DNA from: Agromyces cavernae | GTDB lineage: Bacteria; Actinomycetota; Actinomycetes; Actinomycetales; Microbacteriaceae | DNA: 64,000 bases | Direction of reading: 5' to 3' | Assembly: GCF_021044935.1 (NCBI RefSeq) | Contig: NZ_JAJNMP010000002.1 | Coordinates: forward strand, 744,001-808,000 | Program-made: the position numbers and the translations under genes | Notes under the pieces: generated by a model | The model's database searches: none | Told to the model about the DNA's origin: nothing | Seen by the model: only the letters and a program-made list of their open reading frames with translations | In this document: positions 1 to 64,000 of the stretch, piece by piece | How the letters are laid out: each line of letters starts with the position of its first letter | Numbering within the stretch: the first letter of the stretch is position 1

Positions 1-43
1 GCCCGATGGCGGGGCGTGCCGGCGTTGATGGCGGATCGGATCG

Positions 44-1240
44 TCACCCCGAGAGGGCCGTGGTCGGCGAGGTGCGTGCCGCCCGGATGGCGGGGAGCAC
101 CCCGGCCACCGCTCCGACGACGACCGTGACGACCACGCCTGCCACGAGCACCAGCGGCGGGATGGCGACGATCCAGCCGTTGGCGCGTGCGACGAGGGCT
201 GTGATGAGCCAACCGATCACCGTTCCGACGAGTCCGCCGTAGGCGGCGAGCAGCATCGCCTCGACGAGGAACTGCGAGCGGATGTGCCGGCGGGTGGCTC
301 CGAGCGAGCGGCGCATGCCGATCTCCCGACGGCGTTCGAGGACCGAGATCACCATGGTGTTGGCCACGCCGATGCCGCCGACGAGCAGTGCGATGGAGCC
401 GACCCCGACAAGCAGTCCCGTGAACGCCTGGTCCACGGTGTTCTTGGCCGCGAGCGCGTCGGATGGACGGCTCACCTTCACCTCGTTGGGCGATTCCGGG
501 TTGATGGCGCCCGGGAGCAGGTCGCGGACGTCGGCGACGAGCGCATCGTCGGAGCGCTCGTAGATCGTGGTCGGCGAGCCGTCGAAGTCGAAGAGTTCCA
601 TCGCGATGTCCGGCCCGATGATGGCGGCCGAGTCGAGTTCAGGTGCGAGCGGCGAGCGATCGAGTATCCCGACGACAGTGAACTGGTTCCCGCCGATCCA
701 CACGCTCGAGCCGACATCGCGGATGCCGAGCTTCTGCGCGGCGCGCTCGCCGAGGACCACGGCGGGATAGCGTTCGGTGGCCGCGTTCAGCCGGGAGCCG
801 CGGATGAGTTTCGAGCTCGTGGCGTCGAGAAGCGCGTTCTCGCCGACGACGACGGTGAGTCCGCCGGTCGCACCGGGGTCGACGGCGGCGTTGCGGTAGA
901 CGTTCACCTTGTCGAGTGTCGCGATCCAGCTCGCGGTCTCGACGCCGTCGATGCGGCGCACTCGTTCCACCGCGTCGGGCGGGAGCTTCGCGTCCTCGCC
1001 GAAGAAGTCGGTACCCGCGGACGCGGTCAGCATGTTCGTGCCGAGTGACGCGAGCTTCTCGCGGACGAGGGCCTCGCTCGAGGTCGAGATGCCGATGACC
1101 GCGATCATCGCGGCGATGCCGATCGCGATGCCGAGCGCGGAGAGCGCAGCCCGCATCGGATGGGCTTTCAACCCGTGGCTGCCGAGGCCGAGGAGGTCAC
1201 CGAATCGCAGTCGTGATCGTCGTTCGGTCGCCGGCATCAT
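44..1240 (-). CDS. MacB/FtsX-type ABC exporter permease
   Basis: Membrane subunit of a MacAB-like ABC exporter, 398 residues. One N-terminal membrane segment (about residues 28-50) is followed by a roughly 210-residue extracytoplasmic MacB_PCD-type domain and three C-terminal membrane segments (about 274-300, 326-350, 358-385). The cytoplasmic loop at about 302-320 carries the FtsX-family coupling sequence ERRREIGMRRSLGATRRH. The family couples ATP hydrolysis on the inside to transport or mechanical work on extracytoplasmic substrates. The first of two tandem ATGs overlaps the stop of the upstream ATPase gene (ATGA, 1237-1240), so the two are translationally coupled. It is the last gene of a four-gene operon whose other members encode a lipoprotein, an HlyD-like adaptor and the ATPase. 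The substrate cannot be read from the sequence; antimicrobial peptide or lipid export is typical for the family. Confidence 0.9.
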   Translation of the reverse strand: MMPATERRSRLRFGDLLGLGSHGLKAHPMRAALSALGIAIGIAAMIAVIGISTSSEALVREKLASLGTNMLTASAGTDFFGEDAKLPPDAVERVRRIDGVETASWIATLDKVNVYRNAAVDPGATGGLTVVVGENALLDATSSKLIRGSRLNAATERYPAVVLGERAAQKLGIRDVGSSVWIGGNQFTVVGILDRSPLAPELDSAAIIGPDIAMELFDFDGSPTTIYERSDDALVADVRDLLPGAINPESPNEVKVSRPSDALAAKNTVDQAFTGLLVGVGSIALLVGGIGVANTMVISVLERRREIGMRRSLGATRRHIRSQFLVEAMLLAAYGGLVGTVIGWLITALVARANGWIVAIPPLVLVAGVVVTVVVGAVAGVLPAIRAARTSPTTALSG

Positions 1241-1935
1241 GCCACCTCCAGCGTTCGGTCGTGCTGGTCGAGTTCGATGCGTCCGTCGCGGATCGAGACC
1301 CGGCGCGGGAGACGCGCGGCCAGCTCGACGTCGTGGGTGATGACGACGACGGTCGTGCCGGACCGGTTGAGCTCGTGGAGGATCTCGACGACGGCCGCGC
1401 CGGAGCGCGTGTCGAGGCTCCCGGTCGGTTCGTCGGCGAGCAGCAGCGGCGGCTCGCCGACGACGGCGCGGGCGATGGCCACGCGCTGCCGCTCCCCGCC
1501 CGACAGTTCGCTCGGGCGATGCCCCAGCCGATGCCCGAGCCCGACACGTTCGAGGGCGACGGCCGCGCGTCGCCGTCGTTCGGCGAGCGGCACCCCGGTG
1601 TAGAGCAGTCCGGTCGCGACGTTCTCGACCGCGGTGACGCCGTCGGCGAGGTGGAACTGCTGGAACACGAATCCGATGGTGTACGCCCGGAGTCCCGAGA
1701 GTTCGGCATCCGTGAGCGTCGTGGTGTCTTCGCCGGCGATACGGATGTCTCCGGAGCTCGCTCGGTCGAGCGTGCCCATGAGGTTCAGCATCGTGGACTT
1801 GCCCGAGCCGCTGGGCCCGACGATCGCGAGCATCTCGCCTCGTTCGACCCGGAGGTCGACCCCGGCGAGCGCCACGGTCGGAGGGCTCCCGTAGCTGCGG
1901 GTCACCCCGTGCAGTTCGATGATCGGCTCGGTCAT
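1237..1935 (-). CDS. MacB/LolD-type ABC transporter ATPase
   Basis: ATP-binding subunit of the MacAB-like exporter, 232 residues, the normal length for the LolD/MacB family. It has Walker A GPSGSGKST (residues 40-48), a Q-loop in FVFQQFHL, the signature LSGGERQRVAIARA, Walker B LLLADEPTGSLD and the switch histidine in VVVITHD. The gene overlaps the adaptor gene upstream and the permease gene downstream by four bases each (ATGA), a tight operon arrangement. The protein would sit on the cytoplasmic face and power the permease encoded by the next gene. Nothing is missing or truncated. Confidence 0.93.
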   Translation of the reverse strand: MTEPIIELHGVTRSYGSPPTVALAGVDLRVERGEMLAIVGPSGSGKSTMLNLMGTLDRASSGDIRIAGEDTTTLTDAELSGLRAYTIGFVFQQFHLADGVTAVENVATGLLYTGVPLAERRRRAAVALERVGLGHRLGHRPSELSGGERQRVAIARAVVGEPPLLLADEPTGSLDTRSGAAVVEILHELNRSGTTVVVITHDVELAARLPRRVSIRDGRIELDQHDRTLEVA

Positions 1936-3053
1936 TCGCCCACCACCACCCTGTCGCCCTCCTCGAGATCGCCGCCGGTCACCTCGACCATGCCGTCGGC
2001 GAACGCGCCGAGCTCGACGTCGACCATCTTGGTCTGCTTCCCGTTCACGACCTCCACGGCGAATCCGCCGCCGGGCCGGGCGAGCAGGGCGAGTACTGGC
2101 ACCTGAAGGGCGTCCTCGGCCCTCACACGGGTGACGATGACGCTGACACTGACGTTGTCCAGACCGTCGGCGACCGCGAGGTCGTCCAGGGTGATCGTCA
2201 GCGGCAGTTTGAGCTTCTTCTCACCGCTCGTCGGGTCATCCTGTTCAACCGGCGTGCCGACGCCGGCGACCTTGCCCTTCGCCTCTGCGCCGTTCGGCAG
2301 CACCACGATCACCTCGGACCCGGCCGTTGCGATGGCACCGAGGTTGGGATCCACGGAGACGCCGATCTCCTTGCTCGTACCCGAGACGCCGAGCACTCCC
2401 GCGCCGGCTGCCGAGCCCACAGCGATCTTGTGCTGCGCGACACGCACGTCGGTCGGCGAGAAGACGATGCGGCCGAGCTCGATCGAGCCGGAATCGTCGA
2501 GGCCGAGAGACTCCTGCCATTCCTCGATCGCCCAGGCAGTGCTCTCCGCGAACTCCTGGTCGGGTTCGCGGTCGAAGAAGCCCAGATCCTTGAGGTTGCG
2601 TTCGAGCTGGAACACATCCGCCCCGTCCTCCATGCCGCTCTCGAAAGACCGCCACATCGGCAGCTCGCCCCGGAATAGCACCACGGGCCGGTCGTCGACC
2701 CGGAACAGCTCACCGCCGACGCCGACCACGCTGCCCACCCCAGGCAGACCGGTGATCGTGCCGGCGAGATTCGTGCCGAGATCGCGCGGGTCGCCGAAGC
2801 CCAGCTTGCCGCTGGCGCGCACCAGTTCGGTGAGATCCCCGCGTACGACGTCGGCGCTCTCGACGTTCACTTCCTTCCGATCCTCGGCTGCCGCCGTCGG
2901 CCAGGTGAGGTACCCGATGGCCGCCACCACCCCGATCGCGGCGACCGCCGCCGCGCCCATCAGGATGGGCTTGCGACGCGACCGACCCGGCGGGGGCGAC
3001 TCGCTCACCCCACGCTCGAGTTCGGCGGAGTCCGGCCTTCGCGTCTCCATCAT
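1932..3053 (-). CDS. HlyD/MacA-like adaptor with peptidoglycan-binding-like domain
   Basis: Membrane-anchored periplasmic-adaptor-like protein, 373 residues from the ATG at 3053. That start overlaps the lipoprotein stop by one base (TGATG); an ATG further upstream would run through the lipoprotein gene and gives an arginine-rich non-protein-like sequence. Residues about 29-49 (PILMGAAAVAAIGVVAAIGY) form a membrane anchor. The outer part has a peptidoglycan-binding-like helical segment (DVFQLERNLKDLGFF ... WAIEEWQESLGL) inside an HlyD-like beta/lipoyl fold, an arrangement common in actinobacterial MacA homologues that pair with FtsX-type permeases. It probably links the exporter to the cell wall. 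Substrate unknown. Confidence 0.87.
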   Translation of the reverse strand: MMETRRPDSAELERGVSESPPPGRSRRKPILMGAAAVAAIGVVAAIGYLTWPTAAAEDRKEVNVESADVVRGDLTELVRASGKLGFGDPRDLGTNLAGTITGLPGVGSVVGVGGELFRVDDRPVVLFRGELPMWRSFESGMEDGADVFQLERNLKDLGFFDREPDQEFAESTAWAIEEWQESLGLDDSGSIELGRIVFSPTDVRVAQHKIAVGSAAGAGVLGVSGTSKEIGVSVDPNLGAIATAGSEVIVVLPNGAEAKGKVAGVGTPVEQDDPTSGEKKLKLPLTITLDDLAVADGLDNVSVSVIVTRVRAEDALQVPVLALLARPGGGFAVEVVNGKQTKMVDVELGAFADGMVEVTGGDLEEGDRVVVGE

Positions 3054-3610
3054 CACGCCTCCCCGCCGATCGAGCCGGCGACGCCGACGCCGGCCTCGCC
3101 CATGCCGGCCTCCTTGCTGCACCGATCGATGTCGGCCGTGTCCCAATCGGCCGGCATCGCCGGGCTCATCGCGACGCCGCCGTTCGGGTCGATCTTCGGG
3201 TCGGGGTAGTCGTAGCCGGCCTCCCGCATGCACTTCGCGAACGCGAGCATCTGCTCGTTGATCTCCTCGTTCGACGGCACGTCGGGGTCGGCCGGCGGCT
3301 CGCCGACCTTCTCGTAGCACGCGTTCGCGGCCTCATTCAGCGCATCGGCATCGTCGGCTTCCAGCACGCCGCTCGAGAGGTCGAAGCCCTTGTCCTTCAT
3401 GCAGTCCTGGAACTTGTCGTTCCACTCCGCAAACATCGCGTCGGCGTCACTGCTCTTGAGTTCGCCGCCGGCCCCGGCGCTGGATCCGGTCTCGGCACCG
3501 GCACCTGCGCCGGGGGTCGTGGCCGAGCACCCGGCGAGAGCCACGGTCACGGCGACGGCGGCGAGGAGGGCGGCTGCGAAGCCGCGACGCCTGGTACGGA
3601 TGGTGGTCAT
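3053..3610 (-). CDS. Cysteine-motif lipoprotein at head of exporter operon
   Basis: Predicted lipoprotein, 185 residues: a positively charged start (MTTIRTRRR), a hydrophobic stretch and the lipobox LAGC at residues 25-28. After a low-complexity Gly/Ala linker come four cysteines, each followed five residues later by glycine: CMKDKG, CYEKVG, CMREAG and CSKEAG, the third running into YDYPDP. This pattern suggests two disulfides in a small extracytoplasmic fold. Similar Cys-Met-Arg-Glu lipoproteins are often found beside MacAB-type exporters in actinobacteria, so a role in substrate capture is inferred. An AAAGGA Shine-Dalgarno sequence lies six bases before the ATG. It is the first gene of the four-gene operon and faces a divergent two-component system. 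Confidence 0.82.
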   Translation of the reverse strand: MTTIRTRRRGFAAALLAAVAVTVALAGCSATTPGAGAGAETGSSAGAGGELKSSDADAMFAEWNDKFQDCMKDKGFDLSSGVLEADDADALNEAANACYEKVGEPPADPDVPSNEEINEQMLAFAKCMREAGYDYPDPKIDPNGGVAMSPAMPADWDTADIDRCSKEAGMGEAGVGVAGSIGGEA

Positions 3611-3667
3611 GATCGGTCCTTTCGGTACGTCCCCAGTGATGGAGCGATGACCAGTTCAGGCGATCGG

Positions 3668-3711
3668 CGGTTACGAGGCGGTAAAGCACGGCTCTGACGA
3701 TTCCTTTACCG
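3668..3711. promoter_or_regulatory. Putative response-regulator box in divergent promoter
   Basis: Between the exporter operon and the response-regulator gene there is a direct repeat, CGGTTA (3668) and CGGTAA (3679), 11 bp apart, followed by an inverted copy: CGGTAAAG (3679-3686) pairs with CTTTACCG (3704-3711). Eleven-base phasing is what OmpR/PhoB-family regulators bind. The position between the two divergent units fits control of both by the adjacent regulator. Inference from spacing and context only. Confidence 0.45.
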
Positions 3712-3753
3712 GGCGGATGCTTGAATGGCCGTCACCGAGAGAGGGGAGCGCGG

Positions 3754-4413
3754 ATGCGCGTGCTCATCGTGGAAGACGAGGCCTACCTCGCCGAGGCCAT
3801 CCGCGCCGGACTCGCCCTGGAGGCGATCGCCGCCGACGTCGTCGGCGACGGCGACGCGGCGCTCCTCGCCGTCGACGTGAACGAGTACGACGCGATCGTG
3901 CTCGACCGCGACATCCCCGGCACCCACGGCGACGAGGTGTGCCGCATTCTCGCGAGCCGCGACGCCCGTCCAGCGATCCTCATGCTCACGGCGGCCAGAC
4001 GATTGCACGACAAGGTGGGAGGCTTCGAGCTCGGCGCCGACGACTACCTCGCGAAGCCGTTCGAGTTCCCCGAACTCACCGCGCGGCTGCGCGCCCTGGG
4101 TCGGCGCCGATTCACCGCACTTCCACCGCAGCTGGAACGAGCCGGTCTCACCCTCGATCCGTTCCGCCGGGAGGTCTTCCGCGACGGGCGGCACGTCGCG
4201 CTCAGCCGCAAGGAGTTCGCGGTGCTCGAGGTCCTGCTCCGCGCGGACGGCGGCGTCGTGAGCGCTGAGACGCTGCTCGAGAAGGCGTGGGATGAGAACG
4301 CGAACCCGTTCACGAACACCGTGAAGGTCACCATCTCGACGCTCCGCCGCAAGCTCGGCGAGCCGTGGGTGATCCGTACCGTCCCAGGGGTCGGCTATGC
4401 GGTCGACGAGTGA
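3754..4413 (+). CDS. OmpR/PhoB-family response regulator
   Basis: Two-component response regulator, 219 residues from ATG 3754, preceded by a GAGGGGAG ribosome site; a TTG at 3721 in the same frame is less likely. The receiver domain has the acidic pair in VEDE (residues 7-8), the phosphoacceptor Asp51 in VLDRDIPG, the threonine in LMLTA and the lysine in KPFE. The C-terminal winged helix (about 125-219) contains LSRKEFAVLEVLL and ends VRTVPGVGYAVDE-like (IRTVPGVGYAVDE), typical of OmpR-type DNA binding. The stop overlaps the sensor kinase start by 17 bases. Its likely targets are its own operon and the divergent MacAB-like exporter, where an 11-bp phased box lies. Confidence 0.95.
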   Translation: MRVLIVEDEAYLAEAIRAGLALEAIAADVVGDGDAALLAVDVNEYDAIVLDRDIPGTHGDEVCRILASRDARPAILMLTAARRLHDKVGGFELGADDYLAKPFEFPELTARLRALGRRRFTALPPQLERAGLTLDPFRREVFRDGRHVALSRKEFAVLEVLLRADGGVVSAETLLEKAWDENANPFTNTVKVTISTLRRKLGEPWVIRTVPGVGYAVDE

Positions 4414-5629
4414 GGCGGGCGGCCGCGGTCTCGCGGCCCCGCACCGCTATCGGCTCACCGTGCGGATGCGCCTCGCCCTGACCTATGCGACACTGCTCAC
4501 CGTCGCCGGGCTGATCATGCTCACGATCGTCTTCGTGTTTCTGGGACTCCTCACCACGTACGAGTTCGCGGCTCCGCTCTCCCCGGCGCTTCCTGCCGAC
4601 CCGGCGACGCCGGCCGTCGGCGAAGGCGAGTTCGTTCCCGGCCCTGCCGTCCCCGCGGAGACCACCGAGGCGCTCGTCGTGAGTACGCGCAGTGAGGTGC
4701 AGACGCTCCTCCTGATCGTCTCGGGGGTGGTCCTGGTGCTGCTCGCAGTCGGCGGCATCTGGGCGGGGTGGCTCGTGGCCGGGCGGATGCTCCGCCCGTT
4801 GCAGTACGTCGGCGCGGCGGCCCGCCGGGCCGCACGCGGGCAGTTCGATCACCGCATCGCCTTGGCCGGCCCGCGCGATGAGATCACCGACCTCGCCGAA
4901 ACCTTCGACGAGATGCTCGGCGAGCTTGAACGCTCATTCGATTCGTACCGCCGATTCGCGGCGAACGCCTCGCATGAGCTGCGCACTCCCCTCGCCACGA
5001 CCCGGGCGATGCTCGACGTCGCGCTCGCCTCGGCCACCGAGGCCGAACGGCCACTGCTCACGCGCCTGCGCACCGCGAACGAACGCAGCGTCGACACCGT
5101 CGAAGCGCTCCTCGACCTCTCCGAGATCGAATCCGTCGCCGCCCGGAGGGAACCCGTCGAGCTCTCAGACCTTCTTGCCGAGGCCGTCGGCGAGGTCACC
5201 GCAGAGGCGAAGCACTCCGGGGTCTCCATCGAATCCCGGCTCGTGCCAGCGACCGTCGACGGCGACCGCTCCCTCCTCCGCCAACTCGCTCTGAACCTCC
5301 TCCAGAACGCAATCCGTCACAACGCGCCTGGAGGTCATGTGCACGTGAGCATCCGGTCGGGCGGCGGCGGACCCACGACCCTCGAGGTCATCAATGACGG
5401 AGACGCGGTTCCCGCCGACCTCGTCGAGCGGCTCGCCGACCCGTTCGTCCGGGGCGCGGGTCGCACGAGTCGGGCGTCGACGGCGGGCCGCGGCCTCGGC
5501 CTCGGCCTCTCGATCGTCGCGGCGATCGTCGATCGCCACGGGGCCGCGTTGCGACTCAGCCCGCGTGCGGAAGGTGGTCTCGAGGTGCGAGTGACCTTCC
5601 CAAGCCGACGGGCGCACCGGCCGGAGTGA
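4397..5629 (+). CDS. Sensor histidine kinase
   Basis: Membrane sensor kinase, 410 residues. Two transmembrane segments (about 27-53 and 101-128) flank a short 45-residue extracytoplasmic loop rich in Pro/Ala/Glu. A HAMP linker follows (about 129-182), then the dimerisation/phosphoacceptor domain with His193 in NASHELRTPLA, and the HATPase domain with the N box (LLQNAIRHN), G1 (VINDGDAVP) and G2 (GRGLGLGLSIV). The very small sensory loop fits the intramembrane or envelope-stress kinases that control MacAB/BceAB-like exporters. It is encoded right behind its regulator, and the pair diverges from the exporter operon. Confidence 0.95.
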   Translation: MRSTSEAGGRGLAAPHRYRLTVRMRLALTYATLLTVAGLIMLTIVFVFLGLLTTYEFAAPLSPALPADPATPAVGEGEFVPGPAVPAETTEALVVSTRSEVQTLLLIVSGVVLVLLAVGGIWAGWLVAGRMLRPLQYVGAAARRAARGQFDHRIALAGPRDEITDLAETFDEMLGELERSFDSYRRFAANASHELRTPLATTRAMLDVALASATEAERPLLTRLRTANERSVDTVEALLDLSEIESVAARREPVELSDLLAEAVGEVTAEAKHSGVSIESRLVPATVDGDRSLLRQLALNLLQNAIRHNAPGGHVHVSIRSGGGGPTTLEVINDGDAVPADLVERLADPFVRGAGRTSRASTAGRGLGLGLSIVAAIVDRHGAALRLSPRAEGGLEVRVTFPSRRAHRPE

Positions 5630-5675
5630 TCGCCGGCTCGTGGAGCGCGGGTTCCCGGCGCCCCGACACCGAGGT

Positions 5676-5710
5676 GGCGGATGCCACGGCGCGCGGCCGT
5701 GGCATCCGCC
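5676..5710. terminator. Bidirectional terminator hairpin
   Basis: Perfect 14-bp inverted repeat (5676-5689 with 5697-5710, core GGATGCCACGG) with a 7-base loop, between the convergent kinase and APC permease genes. No T-tract follows on either side, as is usual in high-GC actinobacteria. Confidence 0.75.
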
Positions 5711-5725
5711 CATCATCACCTCAGA

Positions 5726-7105
5726 TCACTCCTTCAGGTCGAGCATCGGCGTCGGCCGGCGGAACCCGCGGGTGACGATCGCGAGGATCACGACGCCGAC
5801 CGCGAGCCACGACAGGCCGACGAGGAAGGTGCGCGGCGAGAGACTCGTCCAGAGCCACACGGTGAGTGCGAAACCGATCAGCGGCAGCACGAGGTTGTTC
5901 AGCATCGCTCCGCCCGTGCGCTCCTTGCGATCGAGGAAGTAGTGCTTGACGACCGAGAGGTTCACCGCCGAGAACGCGATGAGCGCGCCGAAGCTGATCA
6001 TCTCGGCGAGGAGAGTGAGGTTGAACACGATCGCGAGCAGCGAGATCGCCGACACGATCGAGATGGCGATCACCGGCGTGCCGAACCGTTCGGAGAGCCG
6101 GCCGAACACCCGGCGCGGGAGCACGCCGTCGCGGCCCATCGCGAAGAGGATGCGCGAAACCGACGCCTGCGAGGTGAGCGCAGAGCCGAGCGAGCCGGCG
6201 ATGTACCCGGCGGTGAACAGCACCGCGAGCAGCTGGCCGCCCGCGGCCTGCACGACATCGAGCGCGGCGGCGTCGACCGAGGTGAACGCGTTCGACGGGA
6301 ACACGAGCTGGGCGAGATAGGACAGTCCGGTGAATGCAAGGCCGGCCGTGACGGTGGTGATCATGACGGCGCGCGGCACGGTGCGGGTCGGCTCCTTCGC
6401 CTCCTCCGCCAGGGTCGACACCGAGTCGAAGCCGAGGAACGACAGGCAGAGCACCGCGGCGCCCGCGAACAGCACCCCGAAGCCCTCGACGCTGCCGTCG
6501 CCGGTGAACGGCGCCAACGGGTCCATGGTCTGTCCCGAGAGCGAGACGAGGCCGAGCACGAGGAAGAGGGCGATGAACACGGCCTGCACGGCGATGATCA
6601 CGAAGTTCGTGCGCGTCACCGAGACGATGCCCACGACGTTCAGCACGGTGACGACCGCGATCGAGGCGAGGATGAACACCCATGCCGGCACGGCAGGGAA
6701 CGCCGCCTCGAGATAGATGCCGATGAGCAGGTAGTTGATCATCGGCAGGAACAGGTAATCGAGCAACAGGGCCCAGCCCGCGAGGAACCCGACTCCGCCG
6801 CCGAAGCTGCGCTGCGTGTACACGTACGCCGAGCCCGCGTAGGGGTACGCCACCGACATCCGTGCGTACGAACGCGCCGTGAACACCATCGCGACGAGGG
6901 TGATCGCGTACGCCATCGGCACCCGGCCGCCGGTGAGCTCGGTGACGATGCCATAGGTCGTGAACACGGTCAGCGGAACCATGTAGACGAGCCCGAACAG
7001 CACCAGCGAGGGCACGCCGAGGACGCGCTTGAAGCGGCCTCGGGTGACCTGCGCGGTGGCGGTGGTGGGCGAGATCAGCGGCTCGGGAGCTCGTGCCTCG
7101 GTCAT
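5726..7105 (-). CDS. APC-superfamily amino acid/polyamine permease
   Basis: Cytoplasmic-membrane transporter, 459 residues, with about 12 hydrophobic segments. It has the APC hallmarks: GLVYMVPLTVF in the first helix, YPYAGSAYVYTQR near residue 95, and FLGFDSVSTLAEEAKEPTRT in the middle, the conserved loop of the amino acid permease family. It lies just downstream of an agmatine deiminase gene in the same direction, so agmatine, putrescine or an amino acid is the likely substrate (PuuP-like; context inference). A hairpin at 7196-7225 separates it from the deiminase, and it has its own AAGGA ribosome site, so transcription may be partly independent. Confidence 0.9.
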   Translation of the reverse strand: MTEARAPEPLISPTTATAQVTRGRFKRVLGVPSLVLFGLVYMVPLTVFTTYGIVTELTGGRVPMAYAITLVAMVFTARSYARMSVAYPYAGSAYVYTQRSFGGGVGFLAGWALLLDYLFLPMINYLLIGIYLEAAFPAVPAWVFILASIAVVTVLNVVGIVSVTRTNFVIIAVQAVFIALFLVLGLVSLSGQTMDPLAPFTGDGSVEGFGVLFAGAAVLCLSFLGFDSVSTLAEEAKEPTRTVPRAVMITTVTAGLAFTGLSYLAQLVFPSNAFTSVDAAALDVVQAAGGQLLAVLFTAGYIAGSLGSALTSQASVSRILFAMGRDGVLPRRVFGRLSERFGTPVIAISIVSAISLLAIVFNLTLLAEMISFGALIAFSAVNLSVVKHYFLDRKERTGGAMLNNLVLPLIGFALTVWLWTSLSPRTFLVGLSWLAVGVVILAIVTRGFRRPTPMLDLKE

Positions 7106-7195
7106 GGCGGTTCCTTTCGGGTTGACCGCGACGCTTCAGTGCGGCGCGGAATCGGGGGCTTCCTGCGAAAGCGGTGGCACGGACCGGATGCAGGA

Positions 7196-7225
7196 CACGG
7201 CGCGACGGGGATGCCTCGCGCCGTG
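7196..7225 (-). terminator. Hairpin after agmatine deiminase gene
   Basis: Perfect 10-bp stem, CACGGCGCGA (7196-7205) with TCGCGCCGTG (7216-7225), loop of 10 bases, just downstream of the deiminase stop and before the APC permease gene. It may be a terminator or a partial read-through attenuator. No T-tract. Confidence 0.55.
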
Positions 7226-7234
7226 CCGAGCGGG

Positions 7235-8266
7235 CTACTTTCCGGCGACGACTCCCGCGGGAACCTGCTGGGTGATGCAGTGCGGGCCGCCGCCGCCGAA
7301 GGCGATGGTTGCGCCGGGGACACCGACGATCGTCCGGTCGGGGTAGACCCCGCCGAGGAAGTCGAGCACGTCGGCGTCGTGGCCGTTGTCGCCGATCGGG
7401 ACGATCACGGCGCCGTTGGCGAGGTAGTGGTTCGCGTAGGAGACCTCGGCGTCGAGGTGCGGGTCGAGGAAGTCGATGTCGAGGGAGCGGCCCGCCGCGT
7501 CAGGGGTCTCCTGCAGCCGGGCGAGGTTGGCGCGAGCGCGCTCGTACTCGGATGACGCGCGATCGGACGGCACCTCGAGCAGAACCCGCCCCGGCGCGAT
7601 GTATTGCGCGACGCCATCGATGTGCCCGTCGGTGCCCGCGGGGCCGACGTCCAGGCTGTGCCCGTACGGCAACCAGGTGATGGTTGAGACGCCGAGGTAG
7701 TCCCTGAGGCCCTGTTCGATCTCAGCCTTCGTCAGGTGCGGGTTGCGGTTCGGGTTGAGCAGGCACTGCTCGGTCGTGATGAGGGAGCCCTCGCCGTCGA
7801 CGAAGAACGCGCCGCCTTCGAGCACGAACGGCGCACGGAAGAGCGGCACGCCGAAGTGCGCGGCGAGGCGGTCGGGGATGAGGGCATCCTGGTCGTGCGG
7901 ATGCCAGCGGTTGCCCCAGGCGTTGAAGCCGAACTTGACGGCGGCGACGTCGCCGTTGTCGTTCGTGACGAAGGCCGGGCCGCTGTCGCGCGCCCAGGAG
8001 TCGTCGACCGGCACTTCGAGCGGTTCGACGCCGGTGCCGCAGAGGTCGACGACCTCGGCGGCGAGGCCGGGGTTGCACAGCATCACGACCGGCTCGAAGG
8101 CGGCGATCGCCCGCGCCACCGCCGCGTAGTCCCGCTTGGCCTCCTCGAAGCGGTCCTGCCACAGCTCGCGGCGCGCCGGCCAGACCATGACGCAGGCGGC
8201 GTGCGGCGACCATTCGGCCGGCATCGAGAAGCCGGCCTCGGCCGGGGTGGGCATCGTCTCAGTCAC
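7235..8266 (-). CDS. aguA: Agmatine deiminase
   Basis: Hydrolyses agmatine to N-carbamoylputrescine and ammonia. It is a cytoplasmic pentein-fold enzyme of 343 residues from the GTG at 8266, chosen because a GGAGG sits six bases upstream; longer in-frame starts would include the promoter. Catalytic motifs are all present: DSWARDSGPAF, the glutamate of LEGGAF, the histidine in TDGHIDG and the nucleophile Cys330 in GGGPHCITQQ, as in AguA-type peptidylarginine-deiminase-family enzymes. The promoter region (8304-8318) carries one of three shared palindromes, so it should belong to a regulon with the peptide ABC operon and the second deiminase. The APC permease gene follows. Confidence 0.93.
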   Translation of the reverse strand: MTETMPTPAEAGFSMPAEWSPHAACVMVWPARRELWQDRFEEAKRDYAAVARAIAAFEPVVMLCNPGLAAEVVDLCGTGVEPLEVPVDDSWARDSGPAFVTNDNGDVAAVKFGFNAWGNRWHPHDQDALIPDRLAAHFGVPLFRAPFVLEGGAFFVDGEGSLITTEQCLLNPNRNPHLTKAEIEQGLRDYLGVSTITWLPYGHSLDVGPAGTDGHIDGVAQYIAPGRVLLEVPSDRASSEYERARANLARLQETPDAAGRSLDIDFLDPHLDAEVSYANHYLANGAVIVPIGDNGHDADVLDFLGGVYPDRTIVGVPGATIAFGGGGPHCITQQVPAGVVAGK

Positions 8267-8303
8267 GAGGGACCTCCATTGGTACGTGGCGTTCTCGCCC
8301 ATT

Positions 8304-8318
8304 TTGGATGACAACCAA
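8304..8318. promoter_or_regulatory. Shared TTGGAT palindrome, site 1 (aguA promoter)
   Basis: TTGGATGACAACCAA, an imperfect palindrome of the form TTGGAT-N3-ATCCAA. It lies in the spacer of a plausible leftward promoter: -35 TTGCAA (8329-8324) and -10 CAAAAT (8306-8301), 17 bp apart. Occupancy here should block polymerase. The same motif recurs at 14466 and 15957. The likely binder is the TetR protein encoded at 8436-9071 (inference). Confidence 0.75.
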
Positions 8319-8435
8319 TTTTATTGCAAGCGCGGTTCTCCGCCGGGAACAACCGTGCTGCGGGCATGCTGAAGCACGCCGCTGCGCGGGTCGCAGGGCG
8401 TCGGATCAGGCAGACTCGGGTCGGACCGGGCCGGG

Positions 8436-9071
8436 TCAGGCCGCGTCGATGGGCGCCGGCGCGGCCAGGAGTGCCGCACTCGCCCGGGCGCACATCTCCA
8501 GCATGCGATCGCGATCGAGGTGCGGCGCTCCGACAGTGAGCTGGATCGAGAGTCCGTCGATCGTGGCGGAGATGAGTTCGGCGATCACGTCCAGGTCGTC
8601 GAACGCGAAGTCGCCGCGCTCACGGCCGTACTCGAGCACGCTGATGAGGATCTGCCGCCAGCGGTCGTCGAGTTCGTTGTGCACCTCGGCGACGGTGTCG
8701 TCGGTGGCGGCATCCGACCAGACCTGGAACCAGAGGATCCAGCCAGGGTCGCCGCGCCCGTTCGACGCCGAGAGATCGATGAGCCGCTCGAGCCTCGTCC
8801 ACGGGTCGGCGATGCCGTCGAGCTCGGCCTCGACCTGTTCGACGAGCGCTTCCTCGCTCTGCCGGATGGACAGCATGAGGAGTTCGGTCTTCGAGGGGAA
8901 GTAGTAGGTGACGTGGCCCGGGGTCATCCCGGCGCGTTCGGCGATGTCGGAGACCCGAACGTTCGCGAGCCCGAGCTCGGCGATCGCCTTGGCGGCGGCA
9001 TCCATGACGAGCTCTTCGCGTGCCTTGCCCTTCGCGCGCCGCCCTGTCACTCCCGTCGTCCTTCCGCTCAT
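8436..9071 (-). CDS. TetR-family regulator of the agmatine/peptide regulon
   Basis: TetR-family repressor, 211 residues. The N-terminal helix-turn-helix reads VRVSDIAERAGMTPGHVTYYFPSKTELL (split here at ERAG/MTPG, about residues 38-65), and the C-terminal three-quarters is a helical ligand-binding domain with tryptophans in WILWFQVWSD. The start overlaps the stop of the last ABC gene by four bases, which makes it the sixth gene of the peptide importer operon. Because that operon starts behind a TTGGAT palindrome (14466), the protein would regulate its own synthesis, and the same site lies before both deiminase genes. The ligand is probably agmatine or a related amine or peptide, which is a guess from context. 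Confidence 0.9.
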   Translation of the reverse strand: MSGRTTGVTGRRAKGKAREELVMDAAAKAIAELGLANVRVSDIAERAGMTPGHVTYYFPSKTELLMLSIRQSEEALVEQVEAELDGIADPWTRLERLIDLSASNGRGDPGWILWFQVWSDAATDDTVAEVHNELDDRWRQILISVLEYGRERGDFAFDDLDVIAELISATIDGLSIQLTVGAPHLDRDRMLEMCARASAALLAAPAPIDAA

Positions 9072-10114
9072 CGCGTCACCATCCTAACCAGCCGGCCCTG
9101 ATCTGGTTCTCCCCCACCTCGATGCGCGCTCTCGTCCGGCCGGTTCGTCCAGGCGAAGTGGCAGGCCGCATGCTGTGCCGCGGTCGGGCCGAGCAGCGCC
9201 GGCTCGGTCTCGCGGCAGAGGTCCTGCGCGATCGGGCACCGCGGATGGAAGCGGCATCCCGACGGGATGCTGTGCAAGCTGCCCGGCTCACTGCCCAGCG
9301 CCGTGTCGCCCGATCGCCGCTCGACGCCCATTCGCGGTGCAGAGGCGAGCAGCGCCGCCGTGTAGGGATGGCGCGGGTCTCGGAACAGGTCTTCGGTCAG
9401 CCGGTCTTCGACGACCTTGCCGAGGTACATCACGACGACGCGGTCGCTGATGTGGCGCACCACGGCGAGGTCGTGCGAGATGAACAGCAGGGTGAGCCCG
9501 AGCTCCGTCCTGAGCTTCTGGAGCAGGTTGAGGATCGCGGCCTGCACGGAGACGTCGAGCGCCGCGACCGACTCGTCGGCGACCAGGACCTCGGGTTCCA
9601 GCGCGAGGGCACGGGCGATGCCCACGCGCTGTCGCTGCCCGCCCGAGAGCCGGCGCGGGTAGGCGTTCAGGAGCGAGACCGGCAGTTCGACGAGCTCGAG
9701 GAGCTCCCCGGCGCGCTGGTGCACCTGCTCGGCCGGCACCATGTCGTGCACTCGGAGCAGTTCGCGCAGCGTCTGTCCGATCGTCATCGAAGGGTTGAGG
9801 GATGCGCTCGGATCCTGGAAGACCATCTGGATGCGACGCGTCTGCTGCGGCGTGCGGCGCGTGCCCAGTTGCTCGCCATCGAGCGCGAACGTGCCGGCGG
9901 ACAGCGGGGCCAGCCCCACGAGCGCCTTGGCCAGCGTCGACTTGCCGCAGCCGGATTCACCCACGATGCCAACCGATGCGCCGCGTTCGACGACGAGGTC
10001 GATTTCGTCGATGGCATGCACGACCGGGTCGGGTCGGCGGCGCAGGCGCGCCAGCGATGCGGACCCGACGCGATAGCTCACGGTGAGCCCGCGGGCGTCG
10101 ATGATCGGGCTCAT
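9068..10114 (-). CDS. Oligopeptide-type ABC importer ATPase (DppF/OppF-like)
   Basis: Second ATPase of a Dpp/Opp-type importer, 348 residues from the ATG at 10114, which overlaps the previous stop (ATGA). Walker A is GESGCGKST, the signature is LSGGQRQRVGIARALA, and Walker B is VLVADESVAALD. Note Ser for Pro in the usual DEP(T/V). The C-terminal extension has SGCRFHPRCPIAQDLC, the cysteine-rich oligopeptide/dipeptide ATPase tail (oligo_HPY region). The family energises uptake of peptides, nickel or related solutes through a cytoplasmic heterodimer of two ATPases. It overlaps the TetR gene downstream by four bases. Confidence 0.92.
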   Translation of the reverse strand: MSPIIDARGLTVSYRVGSASLARLRRRPDPVVHAIDEIDLVVERGASVGIVGESGCGKSTLAKALVGLAPLSAGTFALDGEQLGTRRTPQQTRRIQMVFQDPSASLNPSMTIGQTLRELLRVHDMVPAEQVHQRAGELLELVELPVSLLNAYPRRLSGGQRQRVGIARALALEPEVLVADESVAALDVSVQAAILNLLQKLRTELGLTLLFISHDLAVVRHISDRVVVMYLGKVVEDRLTEDLFRDPRHPYTAALLASAPRMGVERRSGDTALGSEPGSLHSIPSGCRFHPRCPIAQDLCRETEPALLGPTAAQHAACHFAWTNRPDESAHRGGGEPDQGRLVRMVTR

Positions 10115-11085
10115 GCGCTCGCCTCCATCAGTACCTCGGGGTGGATACACGCCGTGGCACGGTGTTCGTCGCCGGCAAGCGTGTAAGGCGCCTGACGGCA
10201 GTCATCCCGTGCGAACGCGCACCGCGCAGCGAACCGGCAGCCGCTCGGGAACTCCCGTGGATCGGGCGGGGAGCCCGGGATCGTCGCCAGCGCTCCCCCA
10301 CCACCCTGGAAGGACGGGGCCGACGCGAGCAGCGCTGCGGTGTACGGATGCCGCGGCGAACGGAGCACCTCGTCCACCGGGCCGGTCTCGACGATCCGTC
10401 CGGCGTACATCACGGCGACTCTGTCGCACACCTCCGCGACGACCGCGAGATCGTGCGAGACGAAGACCATCGACATACCGCGTTCCTCCCGGAGGCGCCG
10501 AAGCAGGCCGAGGATCTGGTCCTGGATCGTCACGTCGAGCGCGGTGGTGGGTTCGTCGCAGAGCAGCAGCTCGGGCTCGGTCGCGAGCGCGGCGGCGATC
10601 ATGACACGCTGCCGCAAGCCGCCGGAGAGCTCGTGCGGCCACATTCGGGCTCGCCGTGCGGGGTCGGGGATGCCGACGCTCGCCATCAGTTCGATGACCC
10701 GTGCCTTCGCGGCACGGCGCGACAGCCCGCTGCGAACGCGGACTGCCTCAGCGATGAGGTCGCCGGCCCGCATGGTCGGGTTCAGTGCGGTCATCGGCTC
10801 CTGGAAGACCATCGCCACTCCGTGGCCGCGCACCTGTTCGACATCGCCGCTGATCTCGCCGCGCTCGAATGCGAATCGGATCGACCCGTCGGACTCGCCG
10901 CCAGAGGGCAGGAGGCCGAGGACCGCGCGGAGCGAGAGGCTCTTGCCCGAACCGGACTCGCCGACGATGCCCAGCGACTCGCCGGCCGCGACGTGGAAGG
11001 ATACGCCGTCGACGGGGCTCAGCGTGCGGCCGCCGAGGGTGAGCTGCACGTGGAGGTCGTCGACGCTCAGCACGGTCCGGCTCAT
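10111..11085 (-). CDS. Oligopeptide-type ABC importer ATPase (DppD/OppD-like)
   Basis: First ATPase of the importer, 324 residues. Start ATG 11085 is chosen because it overlaps the permease stop (ATGA), as at every other junction in this operon; an in-frame ATG at 11097 is the alternative. Walker A is GESGSGKSL, an uncommon final Leu where Ser/Thr follows Lys-Ser in most homologues. The signature is LSGGLRQRVMIAAALA and Walker B is LLLCDEPTTALD. The C-terminal tail has GCRFAARCAFARDDC. Pairs with the next gene product to drive the two permeases. Confidence 0.9.
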   Translation of the reverse strand: MSRTVLSVDDLHVQLTLGGRTLSPVDGVSFHVAAGESLGIVGESGSGKSLSLRAVLGLLPSGGESDGSIRFAFERGEISGDVEQVRGHGVAMVFQEPMTALNPTMRAGDLIAEAVRVRSGLSRRAAKARVIELMASVGIPDPARRARMWPHELSGGLRQRVMIAAALATEPELLLCDEPTTALDVTIQDQILGLLRRLREERGMSMVFVSHDLAVVAEVCDRVAVMYAGRIVETGPVDEVLRSPRHPYTAALLASAPSFQGGGGALATIPGSPPDPREFPSGCRFAARCAFARDDCRQAPYTLAGDEHRATACIHPEVLMEASA

Positions 11086-11951
11086 TTCCTCGTCCATTCT
11101 TCGATTCCCTCTCCGATGAGGCTGAGACCCAGCCCGAAGCCGACGACGACCAGCCCGGGCACGGTCGAGAGCCACCACTGCTCACGGATGTACGGTTGGC
11201 CGGCCGCGATCATCGCACCCCACTCCGGGGTGGGGGCTTGGATGCCGAGTCCGAGGAACGACAGCGCGGCAAGGCCGAGCGTCGCGCCGACGATGTCGGA
11301 TGGCAGGTACACCAAGGTCTGTCCGACCGAGTTCGGGAACACGTGGCGCCAGAGGATGCGTCCCGGCCGCAGCCCCGATGCACGCGCCGCGGCGACGTAG
11401 TCGAGGCTCCGCACACGGAGCACTTCGGTGCGGATGAGGCGTGCGTAGGCGACCCAGGCGATCAAGGTGAAGGCGACCAGGATCGAGGTCACCCCAGGGC
11501 CGAGCACGAACACGAGCGCGATGATCAGGATGTACGTGGGGAAGGCCTGCACGACGTCGGAGATGCGCATGATCACGCCGTCGACCCAGCCGCCACGGAA
11601 GCCGGCTACCGCCCCGAGCACGGTGCCGAGGATCGCGGGGAGCGCGGCGCCGAGGAACCCGACCAGCAGGTCGACGCGCGACGCGAAGATCAGCCGGGAG
11701 AGCACATCACGGCCGAGCTCATCAGTGCCCAGCCAGTGCGCCCAGCTCGGCGACGCCAGCGCGTTCACGATGTCCTGCTCGAGCGGGTCGTACGGTGCGA
11801 TGAGAGGCGCGAACACGGCAACGAGCACGTACGCGGCGACGATCAGCGCTCCGACCCAGACGCGACGCGGCATCCGAACCCGCTCGACGCCGGCGATCGC
11901 GTGGCTCGGAGTTGCTGCGGCCGCGATGGCCGCGGTGGATTCCACACTCAT
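11082..11951 (-). CDS. Oligopeptide-type ABC importer permease (DppC-like)
   Basis: Inner-membrane permease, 289 residues from the ATG at 11951, which overlaps the stop of the other permease gene (ATGA). There is an N-terminal membrane helix (RVWVGALIVAAYVLVAVFAP), then the PYDPLEQD and HWLGTDELGRDVLSRLI signature of DppC/OppC, and five more membrane segments. The ATPase-coupling EAA loop is EVLRVRSLDYVAAARASG. The longer upstream reading frame is antisense to the DppB gene and arginine-rich, so it was not used. Partner of the DppB-like protein. Confidence 0.92.
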   Translation of the reverse strand: MSVESTAAIAAAATPSHAIAGVERVRMPRRVWVGALIVAAYVLVAVFAPLIAPYDPLEQDIVNALASPSWAHWLGTDELGRDVLSRLIFASRVDLLVGFLGAALPAILGTVLGAVAGFRGGWVDGVIMRISDVVQAFPTYILIIALVFVLGPGVTSILVAFTLIAWVAYARLIRTEVLRVRSLDYVAAARASGLRPGRILWRHVFPNSVGQTLVYLPSDIVGATLGLAALSFLGLGIQAPTPEWGAMIAAGQPYIREQWWLSTVPGLVVVGFGLGLSLIGEGIEEWTRK

Positions 11952-12892
11952 GACTCCACCTCCAGGCGTGGATCGGCGATCGACGTGATGATGTCGGCAA
12001 TCAGGAACACGAGGACAACGACGATGGCGAACAGCAGGGTGTACCCCTGGATCGAGGGGATGTCGCGCTGGCGGGCAGCGAGCACGATGCCCTGGCCGAT
12101 CCCGGGGAGGGCGAACGTCGTCTCGATCACGACCGCCCCGAACAGCAGGTACCCGATGTTGAGAGCGAGGATGGAGACGGTGGGCGGTGCCGCGTTCCGC
12201 AGGACGAACTTCGACATGATCCGGCCGTGGCCGACACCCAGCGACCTGGCAGTGGTCACGTACTCGGCGCCGAGCACCGCGATGATGCTCGCCCGCAGGC
12301 TCCGCACCTGCAGCGGCGCGATGGAGAGTGCGAGCGTGAGCGCTGGCAGCACGATCGAGCGCAGATGCTCCGTGGGTGTCTCGCCGAAGCCGCCGACCGG
12401 GAACCAACCCGTCGGCAGCGCGATCGTGAGGATCAGGATGATGCCGACCCAGAATGATGGCATGGCGAGCGCGACCAGCCCGAACCCGCGCGTGGCGTGG
12501 TCGAACGCGCGGTCGGGGCGTCGCGCCGAGGTGATCGCCAGCGGCACCGAGATCGCGAGCGAGAGCAGTGCGCCGAAGCCCAGGAGCCAGATCGTGACTG
12601 GGAGGCGTTCGGCGATGATGCTCGTCACTGCCTCGTTCGACTTGAACGAGTAGCCGAGGTTTCCGGTGAGCACGTCACCGATGTAGCGGAAGTACTGCAC
12701 GATCGCCGGATCGTCGAGGCCGAGCTGGTCGCGCACGAGCTGCAGCTCGGCCTCGGAGGCGCGTAGGCCCACGATCAGCCGGGCCGGATCGCCCGGGGTG
12801 ACCTTGAGAATGAGGAAGACCAGGAGCACGATGCCGAAGAGGAGCGGTATCGCCAGCGCCAATCGTTTGGCGATGAACAGGTAGCGGTTCAT
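11948..12892 (-). CDS. Oligopeptide-type ABC importer permease (DppB-like)
   Basis: Inner-membrane permease, 314 residues with six membrane helices. The N-terminus MNRYLFIAKRLALAIPLLFG and the following TPGDPARLIVG are typical of DppB/OppB. The coupling loop reads IIAVLGAEYVTTARSLGVG. It starts three bases after the stop of the substrate-binding protein gene and overlaps the DppC-like gene by four bases. Together they form the pore of the importer. Confidence 0.93.
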   Translation of the reverse strand: MNRYLFIAKRLALAIPLLFGIVLLVFLILKVTPGDPARLIVGLRASEAELQLVRDQLGLDDPAIVQYFRYIGDVLTGNLGYSFKSNEAVTSIIAERLPVTIWLLGFGALLSLAISVPLAITSARRPDRAFDHATRGFGLVALAMPSFWVGIILILTIALPTGWFPVGGFGETPTEHLRSIVLPALTLALSIAPLQVRSLRASIIAVLGAEYVTTARSLGVGHGRIMSKFVLRNAAPPTVSILALNIGYLLFGAVVIETTFALPGIGQGIVLAARQRDIPSIQGYTLLFAIVVVLVFLIADIITSIADPRLEVES

Positions 12893-12895
12893 TCC

Positions 12896-14422
12896 TTACT
12901 CGGCCACCTTGATCGTGTCCCAGTAGTACATCCCCCACGGCGCTGCTGCGAACCCGGAGACCCGCTCGCTCACCCCGTGCAGTACCTGGAACTCGGACAG
13001 GCTGATCGCCTGGGCGTTCTCGAGTGCCTCGTTCTGCACGGCCTCCACGATCCGCTGCTTCTCCTCGGCCGATTCGGTCGCGGAGTAGGCGAAGAACTGC
13101 TGCGTGACGGTATCCGTCTCGAACCCGGTGAACAGCCACGACGTGCCCTGGATCCAGCCCAGTGGGTCGACCACGTCCGGCGAGACGGCGCCGTACGACC
13201 AGAGCACCAGGTCGGCGTCAACCCCGTAGGCCCGGCTCAGGAACGCTCCGGTCTCCAGGGCCGTGAGCTTCACTTCGATGCCGATCTCCGCGAGGTTCGC
13301 CTTGATGACCTGCCCCACGAGGTGGTCGGTCGCGTTGGCGGCGTCGTAGATCAGTTCGAGCTCGCCGACGTTCGGGTCGGCCGACTCGGCCAAGAGGTCC
13401 TTCGCCCGCTCCAGGTCCATCGTGAACGGCGCCTCGCTCGGCGGCGCCCAGTTTGCGAGGTTCGGGGGGATGATCCCGCGCGGTGCGGATCCGTAGCCCT
13501 TGAAGGCGCCCTCAGTGATCGAGTCATAGTCGATGGCGTAGGCGATCGCTTTGCGCAACTGAGGGTCGTCGAGGGGCGCCCGGGTGGTGTTGAAGCTCAG
13601 GTGCTCGACCTGGCCGACGGGGAGCGCGACGAGCGCGTCGCCGTACTGCTTGGCATCGATCGACGAGACGTACTCCGAGATGTCAACCTGGCCGGCTTGG
13701 AACTGCGCCCCGCGTTCGGTGGCATCCGGGAGGACATCGATCACAACCTTCTCGAGATATGGACGGCCCTCCTGGTAGTAGTGCGGGTTCTTCTCGAGGG
13801 TGATCTGGCCGCCCGGTGACCAGTCGGCGACGGTGAACGCACCGGCCGCGACGGGCTTCGCGAAGTATTCCTTCTTCGTGCGCCCCCCGAAGTCCGCCGG
13901 GAAGATGGCGGACGACGACCAGGTCATCAGCACCGGAAGCGTCGTGTCGGGCTGCGCGAGCGCGAACACCACCGTGCGGTCATCGGGTGTGGTGACGCCC
14001 GTGATCTTCTCGTAGAGGGAGCCGTAGTTGGAGCCCTCCGCCCACACGCCCGCCGAGAACACCACGTCGGCCGAGGTGAGTGGGGTGCCATCGCTGAACC
14101 GGGTGTCGTCCTGGAGCACGAACGTCCAGGTCATCGCGGCGGGGTCGTACGTCCACGACTTCGCCAGGCCCGCCTCGACTTCGGTTCCGTCAGCGCTGAA
14201 GCGGAGCAGCGGCTCGAGCACGCCCTGCAGGGTCTGGTACGTGGAGTAGGCCGCCGCCTTGTCGGGGTCCCAGCCGTCGAACGACTCGGAACGGGCCACG
14301 TGCAGGGTGCCGTCGGCGTCGGCAGGGTCCGACGCTCCGTCTCCGGGGCTGCATGCCGCCAGTGCGGCGACCACGAATGCGGCCGTCAGGGCCGACAGCG
14401 CCTTCGTCATGGAGGGGGCCAT
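12896..14422 (-). CDS. Extracellular solute-binding lipoprotein, family 5 (DppA/OppA-like)
   Basis: Substrate-binding protein of the importer, 508 residues. The ATG at 14422 is picked because AGGAG lies five bases before it; a second ATG at 14410 would also leave a signal peptide, and the frame upstream of 14422 runs through the operator. Residues 5-27 (MTKALSALTAAF ... AAC) are a lipoprotein signal with lipobox LAAC. The body has the SBP_bac_5 hallmarks: LEPLLRFSADGTEVEAGLAK, LQDDTRFSDGTPLTSADVVFS and LRKAIAYAIDYDSI. The protein is anchored outside the membrane and delivers peptide-like ligands to DppB/C. It heads a six-gene operon that ends with the TetR gene. Confidence 0.93.
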   Translation of the reverse strand: MAPSMTKALSALTAAFVVAALAACSPGDGASDPADADGTLHVARSESFDGWDPDKAAAYSTYQTLQGVLEPLLRFSADGTEVEAGLAKSWTYDPAAMTWTFVLQDDTRFSDGTPLTSADVVFSAGVWAEGSNYGSLYEKITGVTTPDDRTVVFALAQPDTTLPVLMTWSSSAIFPADFGGRTKKEYFAKPVAAGAFTVADWSPGGQITLEKNPHYYQEGRPYLEKVVIDVLPDATERGAQFQAGQVDISEYVSSIDAKQYGDALVALPVGQVEHLSFNTTRAPLDDPQLRKAIAYAIDYDSITEGAFKGYGSAPRGIIPPNLANWAPPSEAPFTMDLERAKDLLAESADPNVGELELIYDAANATDHLVGQVIKANLAEIGIEVKLTALETGAFLSRAYGVDADLVLWSYGAVSPDVVDPLGWIQGTSWLFTGFETDTVTQQFFAYSATESAEEKQRIVEAVQNEALENAQAISLSEFQVLHGVSERVSGFAAAPWGMYYWDTIKVAE

Positions 14423-14435
14423 GATGACTCCTGTC

Positions 14436-14459
14436 TCCGATGACGACGTCGTCATCGGA
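14436..14459. repeat. 24-bp perfect palindrome in importer leader
   Basis: A perfect 24-bp palindrome whose half is TCCGATGACGAC, centred between 14447 and 14448. It lies between the TTGGAT operator and the start codon, so it is in the transcribed leader. It could be a second operator or a strong leader hairpin just upstream of the ribosome site. Confidence 0.8.
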
Positions 14460-14465
14460 ACGAAT

Positions 14466-14480
14466 TTGGATGATATCCAA
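14466..14480. promoter_or_regulatory. Shared TTGGAT palindrome, site 2 (importer promoter)
   Basis: TTGGATGATATCCAA, the perfect member of the set, with one further matched base on each side. The leftward promoter reads -35 TTGACA (14511-14506), 17 bp, -10 GATCAT (14488-14483), so the palindrome covers the start-site region, where a repressor would act. Confidence 0.8.
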
Positions 14481-14484
14481 ACAT

Positions 14485-14784
14485 GATCATCGCGATCCGC
14501 CCGGTTGTCAACTCGTTCGGTCGATCTTCCGCGCCCGCCCCGTATCAGTCGTTGCTGGTGGTCTCGGTCCGCACGCCGACCACCGCGGTGAACACGCGGA
14601 CCGCGATGATCGCCTTCGCCCGACGATGGCGAGGGGGTCCTCGCTCGCGAGAGGCCGCCCTCGGCGGTGAGCGACCCCGCGGCGTGACGAGGAGTCGCAG
14701 CACGCGTCGTCGATCGCGGCGTCGGTGCGGAGCCGAGCACCGCTCGGGGGTGGTCACCTCGACTGCGGTGCGGGCACCGCCGGC
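14485..14784. other. Intergenic stretch without a supported gene
   Basis: After the importer promoter (-35 near 14506-14511) I see no coding sequence up to the stop of the second deiminase. Frames crossing it have poor codon use or are antisense. A loose GC-rich inverted repeat around 14635-14685 could end deiminase transcription but has a bulge and no T-tract. Confidence 0.4.
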
Positions 14785-15939
14785 TCACCGGTCTTCGGCG
14801 CCTCCCGGCAGATCGTGCGTCGCGCAGTGGATTCCGCCGCCGCCGGACGCGATCGTGTCGATCCGCACCGGCACGATCTCCCGGTCGGGGAACTGGTCCT
14901 GCAGGATGTCCTGGGCGCGCCGGTCGGCGCTCCGATCGCCGAACTCGGGCACGAATACCGCCCCGTTGGCGATGTAGAAGTTGACGTAGGACGCGAGGAA
15001 GTCGTCGCCGCTCCCTCGGATCTTCGAGAAGTCGGGCTGCGGAAGCTCGACGACCTCGATCGCCCGCCCCGTGGCATCCAACGCCCCATCGAGCACCGAA
15101 CGCGCCTGCTCGCTCGACTGCGCCCAGACGTCGTCGGGCGCTCCCGGCCCGGGAACGTCGAGCAGCACGACGCCCGGTGCGACGAAGCGCACGAGGGAGT
15201 CGATGTGGGCGTCGGTGATGTCCTCGTCGTAGACGCCGTCGAACCAGATCACCTTCTTCATGCCGAGCAGCTTCATCAGGCGCTGCTCGATCTCGTCGCG
15301 CGAGAGCCCCGGGTTGCGGTTGTCGTTGACGATCGAGCTCTCGGTGATGAGCAGGGTGCCGAGCCCGTCGGTCTCGATCGACCCGCCCTCGGCGACGAGA
15401 TTCGCCTGCACCCCGGGGATCTCGAACTCGCGGAGTACCGCCGCGGCGACGCCGGCGTCGTTCGGATGCTCCTGCTTGTCGCCCCAGCCGTTGAAGTTGA
15501 AGTCGACCCCCTCGAGGCCGTCGGGGCCCTCGACGAAGACCGACACGGTGTCGCGCGCCCAGAGGTCGTCGACCGGCACCGTGATCACCTCGACGCCCGA
15601 GCCGGCCTCGTACGCCGCATCCTCCTCGTCACCCGGCGAGGCGACCAGCACGACCGGTTCGAACTCCGCGATCGTGCGCGCGAGCCTCGCGATGTCGTCG
15701 CGCACGTACGGAAGGTCCTCGCCCCAGATCAACGCCGTCGGCCACGACATGACCGTGAGTTCGTGACTCTCCCACTCCGCTCCGAGCCGTCGCCTCATGC
15801 TGGCCTCCTCGTCATCGGGTCCGCTCGATCGGTTGGCGCCGGGGACGCTCACGGGAGCGCAGCCCGCCCCGCCGATACCAAGCAAGCCGAAGCCTGCGAC
15901 GGCGAGTGCACCCCTGCGGGAGATCGGGAACCCGGTCAT
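14785..15939 (-). CDS. Tat-exported lipoprotein paralogue of agmatine deiminase
   Basis: Agmatine-deiminase/PAD-family hydrolase of 384 residues with an export signal, unlike ordinary AguA. The start is the ATG at 15939, six bases after AGGAGG; the ATG at 15945 abuts that ribosome site and is unlikely. The N-terminus has the twin-arginine motif ISRRGAL, a hydrophobic stretch and the lipobox GGAGC, so it should be a Tat-secreted lipoprotein on the outer face of the membrane. Catalytic residues are kept: DDLWARDTVSVF, AEGGSIETDG, TDAHIDSLV and Cys372 in GGGGIHCATHDLP. It would deiminate agmatine or guanidino groups outside the cell. Its promoter has its own TTGGAT palindrome. The substrate is inferred from family. 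Confidence 0.88.
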   Translation of the reverse strand: MTGFPISRRGALAVAGFGLLGIGGAGCAPVSVPGANRSSGPDDEEASMRRRLGAEWESHELTVMSWPTALIWGEDLPYVRDDIARLARTIAEFEPVVLVASPGDEEDAAYEAGSGVEVITVPVDDLWARDTVSVFVEGPDGLEGVDFNFNGWGDKQEHPNDAGVAAAVLREFEIPGVQANLVAEGGSIETDGLGTLLITESSIVNDNRNPGLSRDEIEQRLMKLLGMKKVIWFDGVYDEDITDAHIDSLVRFVAPGVVLLDVPGPGAPDDVWAQSSEQARSVLDGALDATGRAIEVVELPQPDFSKIRGSGDDFLASYVNFYIANGAVFVPEFGDRSADRRAQDILQDQFPDREIVPVRIDTIASGGGGIHCATHDLPGGAEDR

Positions 15940-15948
15940 GCTCATCCT

Positions 15949-15979
15949 CCTGTATATTGGATGTCGTCCAATATACAGG
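15949..15979. promoter_or_regulatory. Shared TTGGAT palindrome, site 3 (secreted deiminase promoter)
   Basis: Core TTGGATGTCGTCCAA (15957-15971) inside a much longer palindrome: CCTGTATATTGGA (15949-15961) and its exact complement (15967-15979) around five bases. The right arm contains a leftward -10-like TATATT (15975-15970), and the left end merges with the AGGAGG ribosome site of the deiminase gene. Confidence 0.8.
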
Positions 15980-16127
15980 TGCGCATCTGACGATCTCCTG
16001 GCATTCGCGAGGCGACCCTACGCGTAGGTGCGCGGGCGCCTCACCGAACGCGCCGGGGGCGAGGAGCCAATATTGCGGATCTCACGCGAGCGACTCCGCT
16101 GCGCTGCGTGTCCGACCGGTCGACCGG

Positions 16128-16685
16128 TCAGCGCGTCGGTCCCGCCGCGATGACCTCGTCGGCGCTCAGGACGGTGGCATAGCCGTCTGCGAGCGCCGCC
16201 ATGAAGGCGCCGTGCACCTGCGAGCCTGGGATCACCACGCCGCCGAACTCGAGGTCGGGCGCAGCGCAGGCGTCGTGTGCGACCGTCACGGTGTAGCCGC
16301 GGTCGGATGCGGCGCGCACCGTCGCGTCGACGCACATGCTCGACATCATCCCGACCACGATGAGCTCGGCCGGAGATGCCGCCTGCAGGCGCTCGCCGAG
16401 GTCGGTGCCGAGGAACGCGTTCGGCGCCGCCTTCACGACGACCGATTCGTCGCCCTCGGGCGCGACGAGCGGATGGATTTCGACGCCCGGCGTGCCAGGA
16501 CGGAAGAACGCCGCGTCTGGCGCATCCCACACGTGCACAACGTGGATGACCGGCTCGCCCGCCGAACGAAACGCGGAGAGGAGCCGGGCGGCGGCCGCGG
16601 CCACGGCATCCGGTCCGACGAGCGGATGGGCGCCGCCGGGGAAGTAGTCCTGCTGGATGTCGATGACGAGGAGGAGCCGGGTCAC
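16128..16685 (-). CDS. Isochorismatase-like cysteine hydrolase
   Basis: Cysteine hydrolase of the isochorismatase-like superfamily, 185 residues, cytoplasmic. The catalytic triad is visible: Asp9 in VIDIQQDYF, Lys in VVVKAAPNAF (about residue 84) and Cys in MMSSMCVDATVRAA (about residue 118), with the usual alpha/beta core. The superfamily includes nicotinamidases, N-carbamoylsarcosine amidases, biuret and isochorismate hydrolases. Standing next to two deiminases that make N-carbamoyl products, it may hydrolyse a carbamoyl amine such as N-carbamoylputrescine, since no CN-hydrolase (AguB) is seen here. That is inference; it has no TTGGAT site of its own. Confidence 0.85.
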   Translation of the reverse strand: MTRLLLVIDIQQDYFPGGAHPLVGPDAVAAAAARLLSAFRSAGEPVIHVVHVWDAPDAAFFRPGTPGVEIHPLVAPEGDESVVVKAAPNAFLGTDLGERLQAASPAELIVVGMMSSMCVDATVRAASDRGYTVTVAHDACAAPDLEFGGVVIPGSQVHGAFMAALADGYATVLSADEVIAAGPTR

Positions 16686-16734
16686 AGTGACACCGTAGCG
16701 GTTCCGGTATCGACGACGGCGAGGGTGACTTTGC

Positions 16735-16748
16735 CGCGGAATTCCGCG
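16735..16748 (-). terminator. Palindrome behind tRNA-Gln
   Basis: Perfect 14-bp palindrome CGCGGAATTCCGCG, 11 bases past the 3' end of the leftward tRNA gene. A possible short terminator or processing stem; no T-tract. Confidence 0.35.
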
Positions 16749-16759
16749 CCTCGTATGGC

Positions 16760-16830
16760 TGGGGTACCTGGACTCGAACCAAGAACAACTGAACCAGAAT
16801 CAGCCGTGTTGCCAATTACACCATACCCCA
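16760..16830 (-). tRNA. tRNA-Gln (CUG)
   Basis: A 71-base cloverleaf without encoded CCA. The acceptor arms are TGGGGTA and TACCCCA, the anticodon loop is TTCTGGT with anticodon CTG between stems GCTGA and TCAGT, and the T arm reads CTTGG-TTCGAGT-CCAGG. It lies just downstream of gltX on the same strand. Actinobacteria generally lack GlnRS; GltX misacylates tRNA-Gln and GatCAB amidates it, so this pairing is functionally sensible. Confidence 0.96.
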
Positions 16831-16900
16831 ATGGCCTGAAACCGAAGCCCCGGGCCGAGAGTCAACTGTAGCCTACTGCGCTGCCCCGGCCAAACCGAGG

Positions 16901-16946
16901 TGGTCTCGATTCGCGTGGCCTCCGCGGCGCTCCTCGACCGGCGAGG
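16901..16946. repeat. Dispersed intergenic repeat, copy 1
   Basis: Begins TGGTCTCGATTCG and ends TCCTCGACCGGCGAGG, downstream of gltX. It matches two other intergenic copies at 26442 and 44648 at both ends, with a variable GC-rich centre that can form a stem. A family of small dispersed repeats at gene ends. Confidence 0.5.
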
Positions 16947-16951
16947 AAGGC

Positions 16952-18463
16952 TCAGCCGACGAGCGCAGCGAGCCGATCGATGCGGGCGAGCGAGTCGACC
17001 TTGCCGAGGATCTGCATCGACTCGAACAGGGGCGGTGAGACGCGCCGCCCCGAGATCGCGGTGCGCACCGGGCCGAAGGCCACGCGCGGCTTCAGTCCGA
17101 GTCCGTCGATGAGGGCTCCGCGCAACGCTTCCTCGATCTCGGTGTGCACCCAAGCCGAGGCGGGCAGCGCATCGAGTGCCTCGCGGGCAGCGGCGAGCAC
17201 AGCAGGCGCGTCGGCGGGAAGCGCGCCGACGGCTGCTTCCTCGAACTCGAGCGATGCGGCATCCGTGAACAGGAAACCGAGCATGCCGGGTGCCTCGCCG
17301 AGCAGGCCGATGCGCTCCTGCACGAGCGGAGCGGCCTCGGTGAGGATCGCCTCTTCACCCGGCGTGATCGGCGTCGAGACCGCACCCGCCGCCTGCAGGT
17401 AGGGCACGGTGCGTGCGGCGAATTCTCCGATGTCGAGCTGGCGGATGTGGTCGCCGTTGATGGCCTCGGCCTTCTTGAGGTCGAACCGTGCCGGGTTGGG
17501 GTTGACGTTCTCGACATCGAACGCTTCGACGAGTTCCGCCCGCGAGAACACGTCGCGGTCGGCCGAGAAGCCCCAGCCGAGGAGCGCCAGGTAGTTGAGG
17601 AGGCCCTCAGGGATGAACCCGCGGTCGCGGTGGTGGAACAGGTTCGACTCGGGGTCGCGCTTCGAGAGCTTCTTGTTGCCCTCGCCCATGACATAGGGCA
17701 GGTGGCCGAAGCGCGGGATGAACGAGGTCACGCCGATGTCGATGAGTGCGTGGTACAGCGCGACCTGGCGCGGCGTCGAGCTCAGCAGGTCTTCGCCGCG
17801 GAGGACGTGCGTGATGCCCATGAGCGCATCGTCGACGGGGTTCACGAAGGTGTAGAGCGGCACGCCGTTCGGGCGCACGGCGACGAAGTCGGTCGTCGAG
17901 CCCGCCGGGAAGTCGATGCGCCCGCGCACGAGGTCGTCGAAGGCGAGCTCGACGTCGGGTACGCGCATGCGAAGCGCGGGCTCGCGACCCTCGGCGCGGA
18001 ACGCCGCGCGCTGCTCGTCGGTGAGGTCGCGGTCGAAGTTGTCGTAGCCGTGCTGCTTGGGCCGGCCGTTGGCCTCGTTTCGGGCGTCGATCTCTTCGGC
18101 GGTCGAATAGCTCTCGTAGAGGTGGCCCGCCGCCTTCAGCTGCTCGATGATGCCGTCGTAGATCTCGCCGCGCTGCGACTGCCGGTAGGGCTCGTTCGGG
18201 CCGCCGATGCCGATGCCCTCGTCCCAGTTCAGGCCGAGCCAGGTGAGCGCGTCGATGATCTGCTCGTAGCTCTCCTCGCTGTCGCGAGCGGCGTCGGTGT
18301 CTTCGATGCGGAACACGAACGTGCCGCCGGTGTGGCGTGCGTAGGCCCAGTTGAAGAGGGCGGTGCGCACGAGGCCGACGTGCGGCGTGCCGGTCGGTGA
18401 GGGGCAGAAGCGCACACGGATGTCGCTGCCGGTGGCCTGGGTGAAGGGGGCTGTCTCAGACAT
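16952..18463 (-). CDS. gltX: Glutamate--tRNA ligase
   Basis: Charges tRNA-Glu with glutamate, and in organisms without GlnRS also tRNA-Gln. 503 residues from the ATG at 18463. Class I signatures: HIGH-like TPHVG in [28 protein letters not shown] (split across residues about 17-44), IEDTD, and the KMSKS equivalent [10 protein letters not shown]. The C-terminal half (about 320-503) is the all-helical anticodon-binding domain. The gene sits 120 bases upstream of tRNA-Gln on the same strand, and 11 bases downstream of the LysR gene. Adjacent actinobacterial gene order (FAH hydrolase beside gltX) is interrupted here by a LysR/aminotransferase pair. Confidence 0.97.
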
Positions 18464-18474
18464 ACCCCTCAATG

Positions 18475-19416
18475 CTATCGACCGGCGAGCGCCTCGAGCG
18501 CGGCGATCGCGGCACCCACGGCGGGCACCCGCTCGGCGCCCTTCGCGGTGACGAGATGCAGCGACCGCACATCGGCGTGTGCGGTCGGCCGCACGACGAC
18601 GCCGCGGTGGCGCGGCGACGCGGCGAGCGCGAGGTCGGGCAGCAGTGCCACGCCGAGCCCCTGCGCCACCATGCCTTCAACGGCGACGAAGTTGTCGGTC
18701 TCGAAGGCGATGCGCGGCACGAAACCCGCGGTGCCGGCCAGCTCGAGCAGATGGCCGCGGCAGCGCGGACACCCGGCGATCCAGGGTTCATCGCGCAACC
18801 GCTCGAGGCCGACGACGTCATCGACGGCGGCGGGATGCTCCGTCGGCAGCACCAGCCGCATCGGCTCGTCACCGAACGGGCGAACCTCGAGGCCGCGGGC
18901 GCTCGCGCGGTGGGGGTCGTCGCGGTCACCCGGGTAGCTGAAGGTGAGCGCGAGGTCGGCGCGATCGGCACGCACCGCTGCCACCGCCTCGGGCGGCTCG
19001 GCCTCGACGTACGTGAGATCGAGGCCCGGATGCGAGGCCGCGAGCGTCGCGATCAGACGCGGCACGAGGGTCGCCGACGCCGACGGGAAGGCGACGAGCC
19101 GCACGCGTCCCGTGCGAAGGCCCCGGATCTCGGCGAGTTCGCCGGCCGCTTCCTCGAGCGCGGTCGCGACCGCGTTCGCATGTCGCGCGAGCACTCTGCC
19201 GGATTCGGTGAGACGGATGCCACGGCCCACCCGCTCGACGAGCGCGATGCCCGTGCGCTCCTCGAAGCGACGCAGCTGCTGGCTCACGGCCGGCTGGCTG
19301 TAGCCGAGCGCCTCGGCGGCTGCGGTGAGCGAACCGTGCTCGGCGATCCGGCGCACGACGCGCACGGTCTGCAGGTCGAGCGCGCCCGCGAGCGCTTCGG
19401 TCGAGGCATCCGACAT
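18475..19416 (-). CDS. LysR-family transcriptional regulator
   Basis: LysR-type regulator, 313 residues from the ATG at 19416; an upstream in-frame start would read through the intergenic promoter. The N-terminal helix-turn-helix is at about residues 16-75 ([35 protein letters not shown]). The C-terminal two-thirds is a periplasmic-binding-protein-like effector domain. It is divergent from a class-V aminotransferase gene with an 82-base AT-richer spacer (19417-19498), the classic layout for a LysR protein controlling its neighbour. Effector not predictable. Confidence 0.92.
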
Positions 19417-19498
19417 GCCTGAATCATAACCCGAAGGAATATATTTGATCGCATACTGGTGGTTGTCGAATGAATGCCGTGGGCGAAGACTGGACCGC

Positions 19499-20548
19499 AT
19501 GCACCATTCACGTGATCGTTTCGCTGCCGGTCGCGGCTATCTCGCGGCCTGCACCCTCGGGCTGCCCGTCGATGTCACCCGCGATGCCGTGCGCCGTGAC
19601 CTCGAACGCTGGTCGGCCGGCGAGGCGACGGCCGCCGACTACTCATCAGCGCTCGAGCGCGCTCGCGGTCACGCCGCGACACTGCTCGGAACGAGCGCCG
19701 GGCGCATCGCGACCGGTTCGCAGGTCTCGGTGTTCGCCGGGCTCGCAGCAGCGTCGGCGCCCGCCGGCGCCGAGGTGCTCTGCGTCGACGGCGACTTCTC
19801 GTCGGTCGTCGCGCCGTTCCTCGCCCGCGGCGACCTGCGGGTGCGGCACGTGCCGCTCGATACGCTCGCCGATGAGATCACTCCGTCGACCTGGCTCGTC
19901 TCGTACTCGCTCGTGCAGTCCGCCACGGGCGAGGTCGCCGACGCGGCATCCGTCACCGAAGCCGCTCGCGCGGCCGGTGCCCTCATCCTGCTCGACACCA
20001 CGCAGGCCACGGGGTGGATGCCGACGACCGACCTCGACGCCGACCTCGTGGTCTGCCACGCCTACAAGTGGCTCGGCGCGCCGCGTGGTGCCGCCTTCGC
20101 CGCGGTCAGCGACCGCGCCGTCGACGAGTTCGTTGCGCACACCGCGGGCTGGTACTCGGGCGACGACCCGTGGGCGTCGTGCTACGGCCCCGGACTGCAT
20201 CTTGCGCGGGGCGCGCGCCGGTTCGAGGTCTCCCCCGCGTGGCACGCCTGGGCGGGGGCCGAGGCTGCGCTCGGGTTCGCCGCCTCGCTCGACATGGCGG
20301 ACGTGCGACGCCACGACGTCGCGCTCGCGAACACGTTCCGCGAGCGGCTCGGGCTCGAGGCATCCGACTCGGCCATCGTGACGTGGCCCGACGCCGACGG
20401 CAGCGCCCTCGCCGCCCTCACCGCGTCGGGCGTGGTCGCCTCGGGGCGCGCCGCTCGCGCGAGGGTCGCGTTCCACCTCTGGAACGACGAGGACGATGTC
20501 GAGTTCGCCGTCGATGCGCTCGGGCTCACCGCGCGCAGCGCGAGGTGA
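19499..20548 (+). CDS. Class-V aminotransferase (PLP-dependent)
   Basis: Fold-type I PLP enzyme, 349 residues from ATG 19499. The PLP lysine is Lys190 in CHAYKWLGAPRG and the aspartate holding the pyridine nitrogen is Asp166 in LLDTTQATGW; SATGEV precedes it. It resembles kynureninase/cysteine-desulfurase-like enzymes but is short, and the precise reaction (aminotransferase, desulfurase, lyase) cannot be fixed. No clear ribosome site precedes the ATG, which would fit a short-leader or leaderless mRNA. It is divergent from the LysR gene that probably controls it, and convergent with the FAH hydrolase gene nine bases away. LysR and this gene look like an insertion into the conserved gltX-FAH order. 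Confidence 0.87.
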   Translation: MHHSRDRFAAGRGYLAACTLGLPVDVTRDAVRRDLERWSAGEATAADYSSALERARGHAATLLGTSAGRIATGSQVSVFAGLAAASAPAGAEVLCVDGDFSSVVAPFLARGDLRVRHVPLDTLADEITPSTWLVSYSLVQSATGEVADAASVTEAARAAGALILLDTTQATGWMPTTDLDADLVVCHAYKWLGAPRGAAFAAVSDRAVDEFVAHTAGWYSGDDPWASCYGPGLHLARGARRFEVSPAWHAWAGAEAALGFAASLDMADVRRHDVALANTFRERLGLEASDSAIVTWPDADGSALAALTASGVVASGRAARARVAFHLWNDEDDVEFAVDALGLTARSAR

Positions 20549-20556
20549 CGCTTCAT

Positions 20557-21330
20557 TCAGTTGGCGGCGCGCACCGAGTTCGAGAGGGTGCCGAGGCCTG
20601 AGACCGTCACCTCGACGGTGTCGCCGTCGACGATCGGGCCGACGCCGGCGGGGGTCCCGGTGAGGATGACGTCGCCCGGAAGCAGGGTGAACACGCTCGA
20701 GGCGTAGGCGACGATCGCGGGCACCGAGTGCACGAGGTCGGCGAGGCGCCCCTCCTGCTTGCGCACGCCGTTGACGCTCGTCTCGATGGTGCCGTCGACG
20801 AAGTCGACGTCGGTGTCGATCACGGGGCCGAGCGGACAGAAGGAGTCGAACCCCTTCGCCCGCGTCCACTGCCCGTCACGCTGCTGCAGGTCGCGGGCGG
20901 TGACGTCGTTCGCGATCGTGTATCCGAAGATCACCTGGTCTGCGTCGGCCTCGCTGACGTTCTTCGCGATGCGCCCGATCACGACGGCGAGCTCGCCCTC
21001 GTGCTCGACTCGCTCGCTCTGCCTCGGCAGCACGATCGCATCGTCGGGGCCGATCACCGACGTGTTGGGCTTCAGGAACAGCAGCGGTTCGGCCGGCGCC
21101 TCGCCACCCATCTCGGCGGCGTGGTCGTGGTAGTTCTTGCCGACGGCGACGACCTTCGAGCGCGGGATCACGGGAGCAAGCAGCTTCGCGTCGGCGAGAG
21201 CCACACGCTCCCCAGTGGGCTCGTAGCCCGCGAACATCGGGTCGGCCTTCAGCACGACGAGTTCGTCCTCCTCCTCGTCGACGATGCCGAACGAGATGGT
21301 CTCACCGTGGCTGAACCGCGCGATCTTCAT
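20557..21330 (-). CDS. Fumarylacetoacetate hydrolase-family protein
   Basis: FAH-superfamily metal-dependent hydrolase or isomerase, 257 residues from the ATG at 21330 (MKIARFSHG); longer starts give low-complexity sequence. It has VAVGKNYHDHAAEMG, the metal ligands in EHEGELAVVIG (two glutamates) and an aspartate in TIANDVTARDLQ, and KGFDSFCPLGPV. The family cleaves acylpyruvates or isomerises/decarboxylates homoprotocatechuate-pathway intermediates; in actinobacteria this protein sits beside gltX, so it is probably a housekeeping acylpyruvase or oxaloacetate tautomerase-like enzyme. Exact substrate unknown. Confidence 0.9.
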   Translation of the reverse strand: MKIARFSHGETISFGIVDEEEDELVVLKADPMFAGYEPTGERVALADAKLLAPVIPRSKVVAVGKNYHDHAAEMGGEAPAEPLLFLKPNTSVIGPDDAIVLPRQSERVEHEGELAVVIGRIAKNVSEADADQVIFGYTIANDVTARDLQQRDGQWTRAKGFDSFCPLGPVIDTDVDFVDGTIETSVNGVRKQEGRLADLVHSVPAIVAYASSVFTLLPGDVILTGTPAGVGPIVDGDTVEVTVSGLGTLSNSVRAAN

Positions 21331-21389
21331 GCGACTCAGCCTAGGGCTTGGCCCGTGCCGAGGCATGCGCTCGCGCACCTCGGTTCGCG

Positions 21390-21442
21390 ATGTCGCGCGA
21401 ACTGCGGTTCGGGCGGAGGGATGCGCGCAATTCGCGCGACAT
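21390..21442. repeat. Long-loop inverted repeat between ilvE and FAH genes
   Basis: ATGTCGCGCGAA (21390-21401) and its exact complement TTCGCGCGACAT (21431-21442) with 29 bases between. It lies in the 163-base gap behind ilvE. It may be a terminator-like stem or a paired binding site for the FAH gene promoter. Confidence 0.55.
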
Positions 21443-21493
21443 GACGGCACTCTGCGTCGGCCCGGCCCAATGGTCGGATGACCGTGCCGGACC

Positions 21494-22609
21494 TCACGCG
21501 TCGAGGCGCGTCAGCCAGCCGTGGCGATCTTCGACGCGGCCGTACTGGATGCCCGTGAGCTCCTCGCGCAGCGAGAGTGCGAGCTCTGCCGCGGCGTCGC
21601 CCTCGTGCACGATCTCGAAGTCCTCCGCGAGCAGGCGCCCGATCGGCGTGATCACTGCGGCCGTGCCGCACGCGAACGCACCCACGATCTCGCCCGAGGC
21701 CGAGCCCTCACGCCACTCGTCGATCGTGACCCGCCGGCTCTCGACGGCGTGCCCACGGTCGCGGGCGAGCTGCAGCACCGAGTCGCGGGTGATGCCCTCG
21801 AGGATCGAGTCCGACTCGGGCGTGACGAGCGTGCCGTCTTTGTAGACCAGCACGACGTTCATGCCGCCGAGTTCCTCGAGATACGTGCCCTCGTCGAGGA
21901 ACAGCACCTGCTGGCAGCCGTGCTCGGCGGCCTCTGCCTGCGGCAGCAGCGACGACGCGTAGTTGCCGCCGGTCTTCGCAGCGCCCGTGCCTCCCTTGCC
22001 GGCTCGCGCGTACTTCGTCGACAACCAGATCGACACCGGCTGCACGCCGCCGTGGAAGTACGCTCCGGCGGGGCTCGCGATCACGTAGTACGCGACCTTC
22101 TTCGCGGGGCGCACGCCGAGGAACGCCTCTTTCGCGAACATGAACGGACGCAGGTACAGGCTGGTCTCGGGAGCACCCGGAACCCAGTCGGCGTCGACCG
22201 CGATGAGCTGCTTGAGCGACTCGATGAAGATCTCGCTCGGCAGTTCGGGCAGGGCGAGCCGCGCCGCCGAGCGCTGCATGCGCGCCGCGTTCTCGAACGG
22301 CCTGAACGTCCAGATCGATCCGTCGGTGTGCCGGTAGGCCTTCATGCCCTCGAAGATCTCCTGCGCGTAGTGCAGCACTGCAGCCGACGGGTCGAGTGCG
22401 ATCGGGCCGTACGGCGAGACGCGCGGGCGATGCCAGCCGCCCTTCTCACTCCAGCAGACGTCGACCATGTGGTCGGTGAAGTGGTTGCCGAAACCGGGGT
22501 CGGCCAGGATCGCGTCGCGTTCGGCCGGCGTCTTCGCCTGCTCGTTGCGGGTGACCTGCCAGATGAGCCCTGCGGCCGATGGAGCCTGGAGCGGAAGGTT
22601 GATCGTCAT
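21494..22609 (-). CDS. ilvE: Branched-chain amino acid aminotransferase
   Basis: Transfers the amino group between glutamate and the 2-oxo acids of valine, leucine and isoleucine; last step of their synthesis. 371 residues, fold-type IV PLP enzyme. The PLP lysine is Lys212 in GTGAAKTGGNYASSL. Other class-IV marks: ALHYAQEIFEGMKAY-like (VLHYAQEIFEGMKAY), YLRPFMFA and LDEGTYLEELGGMNV. It is the large BCAT II type usual in actinobacteria. It lies 23 bases downstream of leuB, so leucine-pathway genes are clustered. Confidence 0.97.
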   Translation of the reverse strand: MTINLPLQAPSAAGLIWQVTRNEQAKTPAERDAILADPGFGNHFTDHMVDVCWSEKGGWHRPRVSPYGPIALDPSAAVLHYAQEIFEGMKAYRHTDGSIWTFRPFENAARMQRSAARLALPELPSEIFIESLKQLIAVDADWVPGAPETSLYLRPFMFAKEAFLGVRPAKKVAYYVIASPAGAYFHGGVQPVSIWLSTKYARAGKGGTGAAKTGGNYASSLLPQAEAAEHGCQQVLFLDEGTYLEELGGMNVVLVYKDGTLVTPESDSILEGITRDSVLQLARDRGHAVESRRVTIDEWREGSASGEIVGAFACGTAAVITPIGRLLAEDFEIVHEGDAAAELALSLREELTGIQYGRVEDRHGWLTRLDA

Positions 22610-22632
22610 GATGTCTTCTTTCGTGCGCTGGA

Positions 22633-23694
22633 TCAGTCGAGTGCGCCGATTCGGGCGACGATCGCGTCGCCGACCTCGGAGGTCGATCGTTTCGCGTCGC
22701 CGCGTTCGGCGACATCGGCGGTGACCGCCTGCCGGACCTTCGACGCGATCTCTGCCCGACCGAGGTGGTCGAGCAGGAGTGCGATCGAGAGGATCGCGGC
22801 GGTGGGGTCGGCGATGCCCTTGCCGGCGATGTCGGGTGCAGAGCCGTGTACCGGCTCGAACATGCTGGGGAATCGGCCGTCGGGGTTGATGTTGCCCGAG
22901 GCTGCGAGGCCGATGCCGCCGCTGATCGCGCCGGCCAGGTCGGTGAGGATGTCGCCGAAGAGGTTGTCTGTGACGATGACATCGAATCTAGCAGGATCGG
23001 TGACGAGGAAGATCGTCGCGGCGTCGACGTGCAGGTAGTCGACGGTCACATCGGGGTGCTCGGCCGCGACGGCATCGACCGTGCGCTTCCACAGCGAGCC
23101 GGCGAAGACGAGCACGTTGGTCTTGTGCACGAGGGTGAGCCGCTTGCGCGGGCGAGCGGATGCCGCGGCGAATGCGTATCGAACGACCCGTTCGACCCCG
23201 TAGGCGGTGTTGACCGAGACCTCATTGGCGACCTCGTGCGGCGTGCCCGCACGGATCGCGCCCCCGTTGCCGACGTAGGGCCCCTCGGTCCCCTCGCGAA
23301 CGACGACGAAGTCGACGTCACCGGGGCTCGCGAGCGGGCTCGCGACACCGGGGTACAGTACCGACGGCCGCAGGTTGACGTAGTGATCGAGCTCGAAGCG
23401 CAACTTGAGCAGCAGCCCCCGCTCGATGTTGGCGCCGACGAGTCGCGGATCGCCGGGCACGCCGCCCACGGCGCCGAGCAGGATCGCGTCGTTCCCCTTG
23501 ATCTCGTCGAGGTCGTCATCGGTCAGCACGTCGCCGGTGTCGAGGTAGCGCTGGGCACCGAGTGAGAAGCGAGTCTGCTCGAACGTGAGATCAGTGCCCT
23601 CGGAGACCGCGGCGAGCACCCTCAGCGCCTCGTCGACGACCTCCGGACCGATCCCGTCACCGGGAATCACCGCGAGCTTGACCGCTTCACCCAT
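22633..23694 (-). CDS. leuB: 3-isopropylmalate dehydrogenase
   Basis: Oxidises and decarboxylates 3-isopropylmalate to 2-oxoisocaproate with NAD in leucine synthesis; cytoplasmic. 353 residues. Motifs: [10 protein letters not shown] at the start, [14 protein letters not shown] with the substrate arginines, [20 protein letters not shown] with the catalytic lysine, [11 protein letters not shown] with the metal aspartates and [20 protein letters not shown] at the end (20 residues). It is the first gene of the leuB-ilvE unit and diverges from a small membrane protein gene. Confidence 0.97.
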
Positions 23695-23831
23695 GAATGC
23701 TCCTCCGAAAAGTCAACCCCTCCAGCGTACTGTCCACGAGCACGGGCGCATCGATACACTCGGCCTCAGGACGAGGTATCCGCCTCATCGAAACGCGGCC
23801 GGGCCGGCCGCCGGAGAGAAAGCAGGACCAC

Positions 23832-24086
23832 ATGAGTATCGGCCTCGGTATCGTGCTCGTCGTCATCGGTGCGATCCTCACGTTCGCGCTGAACATCACC
23901 GTCGAATGGATCAACCTGCAACTCGTCGGCTACATCCTCATGGGCGCCGGGGTCGTGGTGATCATCATCGGCATCGTGCTGCTGGCACGCCGTCGTCGCA
24001 CGGTGGCGACGTCTCGCACGAGCGTCGACCCGGCGACGGGCGACCAGGTCACCCGCAATGAGCGGTCCACGCCCGAGGAACCCTGA
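23832..24086 (+). CDS. Small two-helix membrane protein, DUF6458-like
   Basis: 84 residues from ATG 23832 with AGCAGGA just upstream. Two membrane helices: SIGLGIVLVVIGAILTFAL (about 2-20) and VGYILMGAGVVVIIIGIVLL (about 31-50), then a basic RRRR and a polar tail. The short SIGLGI...GAIL pattern matches the small actinobacterial membrane proteins known as DUF6458. Function unknown. It is divergent from leuB and converges with the MFS exporter gene nine bases away. Confidence 0.82.
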   Translation: MSIGLGIVLVVIGAILTFALNITVEWINLQLVGYILMGAGVVVIIIGIVLLARRRRTVATSRTSVDPATGDQVTRNERSTPEEP

Positions 24087-24095
24087 CGGTTCCGC

Positions 24096-25673
24096 TCACT
24101 CCGCCTGGGATTCCGCACGCGCCGCGGTCGGATTGCGCAGGGCGACCGCACCGATGATCGCGGCCGCGATCATGAGCGCGACCCCGATCAGGGACGTCAC
24201 GACGACCCCCTCGTCGAAGGCGAGCGCGGCGGATGTCGCAAGCTGGTCGGCGATCGATGCGGGCAGCTGCTCGGCCACGGTGACGGCGCCCGCGAGCGTC
24301 TCGCGAGCCGTCGCAGCCTGCGCCGCCGTGAGCGCGCCGGGCAGTTCGATCGCCGCGCGGTAGTGCGCCGCGAGGATCGATCCGAGGGCGGCGGTTCCGA
24401 GGACGGCGCCGAGCTCGTAGGCGGTCTCGGAGACCGCTGACGCCGCGCCCGCCTTCGCGGGCGGTGCGCTCGAGAGGATGAGCTCGTTCGAGACGGTCTC
24501 GGCGGCGCCGATTCCGACGCCGAGCAGCACGAACGCCATGACGACCGGTGCGATCGAATCGGCGGTCGCATTGAAGGCGACGATCGCATAACCCGCAGCC
24601 GAGAGCGCGAGCGCGACGGGGACGAGCACGCGCGGCCGCACCCGCCGCGCGATCGGCACGACGACGAGCCCCGCGAGGATCATCGCGACGAGCCCGGGCA
24701 GCAGCGCCACCCCTGCGGCGACCGGGGCGAGGCCCGCGATCAGTTGCAGGTGCTGCGAGACGAAGAAGAGGAAGCCGACGAGCGCGATGACGCTGAACAG
24801 GTTGATGAGCACCGCGCCGCCGAACGAGCCCTGCCGGAACAGGCGCACATCGAGCATCGGCGAGCTGCTGCGAAGCTGACGGCGCACGAACCATGCACCC
24901 GCGGCGACGCCGACCGCGATCATGAAGAGGCCTCCCCCGGTGACGCCCTCGGTCGCGAGCGACTTGATGCCGTAGACGACCGGGCCCATCGCCGCCAGGG
25001 ACAGCAGCGTGCTGAGAAGATCGATGCGGCCCGGCGCGGGATCGCGGCTCTCGGGGATGAGCAGCGGCACGAGGATGAGCATGGGCACCAGCACCGGCAC
25101 CGCGAGCAGGAAGACCGAGCCCCAGTGGAAGTGCTCGAGCAGCACGCCGCCCACGATCGGGCCCAGAGCCGAGCCGGCCGCGAAGCCCGACGCCCAGATC
25201 GCGATCGCGAGCCGTCGGTGCTCCCGGTCGACGAACACCGTGCGCAGCAACGAGAGCGTCGACGGCATCAGCATCGCGCCGAAGAAGCCGAGCGCGGCGC
25301 GGGCTGCGATCAACGCCTCGGCGGTGGGCGCGAACGCCGCCGCGACCGACACCACGGTGAAGCCGATCGAGCCGACCAGCAGCATGCGCCGGCGACCGTA
25401 GCGGTCACCGGCGCTGCCCATCGCGACGAGCAGTCCGGCGAGCACGAGCGGGTAGGCGTCGATGATCCAGAGCTGCTGCGCCGCCGTCGGCGCGAGGTCG
25501 CGCGAGATCGCGGGCAACGCGAAGCTCAGCACGGTGTTGTCGACCGAGACGAGCAGCGTCGGCAGCATGAGCACGGCGAGTGCGATCCATGCTCGGCGAG
25601 GCGCTCGGGTGCGGGCGCCGGCGGGCGGTGCCTGTTCTGGCGCGGAGTGTGTCGTCTGGGTGAGGTCGGTCAT
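24096..25673 (-). CDS. DHA2-family (14-TM) MFS multidrug exporter
   Basis: Drug/H+ antiporter of the QacA/EmrB type, 525 residues with about 14 membrane segments. Motif A is GSAGDRYGRRRMLLVG (residues about 84-99), motif C-like GFAAGSALGPIVGGVLLEH. LDVRLFR and the large helix count are typical of DHA2. It exports cationic drugs, dyes or antiseptics using the proton gradient. It is divergent from a TetR gene across a 90-base spacer with a long palindrome (25699-25728), a standard local repressor circuit. Confidence 0.94.
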   Translation of the reverse strand: MTDLTQTTHSAPEQAPPAGARTRAPRRAWIALAVLMLPTLLVSVDNTVLSFALPAISRDLAPTAAQQLWIIDAYPLVLAGLLVAMGSAGDRYGRRRMLLVGSIGFTVVSVAAAFAPTAEALIAARAALGFFGAMLMPSTLSLLRTVFVDREHRRLAIAIWASGFAAGSALGPIVGGVLLEHFHWGSVFLLAVPVLVPMLILVPLLIPESRDPAPGRIDLLSTLLSLAAMGPVVYGIKSLATEGVTGGGLFMIAVGVAAGAWFVRRQLRSSSPMLDVRLFRQGSFGGAVLINLFSVIALVGFLFFVSQHLQLIAGLAPVAAGVALLPGLVAMILAGLVVVPIARRVRPRVLVPVALALSAAGYAIVAFNATADSIAPVVMAFVLLGVGIGAAETVSNELILSSAPPAKAGAASAVSETAYELGAVLGTAALGSILAAHYRAAIELPGALTAAQAATARETLAGAVTVAEQLPASIADQLATSAALAFDEGVVVTSLIGVALMIAAAIIGAVALRNPTAARAESQAE

Positions 25674-25698
25674 GCTCTACTCGTTCGTCGTGGCTTCG

Positions 25699-25728
25699 GT
25701 TACTATACCGTCCGGTTGGTATAGTAAC
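25699..25728. promoter_or_regulatory. TetR operator between MFS exporter and regulator
   Basis: GTTACTATACC (25699-25709) and its exact complement GGTATAGTAAC (25718-25728) around 8 bases. Each arm contains TATAGT reading outward (25720-25725 on + and 25707-25702 on -), a good -10 for each divergent gene, so binding would shut both promoters. Confidence 0.85.
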
Positions 25729-25763
25729 AGCATGAGCATCACGACGTCGACCACAATGGGGTC

Positions 25764-26330
25764 ATGAGTCGCCCCCCAGCCGCCCGCGAGGCGGTGCTCG
25801 ACGCCTTCGAGCGCATCATCATCGCCGAGGGCGAGCGCACCGCAACACTCGACGCCACCGCCCGGGCCGCCGGCGTCTCGAAGGGCGGCCTGCTGTACCA
25901 CTTCGGCTCGAGGCACGCGCTGATCGCCGGACTCGTCGAGCGGCTGCATCGACGCATCGACGACGACGTCGACCGCATCCACACCGCTCCCGACGGAGCG
26001 ATCTCGTACTTCGTGCGCTCGTCCGTTGCGCTCGAGACCCCGCTCGACCACAGCTTCGTCGCCACGGTGCGCCTCGCGCAGGGCGGCGACCGTCAGGCCG
26101 CCGAGGCGATCGGCGCCGTGCGATCGCGCTGGCTCGTCGAGATCGGCCGGCATGTCGCCGATCCGTCGCTCGCCCTGGCGATCACGCTCATCGGCGACGG
26201 GCTCTACTACCACTCGGCACTGCAGGCCGACCTCGCCACGCGCGCGGGCGTCATCGACGACGAGATCGGAAAGCCCGAGATGAACGCCCTCGTCGCCCTG
26301 CTCGAGCGGATCGCCGGCGAATCACGCTGA
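25764..26330 (+). CDS. TetR-family repressor of the MFS exporter
   Basis: TetR-family DNA-binding protein, 188 residues. The helix-turn-helix is at about residues 10-55 (TLDATARAAGVSKGGLLYHF, then GSRHALI), and the C-terminal domain resembles the QacR/TetR_C ligand domains of drug sensors. It probably represses itself and the divergent exporter through the palindrome at 25699-25728 and releases when a drug binds. The last codons and stop are the first unit of a 16-bp tandem repeat. Confidence 0.92.
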   Translation: MSRPPAAREAVLDAFERIIIAEGERTATLDATARAAGVSKGGLLYHFGSRHALIAGLVERLHRRIDDDVDRIHTAPDGAISYFVRSSVALETPLDHSFVATVRLAQGGDRQAAEAIGAVRSRWLVEIGRHVADPSLALAITLIGDGLYYHSALQADLATRAGVIDDEIGKPEMNALVALLERIAGESR

Positions 26331-26379
26331 CCCCGATTCACGCTTACCCCGATTCACGCTGACCCCGATTCACGCTGAC
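26319..26379 (+). repeat. 16-bp tandem repeat at 3' end of TetR gene
   Basis: Four head-to-tail units of GATTCACGCTGACCCC starting at 26319, 26335, 26351 and 26367; the last is 13 bases. The first unit (GAATCACGCTGACCCC) contains the TetR stop codon; the second has GCTTACC for GCTGACC. It looks like slippage amplification beyond the coding region. Confidence 0.9.
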
Positions 26380-26383
26380 GCGA

Positions 26384-26432
26384 CGGATGCCTCGGCACCA
26401 GCGCTGCGGGCAGCGCCGCGCCGAGGCATCCG
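26384..26432. terminator. Bidirectional compound terminator hairpin
   Basis: CGGATGCCTCGGC (26384-26396) pairs exactly with GCCGAGGCATCCG (26420-26432); inside lies a second perfect stem GCGCTG/CAGCGC (26401-26416). It lies between the convergent TetR and serA genes. Confidence 0.75.
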
Positions 26433-26441
26433 GAACCTCGA

Positions 26442-26482
26442 TGGTCTCGATACGGCCCATGCGGGGCTACACGACCGACGAC
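26442..26482. repeat. Dispersed intergenic repeat, copy 2
   Basis: Begins TGGTCTCGATACG and runs to CTACACGACCGACG, with a GC-rich centre, just downstream of serA. Same ends as the copies at 16901 and 44648. Confidence 0.5.
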
Positions 26483-26486
26483 CCGA

Positions 26487-28076
26487 CTACTCGGTGATGT
26501 CGACCTCGACGAAGAGGTCCGCGTCGATGGCCTCGCGCACGCGATCGAGCACGTCGGTCGGCACGGGCGAGTCGACCGTGAGCACGCTGAGCGCCAAGCC
26601 GCCGGCCTCGCGACGCGCGATCTGCATGCCGGCGATGTTGATGCCGGCGTCGCCGAACTCCTGGCCGTAGACGGCGACGATGCCCGGACGGTCGGTGTAC
26701 TCCATGATGATGTGCGTCGTCGCGATGGGAACCTCGATCTCGAAGCCGTTCACCCCGACGAGCTTCTCGATCTGCTTGGGCCCGGTGAGCGTGCCCGCGA
26801 CCGAAACCTGCGTGCCGTCGGCGAGCGCGCCCGTCAGGATGATGACGTTGCGGTACTCGGGCGAATCGGGCGACGTGATGAGACGCACCTCGATGCCGCG
26901 CTGCTCGGCGAGCAGCGGCGCGTTCACGTACGACACCGTCTCGCTCACGATGTTCGTGAACAGGCCCTTGAGGGCCGCCAGCTTCAGCACGCTCACGTCG
27001 TAGTCGACGAGCTCGCCGCGCACCTCGACATCGATGCTCGTGAGCCGCCCGTGAGCCAGGCCCGCGAACAACTGCCCCAGCTTCTCGACGAGCGGGATGC
27101 CCGGACGGACATAGGGGTCGATGACGCCGCCGGCGACGTTGACCGCGTCGGGGACGAGCTCGCCGGCGAGGGCGAGGCGCACCGACTTCGCGACCGACAC
27201 GCCCGCCTTCTCTTGCGCCTCGTCGGTCGAGGCGCCGAGGTGCGGCGTGACGATGACGTTGGGCAGCCCGAGCAGCGGCGACTCGCGCGGCGGCTCCGAG
27301 ACGAACACGTCGAGGCCGGCACCGCCGATGCGCTTCGCGACGAGCGCGTCGTGCAGCGCCTCTTCATCGATGAGCCCGCCGCGCGCGACGTTCACGATGA
27401 ACGCGGTGGGCTTCATCTTCGCGAGCTGCTCGGTCGAGATCATGCCCGTGGTCTCGGGGGTCTTCGGCATGTGGATCGTGATGAAGTCGCTGCGCTCGAG
27501 CAGCTCGTCGAGGCTCACGGTCTGCACGCCGAGCTGCTGTGCGCGAGCGGCGGTGATGTAGGGGTCGTAGGCGATGATCTCGGTGCCGAACGCCTGCAGG
27601 CGCGCGGCGATGAGCGCCCCGATGCGGCCGAGGCCGATGATGCCGATGGTCTTCTCGTAGAGCTCGGTGCCCGTGTAGTGCGACCGCTTCCACTCCCCCT
27701 GGGCGAGCGCGGCGTGCGCGGCGGGGATGTGCCGGGCGAGGCTCAGGATGTGCCCGACGGTGAGCTCGGCCGCCGAGATGATGTTCGACGTCGGGGCGTT
27801 CACGACCATGACCCCCGCAGTCGTCGCGGCCTTAATGTCGACGTTGTCGAGCCCGACGCCGGCACGGGCGATGACCTGCAGCTTCGGAGCCGCCGCGATC
27901 GCCTCGGCGTCGACCTTCGTCGCCGACCGCACGAGGATCGCGTTCGCCTCGGACAGCGCGTCGAGCAGGGCGGGTCGGTCGGTACCGTCGACGGTGCGGA
28001 TCTCGAAGTCGGGCCCCAGGGCGTCGACGGTGGCGGGCGAGAGTTCTTCGGCGATCAGCACGACCGGCTTTGACAC
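26487..28076 (-). CDS. serA: D-3-phosphoglycerate dehydrogenase
   Basis: First step of serine synthesis: oxidises 3-phosphoglycerate with NAD. 529 residues from the GTG at 28076, chosen for the AAGGA seven bases upstream and the correct family length; the longer frame is not protein-like. Order: substrate domain, Rossmann domain with GLGRIGALIAARL (about 146-158), catalytic Arg/Glu/His in NVARGGLIDEEAL and TPHLGASTDEAQ, then the ASB (allosteric) domain and a C-terminal ACT domain (about 455-529) that binds serine for feedback control, as in long actinobacterial SerA. It sits in the conserved leuB...serA...ilv neighbourhood. Confidence 0.97.
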   Translation of the reverse strand: MSKPVVLIAEELSPATVDALGPDFEIRTVDGTDRPALLDALSEANAILVRSATKVDAEAIAAAPKLQVIARAGVGLDNVDIKAATTAGVMVVNAPTSNIISAAELTVGHILSLARHIPAAHAALAQGEWKRSHYTGTELYEKTIGIIGLGRIGALIAARLQAFGTEIIAYDPYITAARAQQLGVQTVSLDELLERSDFITIHMPKTPETTGMISTEQLAKMKPTAFIVNVARGGLIDEEALHDALVAKRIGGAGLDVFVSEPPRESPLLGLPNVIVTPHLGASTDEAQEKAGVSVAKSVRLALAGELVPDAVNVAGGVIDPYVRPGIPLVEKLGQLFAGLAHGRLTSIDVEVRGELVDYDVSVLKLAALKGLFTNIVSETVSYVNAPLLAEQRGIEVRLITSPDSPEYRNVIILTGALADGTQVSVAGTLTGPKQIEKLVGVNGFEIEVPIATTHIIMEYTDRPGIVAVYGQEFGDAGINIAGMQIARREAGGLALSVLTVDSPVPTDVLDRVREAIDADLFVEVDITE

Positions 28077-28195
28077 GAACGGTTCCTTCGGGACGATGCG
28101 CGACTCGCGCGCTGACGAGAGCGCCCCCGCCTTTGGCGGCGCCGATACCGGCACTACTTTACGGGAGAGGCACGACCGCGGCCGACTCCGTGACG

Positions 28196-28555
28196 TCAGG
28201 GGACGACGATGCCGCCGGCGACCCCGAGCAGCACGGTCAGCGTGAGGAACAGCGCGGCCGAGACGGCGAGACCAGCGAGGTACAGCGCCGCCTTCGCGAT
28301 CACGCCGCGCCGCCGGCCGAGCGCGAACGCCGCGGCGAACGAGGCGACTGGGGCGATCAGCGCCGCGACGAGCAGCACCCAGCCGACTGCCGAGAAGGCG
28401 AGCCCGAGGCCCGTGAGCTGCACGATCGACCCCACGACCTCCCACACGTCGTAGGCGAAGAACAGCCCGAACAGCACCGCGAGCGCCACGTCGAGCCAGA
28501 GCGGGGTGCGCGCTGCTGCGGCCGGTGGCACCACGCCTGCCGTCTCTGCGGTCAT
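28196..28555 (-). CDS. Small membrane protein of unknown function
   Basis: 119 residues from the ATG at 28555, which overlaps the stop of the upstream gene (ATGA). Three hydrophobic segments: about 20-40 (DVALAVLFGLFFAYDVWEVV), 53-80 and 90-115. No family recognised. Paired with the next membrane protein gene in one unit ending upstream of serA; the two may form a complex. Confidence 0.75.
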   Translation of the reverse strand: MTAETAGVVPPAAAARTPLWLDVALAVLFGLFFAYDVWEVVGSIVQLTGLGLAFSAVGWVLLVAALIAPVASFAAAFALGRRRGVIAKAALYLAGLAVSAALFLTLTVLLGVAGGIVVP

Positions 28556-29031
28556 GCGGTCACCCCCAGCACGAACGGCACGGGAACGAGCACGAGTGCA
28601 CCGCCGATGAGCCACAGCAGGCGCGATCGCCGACCTCGTGAGAGCCAGAACGCCAGCCCGAGCCAGAGCGCCGGTGCGAGCACGGCGAGCCAGAGCCCGA
28701 GCGTGTACATCGCGTCGTCGACGATGCCGAGGCCGGGTGCCGGGGTGCGCAGCGCGGTGATGAACCAGCCGATCGTGTACAGCAGGTAGATGCCGCCGAG
28801 GATGCCGAGCACGACGAGTTCGACCGAACCGGTCTGCGGTGCAGCGGCGGTTTCGCCGTCGGATGTCGCGGCACGTGCGTCGCCGTCGAGCGTCGGGCTC
28901 GAGTCATCCGTAGCCTTCTCAGGCGTGCCCTCGAGGGGCACCGGCGCGCCGACGGCCTTCCAGCCGGGCGCGAGCGTCGGGTCGTCGTCACCCTCCCAGC
29001 GCAGTGCGTCGTCGTCGGGATCGCGGGCCAT
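28552..29031 (-). CDS. Membrane protein with acidic N-terminal tail
   Basis: 159 residues. The first 65 are acidic and low-complexity with the motif ALRWEGDDDPTLAPGW; then three membrane segments (about 70-93, 103-130, 134-158). An N-terminal DALxWxGDDDPTL motif is seen in small membrane proteins next to serA in Microbacteriaceae (my recollection, not checked). Function unknown. Four-base overlap with the next gene. Confidence 0.75.
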   Translation of the reverse strand: MARDPDDDALRWEGDDDPTLAPGWKAVGAPVPLEGTPEKATDDSSPTLDGDARAATSDGETAAAPQTGSVELVVLGILGGIYLLYTIGWFITALRTPAPGLGIVDDAMYTLGLWLAVLAPALWLGLAFWLSRGRRSRLLWLIGGALVLVPVPFVLGVTA

Positions 29032-29114
29032 GCGACCAGCCTAGCCAGTCGCATGCGCCGCGACCTGACGTCGACTCATTGCCCGATCCGGAGGCGGCGC
29101 TCGGCCTGGTTGAG

Positions 29115-29507
29115 TTAGCCCGCGGAACGCTGCTCGGCGAGCTCGCGATACATCTGGGCGCGAGCCTCGGCGAGGTCGAGCATTCCCTGGTCCTGCCCCG
29201 CGAGGGCCGCGGCACGCTGCTCGGCCAGGTCGCGAGACATCTGCGCACGACTCTCGGCGAGATCGTGCAGGCCGCCTGCTTGTTCGGCGTTTGCAGTGGC
29301 ACGCTGCTTCGCGAGCTCGCGAGACATCTGCGCCCGGCTCTCGGCGAGATCGGCGAGGCCCGAGCGCAACTCGGCGACTTGTGCGTTGGTGAGTTGCTGG
29401 ACGGGTTCGGGAACAGTTCGCTGCGCGCACGAGGCGAGTGCGAGCCCGGCGGTGACCGCGAGGATCGCGGTGGCGATGATGCGCTGGGTGTTCTGCGTGG
29501 TGTTCAT
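29115..29507 (-). CDS. Small exported lipoprotein with three 29-residue repeats (module A)
   Basis: 130 residues starting MNTTQNTQR, with a hydrophobic signal and lipobox LASC (Cys27). The mature part is almost entirely repeats: DLAESRAQMSRELAKQRA at residue 53, DLAESRAQMSRDLAEQRA at 82 and DLAEARAQMYRELAEQRS at 111, a strict 29-residue period predicted to be helical and probably coiled-coil. It is divergent from the first giant regulator gene, and the heptamer array lies 21 bases before its ATG. The MNTT start and the promoter layout are shared with the small exported genes at 33859, 35179 and 39949. Proposed to be the extracytoplasmic partner or output of the regulator; no known family. Confidence 0.75.
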   Translation of the reverse strand: MNTTQNTQRIIATAILAVTAGLALASCAQRTVPEPVQQLTNAQVAELRSGLADLAESRAQMSRELAKQRATANAEQAGGLHDLAESRAQMSRDLAEQRAAALAGQDQGMLDLAEARAQMYRELAEQRSAG

Positions 29508-29528
29508 GCTTGCACCGTCTCGTGCACC

Positions 29529-29568
29529 GGTACTCGTCGCGCTCGCGATCGGTACTCATCGGGTACTC
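29529..29568. promoter_or_regulatory. Heptamer array A (SARP-type operator)
   Basis: GGTACTC at 29529, 29551 and 29562: three identical heptamers with start-to-start spacing 22 and 11 bp. The 4-bp gap and helical phasing match the direct-repeat operators of SARP/BTAD regulators. Located between the divergent lipoprotein and giant regulator genes. Confidence 0.75.
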
Positions 29569-29585
29569 ATGGCCACCTCTCGTCG

Positions 29586-29622
29586 TTGACACCCCCGGCC
29601 CGCCGGTTCGACACTTTTCTCG
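29586..29622 (+). promoter_or_regulatory. Leaderless promoter of giant regulator A
   Basis: -35 TTGACA (29586-29591), 18-bp spacer, -10 GACACT (29610-29615), then the GTG start at 29622, seven bases on. The same TTGAC element recurs at the same place before the other two giant genes. No ribosome site, so translation is probably leaderless. Confidence 0.5.
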
Positions 29623-32600
29623 TGGGCATTCGCGTGCTCGGCGCAGTCGAGATCGACGAAGGACCGCTCAGCCCGCGAGATCGGGCGGTGCTGTCGGTGC
29701 TGGTGCTACGCCGCGGTGAGTCCGTCGCGCCGGCCGTGATCGCCGACGCTGTGTGGGGCGAGCGTCCTCCGGTCACCTGGCCGAAGCAGGTGCAGACCAC
29801 GATGGTCCGGCTGCGCGCGAGCCTCGGGCGTTCGTCGATCGCCACGTCATCGATCGGGTACGTACTCGACGTCGACCCCGAGGCGATCGATGCGGTCCGG
29901 TTCGAGAAGTTGGCACACTCGGCTGCTGAGCTGCGCTCGCGCGGCGACCCCGAGCGCGCCGTCGACGAGTGCCAGCGCGCCCTCGCGCTGTGGCGCGGCA
30001 CCGCGTACAGCGCGATCCCGTCATGGGAGCCCGCGATGATCGAGGCGGCGCGCCTCGAGGAGGTTCGGAGTACCACCGAGGAGGAGCTCGCAGCGGCGCA
30101 CCTCGACTGCGGCGAGCAGCATAGCGTGATCGCGGGCGCCGAAGCCCTGGTTCGCGAGCAGCCGCTGCGCGAGCGCCGGTGGAGCCTGCTCGCGACCGCG
30201 CTCTATCGCAGCGGACGGCAGGCCGACTCGCTGGCCGCGCTGCGGGCTGCCCGCGTCCGGTTCTCGGCCGACCTCGGGATCGAGCCCGGCCCAGAGCTCA
30301 CCGCTCTCGAGGCCGCGGTCCTGCATCAGGATCCCTCCCTCCTGCCGCCGCCGCGCAGTCCGCAACCGAGCGCGGACTGCCCGTACAAGGGCCTGCACCC
30401 ATACGGGATCGATGACGCGGAAGAGTTCTTCGGTCGGGACGCGGACATCGCGGCCATCCTCGCCCGCCTCGACCGTGCGCGATTCATCGCGGTCTCGGGC
30501 CCATCGGGATGCGGCAAGTCGTCGCTCGTCCTCGCGGGCGTCGTCCCCGTCCTAGCCCGTCGGGGCCTTTCGGTCCAGGTGGTCTCACCCTCCCCTACGA
30601 TCGCCGCGCAGCTTCGCGACGCGCTGTACAGCCGACGGAGCGCCGATGTCGTCGTCGTCGACCAGCTCGAGGAGCTGTTCCACGTCGGGTTCCCGGCCGA
30701 CGAGGTGCACGCGGTGTGCGGGCTCATCGCCGAGGCGACTGAATCCCGGATCGTCGTGGCGACCGTGCGGTCCGACTACTTGGACGAAGGCAACGCGGAG
30801 CCGTCACTTGCGCCCCTGCTCTCTGAGAGCGTGCACCTCGTCGCCGCGATGAGCGAAAACGACCTTCGCGCTGCGATCGAAGAGCCGGCACGAAGGGCCG
30901 GACTGCGGCTCGAGGCCGGCCTGTCGGAGTTGATCCTCCGCGACGCCGCCGGGCACAGCACCGCGCTCCCGCTGCTCTCTCACGCACTCGTCGAGACATG
31001 GCTCCGGCGTGAGACGAACGTGCTGACGATTGCGGGCTACGAGGAGGTCGGAGGACTGACCGGTGCGATCGCCCGCACCGCCGAGCAGCTGTTCGACGAT
31101 CTGACCTCGGCGCAGCGGGACGCCTGCCGGTCGACGATGCTCCGACTGGTCGAGCTCGGCCCCGACGGGCGGCCGATACGCCGGTACGCGAGAACGAGCT
31201 CACTGAACGACGACCCGATGCGGGCTGCTGTGGTGGCCCGCCTCATAGGGGCGCGACTCCTGAGCGCATCCGACGACACCGTCGCCGTGACGCACGAACT
31301 CCTCGCCTTCGCCTGGCCGCGTCTGCACGACTGGCTCGAGGAGGACGCCGCGGGTGCGCGACTGCTCGGCAAGTTGACGATCACGGCCGACGCCTGGGAA
31401 GCGGACGGCGAGCGGGAGGACGACCTCTACCGGGGCGTCCGCCTCCAGAACGCCCTCGACTGGCGCTCGATGTCGAAACCCGACCTGACCTCGACCGAGT
31501 CGCGATTCCTCGACGCGGCAGAGCATCGGGCCCGTCGCGAGGAGGCCGAGGCGCGTCTTCAGCTGCAGCGCGATCGGCGGCAGAACCGCCGCCTTCGTGT
31601 CCTGTTCGGAGCGACGGCCTCGCTCCTCGGGCTCTCGTTGCTCGCCACCATCCTCGTCGTCAGGGCGACCCAGGAGGCTGATCTCCAGCGCGAAGCCGCC
31701 GTCGTCGAGGCCACCGTCAGCACGTCGTTCGCGCTGCGCGGGTCTGAGCGTGACGTCGCAGCACTCATTGCAGCCGAGGCGTACCGACGGTGGCCCGACG
31801 ACCCACGCACGCGGAGCGCCCTGCTCGGCGTCTTCACCTCCGCCCAGGGATTCCTCGGGAACACGTACCTGCCGGAGACGGACTCGATCGCCGGAGCGGT
31901 GATCGGGAATACCGGTCACGCGGTCATCGTTCGCGACGACGAATCGGTCGCCGTCGTCGACATGGAGTCCGGGCGCTCGGTGCGGGAACTCGACGTCGAC
32001 GCGCCGCCGACAGCAGTCGAGCTCCCCCCGCTCGTTCGGGTGAGCTCTGACGGGCGATTCGCCGCGATCCTCCGCCCCACCGAATCGTCGCCGATACAGA
32101 CCTGGATCCCGGGTCATGGCCCCACCCGGAGCTCAGAGTTCCTGCTCGTCGACTTGGCGTCGGGTCGTACTCGACTGGGGCCCATCACGCTCGACCTCGG
32201 TGTGGGAGCCCTCGCACTGAGCCCCGACGGCCGACACGTCGCAGTCGCGGATTCGTGGCGCGAAGTCACCGTCACGACGATCGACCTCGAGTCTGGCGAG
32301 CTCCGTCGGATCGAGGGAATTCCTCAGTCCACCGAACGGCTCACCCCCTCTGCCGCCATCGCATTCGCCCACGATGGGCGACTCGTCGTGGGTACGGGCG
32401 CGGCACAGCTCTCCGTCATCGACCCGGAGTCGGCCGGCATGATCGCGAGCATTCGGATCCCGGAGGCGTCAGCGAATGCCGCCATGGCGGCGACAGACGA
32501 CGGGCGGCTGATCGCCAGTGGCGACGACGCGTTCGTCGCGGTGGATCTCGCGACCGGCGGCCTGCTGTGGTCGCGGGAATTCGAGACCGCACATCCCGCG

Positions 32601-33821
32601 CCGTGCCCGTGGCTCGCGGTAGCGCAGTCGCGGTCGACGGTCTTCTGCGGCGACCGCTGGGGCGGCATCGAGGAGCGCTCGCTCGACTCGGGAGTCCCGA
32701 CCGGTCAACGGTTGGATACGCAGCTCGGCGCGGTCGGCCCGCTCACCGTTTCCCCGGACGACGACGAACTCATCGCGATCGGCGCGGGGTCCTCTGCGAT
32801 CTCGCGTTGGCGTCTCGACGGCTCGGGACCCATCACTCGGATGATCGCTCGCGGACAGGTGACCGTGGACGGCTACGATCCGTCGGGAACCTCGATTCTC
32901 GTGGCAGCGCGTCCCGCGTGGGTCGAGAACGTGAGCGATCTCATCGAGTACTCGGTGTGGGATCCGCGCACGGACGCCCCGCGTCTGCGTGTTCCGGGCT
33001 TCGGCCAATACGTCCACTGGGCGGGCACCGACGCGCTGCTCGGTGCTTTCGACGCGATCGACGGCTACGGGTATCTCGATGCATCCACGGGGGCGCACCT
33101 CGAGGGCGACCCCGTGACGTGGTTCGCACACGGCTGGCTCCTCGAATCCGGGCGTCGCATCTACATCGCCTCCAACACAACCTCCGCTGCCATAAAGCTG
33201 GTCGATGCGAGCACTCGGAAGTACCTCGAGTCGGAGATAGATGTCGACGGTGCGACCGTCGCGATCAGCGCGAGCACGGATGCCGCAATGCTCGCTGTCA
33301 CGACGGAGAAGGACGGTATCACGACCACCCGGCTCGTCAACGCTGCGACCGGCACGGCGATCTCGCCTGAGCTCACAGGGCCCGAACTCACCGTGCTGGC
33401 AGGACCCGGCGAGCTCATCGCGGCTGACGACAACCGGCTGCTTCGGTACAGCGTTCCTCAGTTGGACCCGATCGAGGCGCTCCCCGGCGTCAAGGGAGGC
33501 CTCGCGAGCCTGCAGGTCAGCGACGACCGCCGTACCCTCGTGGCGGGAGCCAACGACGATACCGTCACCCTCTACGACCTCGCAGCCGGGATCCGGCTCG
33601 GCGATCCGATCCCGAGCGAATCGCCGCTCATCACCCCCGGGTACCTGCGGCCGGACGGCCGCGAGTTGCTCGTGAACATGCGCGACGGTGTCGCCGCGTG
33701 GAACCTCGACCCCGACACCCAGTTCCGCGCGGCATGCCGCCTTGCCGGGCGCGACCTCTCCCGCGAGGAATGGGCAACGCACTTCGGCGCCATCGCACGG
33801 TACCGTGCGACCTGCGGCTGA
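29622..33821 (+). CDS. Giant transmembrane SARP-STAND-propeller regulator A
   Basis: 1,399 residues from GTG 29622 (the upstream open frame is antisense to the lipoprotein). Order: OmpR-like winged helix (1-90, LSPRDRAVLSVLVLRRG), BTAD helical repeats (95-240), STAND/nSTAND1-type NTPase (253-640) with Walker A GPSGCGKSS (293-301) and Walker B VVVVDQLEE (343-351), a basic stop-transfer and one membrane helix (about 660-681), then a roughly 650-residue WD40/YVTN-like beta-propeller. The N-terminal half should be cytoplasmic and the propeller outside. The outer part has only four cysteines, in C-x13-C and a terminal C-x25-C, all kept in the two paralogues, suggesting disulfides. Likely a membrane-tethered transcription factor that senses an external ligand and acts on heptamer arrays. 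Family known as BTAD/nSTAND proteins; role inferred. Confidence 0.85.
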   Translation: MGIRVLGAVEIDEGPLSPRDRAVLSVLVLRRGESVAPAVIADAVWGERPPVTWPKQVQTTMVRLRASLGRSSIATSSIGYVLDVDPEAIDAVRFEKLAHSAAELRSRGDPERAVDECQRALALWRGTAYSAIPSWEPAMIEAARLEEVRSTTEEELAAAHLDCGEQHSVIAGAEALVREQPLRERRWSLLATALYRSGRQADSLAALRAARVRFSADLGIEPGPELTALEAAVLHQDPSLLPPPRSPQPSADCPYKGLHPYGIDDAEEFFGRDADIAAILARLDRARFIAVSGPSGCGKSSLVLAGVVPVLARRGLSVQVVSPSPTIAAQLRDALYSRRSADVVVVDQLEELFHVGFPADEVHAVCGLIAEATESRIVVATVRSDYLDEGNAEPSLAPLLSESVHLVAAMSENDLRAAIEEPARRAGLRLEAGLSELILRDAAGHSTALPLLSHALVETWLRRETNVLTIAGYEEVGGLTGAIARTAEQLFDDLTSAQRDACRSTMLRLVELGPDGRPIRRYARTSSLNDDPMRAAVVARLIGARLLSASDDTVAVTHELLAFAWPRLHDWLEEDAAGARLLGKLTITADAWEADGEREDDLYRGVRLQNALDWRSMSKPDLTSTESRFLDAAEHRARREEAEARLQLQRDRRQNRRLRVLFGATASLLGLSLLATILVVRATQEADLQREAAVVEATVSTSFALRGSERDVAALIAAEAYRRWPDDPRTRSALLGVFTSAQGFLGNTYLPETDSIAGAVIGNTGHAVIVRDDESVAVVDMESGRSVRELDVDAPPTAVELPPLVRVSSDGRFAAILRPTESSPIQTWIPGHGPTRSSEFLLVDLASGRTRLGPITLDLGVGALALSPDGRHVAVADSWREVTVTTIDLESGELRRIEGIPQSTERLTPSAAIAFAHDGRLVVGTGAAQLSVIDPESAGMIASIRIPEASANAAMAATDDGRLIASGDDAFVAVDLATGGLLWSREFETAHPAPCPWLAVAQSRSTVFCGDRWGGIEERSLDSGVPTGQRLDTQLGAVGPLTVSPDDDELIAIGAGSSAISRWRLDGSGPITRMIARGQVTVDGYDPSGTSILVAARPAWVENVSDLIEYSVWDPRTDAPRLRVPGFGQYVHWAGTDALLGAFDAIDGYGYLDASTGAHLEGDPVTWFAHGWLLESGRRIYIASNTTSAAIKLVDASTRKYLESEIDVDGATVAISASTDAAMLAVTTEKDGITTTRLVNAATGTAISPELTGPELTVLAGPGELIAADDNRLLRYSVPQLDPIEALPGVKGGLASLQVSDDRRTLVAGANDDTVTLYDLAAGIRLGDPIPSESPLITPGYLRPDGRELLVNMRDGVAAWNLDPDTQFRAACRLAGRDLSREEWATHFGAIARYRATCG

Positions 33822-33858
33822 GGCGAGCGGCCGTCACGCACGCGCGACGCAAGGCGCA

Positions 33859-34302
33859 TCACCGGCTGTCCTCCTCCATCAACTGCCGCAGTGTCTTGTC
33901 AGCCGATCGGGGGGACACCTCGGAGGGAGGGTCGTCCTCGACGACTGGAAGCTGGACAGCCGTTCGGGGCGGCGCGTCTGGCGCCCGGTCTTCCTCCATC
34001 ATCTGGCGCAGCGGCTTGTCGGCCGGTCGGGACTGCATCGCGACTGCTGCACGGTCTTCCTCCATGACCTGCCGCAGCGATTTGTCGGCCGGTCGGACCA
34101 ACACCGCGGGCGCACGGTCGGTCTCGACCAGCTGCCGCAGGTTCTCGGTCGCCGCGAGCACGATGTCGGGTCCGGACGGCACGATCGCCGGCGCGGCACC
34201 GGCCTGGTTTGCATGAGCGGCGATCGGCGTCGCGGCGAGAGCGAAACCGAGAAGGATCGCGGTCGCGGTGCCCGACCTGTGGGTGTTCTTCGTGGTGTTC
34301 AT
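33859..34302 (-). CDS. Small exported repeat protein, orphan (module B)
   Basis: 147 residues starting MNTTKNTHR, with a Sec signal likely cut after AHA (about residue 32); unlike its relatives there is no lipobox cysteine. Four short repeats: LRQLVETDRAP (55), LRQVMEEDRAA (76), LRQMMEEDRAP (98) and LRQLMEEDSR (138), three of them preceded by (P/S)ADK. The heptamer array lies 22 bases before the ATG as in the other modules, but no giant gene faces it: cutC occupies that place. It converges with giant gene A 37 bases away. Probably the survivor of a fourth module. Function unknown. Confidence 0.7.
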   Translation of the reverse strand: MNTTKNTHRSGTATAILLGFALAATPIAAHANQAGAAPAIVPSGPDIVLAATENLRQLVETDRAPAVLVRPADKSLRQVMEEDRAAVAMQSRPADKPLRQMMEEDRAPDAPPRTAVQLPVVEDDPPSEVSPRSADKTLRQLMEEDSR

Positions 34303-34324
34303 GTTGCCGACGATCCACCTGGGC

Positions 34325-34364
34325 GGTATGCGACCGCGGTTCGCCCGGTATGCGAACGGTATGC
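34325..34364. promoter_or_regulatory. Heptamer array B (orphan)
   Basis: GGTATGC at 34325, 34347 and 34358: spacing 22 and 11 bp, identical to array A in geometry. No TTGAC element follows on the rightward side, in line with the missing giant gene. Confidence 0.72.
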
Positions 34365-34383
34365 GCCCCCGCGCTGCGCCGAA

Positions 34384-35124
34384 TCAGCGGCTGATCTGTG
34401 CCGCCGCGACCGCGGCACGCACGAGTCCGGGGTCGGTCACGTCGAATCCCGCGACTCCCCCGCCGGGGCCGCTCAGCCCGCCGCGCGTCGTCGTGCCGCG
34501 CGCCGAGAGGTGCACGGCGTCGACGCCGGCGGCGGCGAGGTCGGTGATGTCGGGGATACGCACGCCGCCGCCCGCCATGACCTCGAGGTCGCCCGATTCC
34601 GCCACCATCGCCCGCAGCGTCGCCAGGCCCGCACGACAGTCGGCGGCACCGCCGGAGGTCAGCACTCGGCGCACGTCGAGTTCTGCGAGTGCGGCGACGG
34701 CCTCGAGCGGCCGTGCCGACGCGTCGACCGCGCGATGCACCGTGACGTCGGCATCGCCCGCCGCATCGATGAACCGCCCGATCCCCTCGAGGTCGAGCTC
34801 GCCCGCGTCGGTCAGCGCACCGACCACAACGCCATCTGCGCCGAGCGCCACCGCCACGCGGATATCGCGCGTGATGGTGTCGAGCTCGTCGGCCCCGTAG
34901 ACGAATCCGCCGCCGCGCGGCCGCACCAGCACGTGCACGAAACCGGCTGCTTCCGCCTCAGCGGCAGCGGCGACGGTCGCCTCGATGAGGCCCGCCGAGG
35001 GGGTGAGTCCCCCGAGCCCGAGCGCCTGGCACAGTTCGACACGGGTGGCGCCGGCTTCGAGCGCGATGCGCGCACCCGCGACATCCTGAACGGCGATCTC
35101 GACGGAGAGTGCAGCAGCGACCAT
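34384..35124 (-). CDS. cutC: CutC-family protein
   Basis: TIM-barrel protein of the CutC family, 246 residues, full length. Motifs: VEIAVQDVAGARIALEAGATRVELC at the start (residues 8-32, first strand and ELCQ loop), GGLTPSAGLI, VLVRPRGGGFVY, GADGVVVGALT, VTVHRAVDAS and RVLTSGG. CutC was linked to copper homeostasis in E. coli, though its enzymatic role is unsettled. It lies inside the block of giant regulators between two small exported genes and seems unrelated to them. Cytoplasmic. No metal-dependent regulatory site seen. Confidence 0.93.
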   Translation of the reverse strand: MVAAALSVEIAVQDVAGARIALEAGATRVELCQALGLGGLTPSAGLIEATVAAAAEAEAAGFVHVLVRPRGGGFVYGADELDTITRDIRVAVALGADGVVVGALTDAGELDLEGIGRFIDAAGDADVTVHRAVDASARPLEAVAALAELDVRRVLTSGGAADCRAGLATLRAMVAESGDLEVMAGGGVRIPDITDLAAAGVDAVHLSARGTTTRGGLSGPGGGVAGFDVTDPGLVRAAVAAAQISR

Positions 35125-35178
35125 TCCCGACAGCGTAGCGGCCGCGCCGCGGGCGCTCGAACGTCGAGCCGCGCCGCC

Positions 35179-35583
35179 TCATCGGCGGGATTGCGGCAAC
35201 CGGTGGTGACCGCGTGGGTCGTCATCGCTCACGAGCGGCGGCGCCGGCCGTCCGAATCCATCCGCGCCCTCGATCGCGGGGAGCTTGTGGTGGCCACGCG
35301 GATCGTTGTCGTTCACGCGCGGAGTCGGTGACGGCTCGGGGCTCGGCGATTCGGATGTTGGGGTCGGCATGCCGGTGACGCCGCTGATCGAAGCACGGCC
35401 GTGGTAGCCGCGCGGGTCGTTGTCGTTCTGCAGGATCGCGGCGCCGCGGTCGAGCGGCGCGGACGGTGCTCGCTGCGGAGCGGGCTCGGGTGGTGCGGCG
35501 GCCGGAGTGGTCGCGCATCCGCTGAGCGCGAGCACGACGATCGTCGCGGCGGCGAGGCTGTGGTGTGTTCGTGTGGTGTACAT
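35179..35583 (-). CDS. Small exported lipoprotein with three DPRGHH repeats (module C)
   Basis: 134 residues from the ATG at 35583 (MYTTRTHHS), chosen by alignment of its promoter with the other modules. Signal with lipobox LSGC (Cys23). The mature chain is Pro/Ala-rich and carries three copies of a charged motif: NDNDPRGYHG (53), NDNDPRGHHK (91) and SDDDPRGHHR (119). The Asp and His clusters could bind a metal ion; I know of no family with this motif. It is divergent from the second giant gene, with the heptamer array 22 bases before its ATG. Proposed partner of that regulator. Confidence 0.75.
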   Translation of the reverse strand: MYTTRTHHSLAAATIVVLALSGCATTPAAAPPEPAPQRAPSAPLDRGAAILQNDNDPRGYHGRASISGVTGMPTPTSESPSPEPSPTPRVNDNDPRGHHKLPAIEGADGFGRPAPPLVSDDDPRGHHRLPQSRR

Positions 35584-35605
35584 GTTCACCACGGTCATCA
35601 CCCGC

Positions 35606-35645
35606 GGTATCCGTGCGCCGGCGCAACGGTATCCGTTCGGTATCT
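35606..35645. promoter_or_regulatory. Heptamer array C
   Basis: GGTATCC at 35606 and 35628, GGTATCT at 35639: spacing 22 and 11 bp. The base after GGTA and the sixth position differ from arrays A and B, as if each module had drifted to its own variant. Confidence 0.74.
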
Positions 35646-35661
35646 GCCCCGTTCGCGGTGA

Positions 35662-35698
35662 TTGACGCGCCACCGTGGCTGCGAGCACAATTCGATCG
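35662..35698 (+). promoter_or_regulatory. Leaderless promoter of giant regulator B
   Basis: -35 TTGACG (35662-35667), 18-bp spacer, -10 CACAAT (35686-35691), GTG start at 35698. The -35 begins 23 bp after the start of the third heptamer, against 24 in the other two modules. Confidence 0.55.
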
Positions 35699-38600
35699 TG
35701 AGTGTGAGCGTCCTCGGGGCGGTCGTCGTCGACGGGAGCCCGATCAGTCCGCGGGAGCGAGCAGTACTCGCCGCGCTGGTGCTGAGAGCAGGCTCGGCGC
35801 TCTCTCCCGACGAACTGGCGGACGCGCTCTGGGGCGAGAATCCGCCGGCGACATGGACCAAGCAGGTGCAGATCGCTGTCGCACGCCTCCGGCGTCATGC
35901 CGGGGTACCCCCGATCGAGACCGTCGCCGAAGGGTACCGTGTCGAGGTCGCCCCCGACTCTATCGACGCCGTCAGATTCGAGCGCCTCGTCGACGCGGGC
36001 CTCACCCACGCCCGCGATGGCGATCCTGATCGCGCCGAGTCCGAGTTCTCGCGGGCGCTCGAGCTCTGGCGAGGCCGCGCCTATGCCGATCTGCCCGACT
36101 GGCCGCCCGCGGTCGCCGAAGCACAGCGCCTGGTGGGACTCCGCGCTGTCGCCGAGGAGGAACGCGCCAGGATGCGACTCGAGCTCGGGCGGGATGCGGG
36201 AGTCGTCACCGAGGCCGAACGGCTCGTGCAGGAGTCACCGCTCCGCGAACCTCGATGGGGAATCCTGGCGCTCGCGCTCTACCGAAGTAATCGACAGGCC
36301 GATGCACTCGCTGCCATCCGCGAGGCGCGGCGGCGCCTCGACGATGAGCTCGGCATCGACCTCTCCGATGAGCTCGCGGCGCTCGAGACCGCCATCCTGC
36401 GGCACGACCCCACCCTCGACGGGGCACCGGCCCCAGAGGCGGGCAGCGACACCGCATGCCCGTACCGAGGTCTCGATGCATTCGATGTCGACGATGAGGC
36501 CGAGTTCTTCGGCCGCTCACGCGACATCCTCGCCGCGCTCGCGCGCGTCGATCGCTCGCGTTTCGTCGCACTCGCGGGAGCGAGTGGCTGCGGAAAATCC
36601 TCGCTCGCACGCGCCGGGGTCGTCCCCGCCCTGCGTCGGCAGCGGCGGCGCGTCGACATCATCCTGCCGCGTCGGTCGTCGGCCATGATCGTGCGCGACC
36701 GAGTCACCTCGGTGCGGGCAGGTGACGTCTTGGTGGTCGACCAGTTCGAGGAACTCCTGCACCTCGACCTCGTCGACGGCGCAGTCGATGACCTCTGCGC
36801 TGCGCTCGCCGAGTTCATGCACGGGGGTGGCACGCTGCTGCTCACCGTTCGCAGCGACTTCCTCGACGAGTGCGCCCGGTTGCCGCATCTCGGACCTGCA
36901 TTCACCGACGGGGTGCACCTCGTGCCGCCGATCGGCTCCGACGGCCTGCGGGAGGCCATCGAGGGTCCGGCGCGACAGGCCGGGCTCCGGCTGGAACCCG
37001 GTCTCACCGAACTGATCCTGCGCGACGCCGCGGGGCAGGCCGGCGCACTTCCGCTCGTCTCCCACGCGCTCGTCGAGACCTGGCTGCGCCGCGACGGATC
37101 CACCCTCACGGTCGCCGGCTACGAGGAATCCGGCGGCCTGTCGGGGGCGATCGCGCAATCAGCAGATCGGCTCTATCAGCGGATGAGTCCCGCCGAACGT
37201 GCGCTCTGCCGGTCGACCATGCTCAGGCTCGTGTCGCTGAGCGCGGACGGCAGCCCGGTTCGCCGAACGCTGGCGATCAAGTCGCTCCACGACGATGACG
37301 CACGCGACCGGGTACTCACGATGCTCGAAGCGGCACGCCTGGTGAGTGCCGACGAATCGACGATCGTGGTGTCGCACGAGGCGCTCGCCGACGCGTGGCC
37401 CCGCCTCCGCGGTTGGCTCGAGGAGGATGCCGACGCCCAGCGCACGATGCACGCCCTTTCGAATGCGGCGGAGTCGTGGGATGCCGACGGACGACCCGCC
37501 GAGGACCTCTATCGCGGGGGTCGACTGCAGACCGCGCTCGATTGGGCCACGGACGATCGCGACCTCACGAGCACCGAGCGTGAGTTCCTCGATGCGTCCG
37601 CCGCGCTCGAGAGCTCGGATCGCCGTGCGCTCGCGCAGCGCGAACACCACGAGCGCCGCCAGAATCGGCGGCTGCGAGCATTGCTCGTCGCGGCGAGCGC
37701 GCTCATCCTGCTGCTCGTCGGCGCGGGCACGTTCGCCGGCGTGTCGGCGAACGAGGCCGAGCGACAGCGCGCGGCGGCGAGCATCGAGGCGCTCGTCAGC
37801 ACCGCGCTCTCGCTCCGCACATCAGAGCGGGATGTCGCGGCGCTGCTCGCGGCAGAGGCCTACCGCCGCTGGCCGGACGACCCGCGCACCCGCAGTGGTC
37901 TCATGGGCGTGCTCACGTCGGCTGAGGGCTTCCTGGGCAACGCATTCGTTCCCGACACGGAGGGAATCTTCGGCGCCGTCATTCCCGCAACCGACCGCGC
38001 CTTCACCATGACGATGGAAGGGAGCGCGGACATCCGCGACCTCGAGACCGGTGAAGTCGTGCGCTCGCTCGAGGGCAGTTACGAATTCTCGGGTTGGGCG
38101 CCGTACCCGCTCGTCGAGGTGAGCGCCGACGCGCGAGTGGGCGTTGTGCTCTGGCCTGCCGAGACCGACCAGGTGAACGGCCCCGCGTGGTACGGCACCT
38201 CGCTCAGCGCCGATCTGCTCGCGTTCGACCTCGAGAGCGGTGCGCGGGTTCTCGGCCCGATGCGCATCGATCAGGGCGTCGGCGCGCTCGCCGTATCGCA
38301 TGACGGCTCCACGATCGCCGTGGGCGACGCCTCCGACGGTCGAGTGGTGCTCTACGACCTCACGGGTGACGCGCGAGACGTCACCGGACAGTCGCTCGTC
38401 GAACTGACGCGGACTCATTCGCCGTCGCACTCGCGTTCGACCCGGTCGGCCGCTTGCTCGCCGGAAGGATGGGGGACCGCATCGACGTGATCGACCCCGC
38501 GATCGCGCGGGTCGTCGCTCAGCTGGTCGTACCGACCGATTCCACCCACGTCGCTCTCGAGATCACGCCGTCGGGCCTCGTCGTGGCGAGCGGGGATGAG

Positions 38601-39896
38601 CAACTCGTCGCACTCGACCCCGTCGACGGCATCGTTCGCTGGTCGCACGCCTTCCATGCCCCCTACCCCGGCGTCTGTCCGGCGATCGCGGTTTCGGAGC
38701 TGGCAGGCGCCGTGTACTGCTCGGGAATGTTCGGCCGCATCCGTGAGTACGACCTTGCCGAGGGCACGCCGGTCGGCCGGTCGAAGGATGTGCTGTTCGG
38801 CACCGTCGGTCCACTCGCGGTCTCGCGGGACGGCACTGCACTGACGGCGATCGGCGGATCGGACCCCGTGATCTCCCGCTGGCGACTCGATGGCAGTGGA
38901 CTCACGAATCGGCTTGTCGGACGGGGTTCGTTCGCAATCGCCGGCTATGAGCCGGCGGGCACCGAACTGTTGATCGCGCCACGGGACAAGAGCCCCGGCG
39001 AGGGAGGGATTCAGCAGGATGTCTCGCTGCTCGACACCGCGACGGGTCGGATCATCCGAACGTTCGAAACGCCGATGGCCGAAGCTGCGTGGGCCGGCAA
39101 GGGACGGTTGGCCGCGTACATCGAGCCCGACGAAGACCGCGGAATGCGACTCTTCGATGCGACCGAGGAACCTGCGACCGGGATGCTGCTTCACCGAGCT
39201 GAACGTATCTGGGTGACCGACAACGGTGACCGGCTGAACGTGTACGCATTCGGAAAGATCATCGCGCGTGACCCGCAGACCGGCAGCAGAGTCGCGCCCG
39301 CGATCAGCATCGACGGCTACGCCGTCGCGCTGATCGGCTCGCCGAACGGACGGGAGATCGCGGTGAGCTCGCTGATCGAGGGGCGGCGCACCCTGGTATC
39401 GATCTTCGATGCCGCAACCGGTGACCTGAAGCGCAGCGACGACCTCATCGCCCCCGCTGCCGTGCTGCTCGACGACGGTCAGATCGTCATCGCCGACGAC
39501 AACCGCCTCGTGCGGTGGGACTCCACGACGACGCCGTTCACCATGACGGGCACCCTGTCGGGCTCTGCCGGGGGCTTCGGCATCCCCACCCTGAGCGACG
39601 ACGGTCGCACTTGGCTCATGACCTCGGCCAGCGGTTCCGAGATGCTCTACGACATGCCGAGCGGCGTGCGGATCGGGGACCCCTTCGAAGCCGACACCCC
39701 GAATCTGAACGGCGCGCACCTGCGATCGGACGGGCGCGAACTCGCCGTGAATGTCGCTGACGGCATCATGCTCTGGGACCTCGATCCTGAGCATCAATTC
39801 ACGGCAGTCTGCCGCATCGCCGGACGCGACCTCACCGCTCACGAGTGGAGCACCTACCTGCCGGGCCTCGGCGAGCCGCGCAGCACGTGCGGGTGA
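35698..39896 (+). pseudogene. Giant transmembrane SARP-STAND-propeller regulator B, frameshifted
   Basis: Same architecture as the proteins at 29622 and 40347: winged helix, BTAD, NTPase (Walker A GASGCGKSS, Walker B VLVVDQFEELLH), one membrane helix (ALLVAASALILLLVGAG) and propeller. The frame from 35698 stops at 38490 after 930 residues, and the rest continues in another frame to 39896. Adding one G to the GG at 38411-38412 joins them as LTRDSFAVALAFD, matching LDRDSMAAALAFD of paralogue 3, and gives exactly 1,399 codons before the stop. So it is either a recent pseudogene or a sequencing error; no slippery heptamer supports programmed shifting. If real, the product would keep the DNA-binding, NTPase and membrane parts but lose most of the propeller and all four outer cysteines. 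Confidence 0.8.
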
Positions 39897-39948
39897 ACCC
39901 CTGTGACGGGCAGCCACGCGCGGCCCGCTCTGCATGACGGGCGCAGAG

Positions 39949-40233
39949 TCAGTGGCCGCGCACACGGGGCATCTCGATGTCGATGGAGGGCAGGGCGGCG
40001 TCTTCCCCCGCCGCCAACCGGGCGCGTACCAGCAATTCGCGCACGTACCGGCCGGCCTCCTCGCGAACCAGCGTGCGGTGCATGGCTGAGGTGACGACGA
40101 CCTGGATCGCGACCTGGGAACGGGACTCGCCGGACGACGCCTGCTCGGCGTTCGCACACCCGGCGAGGGTCACCGCGAGTGCGACGACGGACGCCGCTGC
40201 GGTGAGGCGAAGGGGTGTGGATGTGGTGTTCAT
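39949..40233 (-). CDS. Small exported lipoprotein (module D)
   Basis: 94 residues from the ATG at 40233 (MNTTSTPLRL), with lipobox LAGC (Cys26). The mature 69 residues show a short helical region (AMHRTLVREEAGRYVRELL) and an acidic-to-basic tail ending MPRVRGH; no repeats, unlike the other three small genes. It shares the MNTT start, the divergent position next to a giant regulator gene, and the heptamer array 21 bases before the ATG. Proposed partner of the third giant regulator. Function unknown. Confidence 0.7.
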   Translation of the reverse strand: MNTTSTPLRLTAAASVVALAVTLAGCANAEQASSGESRSQVAIQVVVTSAMHRTLVREEAGRYVRELLVRARLAAGEDAALPSIDIEMPRVRGH

Positions 40234-40254
40234 GCCCCCAGGTTGCGCCGACGG

Positions 40255-40302
40255 GGTATGCGACCGTCTCCGGCCGGTATGCAGTCGGTATGCGCGGTAT
40301 GT
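40255..40302. promoter_or_regulatory. Heptamer array D
   Basis: GGTATGC at 40255, 40276 and 40287, plus GGTATGT at 40296. Spacing 21, 11 and 9 bp, so it is slightly off the 22/11 rule of the other arrays and has a fourth copy. Confidence 0.7.
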
Positions 40303-40310
40303 GCGGTTCG

Positions 40311-40347
40311 TTGACGGCCGGCTGCAAAGGGCGAACAATGCGGAGCA
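40311..40347 (+). promoter_or_regulatory. Leaderless promoter of giant regulator C
   Basis: -35 TTGACG (40311-40316), 17-bp spacer, -10 AACAAT (40334-40339), ATG at 40347, eight bases on. The -35 begins 24 bp after the start of the third heptamer, as in module A. Confidence 0.55.
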
Positions 40348-43300
40348 TGAGCGTGGCAGTGTTCGGCCCGCTCACCCTCGAGGGGGTGACGCTCAGCCCG
40401 AGGGAGCGAATCGTGCTCTCGGTGCTGGTGCTCGGCGCCGGGCGACCGGTGACCACCGACGAGCTTGCCGACGCCCTCTGGGGCGACGAACCGCCGGGGA
40501 CGTGGCCGAAGCAGTTGCAGGCGTCGATCGGCCGCGTGCGAAGTGCGATCGGACGCAACGCGATCGAGACGACCCCGGGCGCGTACACGCTGCGCATCGA
40601 CCCCGACACGGTGGATGCGGAGCGATTCGAACGGTTCGCGGCATCCGCCCGCGAGCACCTCGACGACGACCCCACGCGCGCCGTGGATGCGGTGGACCGC
40701 GCACGCGCTCTGTGGCGCGGAACCCCGTACGCCGACCTCGCATCGTGGCCGCCCGCGGTCGTGGAAGCGGAGCGGCTCGACGAGGTGCGCATGGAGCTCG
40801 AGGAGATCCGGGTCGAGGGGAACCTCCGTCTCGGCGAGCACGCGGCAACCGTCGGAGACGCCGAGCGTCTGGTTCGCGAGGCCCCGCTGCGCGAACGCCG
40901 TTGGGTGCTCCTCGCCACCGCCCTGTACCGGAGCGGGCGCCAGGCAGATGCGCTCGCGGCCATCCGGGCGGCACGCGAGCGACTCGCCGACGAGCTCGGC
41001 GCCGAACCCGGCGCCGAGCTCTCGGAGCTGGAGCTCGGCATCCTGCGACACGACGACTCGCTCGAGCCGCGCATCGCCACGACGAGCACGAGCACCGCAT
41101 GCCCCTACCGCGGGCTGCAGCCGTTCGGCGTGGACGACGAGGAGGACTTCTTCGGTCGCGACGTCGATATCGAGGCCGCACTGGCCCGACTCGCCACGTC
41201 CCGATTCCTCGCCGTGTCCGGAGCATCGGGCAGCGGCAAGTCCTCGCTCGTGCGCGCCGGCGTGGTTCCCGCCCTGCAACGGCGCGGCGATCGCGTCGTG
41301 ATCCTGACGCCCGAGCACGCCCTCGACGCGCGGATCCGCGAGGCGGTGTGGTCCGGGCGTGCTGCCGACGTCGTGGTCGTGGACCAGTTCGAGGAGGTGT
41401 TCCACGCCGGCGAGGCCGACGTCGACGCCGCCGCGCGCGCGATCGCCGAGGCCGCGGTGACGGGCACGACCATCATCCTCGTCGTGCGCTCGGACTTCCT
41501 CGATGACTGCGCCGGGCACCCGGACCTGGCGCCCCTCGTCGCCGAAAGCGTGCATCTCGTCGGCCCGATGGCGCCCGCCGCGCTGCGGGAAGCCATCGAG
41601 GCGCCCGCCCGGCGCGCCGGCCTGCGCCTCGAGCCGGGGCTGGTCGAGCTCATGCTGCGGGACGCGACGGGCGAGGCCGGGGCACTCCCCCACCTGTCGC
41701 ACGCGCTCGTCGAGACCTGGATCCGGCGTGAGGGCGCGACACTCACCGTCGCAGGGTACGAGGCCTCCGGCGGGATCTCGGGCGCGATCGCCCAGTCGGC
41801 CGACCGCCTCTACCAGGCGATGGACCCTGACCAGCGCGTGACGTGCCACTGGCTCCTCTTGCGACTGGTGGCACTGGGGCCCGACGGTAGCCCCGTCCGT
41901 CGCAGGGTGCCGTCCAGGCCACTGCGAGCGGATGCCTCGCGGGAGCAGGTGCTCTCGATGCTGGCCCGATCGAGGCTCGTGAGCGCGGGAGCCGACTCGG
42001 TCGAGGTGGCGCACGAATCGCTGGCGACGGCGTGGCCGCGCCTTCGGGCGTGGCTCGAGGAGGATGCCGACGGCGCGCGCATCCTGACGGCGGTCGCCGC
42101 CGCCGCCGAGGCGTGGAACGCGGCCGGTCGTCCCGAGGATGACCTCCTCCGCGGCGCACGCCTTCAAGCCGCCATCGAATGGCGGGACGCGGCGCCCCGA
42201 GACCTCACGGATGTCGAGCTGGCGTTCCTCGACGCATGTGAGGCCCGCGCCACCGCCGAGCGCGAGCAGTTCGAGGAGCGCGCGCGGCGGGACCGTCGGC
42301 AGAACCGGCGCCTGCGCGCCATGCTCGGCGTCGCGGCCGGCCTGGTCGTACTGCTCGCCGGCGCCGGATCGGTCGCAGTGGTCTCCTCGCGGGAGGCGAG
42401 CGCGCAACGAGACAGCGCCACGATCGAGGCACTGGTCGGCACGGCGCTCGCGCTCCGATCGTCGGAGCGGGACGTGTCGGCGCTCCTTGCCGCCGAGGCC
42501 TTTCGACGGTGGCCCGAAGACCCCCGCACGCGTTCCGGACTGATGGGCGTGCTTCAGGGCGCCGGCGGATTCCTCGGCAACGCCGTCCTCGCCCAGAGCG
42601 GGAACGCCTATGGCAGCCTCATCCCGGGGACCGAGGAGATGCTCGTCGTGATGGCCGACGGCGAAACCGCTGTTCGGGATGCCGAGACCGGAGGGGTAGT
42701 GCAGGAGCTGGATCTCGGCTTCCGACCAGGTCTCGACGAGCCGCGCCCGCTCGTCGAGGTCAGCGGCGACGGTCGAGTGGGAGCGATGCTGTGGCCGGCG
42801 GAGACGCAGCCGATCGGCGTCACCTGGTATGGCACGTCGCCGCAGTCGGACCTCGTGGCGTTCGACCTCGTTCGCGGCGAACGCATCCTCGGTCCCGTGC
42901 GATTGCAGGCCGGCACAGGAGCGCTCACCGTGAACGCGGACGGCTCGATCATCGCTGTCGCCGACGCCCGTGACGGGACGGTGACGCTCGTGACCAGCCC
43001 GGGTGGCGCGATGCGCGAGATCGCCGACGATCATCCGGTCGCGCTCGATCGCGACTCGATGGCGGCGGCGCTCGCGTTCGACCACGGGGGTCGACTCGTC
43101 GTCGGTCGGCTCGACGATCGCGTGGACATGATTGATCCGGCGTCCGCGACGATCTCAGCGTCGTTCCCGGTCCCCGACTCCTCGGCTCACGTCGCCATCG
43201 CGTTCGGCGAGGCTTCGGGGATCGCCGTCGCCTCCGGCGACCGAGGACTCGTCGCCTTCGAGCCCGACGACGGACAGGTGCGGTGGTCGACGCCCATCGG

Positions 43301-44585
43301 CCGTCCCTACACCCGACCGTGCAACGGACTCGCTGTTTCGGAGCGGATGCAGCGGGTGTACTGCGGGACGCCGTTCGGACGGATCGAGGTGTTCGATCTC
43401 GCCGACGGCGCGCCGCTCCGTGAGGAGGAGCTCGGCCCCCTGTACGGCGCGGTCGGACCGATCGACGTCGATTCCGATGGCATGGAGCTCACGACCATCA
43501 GCGCGAGCCACCCGATCATCTCCCGGTGGCGGCTCGACGAGAACGGCCCCGGGCGTCGGCTCGTCGCGCCGGGACGGATGGTAGTCGGACCGTACTCGTA
43601 CGATGGCGCGTCGATCCTCGTCGCCCCGCAGGCCGTCATCCCGTCGGACGGCTGGGTCGTCGAGGGCACGACCGTCATGGACGTTGCCACGGGGGACGAT
43701 ACGTACCGCTTCGACGAGCCGGCGATGAACATCGGCTGGGCGAGCGAGGACCGCCTCTTCGCGCAGTCCGCCGACGACGAGGTGACCCGCCTCGTGGACA
43801 CCTCGCGCGGAGAACCGGTCGGGAAGTCGCGATGGGGGCTCTGGGCGCTCTGGCCGTCGCCCGAGGGCACGACGCTGTACGCGGTGCGACGGGACGGTTG
43901 GATCCAGGACGTGGATCCACGCACCGGCCAGGCGGTGGGCGATTCGTGGCGCGTCGAGGGGTTCCCCGTCTGGATCTCCGTGTCGCCCGACGGCGACCGC
44001 CTCGCCGTCACATACTGGACCGATGGAACGTCGGAGGATGTCGAGGACGGGTCGGCGAGCGATGAGCGCGGGTGGGCGCTGGCGATCGTCTCGGCTGCCG
44101 AGCACCGAGTCCTCTTCGACGAGCCTGTGAGGCTCGGGGCGCACGTCCTGCTCGAGGACGGTGGCCTGATCGGGCTGGAGGACAACCGCATGGGCCGATA
44201 CGAGACCGAGCCGATCTCGCGAGTGGGCACAGTCCCCGGCGTTGCGGGCGGCCTCTACCAGCCCTCGCTGAGCCGCGACGCGCGGACACTGCTCGTCTCG
44301 ACGGCCGACGGGAACGGTCTGCTCTACGACGCGCCGACGGGTGAGCGCCTCGGCGAGCCGTTCCCCACGGACGACAAGACCCTCGCCGGCAGTATGCTTC
44401 GCCCCGACGGCCTCGAGGTTGCGATTTCGATGCCCGAGGGCATTGTGGTGTGGGACATCGATCCCGACCACCAGTTCGAGTACGTGTGCCGGCTCGCGGG
44501 GCGCGACCTCACCGAGAACGAGTGGCGCACGTACCTGGGGCACTTCGGCGAGCCGCAGAGCACGTGCGGGTTCAGCGAGGAGTGA
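40347..44585 (+). CDS. Giant transmembrane SARP-STAND-propeller regulator C
   Basis: 1,412 residues from ATG 40347 (an ATG at 40338 is the alternative). Winged helix 1-90 (LSPRERIVLSVLVLGAG), BTAD about 95-240, NTPase from 252 with Walker A GASGSGKSS (292-300) and Walker B VVVVDQFEE (342-350), then the shared QSADRLYQ and WLEEDADGARIL segments, a membrane helix (AMLGVAAGLVVLLAGAG, near 660) and the propeller. The outer part keeps the four cysteines: CNGLAVSERMQRVYC and the tail from CRLAGRDL to STCG. Intact, unlike paralogue B. Its divergent partner is the lipoprotein at 39949. The last gene of the block; a terminator at 44611-44647 separates it from ilvC. Function inferred as for paralogue A. 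Confidence 0.86.
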   Translation: MSVAVFGPLTLEGVTLSPRERIVLSVLVLGAGRPVTTDELADALWGDEPPGTWPKQLQASIGRVRSAIGRNAIETTPGAYTLRIDPDTVDAERFERFAASAREHLDDDPTRAVDAVDRARALWRGTPYADLASWPPAVVEAERLDEVRMELEEIRVEGNLRLGEHAATVGDAERLVREAPLRERRWVLLATALYRSGRQADALAAIRAARERLADELGAEPGAELSELELGILRHDDSLEPRIATTSTSTACPYRGLQPFGVDDEEDFFGRDVDIEAALARLATSRFLAVSGASGSGKSSLVRAGVVPALQRRGDRVVILTPEHALDARIREAVWSGRAADVVVVDQFEEVFHAGEADVDAAARAIAEAAVTGTTIILVVRSDFLDDCAGHPDLAPLVAESVHLVGPMAPAALREAIEAPARRAGLRLEPGLVELMLRDATGEAGALPHLSHALVETWIRREGATLTVAGYEASGGISGAIAQSADRLYQAMDPDQRVTCHWLLLRLVALGPDGSPVRRRVPSRPLRADASREQVLSMLARSRLVSAGADSVEVAHESLATAWPRLRAWLEEDADGARILTAVAAAAEAWNAAGRPEDDLLRGARLQAAIEWRDAAPRDLTDVELAFLDACEARATAEREQFEERARRDRRQNRRLRAMLGVAAGLVVLLAGAGSVAVVSSREASAQRDSATIEALVGTALALRSSERDVSALLAAEAFRRWPEDPRTRSGLMGVLQGAGGFLGNAVLAQSGNAYGSLIPGTEEMLVVMADGETAVRDAETGGVVQELDLGFRPGLDEPRPLVEVSGDGRVGAMLWPAETQPIGVTWYGTSPQSDLVAFDLVRGERILGPVRLQAGTGALTVNADGSIIAVADARDGTVTLVTSPGGAMREIADDHPVALDRDSMAAALAFDHGGRLVVGRLDDRVDMIDPASATISASFPVPDSSAHVAIAFGEASGIAVASGDRGLVAFEPDDGQVRWSTPIGRPYTRPCNGLAVSERMQRVYCGTPFGRIEVFDLADGAPLREEELGPLYGAVGPIDVDSDGMELTTISASHPIISRWRLDENGPGRRLVAPGRMVVGPYSYDGASILVAPQAVIPSDGWVVEGTTVMDVATGDDTYRFDEPAMNIGWASEDRLFAQSADDEVTRLVDTSRGEPVGKSRWGLWALWPSPEGTTLYAVRRDGWIQDVDPRTGQAVGDSWRVEGFPVWISVSPDGDRLAVTYWTDGTSEDVEDGSASDERGWALAIVSAAEHRVLFDEPVRLGAHVLLEDGGLIGLEDNRMGRYETEPISRVGTVPGVAGGLYQPSLSRDARTLLVSTADGNGLLYDAPTGERLGEPFPTDDKTLAGSMLRPDGLEVAISMPEGIVVWDIDPDHQFEYVCRLAGRDLTENEWRTYLGHFGEPQSTCGFSEE

Positions 44586-44610
44586 GCCGCCGAAGCGGCC
44601 TCGCGACGCC

Positions 44611-44647
44611 GAACGGCCCGCCCCGGAGCATCCGGAGCGGGCCGTTC
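44611..44647. terminator. Bidirectional compound terminator hairpin
   Basis: GAACGGCCCGC (44611-44621) pairs exactly with GCGGGCCGTTC (44637-44647); inside, CCGGA (44623-44627) pairs with TCCGG (44631-44635). Lies between the convergent giant gene C and ilvC. Confidence 0.75.
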
Positions 44648-44676
44648 TGGTCTCGATACGCGCTACTCGACCGACG
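44648..44676. repeat. Dispersed intergenic repeat, copy 3
   Basis: TGGTCTCGATACG followed by CGCTACTCGACCGACG, just downstream of ilvC. It is the shortest copy, lacking most of the GC-rich centre of those at 16901 and 26442. Confidence 0.5.
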
Positions 44677-44686
44677 TGAGTCGCGA

Positions 44687-45742
<1,056 letters not shown>

Positions 45743-45748
45743 TCAGAT

Positions 45749-45783
45749 GACGGATGCCGCGACACCGTGCCGCGGCATCCGTC
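45749..45783 (-). terminator. Hairpin between ilvN and ilvC
   Basis: GACGGATGCCGCG (45749-45761) pairs exactly with CGCGGCATCCGTC (45771-45783), loop 9 bases, immediately after the ilvN stop. It could end or attenuate the ilvBN message, or be an mRNA processing stem ahead of ilvC. No T-tract. Confidence 0.6.
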
Positions 45784-45786
45784 GGT

Positions 45787-46296
45787 TCAGTTCTTGAAGA
45801 CGCGTTCCGTGATGGACTTGCCACCACGGCCGATCGCGAGCAAGCCCGACTGCGCGATCTCCTTGATGCCATAGGGCTCGAGGACCTTGAGGAACGCCGT
45901 GGTCTTGCCGGAATCGCCGGTGACCTCGATCACGAGCGCCTCGGTCGACACGTCGACCACGCGTGCGCGGAAGAGGTTCACGGCCTCGAGCACCTGCGAA
46001 CGCGTCGTGTTGTCGACCCGCACCTTGATGAGCAGGTGCTCGCGATGCACCGACTGGTTGGGGTCGAGCTCGACGATCTTGATCACGTTGACGAGCTTGT
46101 TGAGCTGCTTCGTCACCTGCTCGAGCGGCAGGTCTTCGACGTCGACGACGACCGTGATGCGCGAGAGCCCCTCGATCTCGGAGTGGCCGACCGCGAGCGA
46201 CTCGATGTTGAAGCCGCGGCGGGCGAACAGCCCGGCGACTCGGGTGAGCAGACCCGGCTTGTCCTCGACGAGGAGTGAGAGCACGTGGGTCGACAT
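45787..46296 (-). CDS. ilvN: Acetolactate synthase small (regulatory) subunit
   Basis: Regulatory subunit of acetohydroxyacid synthase, 169 residues from the ATG at 46296, eight bases after an AGGAGG. An N-terminal ACT domain (HVLSLLVEDKPGLLTRVAGL, residues about 4-23) binds valine for feedback inhibition; NQSVHREHLLIKV and the C-terminal ACT-like region complete the family pattern. It starts two bases after ilvB, so the two subunits are made together. Full length. Confidence 0.97.
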   Translation of the reverse strand: MSTHVLSLLVEDKPGLLTRVAGLFARRGFNIESLAVGHSEIEGLSRITVVVDVEDLPLEQVTKQLNKLVNVIKIVELDPNQSVHREHLLIKVRVDNTTRSQVLEAVNLFRARVVDVSTEALVIEVTGDSGKTTAFLKVLEPYGIKEIAQSGLLAIGRGGKSITERVFKN

Positions 46297-46298
46297 GG

Positions 46299-48104
46299 TC
46301 AGTCCTCCTCTTCGCTGAACGCCGGCGAATGATCGCGGGCGTACTGGATGTAGCTGTTCGACACGCCCTGCGGCACCATCGGCCACACCATCGCGTCGGA
46401 CGAGACCACGAAGTCGATGACGACGGGCCGGTCGTTGGTCTCGAGCGCGAGCTTGATCGCCGCGTCGACCTCCTCTTTCTTGGTGACGCGGATGCCGAGG
46501 GCGCCGTAAGCCTCGGCGAGCGTCACGAAGTCGGGGATGCGGACCGTGTCGTGCCCAGTGTTCAGGTCGGTGTTCGAATACCGGCCGTCGTAGAACAGGG
46601 TCTGCCACTGCCGCACCATTCCGAGCGAGGAGTTGTTGATGACCGCGACCTTGATGGGGATCTCGTTGAGCGTGCAGGTCGCGAGCTCTTGATTGGTCAT
46701 CTGGAAGCATCCGTCGCCGTCGATCGCCCACACGACGCGATCGGGTTCGGCGACCTTCGCGCCCATGGCCGCGGGCACTGCATACCCCATCGTGCCGGCG
46801 CCGCCCGAATTGAGCCACGAGTTCGGGCGCTCGTACTTGATGAACTGCGCGGCCCACATCTGGTGCTGACCGACGCCAGCGGCGTACACGCCCTCGGGCC
46901 CGGTGAGCTCGCCGATGCGCTCGATGACGTACTGCGGCGCGAGCAGTCCGTCGCTGGGCTCGGTGTAGCCGAGCGGGAACTCGCTGCGCAGTCCGTCGAG
47001 CGTCGCCCACCACTCGTCGAGATCGGGCTGCTCGGTGGCGGTCGCGTCGCGGTAGGCGGCGGCGAGGTCGACGAGCACGTCTTTCGCGTCACCCACGATC
47101 GGCACGTCGGCCGTGCGGATCTTCGAGATCTCGGCGGGGTCGATGTCGACGTGCACGACCTTCGCGTTCGGGGCGAACAGCGCGGCCTTGCCGGTGACGC
47201 GATCGTCGAACCGCGCACCGAGCACGACCAGCAGGTCGGCCTCCTGCAGCGCGATCACCGCGGGAACGGTGCCGTGCATGCCCGGCATGCCGAGGTGCTG
47301 CCGGTGCGAGTCGGGGAACGCGCCGCGTGCCATGAGCGTCGTGACGACGGGTGCGTTCGTCAGTTCGGCGAGCGCGAGCAGTTCGTCCGATGCGTGCGAG
47401 CGGATGACCCCACCGCCGACGTACAGCACGGGCCGCTTGGCCTCGGCGAAGAGCTGGGCGGCCGCGGCCACCTGCTTGCCGTGCGCCTTCGTGATCGGCC
47501 GGTAACCCGGCAGGTCGACCTTCGGCGGCCAGCGGAAGCTGAACTTGGCCTGCTGCGCGTCTTTCGTGATGTCGACGAGCACTGGGCCGGGGCGACCGGT
47601 CGTGGCGATGTGCACCGCCGCCGCGATGGTCGCCGGGATGTCCTCGGCGTGCTTCACGAGGAAGGAGTGCTTCGTGATGGGCATCGTGATGCCGACGATG
47701 TCGGCCTCCTGGAACGCGTCGGTGCCCATGAGGTTCGAGAACACCTGGCCGGTGATCGCGAGCATCGGCACCGAGTCCATGTGGGCGTCGGCGATGGCGG
47801 TGACGAGGTTGGTGGCACCCGGGCCCGACGTGGCGATCGCGACGCCGAGCTTGCCGCTCGACGAGGCGTAGCCCTCGGCCGCGTGCCCGGCGCCCTGCTC
47901 GTGACGCACGAGGATGTGGCGCAGCTTGCGGCTGTCGAGCAGCGGGTCGTAGACGGGGAGGATCGCGCCGCCGGGGAGCCCGAAGACGTCGGTGATGCCG
48001 ATCATCTCGAGTGAGCGGACGACCCCTTCGGCACCCGTCAGTTCCACGGGCGCGCCTGGCGGCACTGCGGCGGGCGATGGCACGGGGTTGGATTCCGTGG
48101 TCAT
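46299..48104 (-). CDS. ilvB: Acetolactate synthase large (catalytic) subunit
   Basis: ThDP-dependent condensation of two pyruvates, or pyruvate with 2-oxobutyrate. 601 residues from the ATG at 48104 with AGGA six bases upstream. Motifs: [37 protein letters not shown] with the catalytic Glu, [11 protein letters not shown], the FAD-domain stretch [13 protein letters not shown] and the ThDP/Mg motif [14 protein letters not shown] with [13 protein letters not shown]. Cytoplasmic. Transcribed with ilvD upstream and ilvN downstream. Confidence 0.97.
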
Positions 48105-48149
48105 TCGATTCCTGTTCTGGTGGACGGTGTGTGCGGGGAAGCGCAGCAC

Positions 48150-49844
48150 TCAGCCCGTCGTGGCGCCTTCGGCGGCGGAACGCACGAGCTTCGAGTACTT
48201 TGCGAGAACGCCTCGGGTATAGCGCGGAGGAAGCGGCGCCCAGCCATCACGGCGGGCTGCCAGCTCGGCCTCGTCGACCAGTAGGTCGATGGACCGGGCC
48301 GCGATATCGACCCGAATCAGATCACCATCGCGCACCAAGGCAATAGGACCTGCGTCTACTGCTTCGGGTGCCAGATGGCCGATGCACAGGCCGGTTGTGC
48401 CGCCTGAGAATCGACCGTCAGTCAACAGTAGTACATCTTTTCCGAGCCCAGCGCCCTTGATGGCGGCGGTGATCGCGAGCATCTCGCGCATGCCGGGGCC
48501 GCCCTTGGGTCCTTCGTACCGGATCACCACCACGTCGCCGTGCTTGATCTCGCCGGCGGTGAGCGCGTCCATCGCGGCGCGCTCGCGCTCGAACACTCGT
48601 GCGGGCCCCTCGAAGGTCGCCGCGTCGAAGCCGGCGGTCTTGACGACCGCGCCCTCGGGTGCCAGCGAACCGTGCAGGATCGTGAGTCCGCCGGTCTCGT
48701 GGATGGGGTTGTCGAGGGAGCGCAGGACCTCGCCGTCGAGCGGCTCGATCTGCATCTCGGCGAGGTTCTCGGCGAGCGTCTTGCCGGTGACGGTCATGCA
48801 GTCGCCGTGCATGAGGCCGGCGTCGAGCAGCGCCTTCATGAGCACAGGGAGGCCGCCGCGCCGGTCGACGTCGTTCATGACGTACTTGCCGAACGGCTTG
48901 AGGTCGCCGATGTGGGGCACCTTCGAGCCGATGCGGTTGAAGTCGTCGAGGGTGAGCTCCACCTCGGCCTCGCGCGCGATGGCGAGCAGGTGCAGCACGA
49001 TGTTGGTGGAACCACCGAGCGCCATGCCCACGGCGATGGCGTTCTCGAACGCCTCCTTCGTGAGGATCTGCCTGGCGGTGATGCCGTGCTTCAGCAGGTT
49101 CACGACCGCCTCGCCCGAGCGGTGCGCGTAGTAGTCGCGGCGACGGTCGGCGGAGGCCGGGGACGCCGAGCCGGGCAGTGAGAGCCCGAGGGCCTCGGCG
49201 ACGGAGGCCATCGTATTGGCGGTGTACATGCCGCCGCAGGCACCCTCGCCGGGTGCGAACGCGCACTCGATGCGCTTGGCGTCGGCCTCGCTCATCGTGC
49301 CGGCCTTGACTGCGCCGACCGCCTCGAAGGAGTCGATGATCGTGATGTCCTTCTCGGTGCCGTCGGAGAGCCGCACCCATCCGGGCGCGATCGACCCGGC
49401 GTAGAGGAAGACCGAGGCGAGGTCGAGGCGCGCGGCGGCCATGAGCATGCCGGGGATCGACTTGTCGCAGCCCGCGAGCAGCACCGAGCCGTCGAGGCGC
49501 TCGGCCTGCATGACGACCTCGACCGAGTCGGCGATGACCTCGCGCGACACGAGCGAGAAGTGCATGCCCTCGTGGCCCATCGAGATGCCGTCGGAGACGG
49601 ACACCGTGCCGAACTGCAGCGGGTAACCTCCGCCGCCGTGCACGCCCTCCTTCGCGGCCTGCGCGAGGCGGCCGAGCGAGAGGTTGCAGGGAGTGATCTC
49701 GTTCCACGAGCTCGCGATGCCGATCTGGGGCTTGTCCCAGTCGGCATCGCCCATGCCGACGGCGCGGAGCATGCCCCGGCTCGTCATGGCTTCGATGCCG
49801 TCGGTGACGGTGCGGCTGCGCGGTTTGGGATCGAACTCAGGCAT
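48150..49844 (-). CDS. ilvD: Dihydroxy-acid dehydratase
   Basis: Fe-S enzyme dehydrating 2,3-dihydroxy acids to 2-oxo acids in valine/isoleucine synthesis. 564 residues, full length. Cluster cysteines lie in [18 protein letters not shown] and [14 protein letters not shown]; the C-terminal signature is [15 protein letters not shown]. It begins nine bases after the otsAB stop and precedes ilvB by 45 bases. The last third of the gene (about 48160-48450) uses codons rare elsewhere in the window (AAA, GTA, CTA, TTG, ACT, ATT, GCA), with an abrupt change near residue 467, which suggests a recombined segment although the protein is normal. Confidence 0.97.
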
Positions 49845-49853
49845 GGGTCGAGT

Positions 49854-52100
49854 CTATGACCAGTGCGACGAGCGCCCGCGTTCCGTGTCACGCACTGCAG
49901 CGAGGTGCTCGAGCAGGATCGCGACGTCCTCGGGGCTCCGCAACCGGTAGGCCGCGACCGACTTGCCCTGCCCGACCTTGACGCCCACGTCATCGCTCTC
50001 GAGGGCGGCGAACGCGTCTTCGTCGGTGACGTCGTCGCCCACGTAGATCACTGCGCTCGCACCCGCGTGCTGACGCAGCCGCGTGAGCGCCTCGCCCTTG
50101 TCGGTCGAGCGGACCGCGAACTCGAGCACGCCCTTGCCGGTACGCACCGACAGGTCGGAGACCTCGCGCTCGATGCGTTCGCGGGCGATGCGCTGCAGCT
50201 CGGTCGCCTCCGGCGCGAGGACCTTGCGGGTGTGCAGGGCGCGGCCGGCCGGCTTGTGCTCGACCCATGCCCCGTCGGCTCCTGATGCCACCTCGTCGAG
50301 GATGCGCGTGAGGCGCTCGAGCGCATCGAGCTCGCCGTTGCGCAGGTCGATCGTGACGACTCCTCCGTCGAGCTGCAGTTCGACGCCGTGCGACCCGCTG
50401 AGCAGGGCGCCCGCCGGCGGGTCGGCGACCTCGCGCAGGCTCGCGAGGGCCCTGCCCGAGACGATCGCCACGCGCGTGTCGTCGGTCGCGGCGAGTCGCT
50501 CGATCGCGGCGCGAGCACGCTTGGTCGCTCGCGCGTCTTCGGGTCGGTCGACGAGCGGCGCGAGCGTTCCATCGAAGTCGAGCGCGACGAGCAGCCGCTC
50601 GGTCGACGCGATGCCGGTGACGGCGCTCTCGAGCACGTCGGGGACCCCCGGTGCGATGATCCCGGCGCCCGTGAGCGTCTTCAGGAAGGTCGCCGACCAC
50701 CTGGCGACGTCGTTGTCGCTCACGCGCCTGCGAAGCGCGCGCATGCGCCGCGTGCGTTCGCGCTGGGGCATCTCGACGGCCTCGACGATCGCGTCCTTGA
50801 GTCCTTCGATGTCATGGGGGTTCACGAGGACGGCCTGCCGCAGTTCATCGGACGCGCCGGCGAACTCGCTGAGCACGAGCACGCCGTCTTGATCGAACCG
50901 GCACGCGACGTACTCCTTCGCGACGAGGTTCATGCCGTCGCGAAGGGCGGTGACGAGCATGACGTCGGCGGCGAGGTAGAGCGCCACCATCTCTTCGCGC
51001 GGGTAGCCGTGATGCAGGTATGCGATCGCCTGGTGCCCGAGCGTGGAGAAGTCGCCGTTGAGCCGACCGACCATGAGTTCGATCTCGTCGCGGAGCTGCC
51101 GGTAGGTCTCGACACGCTCGCGCGAGGGGCTCGCGACCTGCACGAGCGTGGCCCGTTCGACCGAGAGCCGGTCGTCGCGCAGCAGCTCGCCGAACGCCTT
51201 GAGACGGTGCCGGATGCCCTTCGTGTAGTCGAGCCGGTCGACGCCGAGCATGATGATCTCGGGGTCGCCGAGGCTCGCGCGGATCTCGCGCGCCCGCGCC
51301 TGCACCGCGGGTCTGCGGGCGATCTCCTCGAATCCGGCCGCGTCGATCGAGATCGGGAAGTGACGGGCGACGACGCGTCGCACCTCGCTGTCGTCGGTCG
51401 GCACCTCGATGAGCGTGCCGCGCGTCGTGTACCCGAAGAGCCGTCGCACCGCGCGGGAGAAGTTGCCGGCATCGGCCGCACGCTGGAACCCGATGACGTC
51501 GGCACCGAGCAGTCCGCTGAGCACCTGCCGACGCCAGGGCAGCTGGGAGTAGATGCCGTATGCCGGGAAGGGAATGTGGTTGAAGAAGCCGATGACGAGG
51601 TCGGGCCGGCTCTCGCGCAGCATCTTCGGTACGAGCTGCAACTGGTAGTCCTGCACCCAGACGACCGCACCCGGCGAAGCCGCTCGCGCAGCCGCCTCGG
51701 CGAACCGCCGGTTGACGCGCACGTACGCGTCCCACCATTCCCGGTGGAACGACGGCGGGGCGATCACGTCATGGTAGAGCGGCCACAGCGTGTCGTTCGA
51801 GAAGCCCTCGTAGTACTCCTCGAGCTCCTGCGCGGCAAGCGGCACGGGGATGATCGAGATCCCGTCGTGCTCGAACGGGTCGAACTCGCGGTCGGCGACG
51901 CCGGTCCAGCCGATCCAGGCGCCGTCGGCGGCGCGCATGACGGGTTCGAGCGCCGTGACGAGCCCGCCGGGCGAGCTCCGCCAGAGCGTCTCGCCGTCGG
52001 GACCCTCCTGGTAGTCGACCGGGAGCCGGTTCGAGACCACGATCATGTCGTAGGCGCCGTCGACGTAGAGGTCGTCGCCTGTCGGCTCGGCAGCGTTCAT
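49854..52100 (-). CDS. otsAB: Bifunctional trehalose-6-phosphate synthase/phosphatase
   Basis: Fusion of OtsA (residues about 15-480) and OtsB (about 505-748), making trehalose from UDP- or GDP/ADP-glucose and glucose-6-phosphate. OtsA part: VVSNRLPVDY, VWVQDYQLQLVPKML, NHIPFPAYGIY, GVDRLDYTKGIRHRL and ALRDGMNLVAKEYVA. OtsB is a HAD phosphatase: DFDGTLAPLVDRPEDA with the nucleophile Asp, VSGR, a catalytic lysine region RSTDKGEAL and GDDVTDEDAF. Most bacteria encode these as two proteins; the fusion resembles the yeast/plant and some actinobacterial arrangement. Trehalose is an osmotic and cell-wall (mycolate-independent) protectant here. The gene ends nine bases before ilvD. Confidence 0.95.
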   Translation of the reverse strand: MNAAEPTGDDLYVDGAYDMIVVSNRLPVDYQEGPDGETLWRSSPGGLVTALEPVMRAADGAWIGWTGVADREFDPFEHDGISIIPVPLAAQELEEYYEGFSNDTLWPLYHDVIAPPSFHREWWDAYVRVNRRFAEAAARAASPGAVVWVQDYQLQLVPKMLRESRPDLVIGFFNHIPFPAYGIYSQLPWRRQVLSGLLGADVIGFQRAADAGNFSRAVRRLFGYTTRGTLIEVPTDDSEVRRVVARHFPISIDAAGFEEIARRPAVQARAREIRASLGDPEIIMLGVDRLDYTKGIRHRLKAFGELLRDDRLSVERATLVQVASPSRERVETYRQLRDEIELMVGRLNGDFSTLGHQAIAYLHHGYPREEMVALYLAADVMLVTALRDGMNLVAKEYVACRFDQDGVLVLSEFAGASDELRQAVLVNPHDIEGLKDAIVEAVEMPQRERTRRMRALRRRVSDNDVARWSATFLKTLTGAGIIAPGVPDVLESAVTGIASTERLLVALDFDGTLAPLVDRPEDARATKRARAAIERLAATDDTRVAIVSGRALASLREVADPPAGALLSGSHGVELQLDGGVVTIDLRNGELDALERLTRILDEVASGADGAWVEHKPAGRALHTRKVLAPEATELQRIARERIEREVSDLSVRTGKGVLEFAVRSTDKGEALTRLRQHAGASAVIYVGDDVTDEDAFAALESDDVGVKVGQGKSVAAYRLRSPEDVAILLEHLAAVRDTERGRSSHWS

Positions 52101-52210
52101 GAAGCGGATGTCCCTCCTCGCGCTCCGATCAGGCTAACAGTCGGCACCCCGCGCTCGGGCCGTGTACGTGGGAGCATGGGCGGTATGGCTGCGCTCTTGG
52201 GGGGCCGAGC

Positions 52211-52531
52211 ATGGAATGGGTGATCCTGATCGCGTCGGGTGTGCTCGAGGCGGTGTGGGCGACGGCGCTCGGGGCATCGAAGAACTTCCGCCGCCTCTGG
52301 CCGACGGTCGTCTTCGTGGTCGCGCTCGTGCTCAGCATGGCCGGGCTCTCGATCGCGATGACCGCGATCCCGGTCGGCACGGCGTACGCCGTCTGGGTCG
52401 GCATCGGCGCCGTGCTCACGGTCGCGTATGCGATGATCTTCGGTCTCGAGAAGGCGAGCATCGTGAAGATCCTGCTCCTGCTCGGGATCATCGGGTGCGT
52501 CATCGGGCTGAAGCTCGTCGGGGAGGCCTGA
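52211..52531 (+). CDS. SMR-family exporter subunit 1 (Gdx-like)
   Basis: 106 residues, four membrane helices, of the small multidrug resistance family. The active-site glutamate is Glu13 in ASGVLEAVWATALG; the C-terminal half has VGTAYAVWVGIGAVLTVAY and ends GIIGCVIGLKLV. The tryptophan after the glutamate favours the Gdx/SugE (guanidinium exporter) branch over EmrE. It is followed one base later by a second SMR gene, so the pair probably makes an obligate heterodimer as in YkkCD-type systems. I found no guanidine riboswitch pattern in the 110-base leader. Confidence 0.9.
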   Translation: MEWVILIASGVLEAVWATALGASKNFRRLWPTVVFVVALVLSMAGLSIAMTAIPVGTAYAVWVGIGAVLTVAYAMIFGLEKASIVKILLLLGIIGCVIGLKLVGEA

Positions 52532-52532
52532 G

Positions 52533-52913
52533 ATGTACTGGCCGATCCTCATTCTGAGCGCGGAGCTCGAGGCGGTCTGGGCGACCGCGCTCGGGTACTC
52601 CGACGGATTCTCGGTGTTCGTGCCGACGCTCGTGTTCTTCGTCGCGCTGGCCGGCAGCATGGCGGGCCTCGCCTACGCGATGCGCGGCATCCCGCTCGGC
52701 ACCGCGTACGCCATCTGGACGGGGCTCGGTGCGGCGCTCACGGTGACCTACGCGATCGTGTTCGGCGGCGAGTCGGCGAGCGTCGCGAAGGTGCTCTTCC
52801 TCGCGGGCATCATCGGCTGCGTCGTCGGCCTGAAGCTCGTGCACTCGCACGAGGAGACGGTCGCCGCCGAGGTCGGCGCGATGCCGCCGCCCGACGAGCC
52901 GCCGGGCGCCTGA
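52533..52913 (+). CDS. SMR-family exporter subunit 2 (Gdx-like)
   Basis: 126 residues, four membrane helices plus a 20-residue hydrophilic tail. Glu11 in LSAELEAVWATALG is the proton/cation site; GTAYAIWTGLGAALTVTYA and GIIGCVVGLKLV mirror the partner. Starts one base after the first SMR gene (TGAGATG). The unequal lengths and tandem genes fit two oppositely oriented subunits of one exporter for guanidinium or quaternary ammonium compounds; the specific substrate is inferred. Confidence 0.9.
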   Translation: MYWPILILSAELEAVWATALGYSDGFSVFVPTLVFFVALAGSMAGLAYAMRGIPLGTAYAIWTGLGAALTVTYAIVFGGESASVAKVLFLAGIIGCVVGLKLVHSHEETVAAEVGAMPPPDEPPGA

Positions 52914-52954
52914 CGCCGCGTAGGGCGTCGGGAAGGCCGGGAGTCGCAGGGTGG

Positions 52955-55114
52955 TCAGCCGAGCGCGGCCGCCGCGAATCCGATCGAGCGGATACCGCGA
53001 CGGCGGCCCACGACGATCGTCGTGCCGACGACGCCGATCAGTCCGAAGAGCGCGATCACGCCCGAGGCGGCGGCGACCGCTCCCCCGGCGGCACCCGCGA
53101 CGATCAGCTGCATGCCCTGCACCGCCCACGTGAGCGGCAGGAACGGGCTGATCACCTGGAACGGACCGCTCAGGATCTCGACCGGGTAGAGCCCGCCCGA
53201 GGCCGCCAACTGCAAGGCCACGAGCACGAGCGAGACGAGCAGTCCCGCCCGACCGAGCCAGACGGTGAGGAAGGCGTGCAGGGCCGTGAACGCGAGCGCG
53301 AGCAGCGCGGCGAAGGCGAGGGTCTGCGGCAGCAGGCTCCAGTCGACGCCGAGCGCACCGTGGAGCAGCAGGACGACGGCGACCGCCTGGGCGAGCGCGA
53401 GCAGCCCGGCGCGGGCGAGCGCGCGCCACACGAGTCCTGCCGTCGACGCGGTGCTGCGAAGCGCCTCGCGGCCGAACGGCCGGAACACGAGGAACAGCGC
53501 CATGGCACCGAGCCACAGGCCGATCGGCACGAACAGCATGCCGATGACCTCACCCGTCGACTCGATCTCGTGATCGCGTGTCGCGTCGACCGTGACCGGT
53601 TCGGCGACGACCTCGGCGGTCGTCGCCGCGTCGATGTCGGTGAGGGCGCTCGCCTCTTCGGCACCCGATGCGAGCCCCTCGGCCAGCGTGTCGGCACCGT
53701 CGGCGAGGCGGGTCGCGCCGGTCGCAGCATCGGAGGTGCCCGTGTGCAGCGAGCCGAGCCCGCCGGCGAGTTCGCCGACGCCTGACGCGAGTCCGTCTGC
53801 GCCGGAGCGCAGTCCGTCGGAACCCGACGAGAGCTGCGCGGCGCCGCCGGCGAGTTCGCCGATCCCGCCCTGCAGTCCGTCGATGCCCGCGCCGGTCTGC
53901 GCGACGAGGGTGTCGCCGCCCTGAGCAAGGCTCTCGAGCCCGGCCCCGGTCTCGGCGGCGAGCGCATCGCCGCCGGCGGCCAGCTGCTCGAACGCGGTCC
54001 GATTGCCCGCGGTGAGCTCGTCGGCGCCGTCGGCGAGCGCGCGCACCTGCGCGGCGTACTTGGCGACCTCCTGCTGCGCCGCGGCCCCGGTCGGGTCTGC
54101 GGCCACCAGCTGCGGAATGGAGGCGGCGAGCGTGTCGCCTCCTGCGGCGAGGAGGTCGGCTCCCTCCGCGTACGCCTCGGTGCCCGCGGTGAGAGCCGCG
54201 CCCGTGCCGCGCACGCCGTCGTCGACGTACTGCTGGATGCCGCCGCTCACGCCCGCGCCGGTCTGACGCACACCCGTCACGTACTGTGACATGCCGTCGG
54301 TGATGCCGTCGAGCCCACCGGCCTGCTGCGACAGGGTCGCCACGCCGCCGGAAATGCCGTCGACCCCGTTCGTGTATTGTGCGACGCCGTCCGCGTACTG
54401 CGCGGCCCCGTTCGCGGCATCCGTCGCCCCGGACGCGGCCGAACCGACCCCGTCGGAGAGCGTGCCGAGTCCGCCCGCGAGCGAGTCGACGCCCGACGAC
54501 AGCTGGGTCGCGCCGTCGGCGGCGTCGCCGAGTGCGCCGCCCATGGTGGCGAGGTTCTCGTAGAACCCCTCGAGGTATTGGGTCGTGAGCTCCCGGCCGA
54601 AGGCTGTCGACATCGCATCGCCGACCGATTGCGCGACCGAGCCGGCGAGGTAGCCGTGGGCGTCGTCGGTGCGGATGTCGAGGTTCGCCTGCGTCGGGGC
54701 GTCACCCGAGATCGAGGTCACCGACTCCGAGAAGCCGGCGGGAATGGTGAGCACCGCGTACGCGTCGCCGGAGGCGAGCATGTCGGCTGCCTCGTCGTCG
54801 TTCGAGATGGTCCACGCGAACCCGGCGGTGTCGGGACCGGTGAGCTCGGTGACGAGCTGACGGCCGGCGAGCACGGGCTGCTCGGTGCCGTCGGGCAGCG
54901 TCATCGTGACCATCTCGTCGTTGTTCACGACCACCGCGGGGATCTGCTCGAGGTTGTCGCCCGCGCCGCCGAGGGCGCCCGACATGAGGCCGGCGACCGC
55001 GAGCGGCACGGCGATGACGGCTGCGACGAGCACGCCGTAGCGGGTGCGGCGCTGCGCGGGCGTCGTGCCGAAGAGTCGGGAGAGTCGTGTGCTGGTTGAC
55101 GAACGGAGTCTCAT
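52955..55114 (-). CDS. YhgE/Pip-domain membrane protein
   Basis: 719 residues from the ATG at 55114, which overlaps the MMPL stop (ATGA). One N-terminal membrane helix (about 28-48), a long extracytoplasmic part with many Gly/Ala/Ser repeats of the GVxxLxxGxxxLxxG type (about 200-500; e.g. GVDSLAGGLGTLSDGVGSAA), and five to six C-terminal membrane helices (about 530-710) of ABC-2-permease type. This is the YhgE/Pip (phage infection protein homologue) family, which in actinobacteria accompanies MMPL or ABC-ATPase genes and type VII-like envelope functions. Substrate unknown. The third gene of a TetR-MMPL-YhgE unit. Confidence 0.9.
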   Translation of the reverse strand: MRLRSSTSTRLSRLFGTTPAQRRTRYGVLVAAVIAVPLAVAGLMSGALGGAGDNLEQIPAVVVNNDEMVTMTLPDGTEQPVLAGRQLVTELTGPDTAGFAWTISNDDEAADMLASGDAYAVLTIPAGFSESVTSISGDAPTQANLDIRTDDAHGYLAGSVAQSVGDAMSTAFGRELTTQYLEGFYENLATMGGALGDAADGATQLSSGVDSLAGGLGTLSDGVGSAASGATDAANGAAQYADGVAQYTNGVDGISGGVATLSQQAGGLDGITDGMSQYVTGVRQTGAGVSGGIQQYVDDGVRGTGAALTAGTEAYAEGADLLAAGGDTLAASIPQLVAADPTGAAAQQEVAKYAAQVRALADGADELTAGNRTAFEQLAAGGDALAAETGAGLESLAQGGDTLVAQTGAGIDGLQGGIGELAGGAAQLSSGSDGLRSGADGLASGVGELAGGLGSLHTGTSDAATGATRLADGADTLAEGLASGAEEASALTDIDAATTAEVVAEPVTVDATRDHEIESTGEVIGMLFVPIGLWLGAMALFLVFRPFGREALRSTASTAGLVWRALARAGLLALAQAVAVVLLLHGALGVDWSLLPQTLAFAALLALAFTALHAFLTVWLGRAGLLVSLVLVALQLAASGGLYPVEILSGPFQVISPFLPLTWAVQGMQLIVAGAAGGAVAAASGVIALFGLIGVVGTTIVVGRRRGIRSIGFAAAALG

Positions 55115-58017
55115 CGCAGTGCCTCCAGGTTGGCGTGGACTCGGTCGGGTGCGGAGTCGGGTTCGATGGTTCGGATGCCCCGTGCCGCGAGTTCGCGCGA
55201 GACATCGGGCGGGGTCGCCGCGGCGCCGAGGCCGACGACGAGGGTGACGGTGGCGGGAACGAGTCGGGCCAACGCGTGCCACAGCCCGGAGTCGGCCTCG
55301 CTCGGGTCGTCGTCGAGGTCGATCACGACGACCCTCGGCCGCTCGGCGAGCGCCGCCGCGACGGCGACGACCGCACGCGTCTCGGCGCCGAGCGACGCGA
55401 TCGGCGTCTCGACGCCGAACGGGGGACCGTCGGGCGCGTGTCCGATGGCATCGGCGGCTCGGGTCGCCCACTCGTCGACGAGCGCCGACGACGGACGCAG
55501 GCGATACCAGGGACGGGTCGCGTCGAGCCGTGCGGCGATGAGTTCGCCGACGGTGCCCCCGGTCGGGACATCCGTCGCCCCCTCGGCGATCGCGACGACG
55601 CGCATGACCTCGCCCGCACCGGTCGGCAGCGGCGATCCCTGCACGGCGAGCCTGCCGTCGACGAGCGGGAGCCGGCCCGCAAGCGTCGCCGCGACGACCC
55701 GGCGATCCACGGGTTCGCCGCGCACGACGAGCACACCGCCTGCGGGGACCTCGACCGTCAGCGGTCCGATCGGCCGATCGGCGAGCCCGAACACGGCGTC
55801 GTCGGCGTTGATCGCCGCCGGACGCGCGGCCGCCCACTCCTCTTGTTCGAGGTGGGCACGCAGGCCCTCGCCCTCGATGTCGACGTTCGGCAGCCGGGCC
55901 GCGAGCCACTTCGGCAGCCACCAGGCGGCCTTGCCCGCGAGCACCATCGCCGCCGGCACGAGCGTCATGCGCACGAGGAACGCGTCGAACGCGACGCCGA
56001 TCGCGAGGGCGAACGCGATGGCCTTGATCGCCCCCGAGCCCTCGGGAACGAAGGCGAAGAAGACGAAGAACATGATGAGGGCTGCGGCGGTGACCACGCG
56101 TGCGGCGTGCTGGAAGCCGTGCACGACCGAACCCCGGGGCTCCCGGGTCTTGACGAACTCCTCGCGCATGCCCGACACGAGGAAGACCTCGTAGTCCATC
56201 GCGAGGCCGAAGAGCACCGCGATGAGCAGGATCGGCAGGAAGCTCAGGATGGGGCCGGGCTCGATGTTCAGGAGCTCGGCCGCCCAGCCCCACTGGAACA
56301 CCGCGACGCTCACGCCGATCGCGCCGAACGCCGACAGCAGGAAGCCGAGCGCCGCCTTGATCGGCACGAACACCGAGCGGAACACGAGCAGCAGCAGCAC
56401 CACGGAGAGTCCGACGACGATGAGCGCGAACGGCACGAGGGCGTCGTTCAAGCGGTTCGAGATGTCGATCGAAACGGCGGTGTAGCCGGTCACCGCGATC
56501 GGCGTGCCGAAGTCCTCCTCGATCTCGGGCTGAAGGTCGCGGATGTCCTGCACGATCTGCTTCGTCTCGGGGTCGTTCGGGGCGCTCTCGGGGATCACCT
56601 GGATGATCGCGGTGTCGACCGTTTCATTGGGCAGGCCGTCGCCCACGTACACGACCCCGTCGACCTCGGCGAGTCGTGCGCCGATCGCATCGAGGTCGTC
56701 GAAGATGTCGGTCGTCTGGGTGATGTCGACCGTCACGATGAGCGGGCCGTTGTAGCCGGGCCCGAACCCGTCGGCGATCATGTCGTACGCCTCGCGCTCC
56801 TGGCTGCCCGCTTCGGCGGTCGCGCCGCTCGGCAGGTTCAGGTCGATGCTCGCCGCGGGGATCGCCGCGGTGCCGAGCACGCCGACGACGAGCACGAGGA
56901 ACACGACCGGGGCCTTCAGCACGAGGTCGACCCAGCGGCGACCCATCGTGCGGGTGCCGCCGTCGTCGGCGGCGTTGGCACGCCGGTGGGCGCGGCTGCC
57001 GGGCTTCGGGATCATGCGCCGCCCGAGCAGGCCGAGCAGGGCCGGCAGCAGGGTGACCGCCGCGGCCACCGCGACGAGCACCGCGAAGGCGGCGGCGACG
57101 CCCATGACGCTGAGGAAGGGGATGCCGACGACGAGCAGCCCCAGCAGGGCGATGATGACCGTCAGCCCGGCGAACACCACGGCGCCGCCCGCGGTCGCGA
57201 CCGACTCGGCCGCACTGTCTTCGGGTTCCTGCCCGCGGGCCAGCTGGGTCCGATGGCGCGACAGGATGAAGAGGGCGTAGTCGATGCCGACCGCGAGGCC
57301 GATCATGACCGCGAGCATCGGCGCGGTCGACGACACGGGTGCGAACGCCGCCACGATCGAGATCCCGCCGAACGCGATGCCCACGCCCACGAGTGCCGTG
57401 AGCAGCGGCATCCCGGCCGCGAGCAGCGACCCGAACGCGATGATGAGCACGACGCCCGCGAACACGACGCCGAGCACCTCGGTGACCGTGAGCCCGAAGC
57501 TCGTGTCCTGGAAGACCTCGCCGCCGAACGCGACGCGCAGTCCCGCGTCTTCACCGACGCCGCCCGTGGCGACGACCGCGTCCTTCGACTCGACCGTGAC
57601 CTCGGTCGTCGGCCCGTCGAACTGCACCTGGATGTAGGCGGTGCGGCCGTCGTCGGAGACCTGCTTGCCCGCGAACTCGTCGAACGGCCCGAGCACGCTC
57701 ACCACGCCGTCGACGTCTTCGAGCGCCGACTCCATGTCCGTGATCGCGTCACGGTACGGTACATCGTCGACGGATGACCCGTCGGGGGCCTCGACGACCG
57801 CTTTCGCCGACGCGCCCGCGGTCTGCGGGAAGACCGCGGCGAGCTGGTCGATCGCGGTCTGCGACTCGGTGCCGGGAATGGCGAACGAGTCTTTCAACTG
57901 ACCGCCGAGGCCGAGGCCGACGCCCAGGACGGCGCCGAGGGCGAGCACCCACGCGACGATGACGAGCCACGCACGCCGATAGGCGAAGCGTCCGATGCGG
58001 TGAAGAAGGAGGGCCAC
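55111..58017 (-). CDS. MMPL/RND transporter with degenerate ABC-ATPase-like tail
   Basis: 968 residues from GTG 58017. Residues 1-720 are a standard MMPL-family RND exporter: 12 membrane segments in two halves with two outer loops, including LAVMIGLAVGIDYALFILSRHR-like (split: VMIGLAVGIDYALF, about 240-260) and the second-half FGLAMDYEVFLVSGMREE. Residues about 722-968 are extra and look like a decayed ABC ATPase: GPLTVEVPAGGVLVVRGEP ends in GEPVDRRV instead of Walker A, IASLGAETR replaces LSGG, and ERPRVVVIDLDDD stands at the Walker B place. So the tail probably binds or scaffolds rather than hydrolyses ATP. Works with the YhgE/Pip protein behind it; controlled by the TetR gene in front. Lipid or drug export is the family role. 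Confidence 0.9.
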   Translation of the reverse strand: MALLLHRIGRFAYRRAWLVIVAWVLALGAVLGVGLGLGGQLKDSFAIPGTESQTAIDQLAAVFPQTAGASAKAVVEAPDGSSVDDVPYRDAITDMESALEDVDGVVSVLGPFDEFAGKQVSDDGRTAYIQVQFDGPTTEVTVESKDAVVATGGVGEDAGLRVAFGGEVFQDTSFGLTVTEVLGVVFAGVVLIIAFGSLLAAGMPLLTALVGVGIAFGGISIVAAFAPVSSTAPMLAVMIGLAVGIDYALFILSRHRTQLARGQEPEDSAAESVATAGGAVVFAGLTVIIALLGLLVVGIPFLSVMGVAAAFAVLVAVAAAVTLLPALLGLLGRRMIPKPGSRAHRRANAADDGGTRTMGRRWVDLVLKAPVVFLVLVVGVLGTAAIPAASIDLNLPSGATAEAGSQEREAYDMIADGFGPGYNGPLIVTVDITQTTDIFDDLDAIGARLAEVDGVVYVGDGLPNETVDTAIIQVIPESAPNDPETKQIVQDIRDLQPEIEEDFGTPIAVTGYTAVSIDISNRLNDALVPFALIVVGLSVVLLLLVFRSVFVPIKAALGFLLSAFGAIGVSVAVFQWGWAAELLNIEPGPILSFLPILLIAVLFGLAMDYEVFLVSGMREEFVKTREPRGSVVHGFQHAARVVTAAALIMFFVFFAFVPEGSGAIKAIAFALAIGVAFDAFLVRMTLVPAAMVLAGKAAWWLPKWLAARLPNVDIEGEGLRAHLEQEEWAAARPAAINADDAVFGLADRPIGPLTVEVPAGGVLVVRGEPVDRRVVAATLAGRLPLVDGRLAVQGSPLPTGAGEVMRVVAIAEGATDVPTGGTVGELIAARLDATRPWYRLRPSSALVDEWATRAADAIGHAPDGPPFGVETPIASLGAETRAVVAVAAALAERPRVVVIDLDDDPSEADSGLWHALARLVPATVTLVVGLGAAATPPDVSRELAARGIRTIEPDSAPDRVHANLEALR

Positions 58018-58025
58018 GGTCTCTC

Positions 58026-58631
58026 TCAGTCGGTGGTGGTCGGGCGGGGGCGGTCGCGGGGCGCGAGCAGTTCGCCGAGCACGACGTGCAGCACGTCGCG
58101 GAGCTCGTCGTCGGCCGGGAGCGCGTCGGCGTCGGCGAACGAGCGGCCGGCCGTCAGGAGGAATGCGGCACCGCCGAGGCCGATGCCGAATCGGACCTGG
58201 TCGACGACGCTCTCGCGCTCGTCGCCGATCGCCTCGGCGAGCCGGCGCACGGCGGCGTTCGCCCGCGCGATGATGGGCAGCTCGGCGAGGCTCGGCCCCT
58301 GGATGAGGAAGACGTGCACCGCCTGCCGGTTCTCGAGGAGCAGGTCGACGACGCGGGCGACGAGCGTGCGCCGTCGGCCGCTGCCACGGCCCGCGATGAA
58401 GTCGTCGAGCACCGCCTCGAACTCCGAGATGGCGGGCTCGATCGCGGCCTCGAGCAGCGCCTCCTTCGATGCGAAGTGGTAGAGCACGCTCGACTTCGAG
58501 TAGCCGGCGTGGTCGGCGATGTGCTGCAGCGAGGTTCCTGCGAAGCCGACCGTCGCGAATTGATCGAGGGCGACCTGCTTGAGTTCGTCGGCCGCACGCA
58601 CGCGCGTCGTCGGTTGGGCATCGGTGGGCAT
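58026..58631 (-). CDS. TetR-family repressor of the MMPL operon
   Basis: 201 residues from the ATG at 58631; an upstream in-frame ATG at 58670 lies inside the operator and is rejected. Helix-turn-helix: QHIADHAGYSKSSVLYHFAS (about residues 40-59). The ligand domain has FLIQGPSLAELPIIARAN. Eight bases before the MMPL GTG, so it is the first gene of the operon. Its own promoter carries two TGACCGATCGGTCA-type palindromes, so it should repress the whole unit. Confidence 0.9.
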   Translation of the reverse strand: MPTDAQPTTRVRAADELKQVALDQFATVGFAGTSLQHIADHAGYSKSSVLYHFASKEALLEAAIEPAISEFEAVLDDFIAGRGSGRRRTLVARVVDLLLENRQAVHVFLIQGPSLAELPIIARANAAVRRLAEAIGDERESVVDQVRFGIGLGGAAFLLTAGRSFADADALPADDELRDVLHVVLGELLAPRDRPRPTTTD

Positions 58632-58646
58632 GTCGTCGACGCTACT

Positions 58647-58679
58647 TGACCGATCGGTCAGATCCTGCACGATCGGTCA
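58647..58679. promoter_or_regulatory. Double TetR operator of the MMPL operon
   Basis: A perfect palindrome TGACCGATCGGTCA (58647-58660) and a weaker copy TGCACGATCGGTCA (58666-58679), 19 bp apart. GACCGATCGGTC is a common TetR half-site combination. The pair lies just before the TetR start, suggesting two dimers side by side. Confidence 0.8.
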
Positions 58680-58730
58680 GATTCACGGATGACTCACAGC
58701 GCCGCTGCACCGCACGGTAGCGTTGCCGTC

Positions 58731-58919
58731 ATGCGCAAGTACCTCTTCAGCGGGGCCGTCATCGGCGCCGTGCTCAGCGGCATCGGCATCGTGCGCGCGA
58801 CGATCGCGGGCCCCCGTGATTGGCGCCTGCTGCTCACCTGGGTGGCCTGGGCAGCGAGTCTCGCCATCGCGATCGGCACGGTGTCCGAAGAGACCAAGCG
58901 CAGCGAACTCGGCGAATAG
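58731..58919 (+). CDS. Small two-helix membrane protein of unknown function
   Basis: 62 residues from ATG 58731 (MRKYLFSG); an ATG at 58689 is possible. Two hydrophobic segments (about 4-22 and 30-47) and a charged tail SEETKRSELGE. No clear ribosome site. Divergent from the TetR operon. Codon use is normal for the window. Unknown family. Confidence 0.6.
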   Translation: MRKYLFSGAVIGAVLSGIGIVRATIAGPRDWRLLLTWVAWAASLAIAIGTVSEETKRSELGE

Positions 58920-59023
58920 GGCGACGCAGCCGGGCTCGCGCGGCGTGTCTCGCGAGATCCTCGCCGTCGTGCCCGAAACTGGGACGAACGACCCGAAAGA
59001 ACGATCCACGAGAGAGGTCACCG

Positions 59024-59473
59024 ATGTTCCGCCGCTGGCGCCGTGCACGACTCGCCGCTCAGGCGTCTGCCCATGCTGCCGCTCCCACACCTCGCAAGAC
59101 GTCGGCCGACCTGCGCGGCGAACACCTCTTCGAACTCCTCAACGCGAAGCTCTCGGAGTTCATCGGCCCGGGCGGCACCTGGTCGCTCGTGCGCCGCTCC
59201 CCCGAAGACACCGACCAGATCTTCCACGCGATGCTGACCCATCAGATCGCCGCAGACCTCACCCGCAGCGTCCTCGACGAGCGCGACGCCGTGGCCGTGG
59301 TCGTGCCCGCCGAGGACGAACCGCTCGCCCTGAGCTGGCAACCGGCACCGCTCATCGTCTGGGCCGAGCCGGTGCCGTCGGTCGACGCGTCGACCGACGA
59401 GACCCCCGACGAGGTCGAGGTCCCGCTTCCCACCATCGGTGCGGCCCCGACCCTCGACGCGCGCGCCGCCTGA
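59024..59473 (+). CDS. Hypothetical protein, 149 residues
   Basis: From ATG 59024 with GAGAGG seven bases upstream. A basic start (MFRRWRRARL), a central stretch FELLNAKLSEFIGPGGTWSL then IFHAMLTHQIAADLT, and an acidic Pro-rich C-terminus. Probably cytoplasmic. Good GC3 periodicity supports coding, but I recognise no family. It stands alone between a small membrane protein gene and bioY. Confidence 0.65.
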   Translation: MFRRWRRARLAAQASAHAAAPTPRKTSADLRGEHLFELLNAKLSEFIGPGGTWSLVRRSPEDTDQIFHAMLTHQIAADLTRSVLDERDAVAVVVPAEDEPLALSWQPAPLIVWAEPVPSVDASTDETPDEVEVPLPTIGAAPTLDARAA

Positions 59474-59592
59474 GCCTCGTCCAAAATCCGGGCTCCATTC
59501 TTGTAACGCTGCGGCGACGCGGCACTCCCCCACCCTCATAGCGTGAAACGCGAGGCACATCCGCCCGCCACCCACCACCGAGGGGATCGAAC

Positions 59593-60258
59593 ATGACCGC
59601 CCAGACCTCCGAACGCGGAATCGCACGCTCGTCGGCGCGCGACCTCGCGCAGATCGCCGTCTTCGCCGCACTCATCGCCGCCCTCGGCCTGCCCGGCGCC
59701 CTGCAGATCGGAACGACGGGGGTGCCGATCACCTTCCAGACCCTCGGGGTCATGCTCGCCGGCGCCATCCTCGGTGCACGCAAGGGCTTCCTCGCCGTGC
59801 TCCTGCTCGAGGCGCTCGTGGCCGCAGGCCTTCCGCTGCTCTCGGGCGGGCGCGGCGGACTCGGGGTGTTCGTCGGTCCGTCCGCCGGCTACCTGCTCGG
59901 GTGGCTGCTCGGCGTGGTCGTGATCGGCTGGTTCACGGCACGCCTCCTCCCCCGCTATCGCGTGCTGCCCGCGCTCGGGGCCACCGCGCTCGGCGGCATC
60001 GTCGCCGTGTATGCGATCGGCGTGCCCTGGGTCGCGGTCGCGACCGGCATCCCGTTCTGGGCGTCGCTCACCGGATCGCTCGTGTTCCTTCCCGGGGACA
60101 TCCTGAAGGTCGTCGTCACCGTGCTCGTCGCCAAGCAGGTGCACCGCGCCTGGCCGGGTCTCATCGCACCGCAGCCCTGGCCGTGGGCGCGCGACACGGC
60201 GCACACCGCCGCCGAGCCGACGACGGTCGAGGCGTCCACCACGGCGCGCGCCGAGTAG
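59593..60258 (+). CDS. bioY: Biotin ECF transporter S-component
   Basis: Membrane biotin-binding subunit, 221 residues with six hydrophobic segments. BioY marks: PGALQIGTTGVPITFQTLGV, a loop LPLLSGGRGGLGVFVGPSAGYLLG (split here at GGRGG/LGVF, about 77-100) and GIPFWASLTGSLVFLPGDILK. It captures biotin at high affinity and works with the T and A subunits encoded 2.4 kb downstream in the same direction (62655-63925). A ribosome site GAGGGG lies eight bases upstream. The operon also holds an acyl-CoA ligase and a thiolase gene. Confidence 0.95.
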   Translation: MTAQTSERGIARSSARDLAQIAVFAALIAALGLPGALQIGTTGVPITFQTLGVMLAGAILGARKGFLAVLLLEALVAAGLPLLSGGRGGLGVFVGPSAGYLLGWLLGVVVIGWFTARLLPRYRVLPALGATALGGIVAVYAIGVPWVAVATGIPFWASLTGSLVFLPGDILKVVVTVLVAKQVHRAWPGLIAPQPWPWARDTAHTAAEPTTVEASTTARAE

Positions 60259-60268
60259 GGACATCCGC

Positions 60269-61504
60269 ATGCTCGACTGGCTCGACGGCGACGGCGACGG
60301 CGACGGCGAGGCGATTCGGCTCGCCGGACGTCGGCTCAGCCGCGCCGAGCTGCGCGAGTCGGTCGACGTCGCGGCCGGCGCGCTCTCGTCGGCCGCCGGT
60401 CCCGTGCTCGCCCGCGACGACGACACGCTCGCGGTGCTCGTCACAACCCTGGCGGCCCGCGTTGCAGGCCGCCAGGTCATCGTGGCCGACCCTTCCGCGC
60501 CCGCCCCGGCGGTCGACGGTCTTCCGGCCGGCGCCGACCTCGTGCTCATGACGAGCGGATCTTCGGGAACCAGTCGCCCGGTCGCCAGGACGCTCGCGTC
60601 GTGGACCTCCTCCTTCGAGCCGTTCGCCGAACTGATCGGATCCGATCGGCTCGGGCGCCGTTCCGACCTGACCGTGGCGCTCACCGGGCCGCTGCACGTG
60701 TCGATGCAACTCTTCGCCGCCCTGCACGCGATCTGGCTCGGTGCCGTGCTCACCGATGATCGCGCGCAGGCCGACATCGTGCACGCGACACCGACGTCGC
60801 TCGGGCGGCTCGTGTCGCGCGGACTGCGCCCGCGCCGGGCGGTCGTGGCCGGCGCCGCCCTGCCCGCCTCGGTCCTCGCCGCGGCATCATCCGCCGGCAT
60901 CGCAGTCACCGAGTACTACGGCGCGGCCGAGCTCTCGTTCGTCGCCGCGGCCGACCGCACGCGCGACGACGAGAGCACGCTGCGGCCGTTCCCCGGAGTC
61001 GAAGTGGAACTCCGCGACGGCGAGGTCTGGTCGCGCTCCCCGTACCTCGCGCTCGGCTACGCCGGGGCCGTCGACGGCCCCCTGCGCCGGGACGAGCGCG
61101 GCTTCGCGACGGTCGGCGACCGTGCGGAGGCCGGCCGGGATGGCGGCCTCATCGTGCGCGGCCGCGGTGATGCGGCCGTCATGGTGTCGGGCACGACCGT
61201 GCTCGCCGAAGACGTCGAAGCCGCGATCGCCGCCATCCCCGGCGTCGTCGCGGTCGCCGTCGTCGCCGTCGCCGATGCGCACCACGGCCAGGTGCCCGCG
61301 GCGATCCTCGAGCTCGCCGCTCATGCCGACCGCGACCGGATCACCGCCACCGCGCGAGCGGTCCTCGCGCCGCCTCAGCGCCCCCGCGCGTGGTACGCGG
61401 TCGATGCGCTGCCCCGCACCACCGCGGGCAAGCTCGCACGCGGCGCGCTCTCGGCGGCGCTCGCCTCAGGCAGCCTCGACGCCGATCGGTTCGATCGCGC
61501 ATGA
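60269..61504 (+). CDS. Acyl-CoA/acyl-AMP ligase (MenE/FadD-like)
   Basis: Adenylate-forming enzyme, 411 residues, shorter than ordinary acyl-CoA synthetases and close to the MenE/OSB-CoA-ligase size. P-loop LMTSGSSGTSRPV, core YYGAAELSFV, the DxR hinge region TVGDRAEAG and the C-terminal lysine in RTTAGKLARG. Starts after bioY by ten bases and overlaps the thiolase by four. Within a biotin-transport operon, activation of a carboxylic acid such as a pimelate or a fatty acid is an attractive idea, but the substrate cannot be told from sequence. Confidence 0.88.
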   Translation: MLDWLDGDGDGDGEAIRLAGRRLSRAELRESVDVAAGALSSAAGPVLARDDDTLAVLVTTLAARVAGRQVIVADPSAPAPAVDGLPAGADLVLMTSGSSGTSRPVARTLASWTSSFEPFAELIGSDRLGRRSDLTVALTGPLHVSMQLFAALHAIWLGAVLTDDRAQADIVHATPTSLGRLVSRGLRPRRAVVAGAALPASVLAAASSAGIAVTEYYGAAELSFVAAADRTRDDESTLRPFPGVEVELRDGEVWSRSPYLALGYAGAVDGPLRRDERGFATVGDRAEAGRDGGLIVRGRGDAAVMVSGTTVLAEDVEAAIAAIPGVVAVAVVAVADAHHGQVPAAILELAAHADRDRITATARAVLAPPQRPRAWYAVDALPRTTAGKLARGALSAALASGSLDADRFDRA

Positions 61505-62658
61505 CCGGCACTTCGCTCGAGGCGCCGGTCATCGTCGCCGCACTCCGCACCCCGATCGGCAGCATCGGTCGTGGGTTCGCGCGCCACACCGTCGATGCCC
61601 TCGCCGCGCCCGTGCTCACGGCGGTCGCCGATGCCGTCGCGCCCGCGGGCGTCACGATCGACGACGTCGTGCTGGGCAACTGCATGGGGCCCGGCGGGAA
61701 TCTCGCGCGCGTCGCCGCACTGCGCGCCGGCCTCGGTCATGAGGTGGCGGGCGTCACCGTCGACCGGCAGTGCGGCTCGGGGCTCGATGCCGTGCTGCAG
61801 GCGGCGTCGCGCGTGCGCGCCCGCGACGCACGGATCGTGCTCGCCGGGGGCGCGGAGTCGGCATCGACCGCGTCGTGGCGCTATTGGCCGCCCGCCGCGG
61901 GCGAGACGAACCCGACCCGCCGCTACGAACGTGCCCCATTCGCCCCCGAGGGCATGCCCGACCCCGACATGGGGCCCGCCGCCGACGATCTCGCGGTCAG
62001 GTTCGGGGTCAGCCGCGAGCGACAGGACGCGTGGGCGGCGCGATCGCATCGTCGCGCCTCGACGGCTCGATCGGCCGGCCGGTTCGACGCCGAGCTCGTC
62101 GGGGTCGACGGCCTCGCCGCCGACGAACGTCCCCGCGCCACGCTCGACGCGGCGAGACTCGCCCGATTCCGGCCCGTGTTCAGCGCGCACGGCACCGTCA
62201 CCGCGGGCAACTCGTGCGGCAACGCCGACGGCGCCGCCGCGATGGCCGTGACGAGCGAGGCCGTGCGCACCGAACTCGGCCTTCCCGGCCTGCGGATCGT
62301 GGCGACCGCGGTCGCCGGAGGCGACCCCGCACTGCCCGGCATCGGTGCCGCGCCCGCGATCGATCGGGTGCTCGATCGCGCCGGGGCGACGGTCGGCGAC
62401 ATCGGATTCGTCGAGATCACCGAAGCGTTCGCCGCCCAGCTGCTCGCGGTGAGCGACGCCGTCGGGCTCGACGAGGAGACGATCTGCACCGACGGCGGCG
62501 CCATCGCCCTGGGACATCCGTGGGGCGCGTCGGGGGCGCTGCTGCTCGTGCGCCTCGCCGCCCGCATGCACGCGTCCGACGACGCACGGCTCGGGCTCGC
62601 CGCTTGCTCGATCGGCGGAGGACAGGGCATCGCGATGCTCGTGGAGGCCGTGGCGTGA
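61501..62658 (+). CDS. Thiolase-family acyltransferase
   Basis: Acetyl-CoA C-acyltransferase family, 385 residues from ATG 61501, which overlaps the ligase stop (ATGA). Nucleophile Cys91 in VDRQCGSGLDA, His339 in GHPWGASGA and the proton-transfer Cys369 in CSIGGGQGIA; the NEAF equivalent is TEAFA. All catalytic residues are in place. Condenses or cleaves a 3-oxoacyl-CoA. Together with the ligase it suggests use or making of an acyl-CoA in the bio operon. Overlaps bioM by four bases (GTGA). Confidence 0.92.
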   Translation: MTGTSLEAPVIVAALRTPIGSIGRGFARHTVDALAAPVLTAVADAVAPAGVTIDDVVLGNCMGPGGNLARVAALRAGLGHEVAGVTVDRQCGSGLDAVLQAASRVRARDARIVLAGGAESASTASWRYWPPAAGETNPTRRYERAPFAPEGMPDPDMGPAADDLAVRFGVSRERQDAWAARSHRRASTARSAGRFDAELVGVDGLAADERPRATLDAARLARFRPVFSAHGTVTAGNSCGNADGAAAMAVTSEAVRTELGLPGLRIVATAVAGGDPALPGIGAAPAIDRVLDRAGATVGDIGFVEITEAFAAQLLAVSDAVGLDEETICTDGGAIALGHPWGASGALLLVRLAARMHASDDARLGLAACSIGGGQGIAMLVEAVA

Positions 62659-63335
62659 GCGTGATCGAGTTCAGCGGAGTGGCCCACTCGTACGGCGAGC
62701 GCACGGTGCTGCGCGGCATCGACCTGGTGCTCACCGAGCACCGCATCGGCATCGTCGGCGCGAACGGATCGGGCAAGTCCACGCTGGCCCGCATGGTGAA
62801 CGGACTCGTGAAACCCGACCGCGGCACCGTCACCGTCGACGGCCTCGACGTCGCCCGCAGCGGGCGCGACGTGCGCCGCCGCGTCGGCTTCGTGTTCACC
62901 AATCCCGACAGCCAGATCGTGATGCCCACGGTCGCCGAGGACGTCGCGTTCACCTTGCGACGACGCGGGCTCTCGAAGGCGGATGTCTCGGCGCGCGTCG
63001 CGGACGCGCTCGAACGGTTCGGCCTCGCAGCCCACGCCGACCACCCCGCGCACCGTCTCTCGGGCGGGCAGAAGCAATTGCTCGCACTCGCGGCCGTGCT
63101 CGTCGCCGAGCCGTCGCTCATCGTCGCCGACGAACCGACGACCCTGCTCGACGCCCGCAACGCTCGCCGCATCGCCGACCTGCTCGCCACGCTCCCCCAG
63201 CAGGTCATCGTCGTCACCCACCAACTCGAGCTTCTCGAAGGGTTCGACCGGGTCGTCGTGATCGACGAGGGCGGCGTCGTCGCCGACGGCGTGCCCGACA
63301 CCGCCTTGGGCGTCTACCGGAGCCTCATCGCATGA
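62655..63335 (+). CDS. bioM: Biotin ECF transporter ATPase (BioM/EcfA-like)
   Basis: Energising ATPase of the biotin ECF transporter, 226 residues from the GTG at 62655. Walker A GANGSGKST (residues 35-43), the EcfA-specific NPDSQIVMPTVAEDVAF, signature LSGGQKQLLALAA, Walker B SLIVADEPTTLLD and a switch His in VVTHQ. It overlaps the thiolase stop and the bioN start by four bases each. With bioN and bioY it forms a dedicated biotin uptake system, usual in actinobacteria. Confidence 0.93.
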   Translation: MSVIEFSGVAHSYGERTVLRGIDLVLTEHRIGIVGANGSGKSTLARMVNGLVKPDRGTVTVDGLDVARSGRDVRRRVGFVFTNPDSQIVMPTVAEDVAFTLRRRGLSKADVSARVADALERFGLAAHADHPAHRLSGGQKQLLALAAVLVAEPSLIVADEPTTLLDARNARRIADLLATLPQQVIVVTHQLELLEGFDRVVVIDEGGVVADGVPDTALGVYRSLIA

Positions 63336-63925
63336 TCGGCCTCTACGTCCCCGGTCGCTCGCCCGTGCACCGCACTCCCGCGCTCGTGAAGCTCGGGGCG
63401 CTCGCCGCCGCGGTCGTGATGATCACCCTGCTACGCGAACCGTGGCAGCTCGCCGTCGCGGCGGCCGCCATCGTGGCGCTCTTCCTGGTTGCGCGCATCC
63501 CGCCGCGTGCGGCGGCCCACCAGATCGTTCCCGTGCTCTGGCTTCTCGTGGTCGCGGTGCCCGTGCAGGCGTTCTTCGGCGGGTGGACCGCAGCGGTGAT
63601 GATGGGTGGTCGTGTCGCGGCATCCGTCGCCCTCGCAGCGTTGTTCACGCTGACGACGCAGGTCTCGGCGGTGCTCGACGCGTGCGTGACGTTGCTCGCG
63701 CCGTTCCGCCGCTGGGTCGACGCGGATCGCGTCGGCCTCGTGCTCGCGCTCACCATCCGCTGCGTCCCGCTGACGGCCGATATCGTCCGCGAGGTGCTCG
63801 AGGCCCGCCGCGCACGCGGCGCACAGGGCTCGATCATGGCGCTCGCCGTGCCGGTGATCGTGCGGTCGCTGCAATCGGCCGACGAGCTCGGCGAAGCCCT
63901 CATCGCGCGCGGATTCGACGACTGA
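63332..63925 (+). CDS. bioN: Biotin ECF transporter T-component (BioN/EcfT-like)
   Basis: Integral membrane scaffold of the biotin ECF transporter, 197 residues with about five hydrophobic segments. The two Ala-Arg-Gly coupling motifs are visible: EARRARGAQG (about residue 160) and ALIARGFDD (at the C-terminus). It links BioM to BioY. Its start overlaps bioM by four bases. Last gene of the operon; a hairpin follows. Confidence 0.92.
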   Translation: MIGLYVPGRSPVHRTPALVKLGALAAAVVMITLLREPWQLAVAAAAIVALFLVARIPPRAAAHQIVPVLWLLVVAVPVQAFFGGWTAAVMMGGRVAASVALAALFTLTTQVSAVLDACVTLLAPFRRWVDADRVGLVLALTIRCVPLTADIVREVLEARRARGAQGSIMALAVPVIVRSLQSADELGEALIARGFDD

Positions 63926-63950
63926 CGTCACGCCGCCGCGAGCCGACGGA

Positions 63951-63984
63951 AGCGGGGGCCGGCCCGTTCGGACCGACCCCCGCT
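63951..63984 (+). terminator. Hairpin after bioN
   Basis: AGCGGGGG (63951-63958) pairs exactly with CCCCCGCT (63977-63984), with a GC-rich 18-base loop. A likely terminator of the bio operon; no T-tract. Confidence 0.6.
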
Positions 63985-64000
63985 CGCGTGCCGTGCCGAC

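Follow-up and report, generated by a model that had tools for sequence, protein, structure and literature searches.

An MMPL transporter that carries a dead ABC domain of the YhgE-partner type is encoded in the window, by which we mean the whole analyzed stretch of 64,000 nucleotides of Agromyces cavernae DNA. The gene (55111..58017, minus strand) specifies a protein of 968 residues in which the MMPL core, a member of the RND superfamily, is fused to a C-terminal ABC-like tail, and it is followed by the gene for a YhgE/Pip family protein. The tail probably began as an ABC ATPase-like subunit of YhgE, became fused on a single occasion to the MMPL protein encoded upstream, lost its nucleotide site and now docks YhgE. 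Computation yielded the ABC fold, the loss of the motifs, a single fusion with a defined order of events, a tail under purifying selection that is inherited together with YhgE and covaries with it in rate, and intact proton-relay residues in the pump.

The MMPL core scored 301 bits against Pfam MMPL (cut-off 20.5), and the nearest named relative of the protein, from Agromyces humatus, was 96% identical. Two Asp-Tyr pairs are located at residues 246-247 (57277..57282, minus strand) and 608-609 (56191..56196, minus strand) and presumably act in the proton relay, a role we take from work on MmpL3. Both motifs were found in 66 of the 67 fused MMPL proteins, the exception (L052) being cut by the end of its contig. 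A conserved helix, DIEGE..W (residues 713-728; 55834..55881, minus strand), connects the last MMPL membrane helix to the ABC-like domain. It is helical in the AlphaFold model, and in the alignment of 54 tails the D, E and G of its DIEG were invariant and the W was present in at least 90%. The gene upstream on the same strand (58026..58670, minus strand) encodes a TetR family regulator recognized by Pfam TetR_N, and a similar regulator was present in 79 of the 80 named loci and in 49 of the 67 fused loci. Downstream, the YhgE/Pip protein of 719 residues (52955..55114, minus strand) was identified by TIGR03061 and TIGR03062, and its ATG overlaps the MMPL stop codon (ATGA). Convergent to the YhgE gene lies a tandem pair of small multidrug resistance (SMR) genes on the plus strand (52211-52531 and 52533-52913; Pfam Multi_Drug_Res, 76.6 and 70.4 bits), and the ORF at 49854-52100 on the minus strand encodes 748 residues whose translation, on reading, resembles trehalose-6-phosphate synthase joined to its phosphatase. 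On contig C4 of the same genome (G000), another MMPL gene (about 292518-295361; L002 337-3180) has an ABC-like tail that is shorter. It represents the short-tail type, whose ABC-like domain has no helical/signature part, and a weak YhgE C-terminal match (E 5e-9) is located downstream of it at 296710-297228.

The original prediction, that residues of about 722-968 have the layout of an ABC ATPase, was borne out by profile and by predicted fold; of the span proposed for the tail the start was correct, while the end at 55855 was one base out of frame, the in-frame span being 55111-55854 (residues 722-968). When the structure of the tail was predicted and searched against ABC ATPases, the fold of an ABC nucleotide-binding domain (NBD) was matched from end to end. 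The AlphaFold (AF2) model had a pLDDT of 89.4 and a pTM of 0.87, and Foldseek returned 1071 matches to it at E<=1e-3. Structural alignment gave Z scores of up to 17.6 to ABC nucleotide-binding domains over model residues 26-250, which correspond to residues 732-956 of the protein, and among Foldseek's best chains 997 of the 998 aligned reached a Z of at least 8. A profile built from 54 tails of the family matched 285 distinct PDB sequences at E<=0.01 (best E 3.9e-14); the best 60 of these were all ABC proteins, the top ones aligned along most of the domain. By contrast, searches with single sequences were nearly blind to the tail, so the ABC assignment needs relatives or structure. The window's tail alone had no ABC match in Pfam or NCBIfam, and in phmmer against the PDB it met ABC proteins at E 0.015 or worse. 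Single tails matched Pfam ABC_tran in 10 of 54 cases at E<=1 (best 3.3e-4) and the NCBIfam cobalt ABC ATPase model in 19 of 54 (best 9e-9), and the Pfam ABC_tran cut-off was passed by all the other domains tested, six stand-alone and two outgroup-fused. By profile and predicted structure, residues of about 732-956 (55150..55824, minus strand) are an ABC ATPase domain without catalytic motifs.

It had also been claimed that the catalytic motifs are replaced by GEPVDRRV, ASLGAETR and VVVIDLDDD, and the profile alignment placed all three in the appropriate slots. The Walker A slot holds GEPVDRR (residues 767-773; 55699..55719, minus strand), which is one residue short and has no GK[ST]; the signature slot (55366..55401, minus strand) reads IASLGAETRAVV instead of LSGGQ (IASLGAETR at residue 873 ff.); and Walker B is VVVIDLDDD (residues 896-904; 55306..55332, minus strand). 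The Walker B Asp remains, while the catalytic Glu and the His of the H-loop are gone. Motifs were counted over 108 rows comprising 51 long, 12 short and 5 outgroup-fused tails and 40 stand-alone domains, L090 being excluded as it fell below the profile cut. Neither LSGG in the signature slot nor His in the H-loop slot occurred in any of the 108 rows, fused or not, and the short tails had no signature part at all. None of the 51 long tails of the window's family, window included, had G[KR][ST], and 44 had RR where the loop ends; likewise no P-loop pattern was found in the tails of the 80 named loci. The five long fused tails from outside the window's family all had GKT, and all 40 stand-alone YhgE-partner rows kept G[KR][ST], with Lys in 11 and Arg in 29. 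As judged from its motifs, the view of the tail as a catalytically dead NBD was largely right: the motifs are lost, but the decay is family-wide and not particular to the window's gene. The loss of the signature, moreover, has to be read against the 40 stand-alone rows, in all of which LSGGQ was already absent, so that it was probably lost before the fusion.

These counts derive from several sets of loci. When 150 genomes of the same family were searched, 75 gave matches. From these matches 60 loci were pulled, and the tail was fused to MMPL in 59, which is not a frequency because the loci were selected mainly by long open frames. A TIGR03062 scan of 100 family genomes provided 20 YhgE loci, mostly the top-scoring rows. 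A profile of both kinds, fused and stand-alone, was then run on 248 genomes from the order and 296 from the class, where the group appeared at about E 1e-29 or better, above the short-type fused tails and ordinary ABC ATPases. From the best of these rows 40 loci, spread over families, were picked by hand (32 stand-alone and 8 fused), leaving aside rows at about E 1e-26 to 1e-24 (e.g. G303, G275 and G357). Among the 80 named loci, the MMPL frame was broken in L309, a metagenome bin, and L261 was cut by the end of its contig.

The idea that ABC ATPases work with YhgE/Pip proteins fits the gene order of the tail's relatives, which form a clade encoded directly upstream of YhgE. All 32 stand-alone loci pulled by the ATPase profile had YhgE directly downstream, as did seven of the eight fused loci of the order and class set, the eighth (L239) ending with its contig. 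Considering all fused loci, the YhgE match began no more than 68 bases past the MMPL stop in 66 of 67 (the remaining one again being L239), a gap too small to hold an ATPase gene. A separate intact ATPase at this position, for which the relatives were checked, was accordingly absent in these 66 loci. One additional ABC-like open frame near a fused locus was noted in L075, on the opposite strand and with a weak match (E 2e-7). In the 80 named loci, the tail was in the MMPL frame in 78 and YhgE was present in 76, the other four ending at a contig end within 309 bases. The 20 YhgE loci presented a more varied picture, with a strong stand-alone ATPase directly upstream in six, a weak match in five and none in nine (one cut by its contig). 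YhgE thus need not require an NBD, since YhgE genes without a detected upstream ATPase exist. The five weak matches (E 2e-11 to 2e-7; L128, L130, L135, L138 and L142) are perhaps still more decayed partners.

The stand-alone YhgE-partner ABC-like ATPases constitute a widespread clade in Actinomycetia (L200-L236, comprising 32 loci, as well as L080, L126, L127, L129, L131, L132 and L140), in which Arg takes the place of the P-loop Lys in 29 of 40 rows and LSGG is found in none of the 40. A cluster of separate MMPL, ATPase and YhgE genes, as might have preceded the fusion, was looked for and rejected: no MMPL was detected at E<=1e-8 in about 2-4 kb upstream of 39 stand-alone loci.

That the ATPase had been fused to MMPL was supported by the phylogeny, in which a single fusion clade is nested in the YhgE-partner ABC-like ATPases. 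The maximum-likelihood tree of the tails was calculated from a thinned set of 71 rows with the P-loop columns removed and was rooted on three ordinary ABC ATPases. The MMPL-fused tails formed one clade (ultrafast bootstrap 99, SH-aLRT 95) among the stand-alone domains, where some of the deeper forks were weak. Within the fused clade the P-loop-intact tails of other families branched first, followed by the short and window types (100/94). The window's type of tail was one clade (100/96), while the short tails were not, with L238 placed beside the long tails (98/90). This 71-row tree supersedes a preliminary quick one in which four short-tail rows had been wrongly cut and which had the P-loop-intact fused tails beside the stand-alone domains. 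A midpoint-rooted tree of 55 YhgE rows, calculated by a quick method, progressed from the YhgE proteins of stand-alone partners to those of P-loop-intact fusions and on to the short and long types. Its nesting matched that of the tail tree, although the branch joining all fused rows was supported at 80 only. Because the earliest fused branch has an intact P-loop, fusion preceded P-loop loss, and the order obtained computationally from the sequences is that of a YhgE partner without LSGGQ, a single fusion to MMPL and later loss of the P-loop. This loss happened more than once after the fusion, as two short rows, both MMPL fusions, still have GKS (L088) and GRS (L087).

YhgE itself has features of an ABC-type membrane protein. 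It passed the cut-offs of TIGR03061 (108.9 bits) and TIGR03062 (154.8 bits) with a query five residues short at its start, and Pfam ABC2_membrane_3 (PF12698) scored 59.6 bits against a cut-off of 31.6. In the predicted model, residues 516-709 (52988..53569, minus strand) superposed on ABCG2 with a Z of 18.2 and an rmsd of 2.4 over 190 residues, and other ABCG transporters superposed as well; the putative membrane part is therefore described here as ABC-2/ABCG-type. The model as a whole had a pLDDT of 76.5 and a pTM of 0.58 and was low in the coiled coil. Foldseek with the whole YhgE model found nothing at E<=1e-3, with ABCH and ABCG matches at E 0.04-0.1, probably because the long coiled coil dominates the model. 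A published transporter survey had already counted ABC-2 proteins among the homologues of the PIP family (PMC3924187). Given this kinship and the ABCG-like fold, the docking of an NBD-like partner on YhgE is structurally sensible.

The tail is under purifying selection. Its dN/dS was below 1 in 17 of 17 comparisons and ranged from 0.11 to 0.68, with 0.11-0.36 in seven pairs and 0.17-0.68 between the window and ten Agromyces relatives; in two of the Agromyces comparisons (0.66 and 0.68) the constraint was weak. For comparison, the MMPL core had 0.03-0.28 and YhgE 0.08-0.49, and P-loop-dead tails were less constrained than the MMPL core in 16 of 16 comparisons. In the sole P-loop-intact pair (L204/L208), a single observation, the tail was more constrained than the MMPL core (0.23 vs 0.28).

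For the covariation of evolutionary rates, the window and 71 of the 80 named loci were placed on a fixed tree of 72 loci with 141 branches. Over all branches the partial correlation between tail and YhgE was 0.55 (p 1e-12), compared to 0.27 between the tail and its own MMPL core, 0.27 between tail and TetR and 0.36 between MMPL core and YhgE. On the inner branches the values were 0.60 for tail-YhgE and 0.29 for MMPL core-YhgE, and on the tip branches alone 0.44 and 0.48, respectively. With all other parts fixed, the tail correlated with the C half of YhgE, which contains most of its membrane part, at 0.46 (p 7.5e-9). This is close to the yardsticks set by the two halves of YhgE with each other (0.47) and by the halves of the MMPL core (0.43), whereas the corresponding values were 0.10 for the N half of YhgE, 0.10 for the adjacent MMPL half and 0.26 for TetR. 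With only the N half of the MMPL core and TetR fixed, the tail followed YhgE C at 0.66, YhgE N at 0.51 and the adjacent MMPL half at 0.40. A regional rate effect, conceivable since tail and YhgE are neighbors on the DNA, was rejected, because with all other parts fixed the tail follows the C half of YhgE, which is distant from it, but neither the N half nor the MMPL half next to it. Selection shared by parts that do not touch may also account for the covariation: the TetR control is non-zero (r 0.26-0.27), and on the tips alone MMPL core and YhgE go together as strongly as tail and YhgE.

Our preferred reading, the docking of YhgE by the tail, has to be weighed against others. The dead domain could instead be a regulatory sensor, whose RR loop binds a nucleotide, an anionic metabolite or a lipid and gates MMPL, with YhgE as a mere operon neighbor. 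The conservation of RR in 44 of the 51 long tails, the covalent attachment of the tail to MMPL and the constraint on it all agree with such a role, which we nevertheless regard as unlikely: over all branches the rate of the tail tracks YhgE more than the MMPL core, and its stand-alone relatives are encoded directly upstream of YhgE with no MMPL detected in the 2-4 kb upstream at 39 loci. Even less probable is that the tail pairs, as a degenerate NBD, with an intact ABC ATPase encoded elsewhere, and that this heterodimer drives YhgE with ATP. Some ABC exporters are known to be heterodimers in which one site is degenerate, and TmrAB and TAP were among the structural matches of the tail. Against this, MMPL and YhgE lie too close together in 66 of 67 fused loci to admit an ATPase gene (the other being cut by its contig), no stand-alone clade member was seen in G000 among the 10 of 211 candidates that were scored, and LSGG was missing from the signature slot in all 108 rows. 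That the domain is a decaying relic without present function would agree with the loss of all catalytic motifs and with its faster evolution than the MMPL core in the 16 P-loop-dead comparisons, yet the dN/dS of 0.11-0.68 in those comparisons, the retention of the domain in the MMPL frame in 78 of the 80 named loci and its intact predicted fold make free decay very improbable. Finally, a chance likeness to ABC proteins, suggested by the lack of a Pfam or NCBIfam ABC match for the window sequence alone, is ruled out for practical purposes by the profile, fold, ABC_tran and tree results.

If the tail docks YhgE, it would bind the ABC-2/ABCG-type membrane part where an NBD would sit, at the coupling helices. 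The docked tail would tie YhgE to the MMPL pump, and the two would form one machine in which proton flow through MMPL would now supply the work once done by ATP; MMPL may supply energy or receive the substrate. The substrate would probably be an envelope lipid or another hydrophobic compound. The role of coupling scaffold that had been proposed for the tail stays at this level of inference and is backed by the rate covariation and the matching trees. A more specific proposal, to which we give tentative credence, is that of an ABC-2 exporter with a swapped engine: its ATPase became fused to a proton-driven RND pump, gave up its ATP chemistry and remained as a mechanical coupling part, and proton flow through MMPL now drives or gates the ABCG-type permease. 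Such a hybrid RND-ABC machine would be a product of domain fusion, and its intermediate, fused but with the P-loop intact, can still be found in other actinobacteria. A new ligand, and not docking alone, could also be the reason why RR is conserved in the P-loop slot. Regarding the substrate, a hint that is not tied to the window's gene comes from Saccharopolyspora hirsuta, where a YhgE/Pip gene (F1721_04135) and an MMPL gene (F1721_04140) were 3.8-fold and 3.3-fold up, respectively, with cholesterol (PMC9782250, Table 2). From their successive locus tags, these two genes appear to be neighbors.

Several known systems share parts of this arrangement. MMPL/HAE2 transporters of the RND superfamily such as MmpL3 have the same Pfam MMPL core, the two Asp-Tyr pairs and a C-terminal extension past the last membrane helix, but in the window protein this extension is an ABC nucleotide-binding domain, which to our knowledge is not the case for mycobacterial MmpL proteins. 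With the YhgE/Pip family (TIGR03061/TIGR03062; phage infection protein) the window's YhgE shares both halves, a helical domain of heptad repeats and the ABC-2 type membrane part, and differs in that its ABC-like partner domain is part of an RND pump. The ABCG/ABC-2 exporters (ABCG2 and ABCG1) resemble the pair in the NBD fold of the tail and in the match of YhgE residues 516-709 to ABCG2; here, however, the NBD belongs to a different protein from the membrane domain, lacks the catalytic motifs and has a pump of the proton-driven class attached. Heterodimeric ABC exporters such as TAP and TmrAB retain NBDs with lost catalytic residues for structure, whereas in the present case no second NBD is encoded alongside and the losses extend to the P-loop, the signature, the Glu and the His. 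The stand-alone YhgE-partner ABC-like ATPases of Actinomycetia belong to the same clade as the tail, occupy the same place directly upstream of YhgE and have no LSGGQ, but are unfused and keep the P-loop G[KR][ST] (40 of 40 rows). Neither a fusion of MMPL with an ABC domain nor an ABC-like ATPase partnering YhgE was found described in a search of the open-access literature (few subscription papers and no preprints).

Transporters of the ABC and RND types are assigned to different classes, the former driven by ATP and the latter by protons. Here a pump of the RND class bears the dead motor domain of the ABC class and is encoded beside that motor's old client. If the two work as a unit, they illustrate a way for an ABC-type permease to switch to another source of energy, and the stages found in extant genomes (stand-alone, fused with the P-loop still intact, fused but dead) would allow the steps to be tested singly. 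For the YhgE/Pip proteins, which are common and of poorly known function, the finding provides a plausible architecture, that of an ABCG-type permease with an ABC-like partner, as well as a candidate for this partner.
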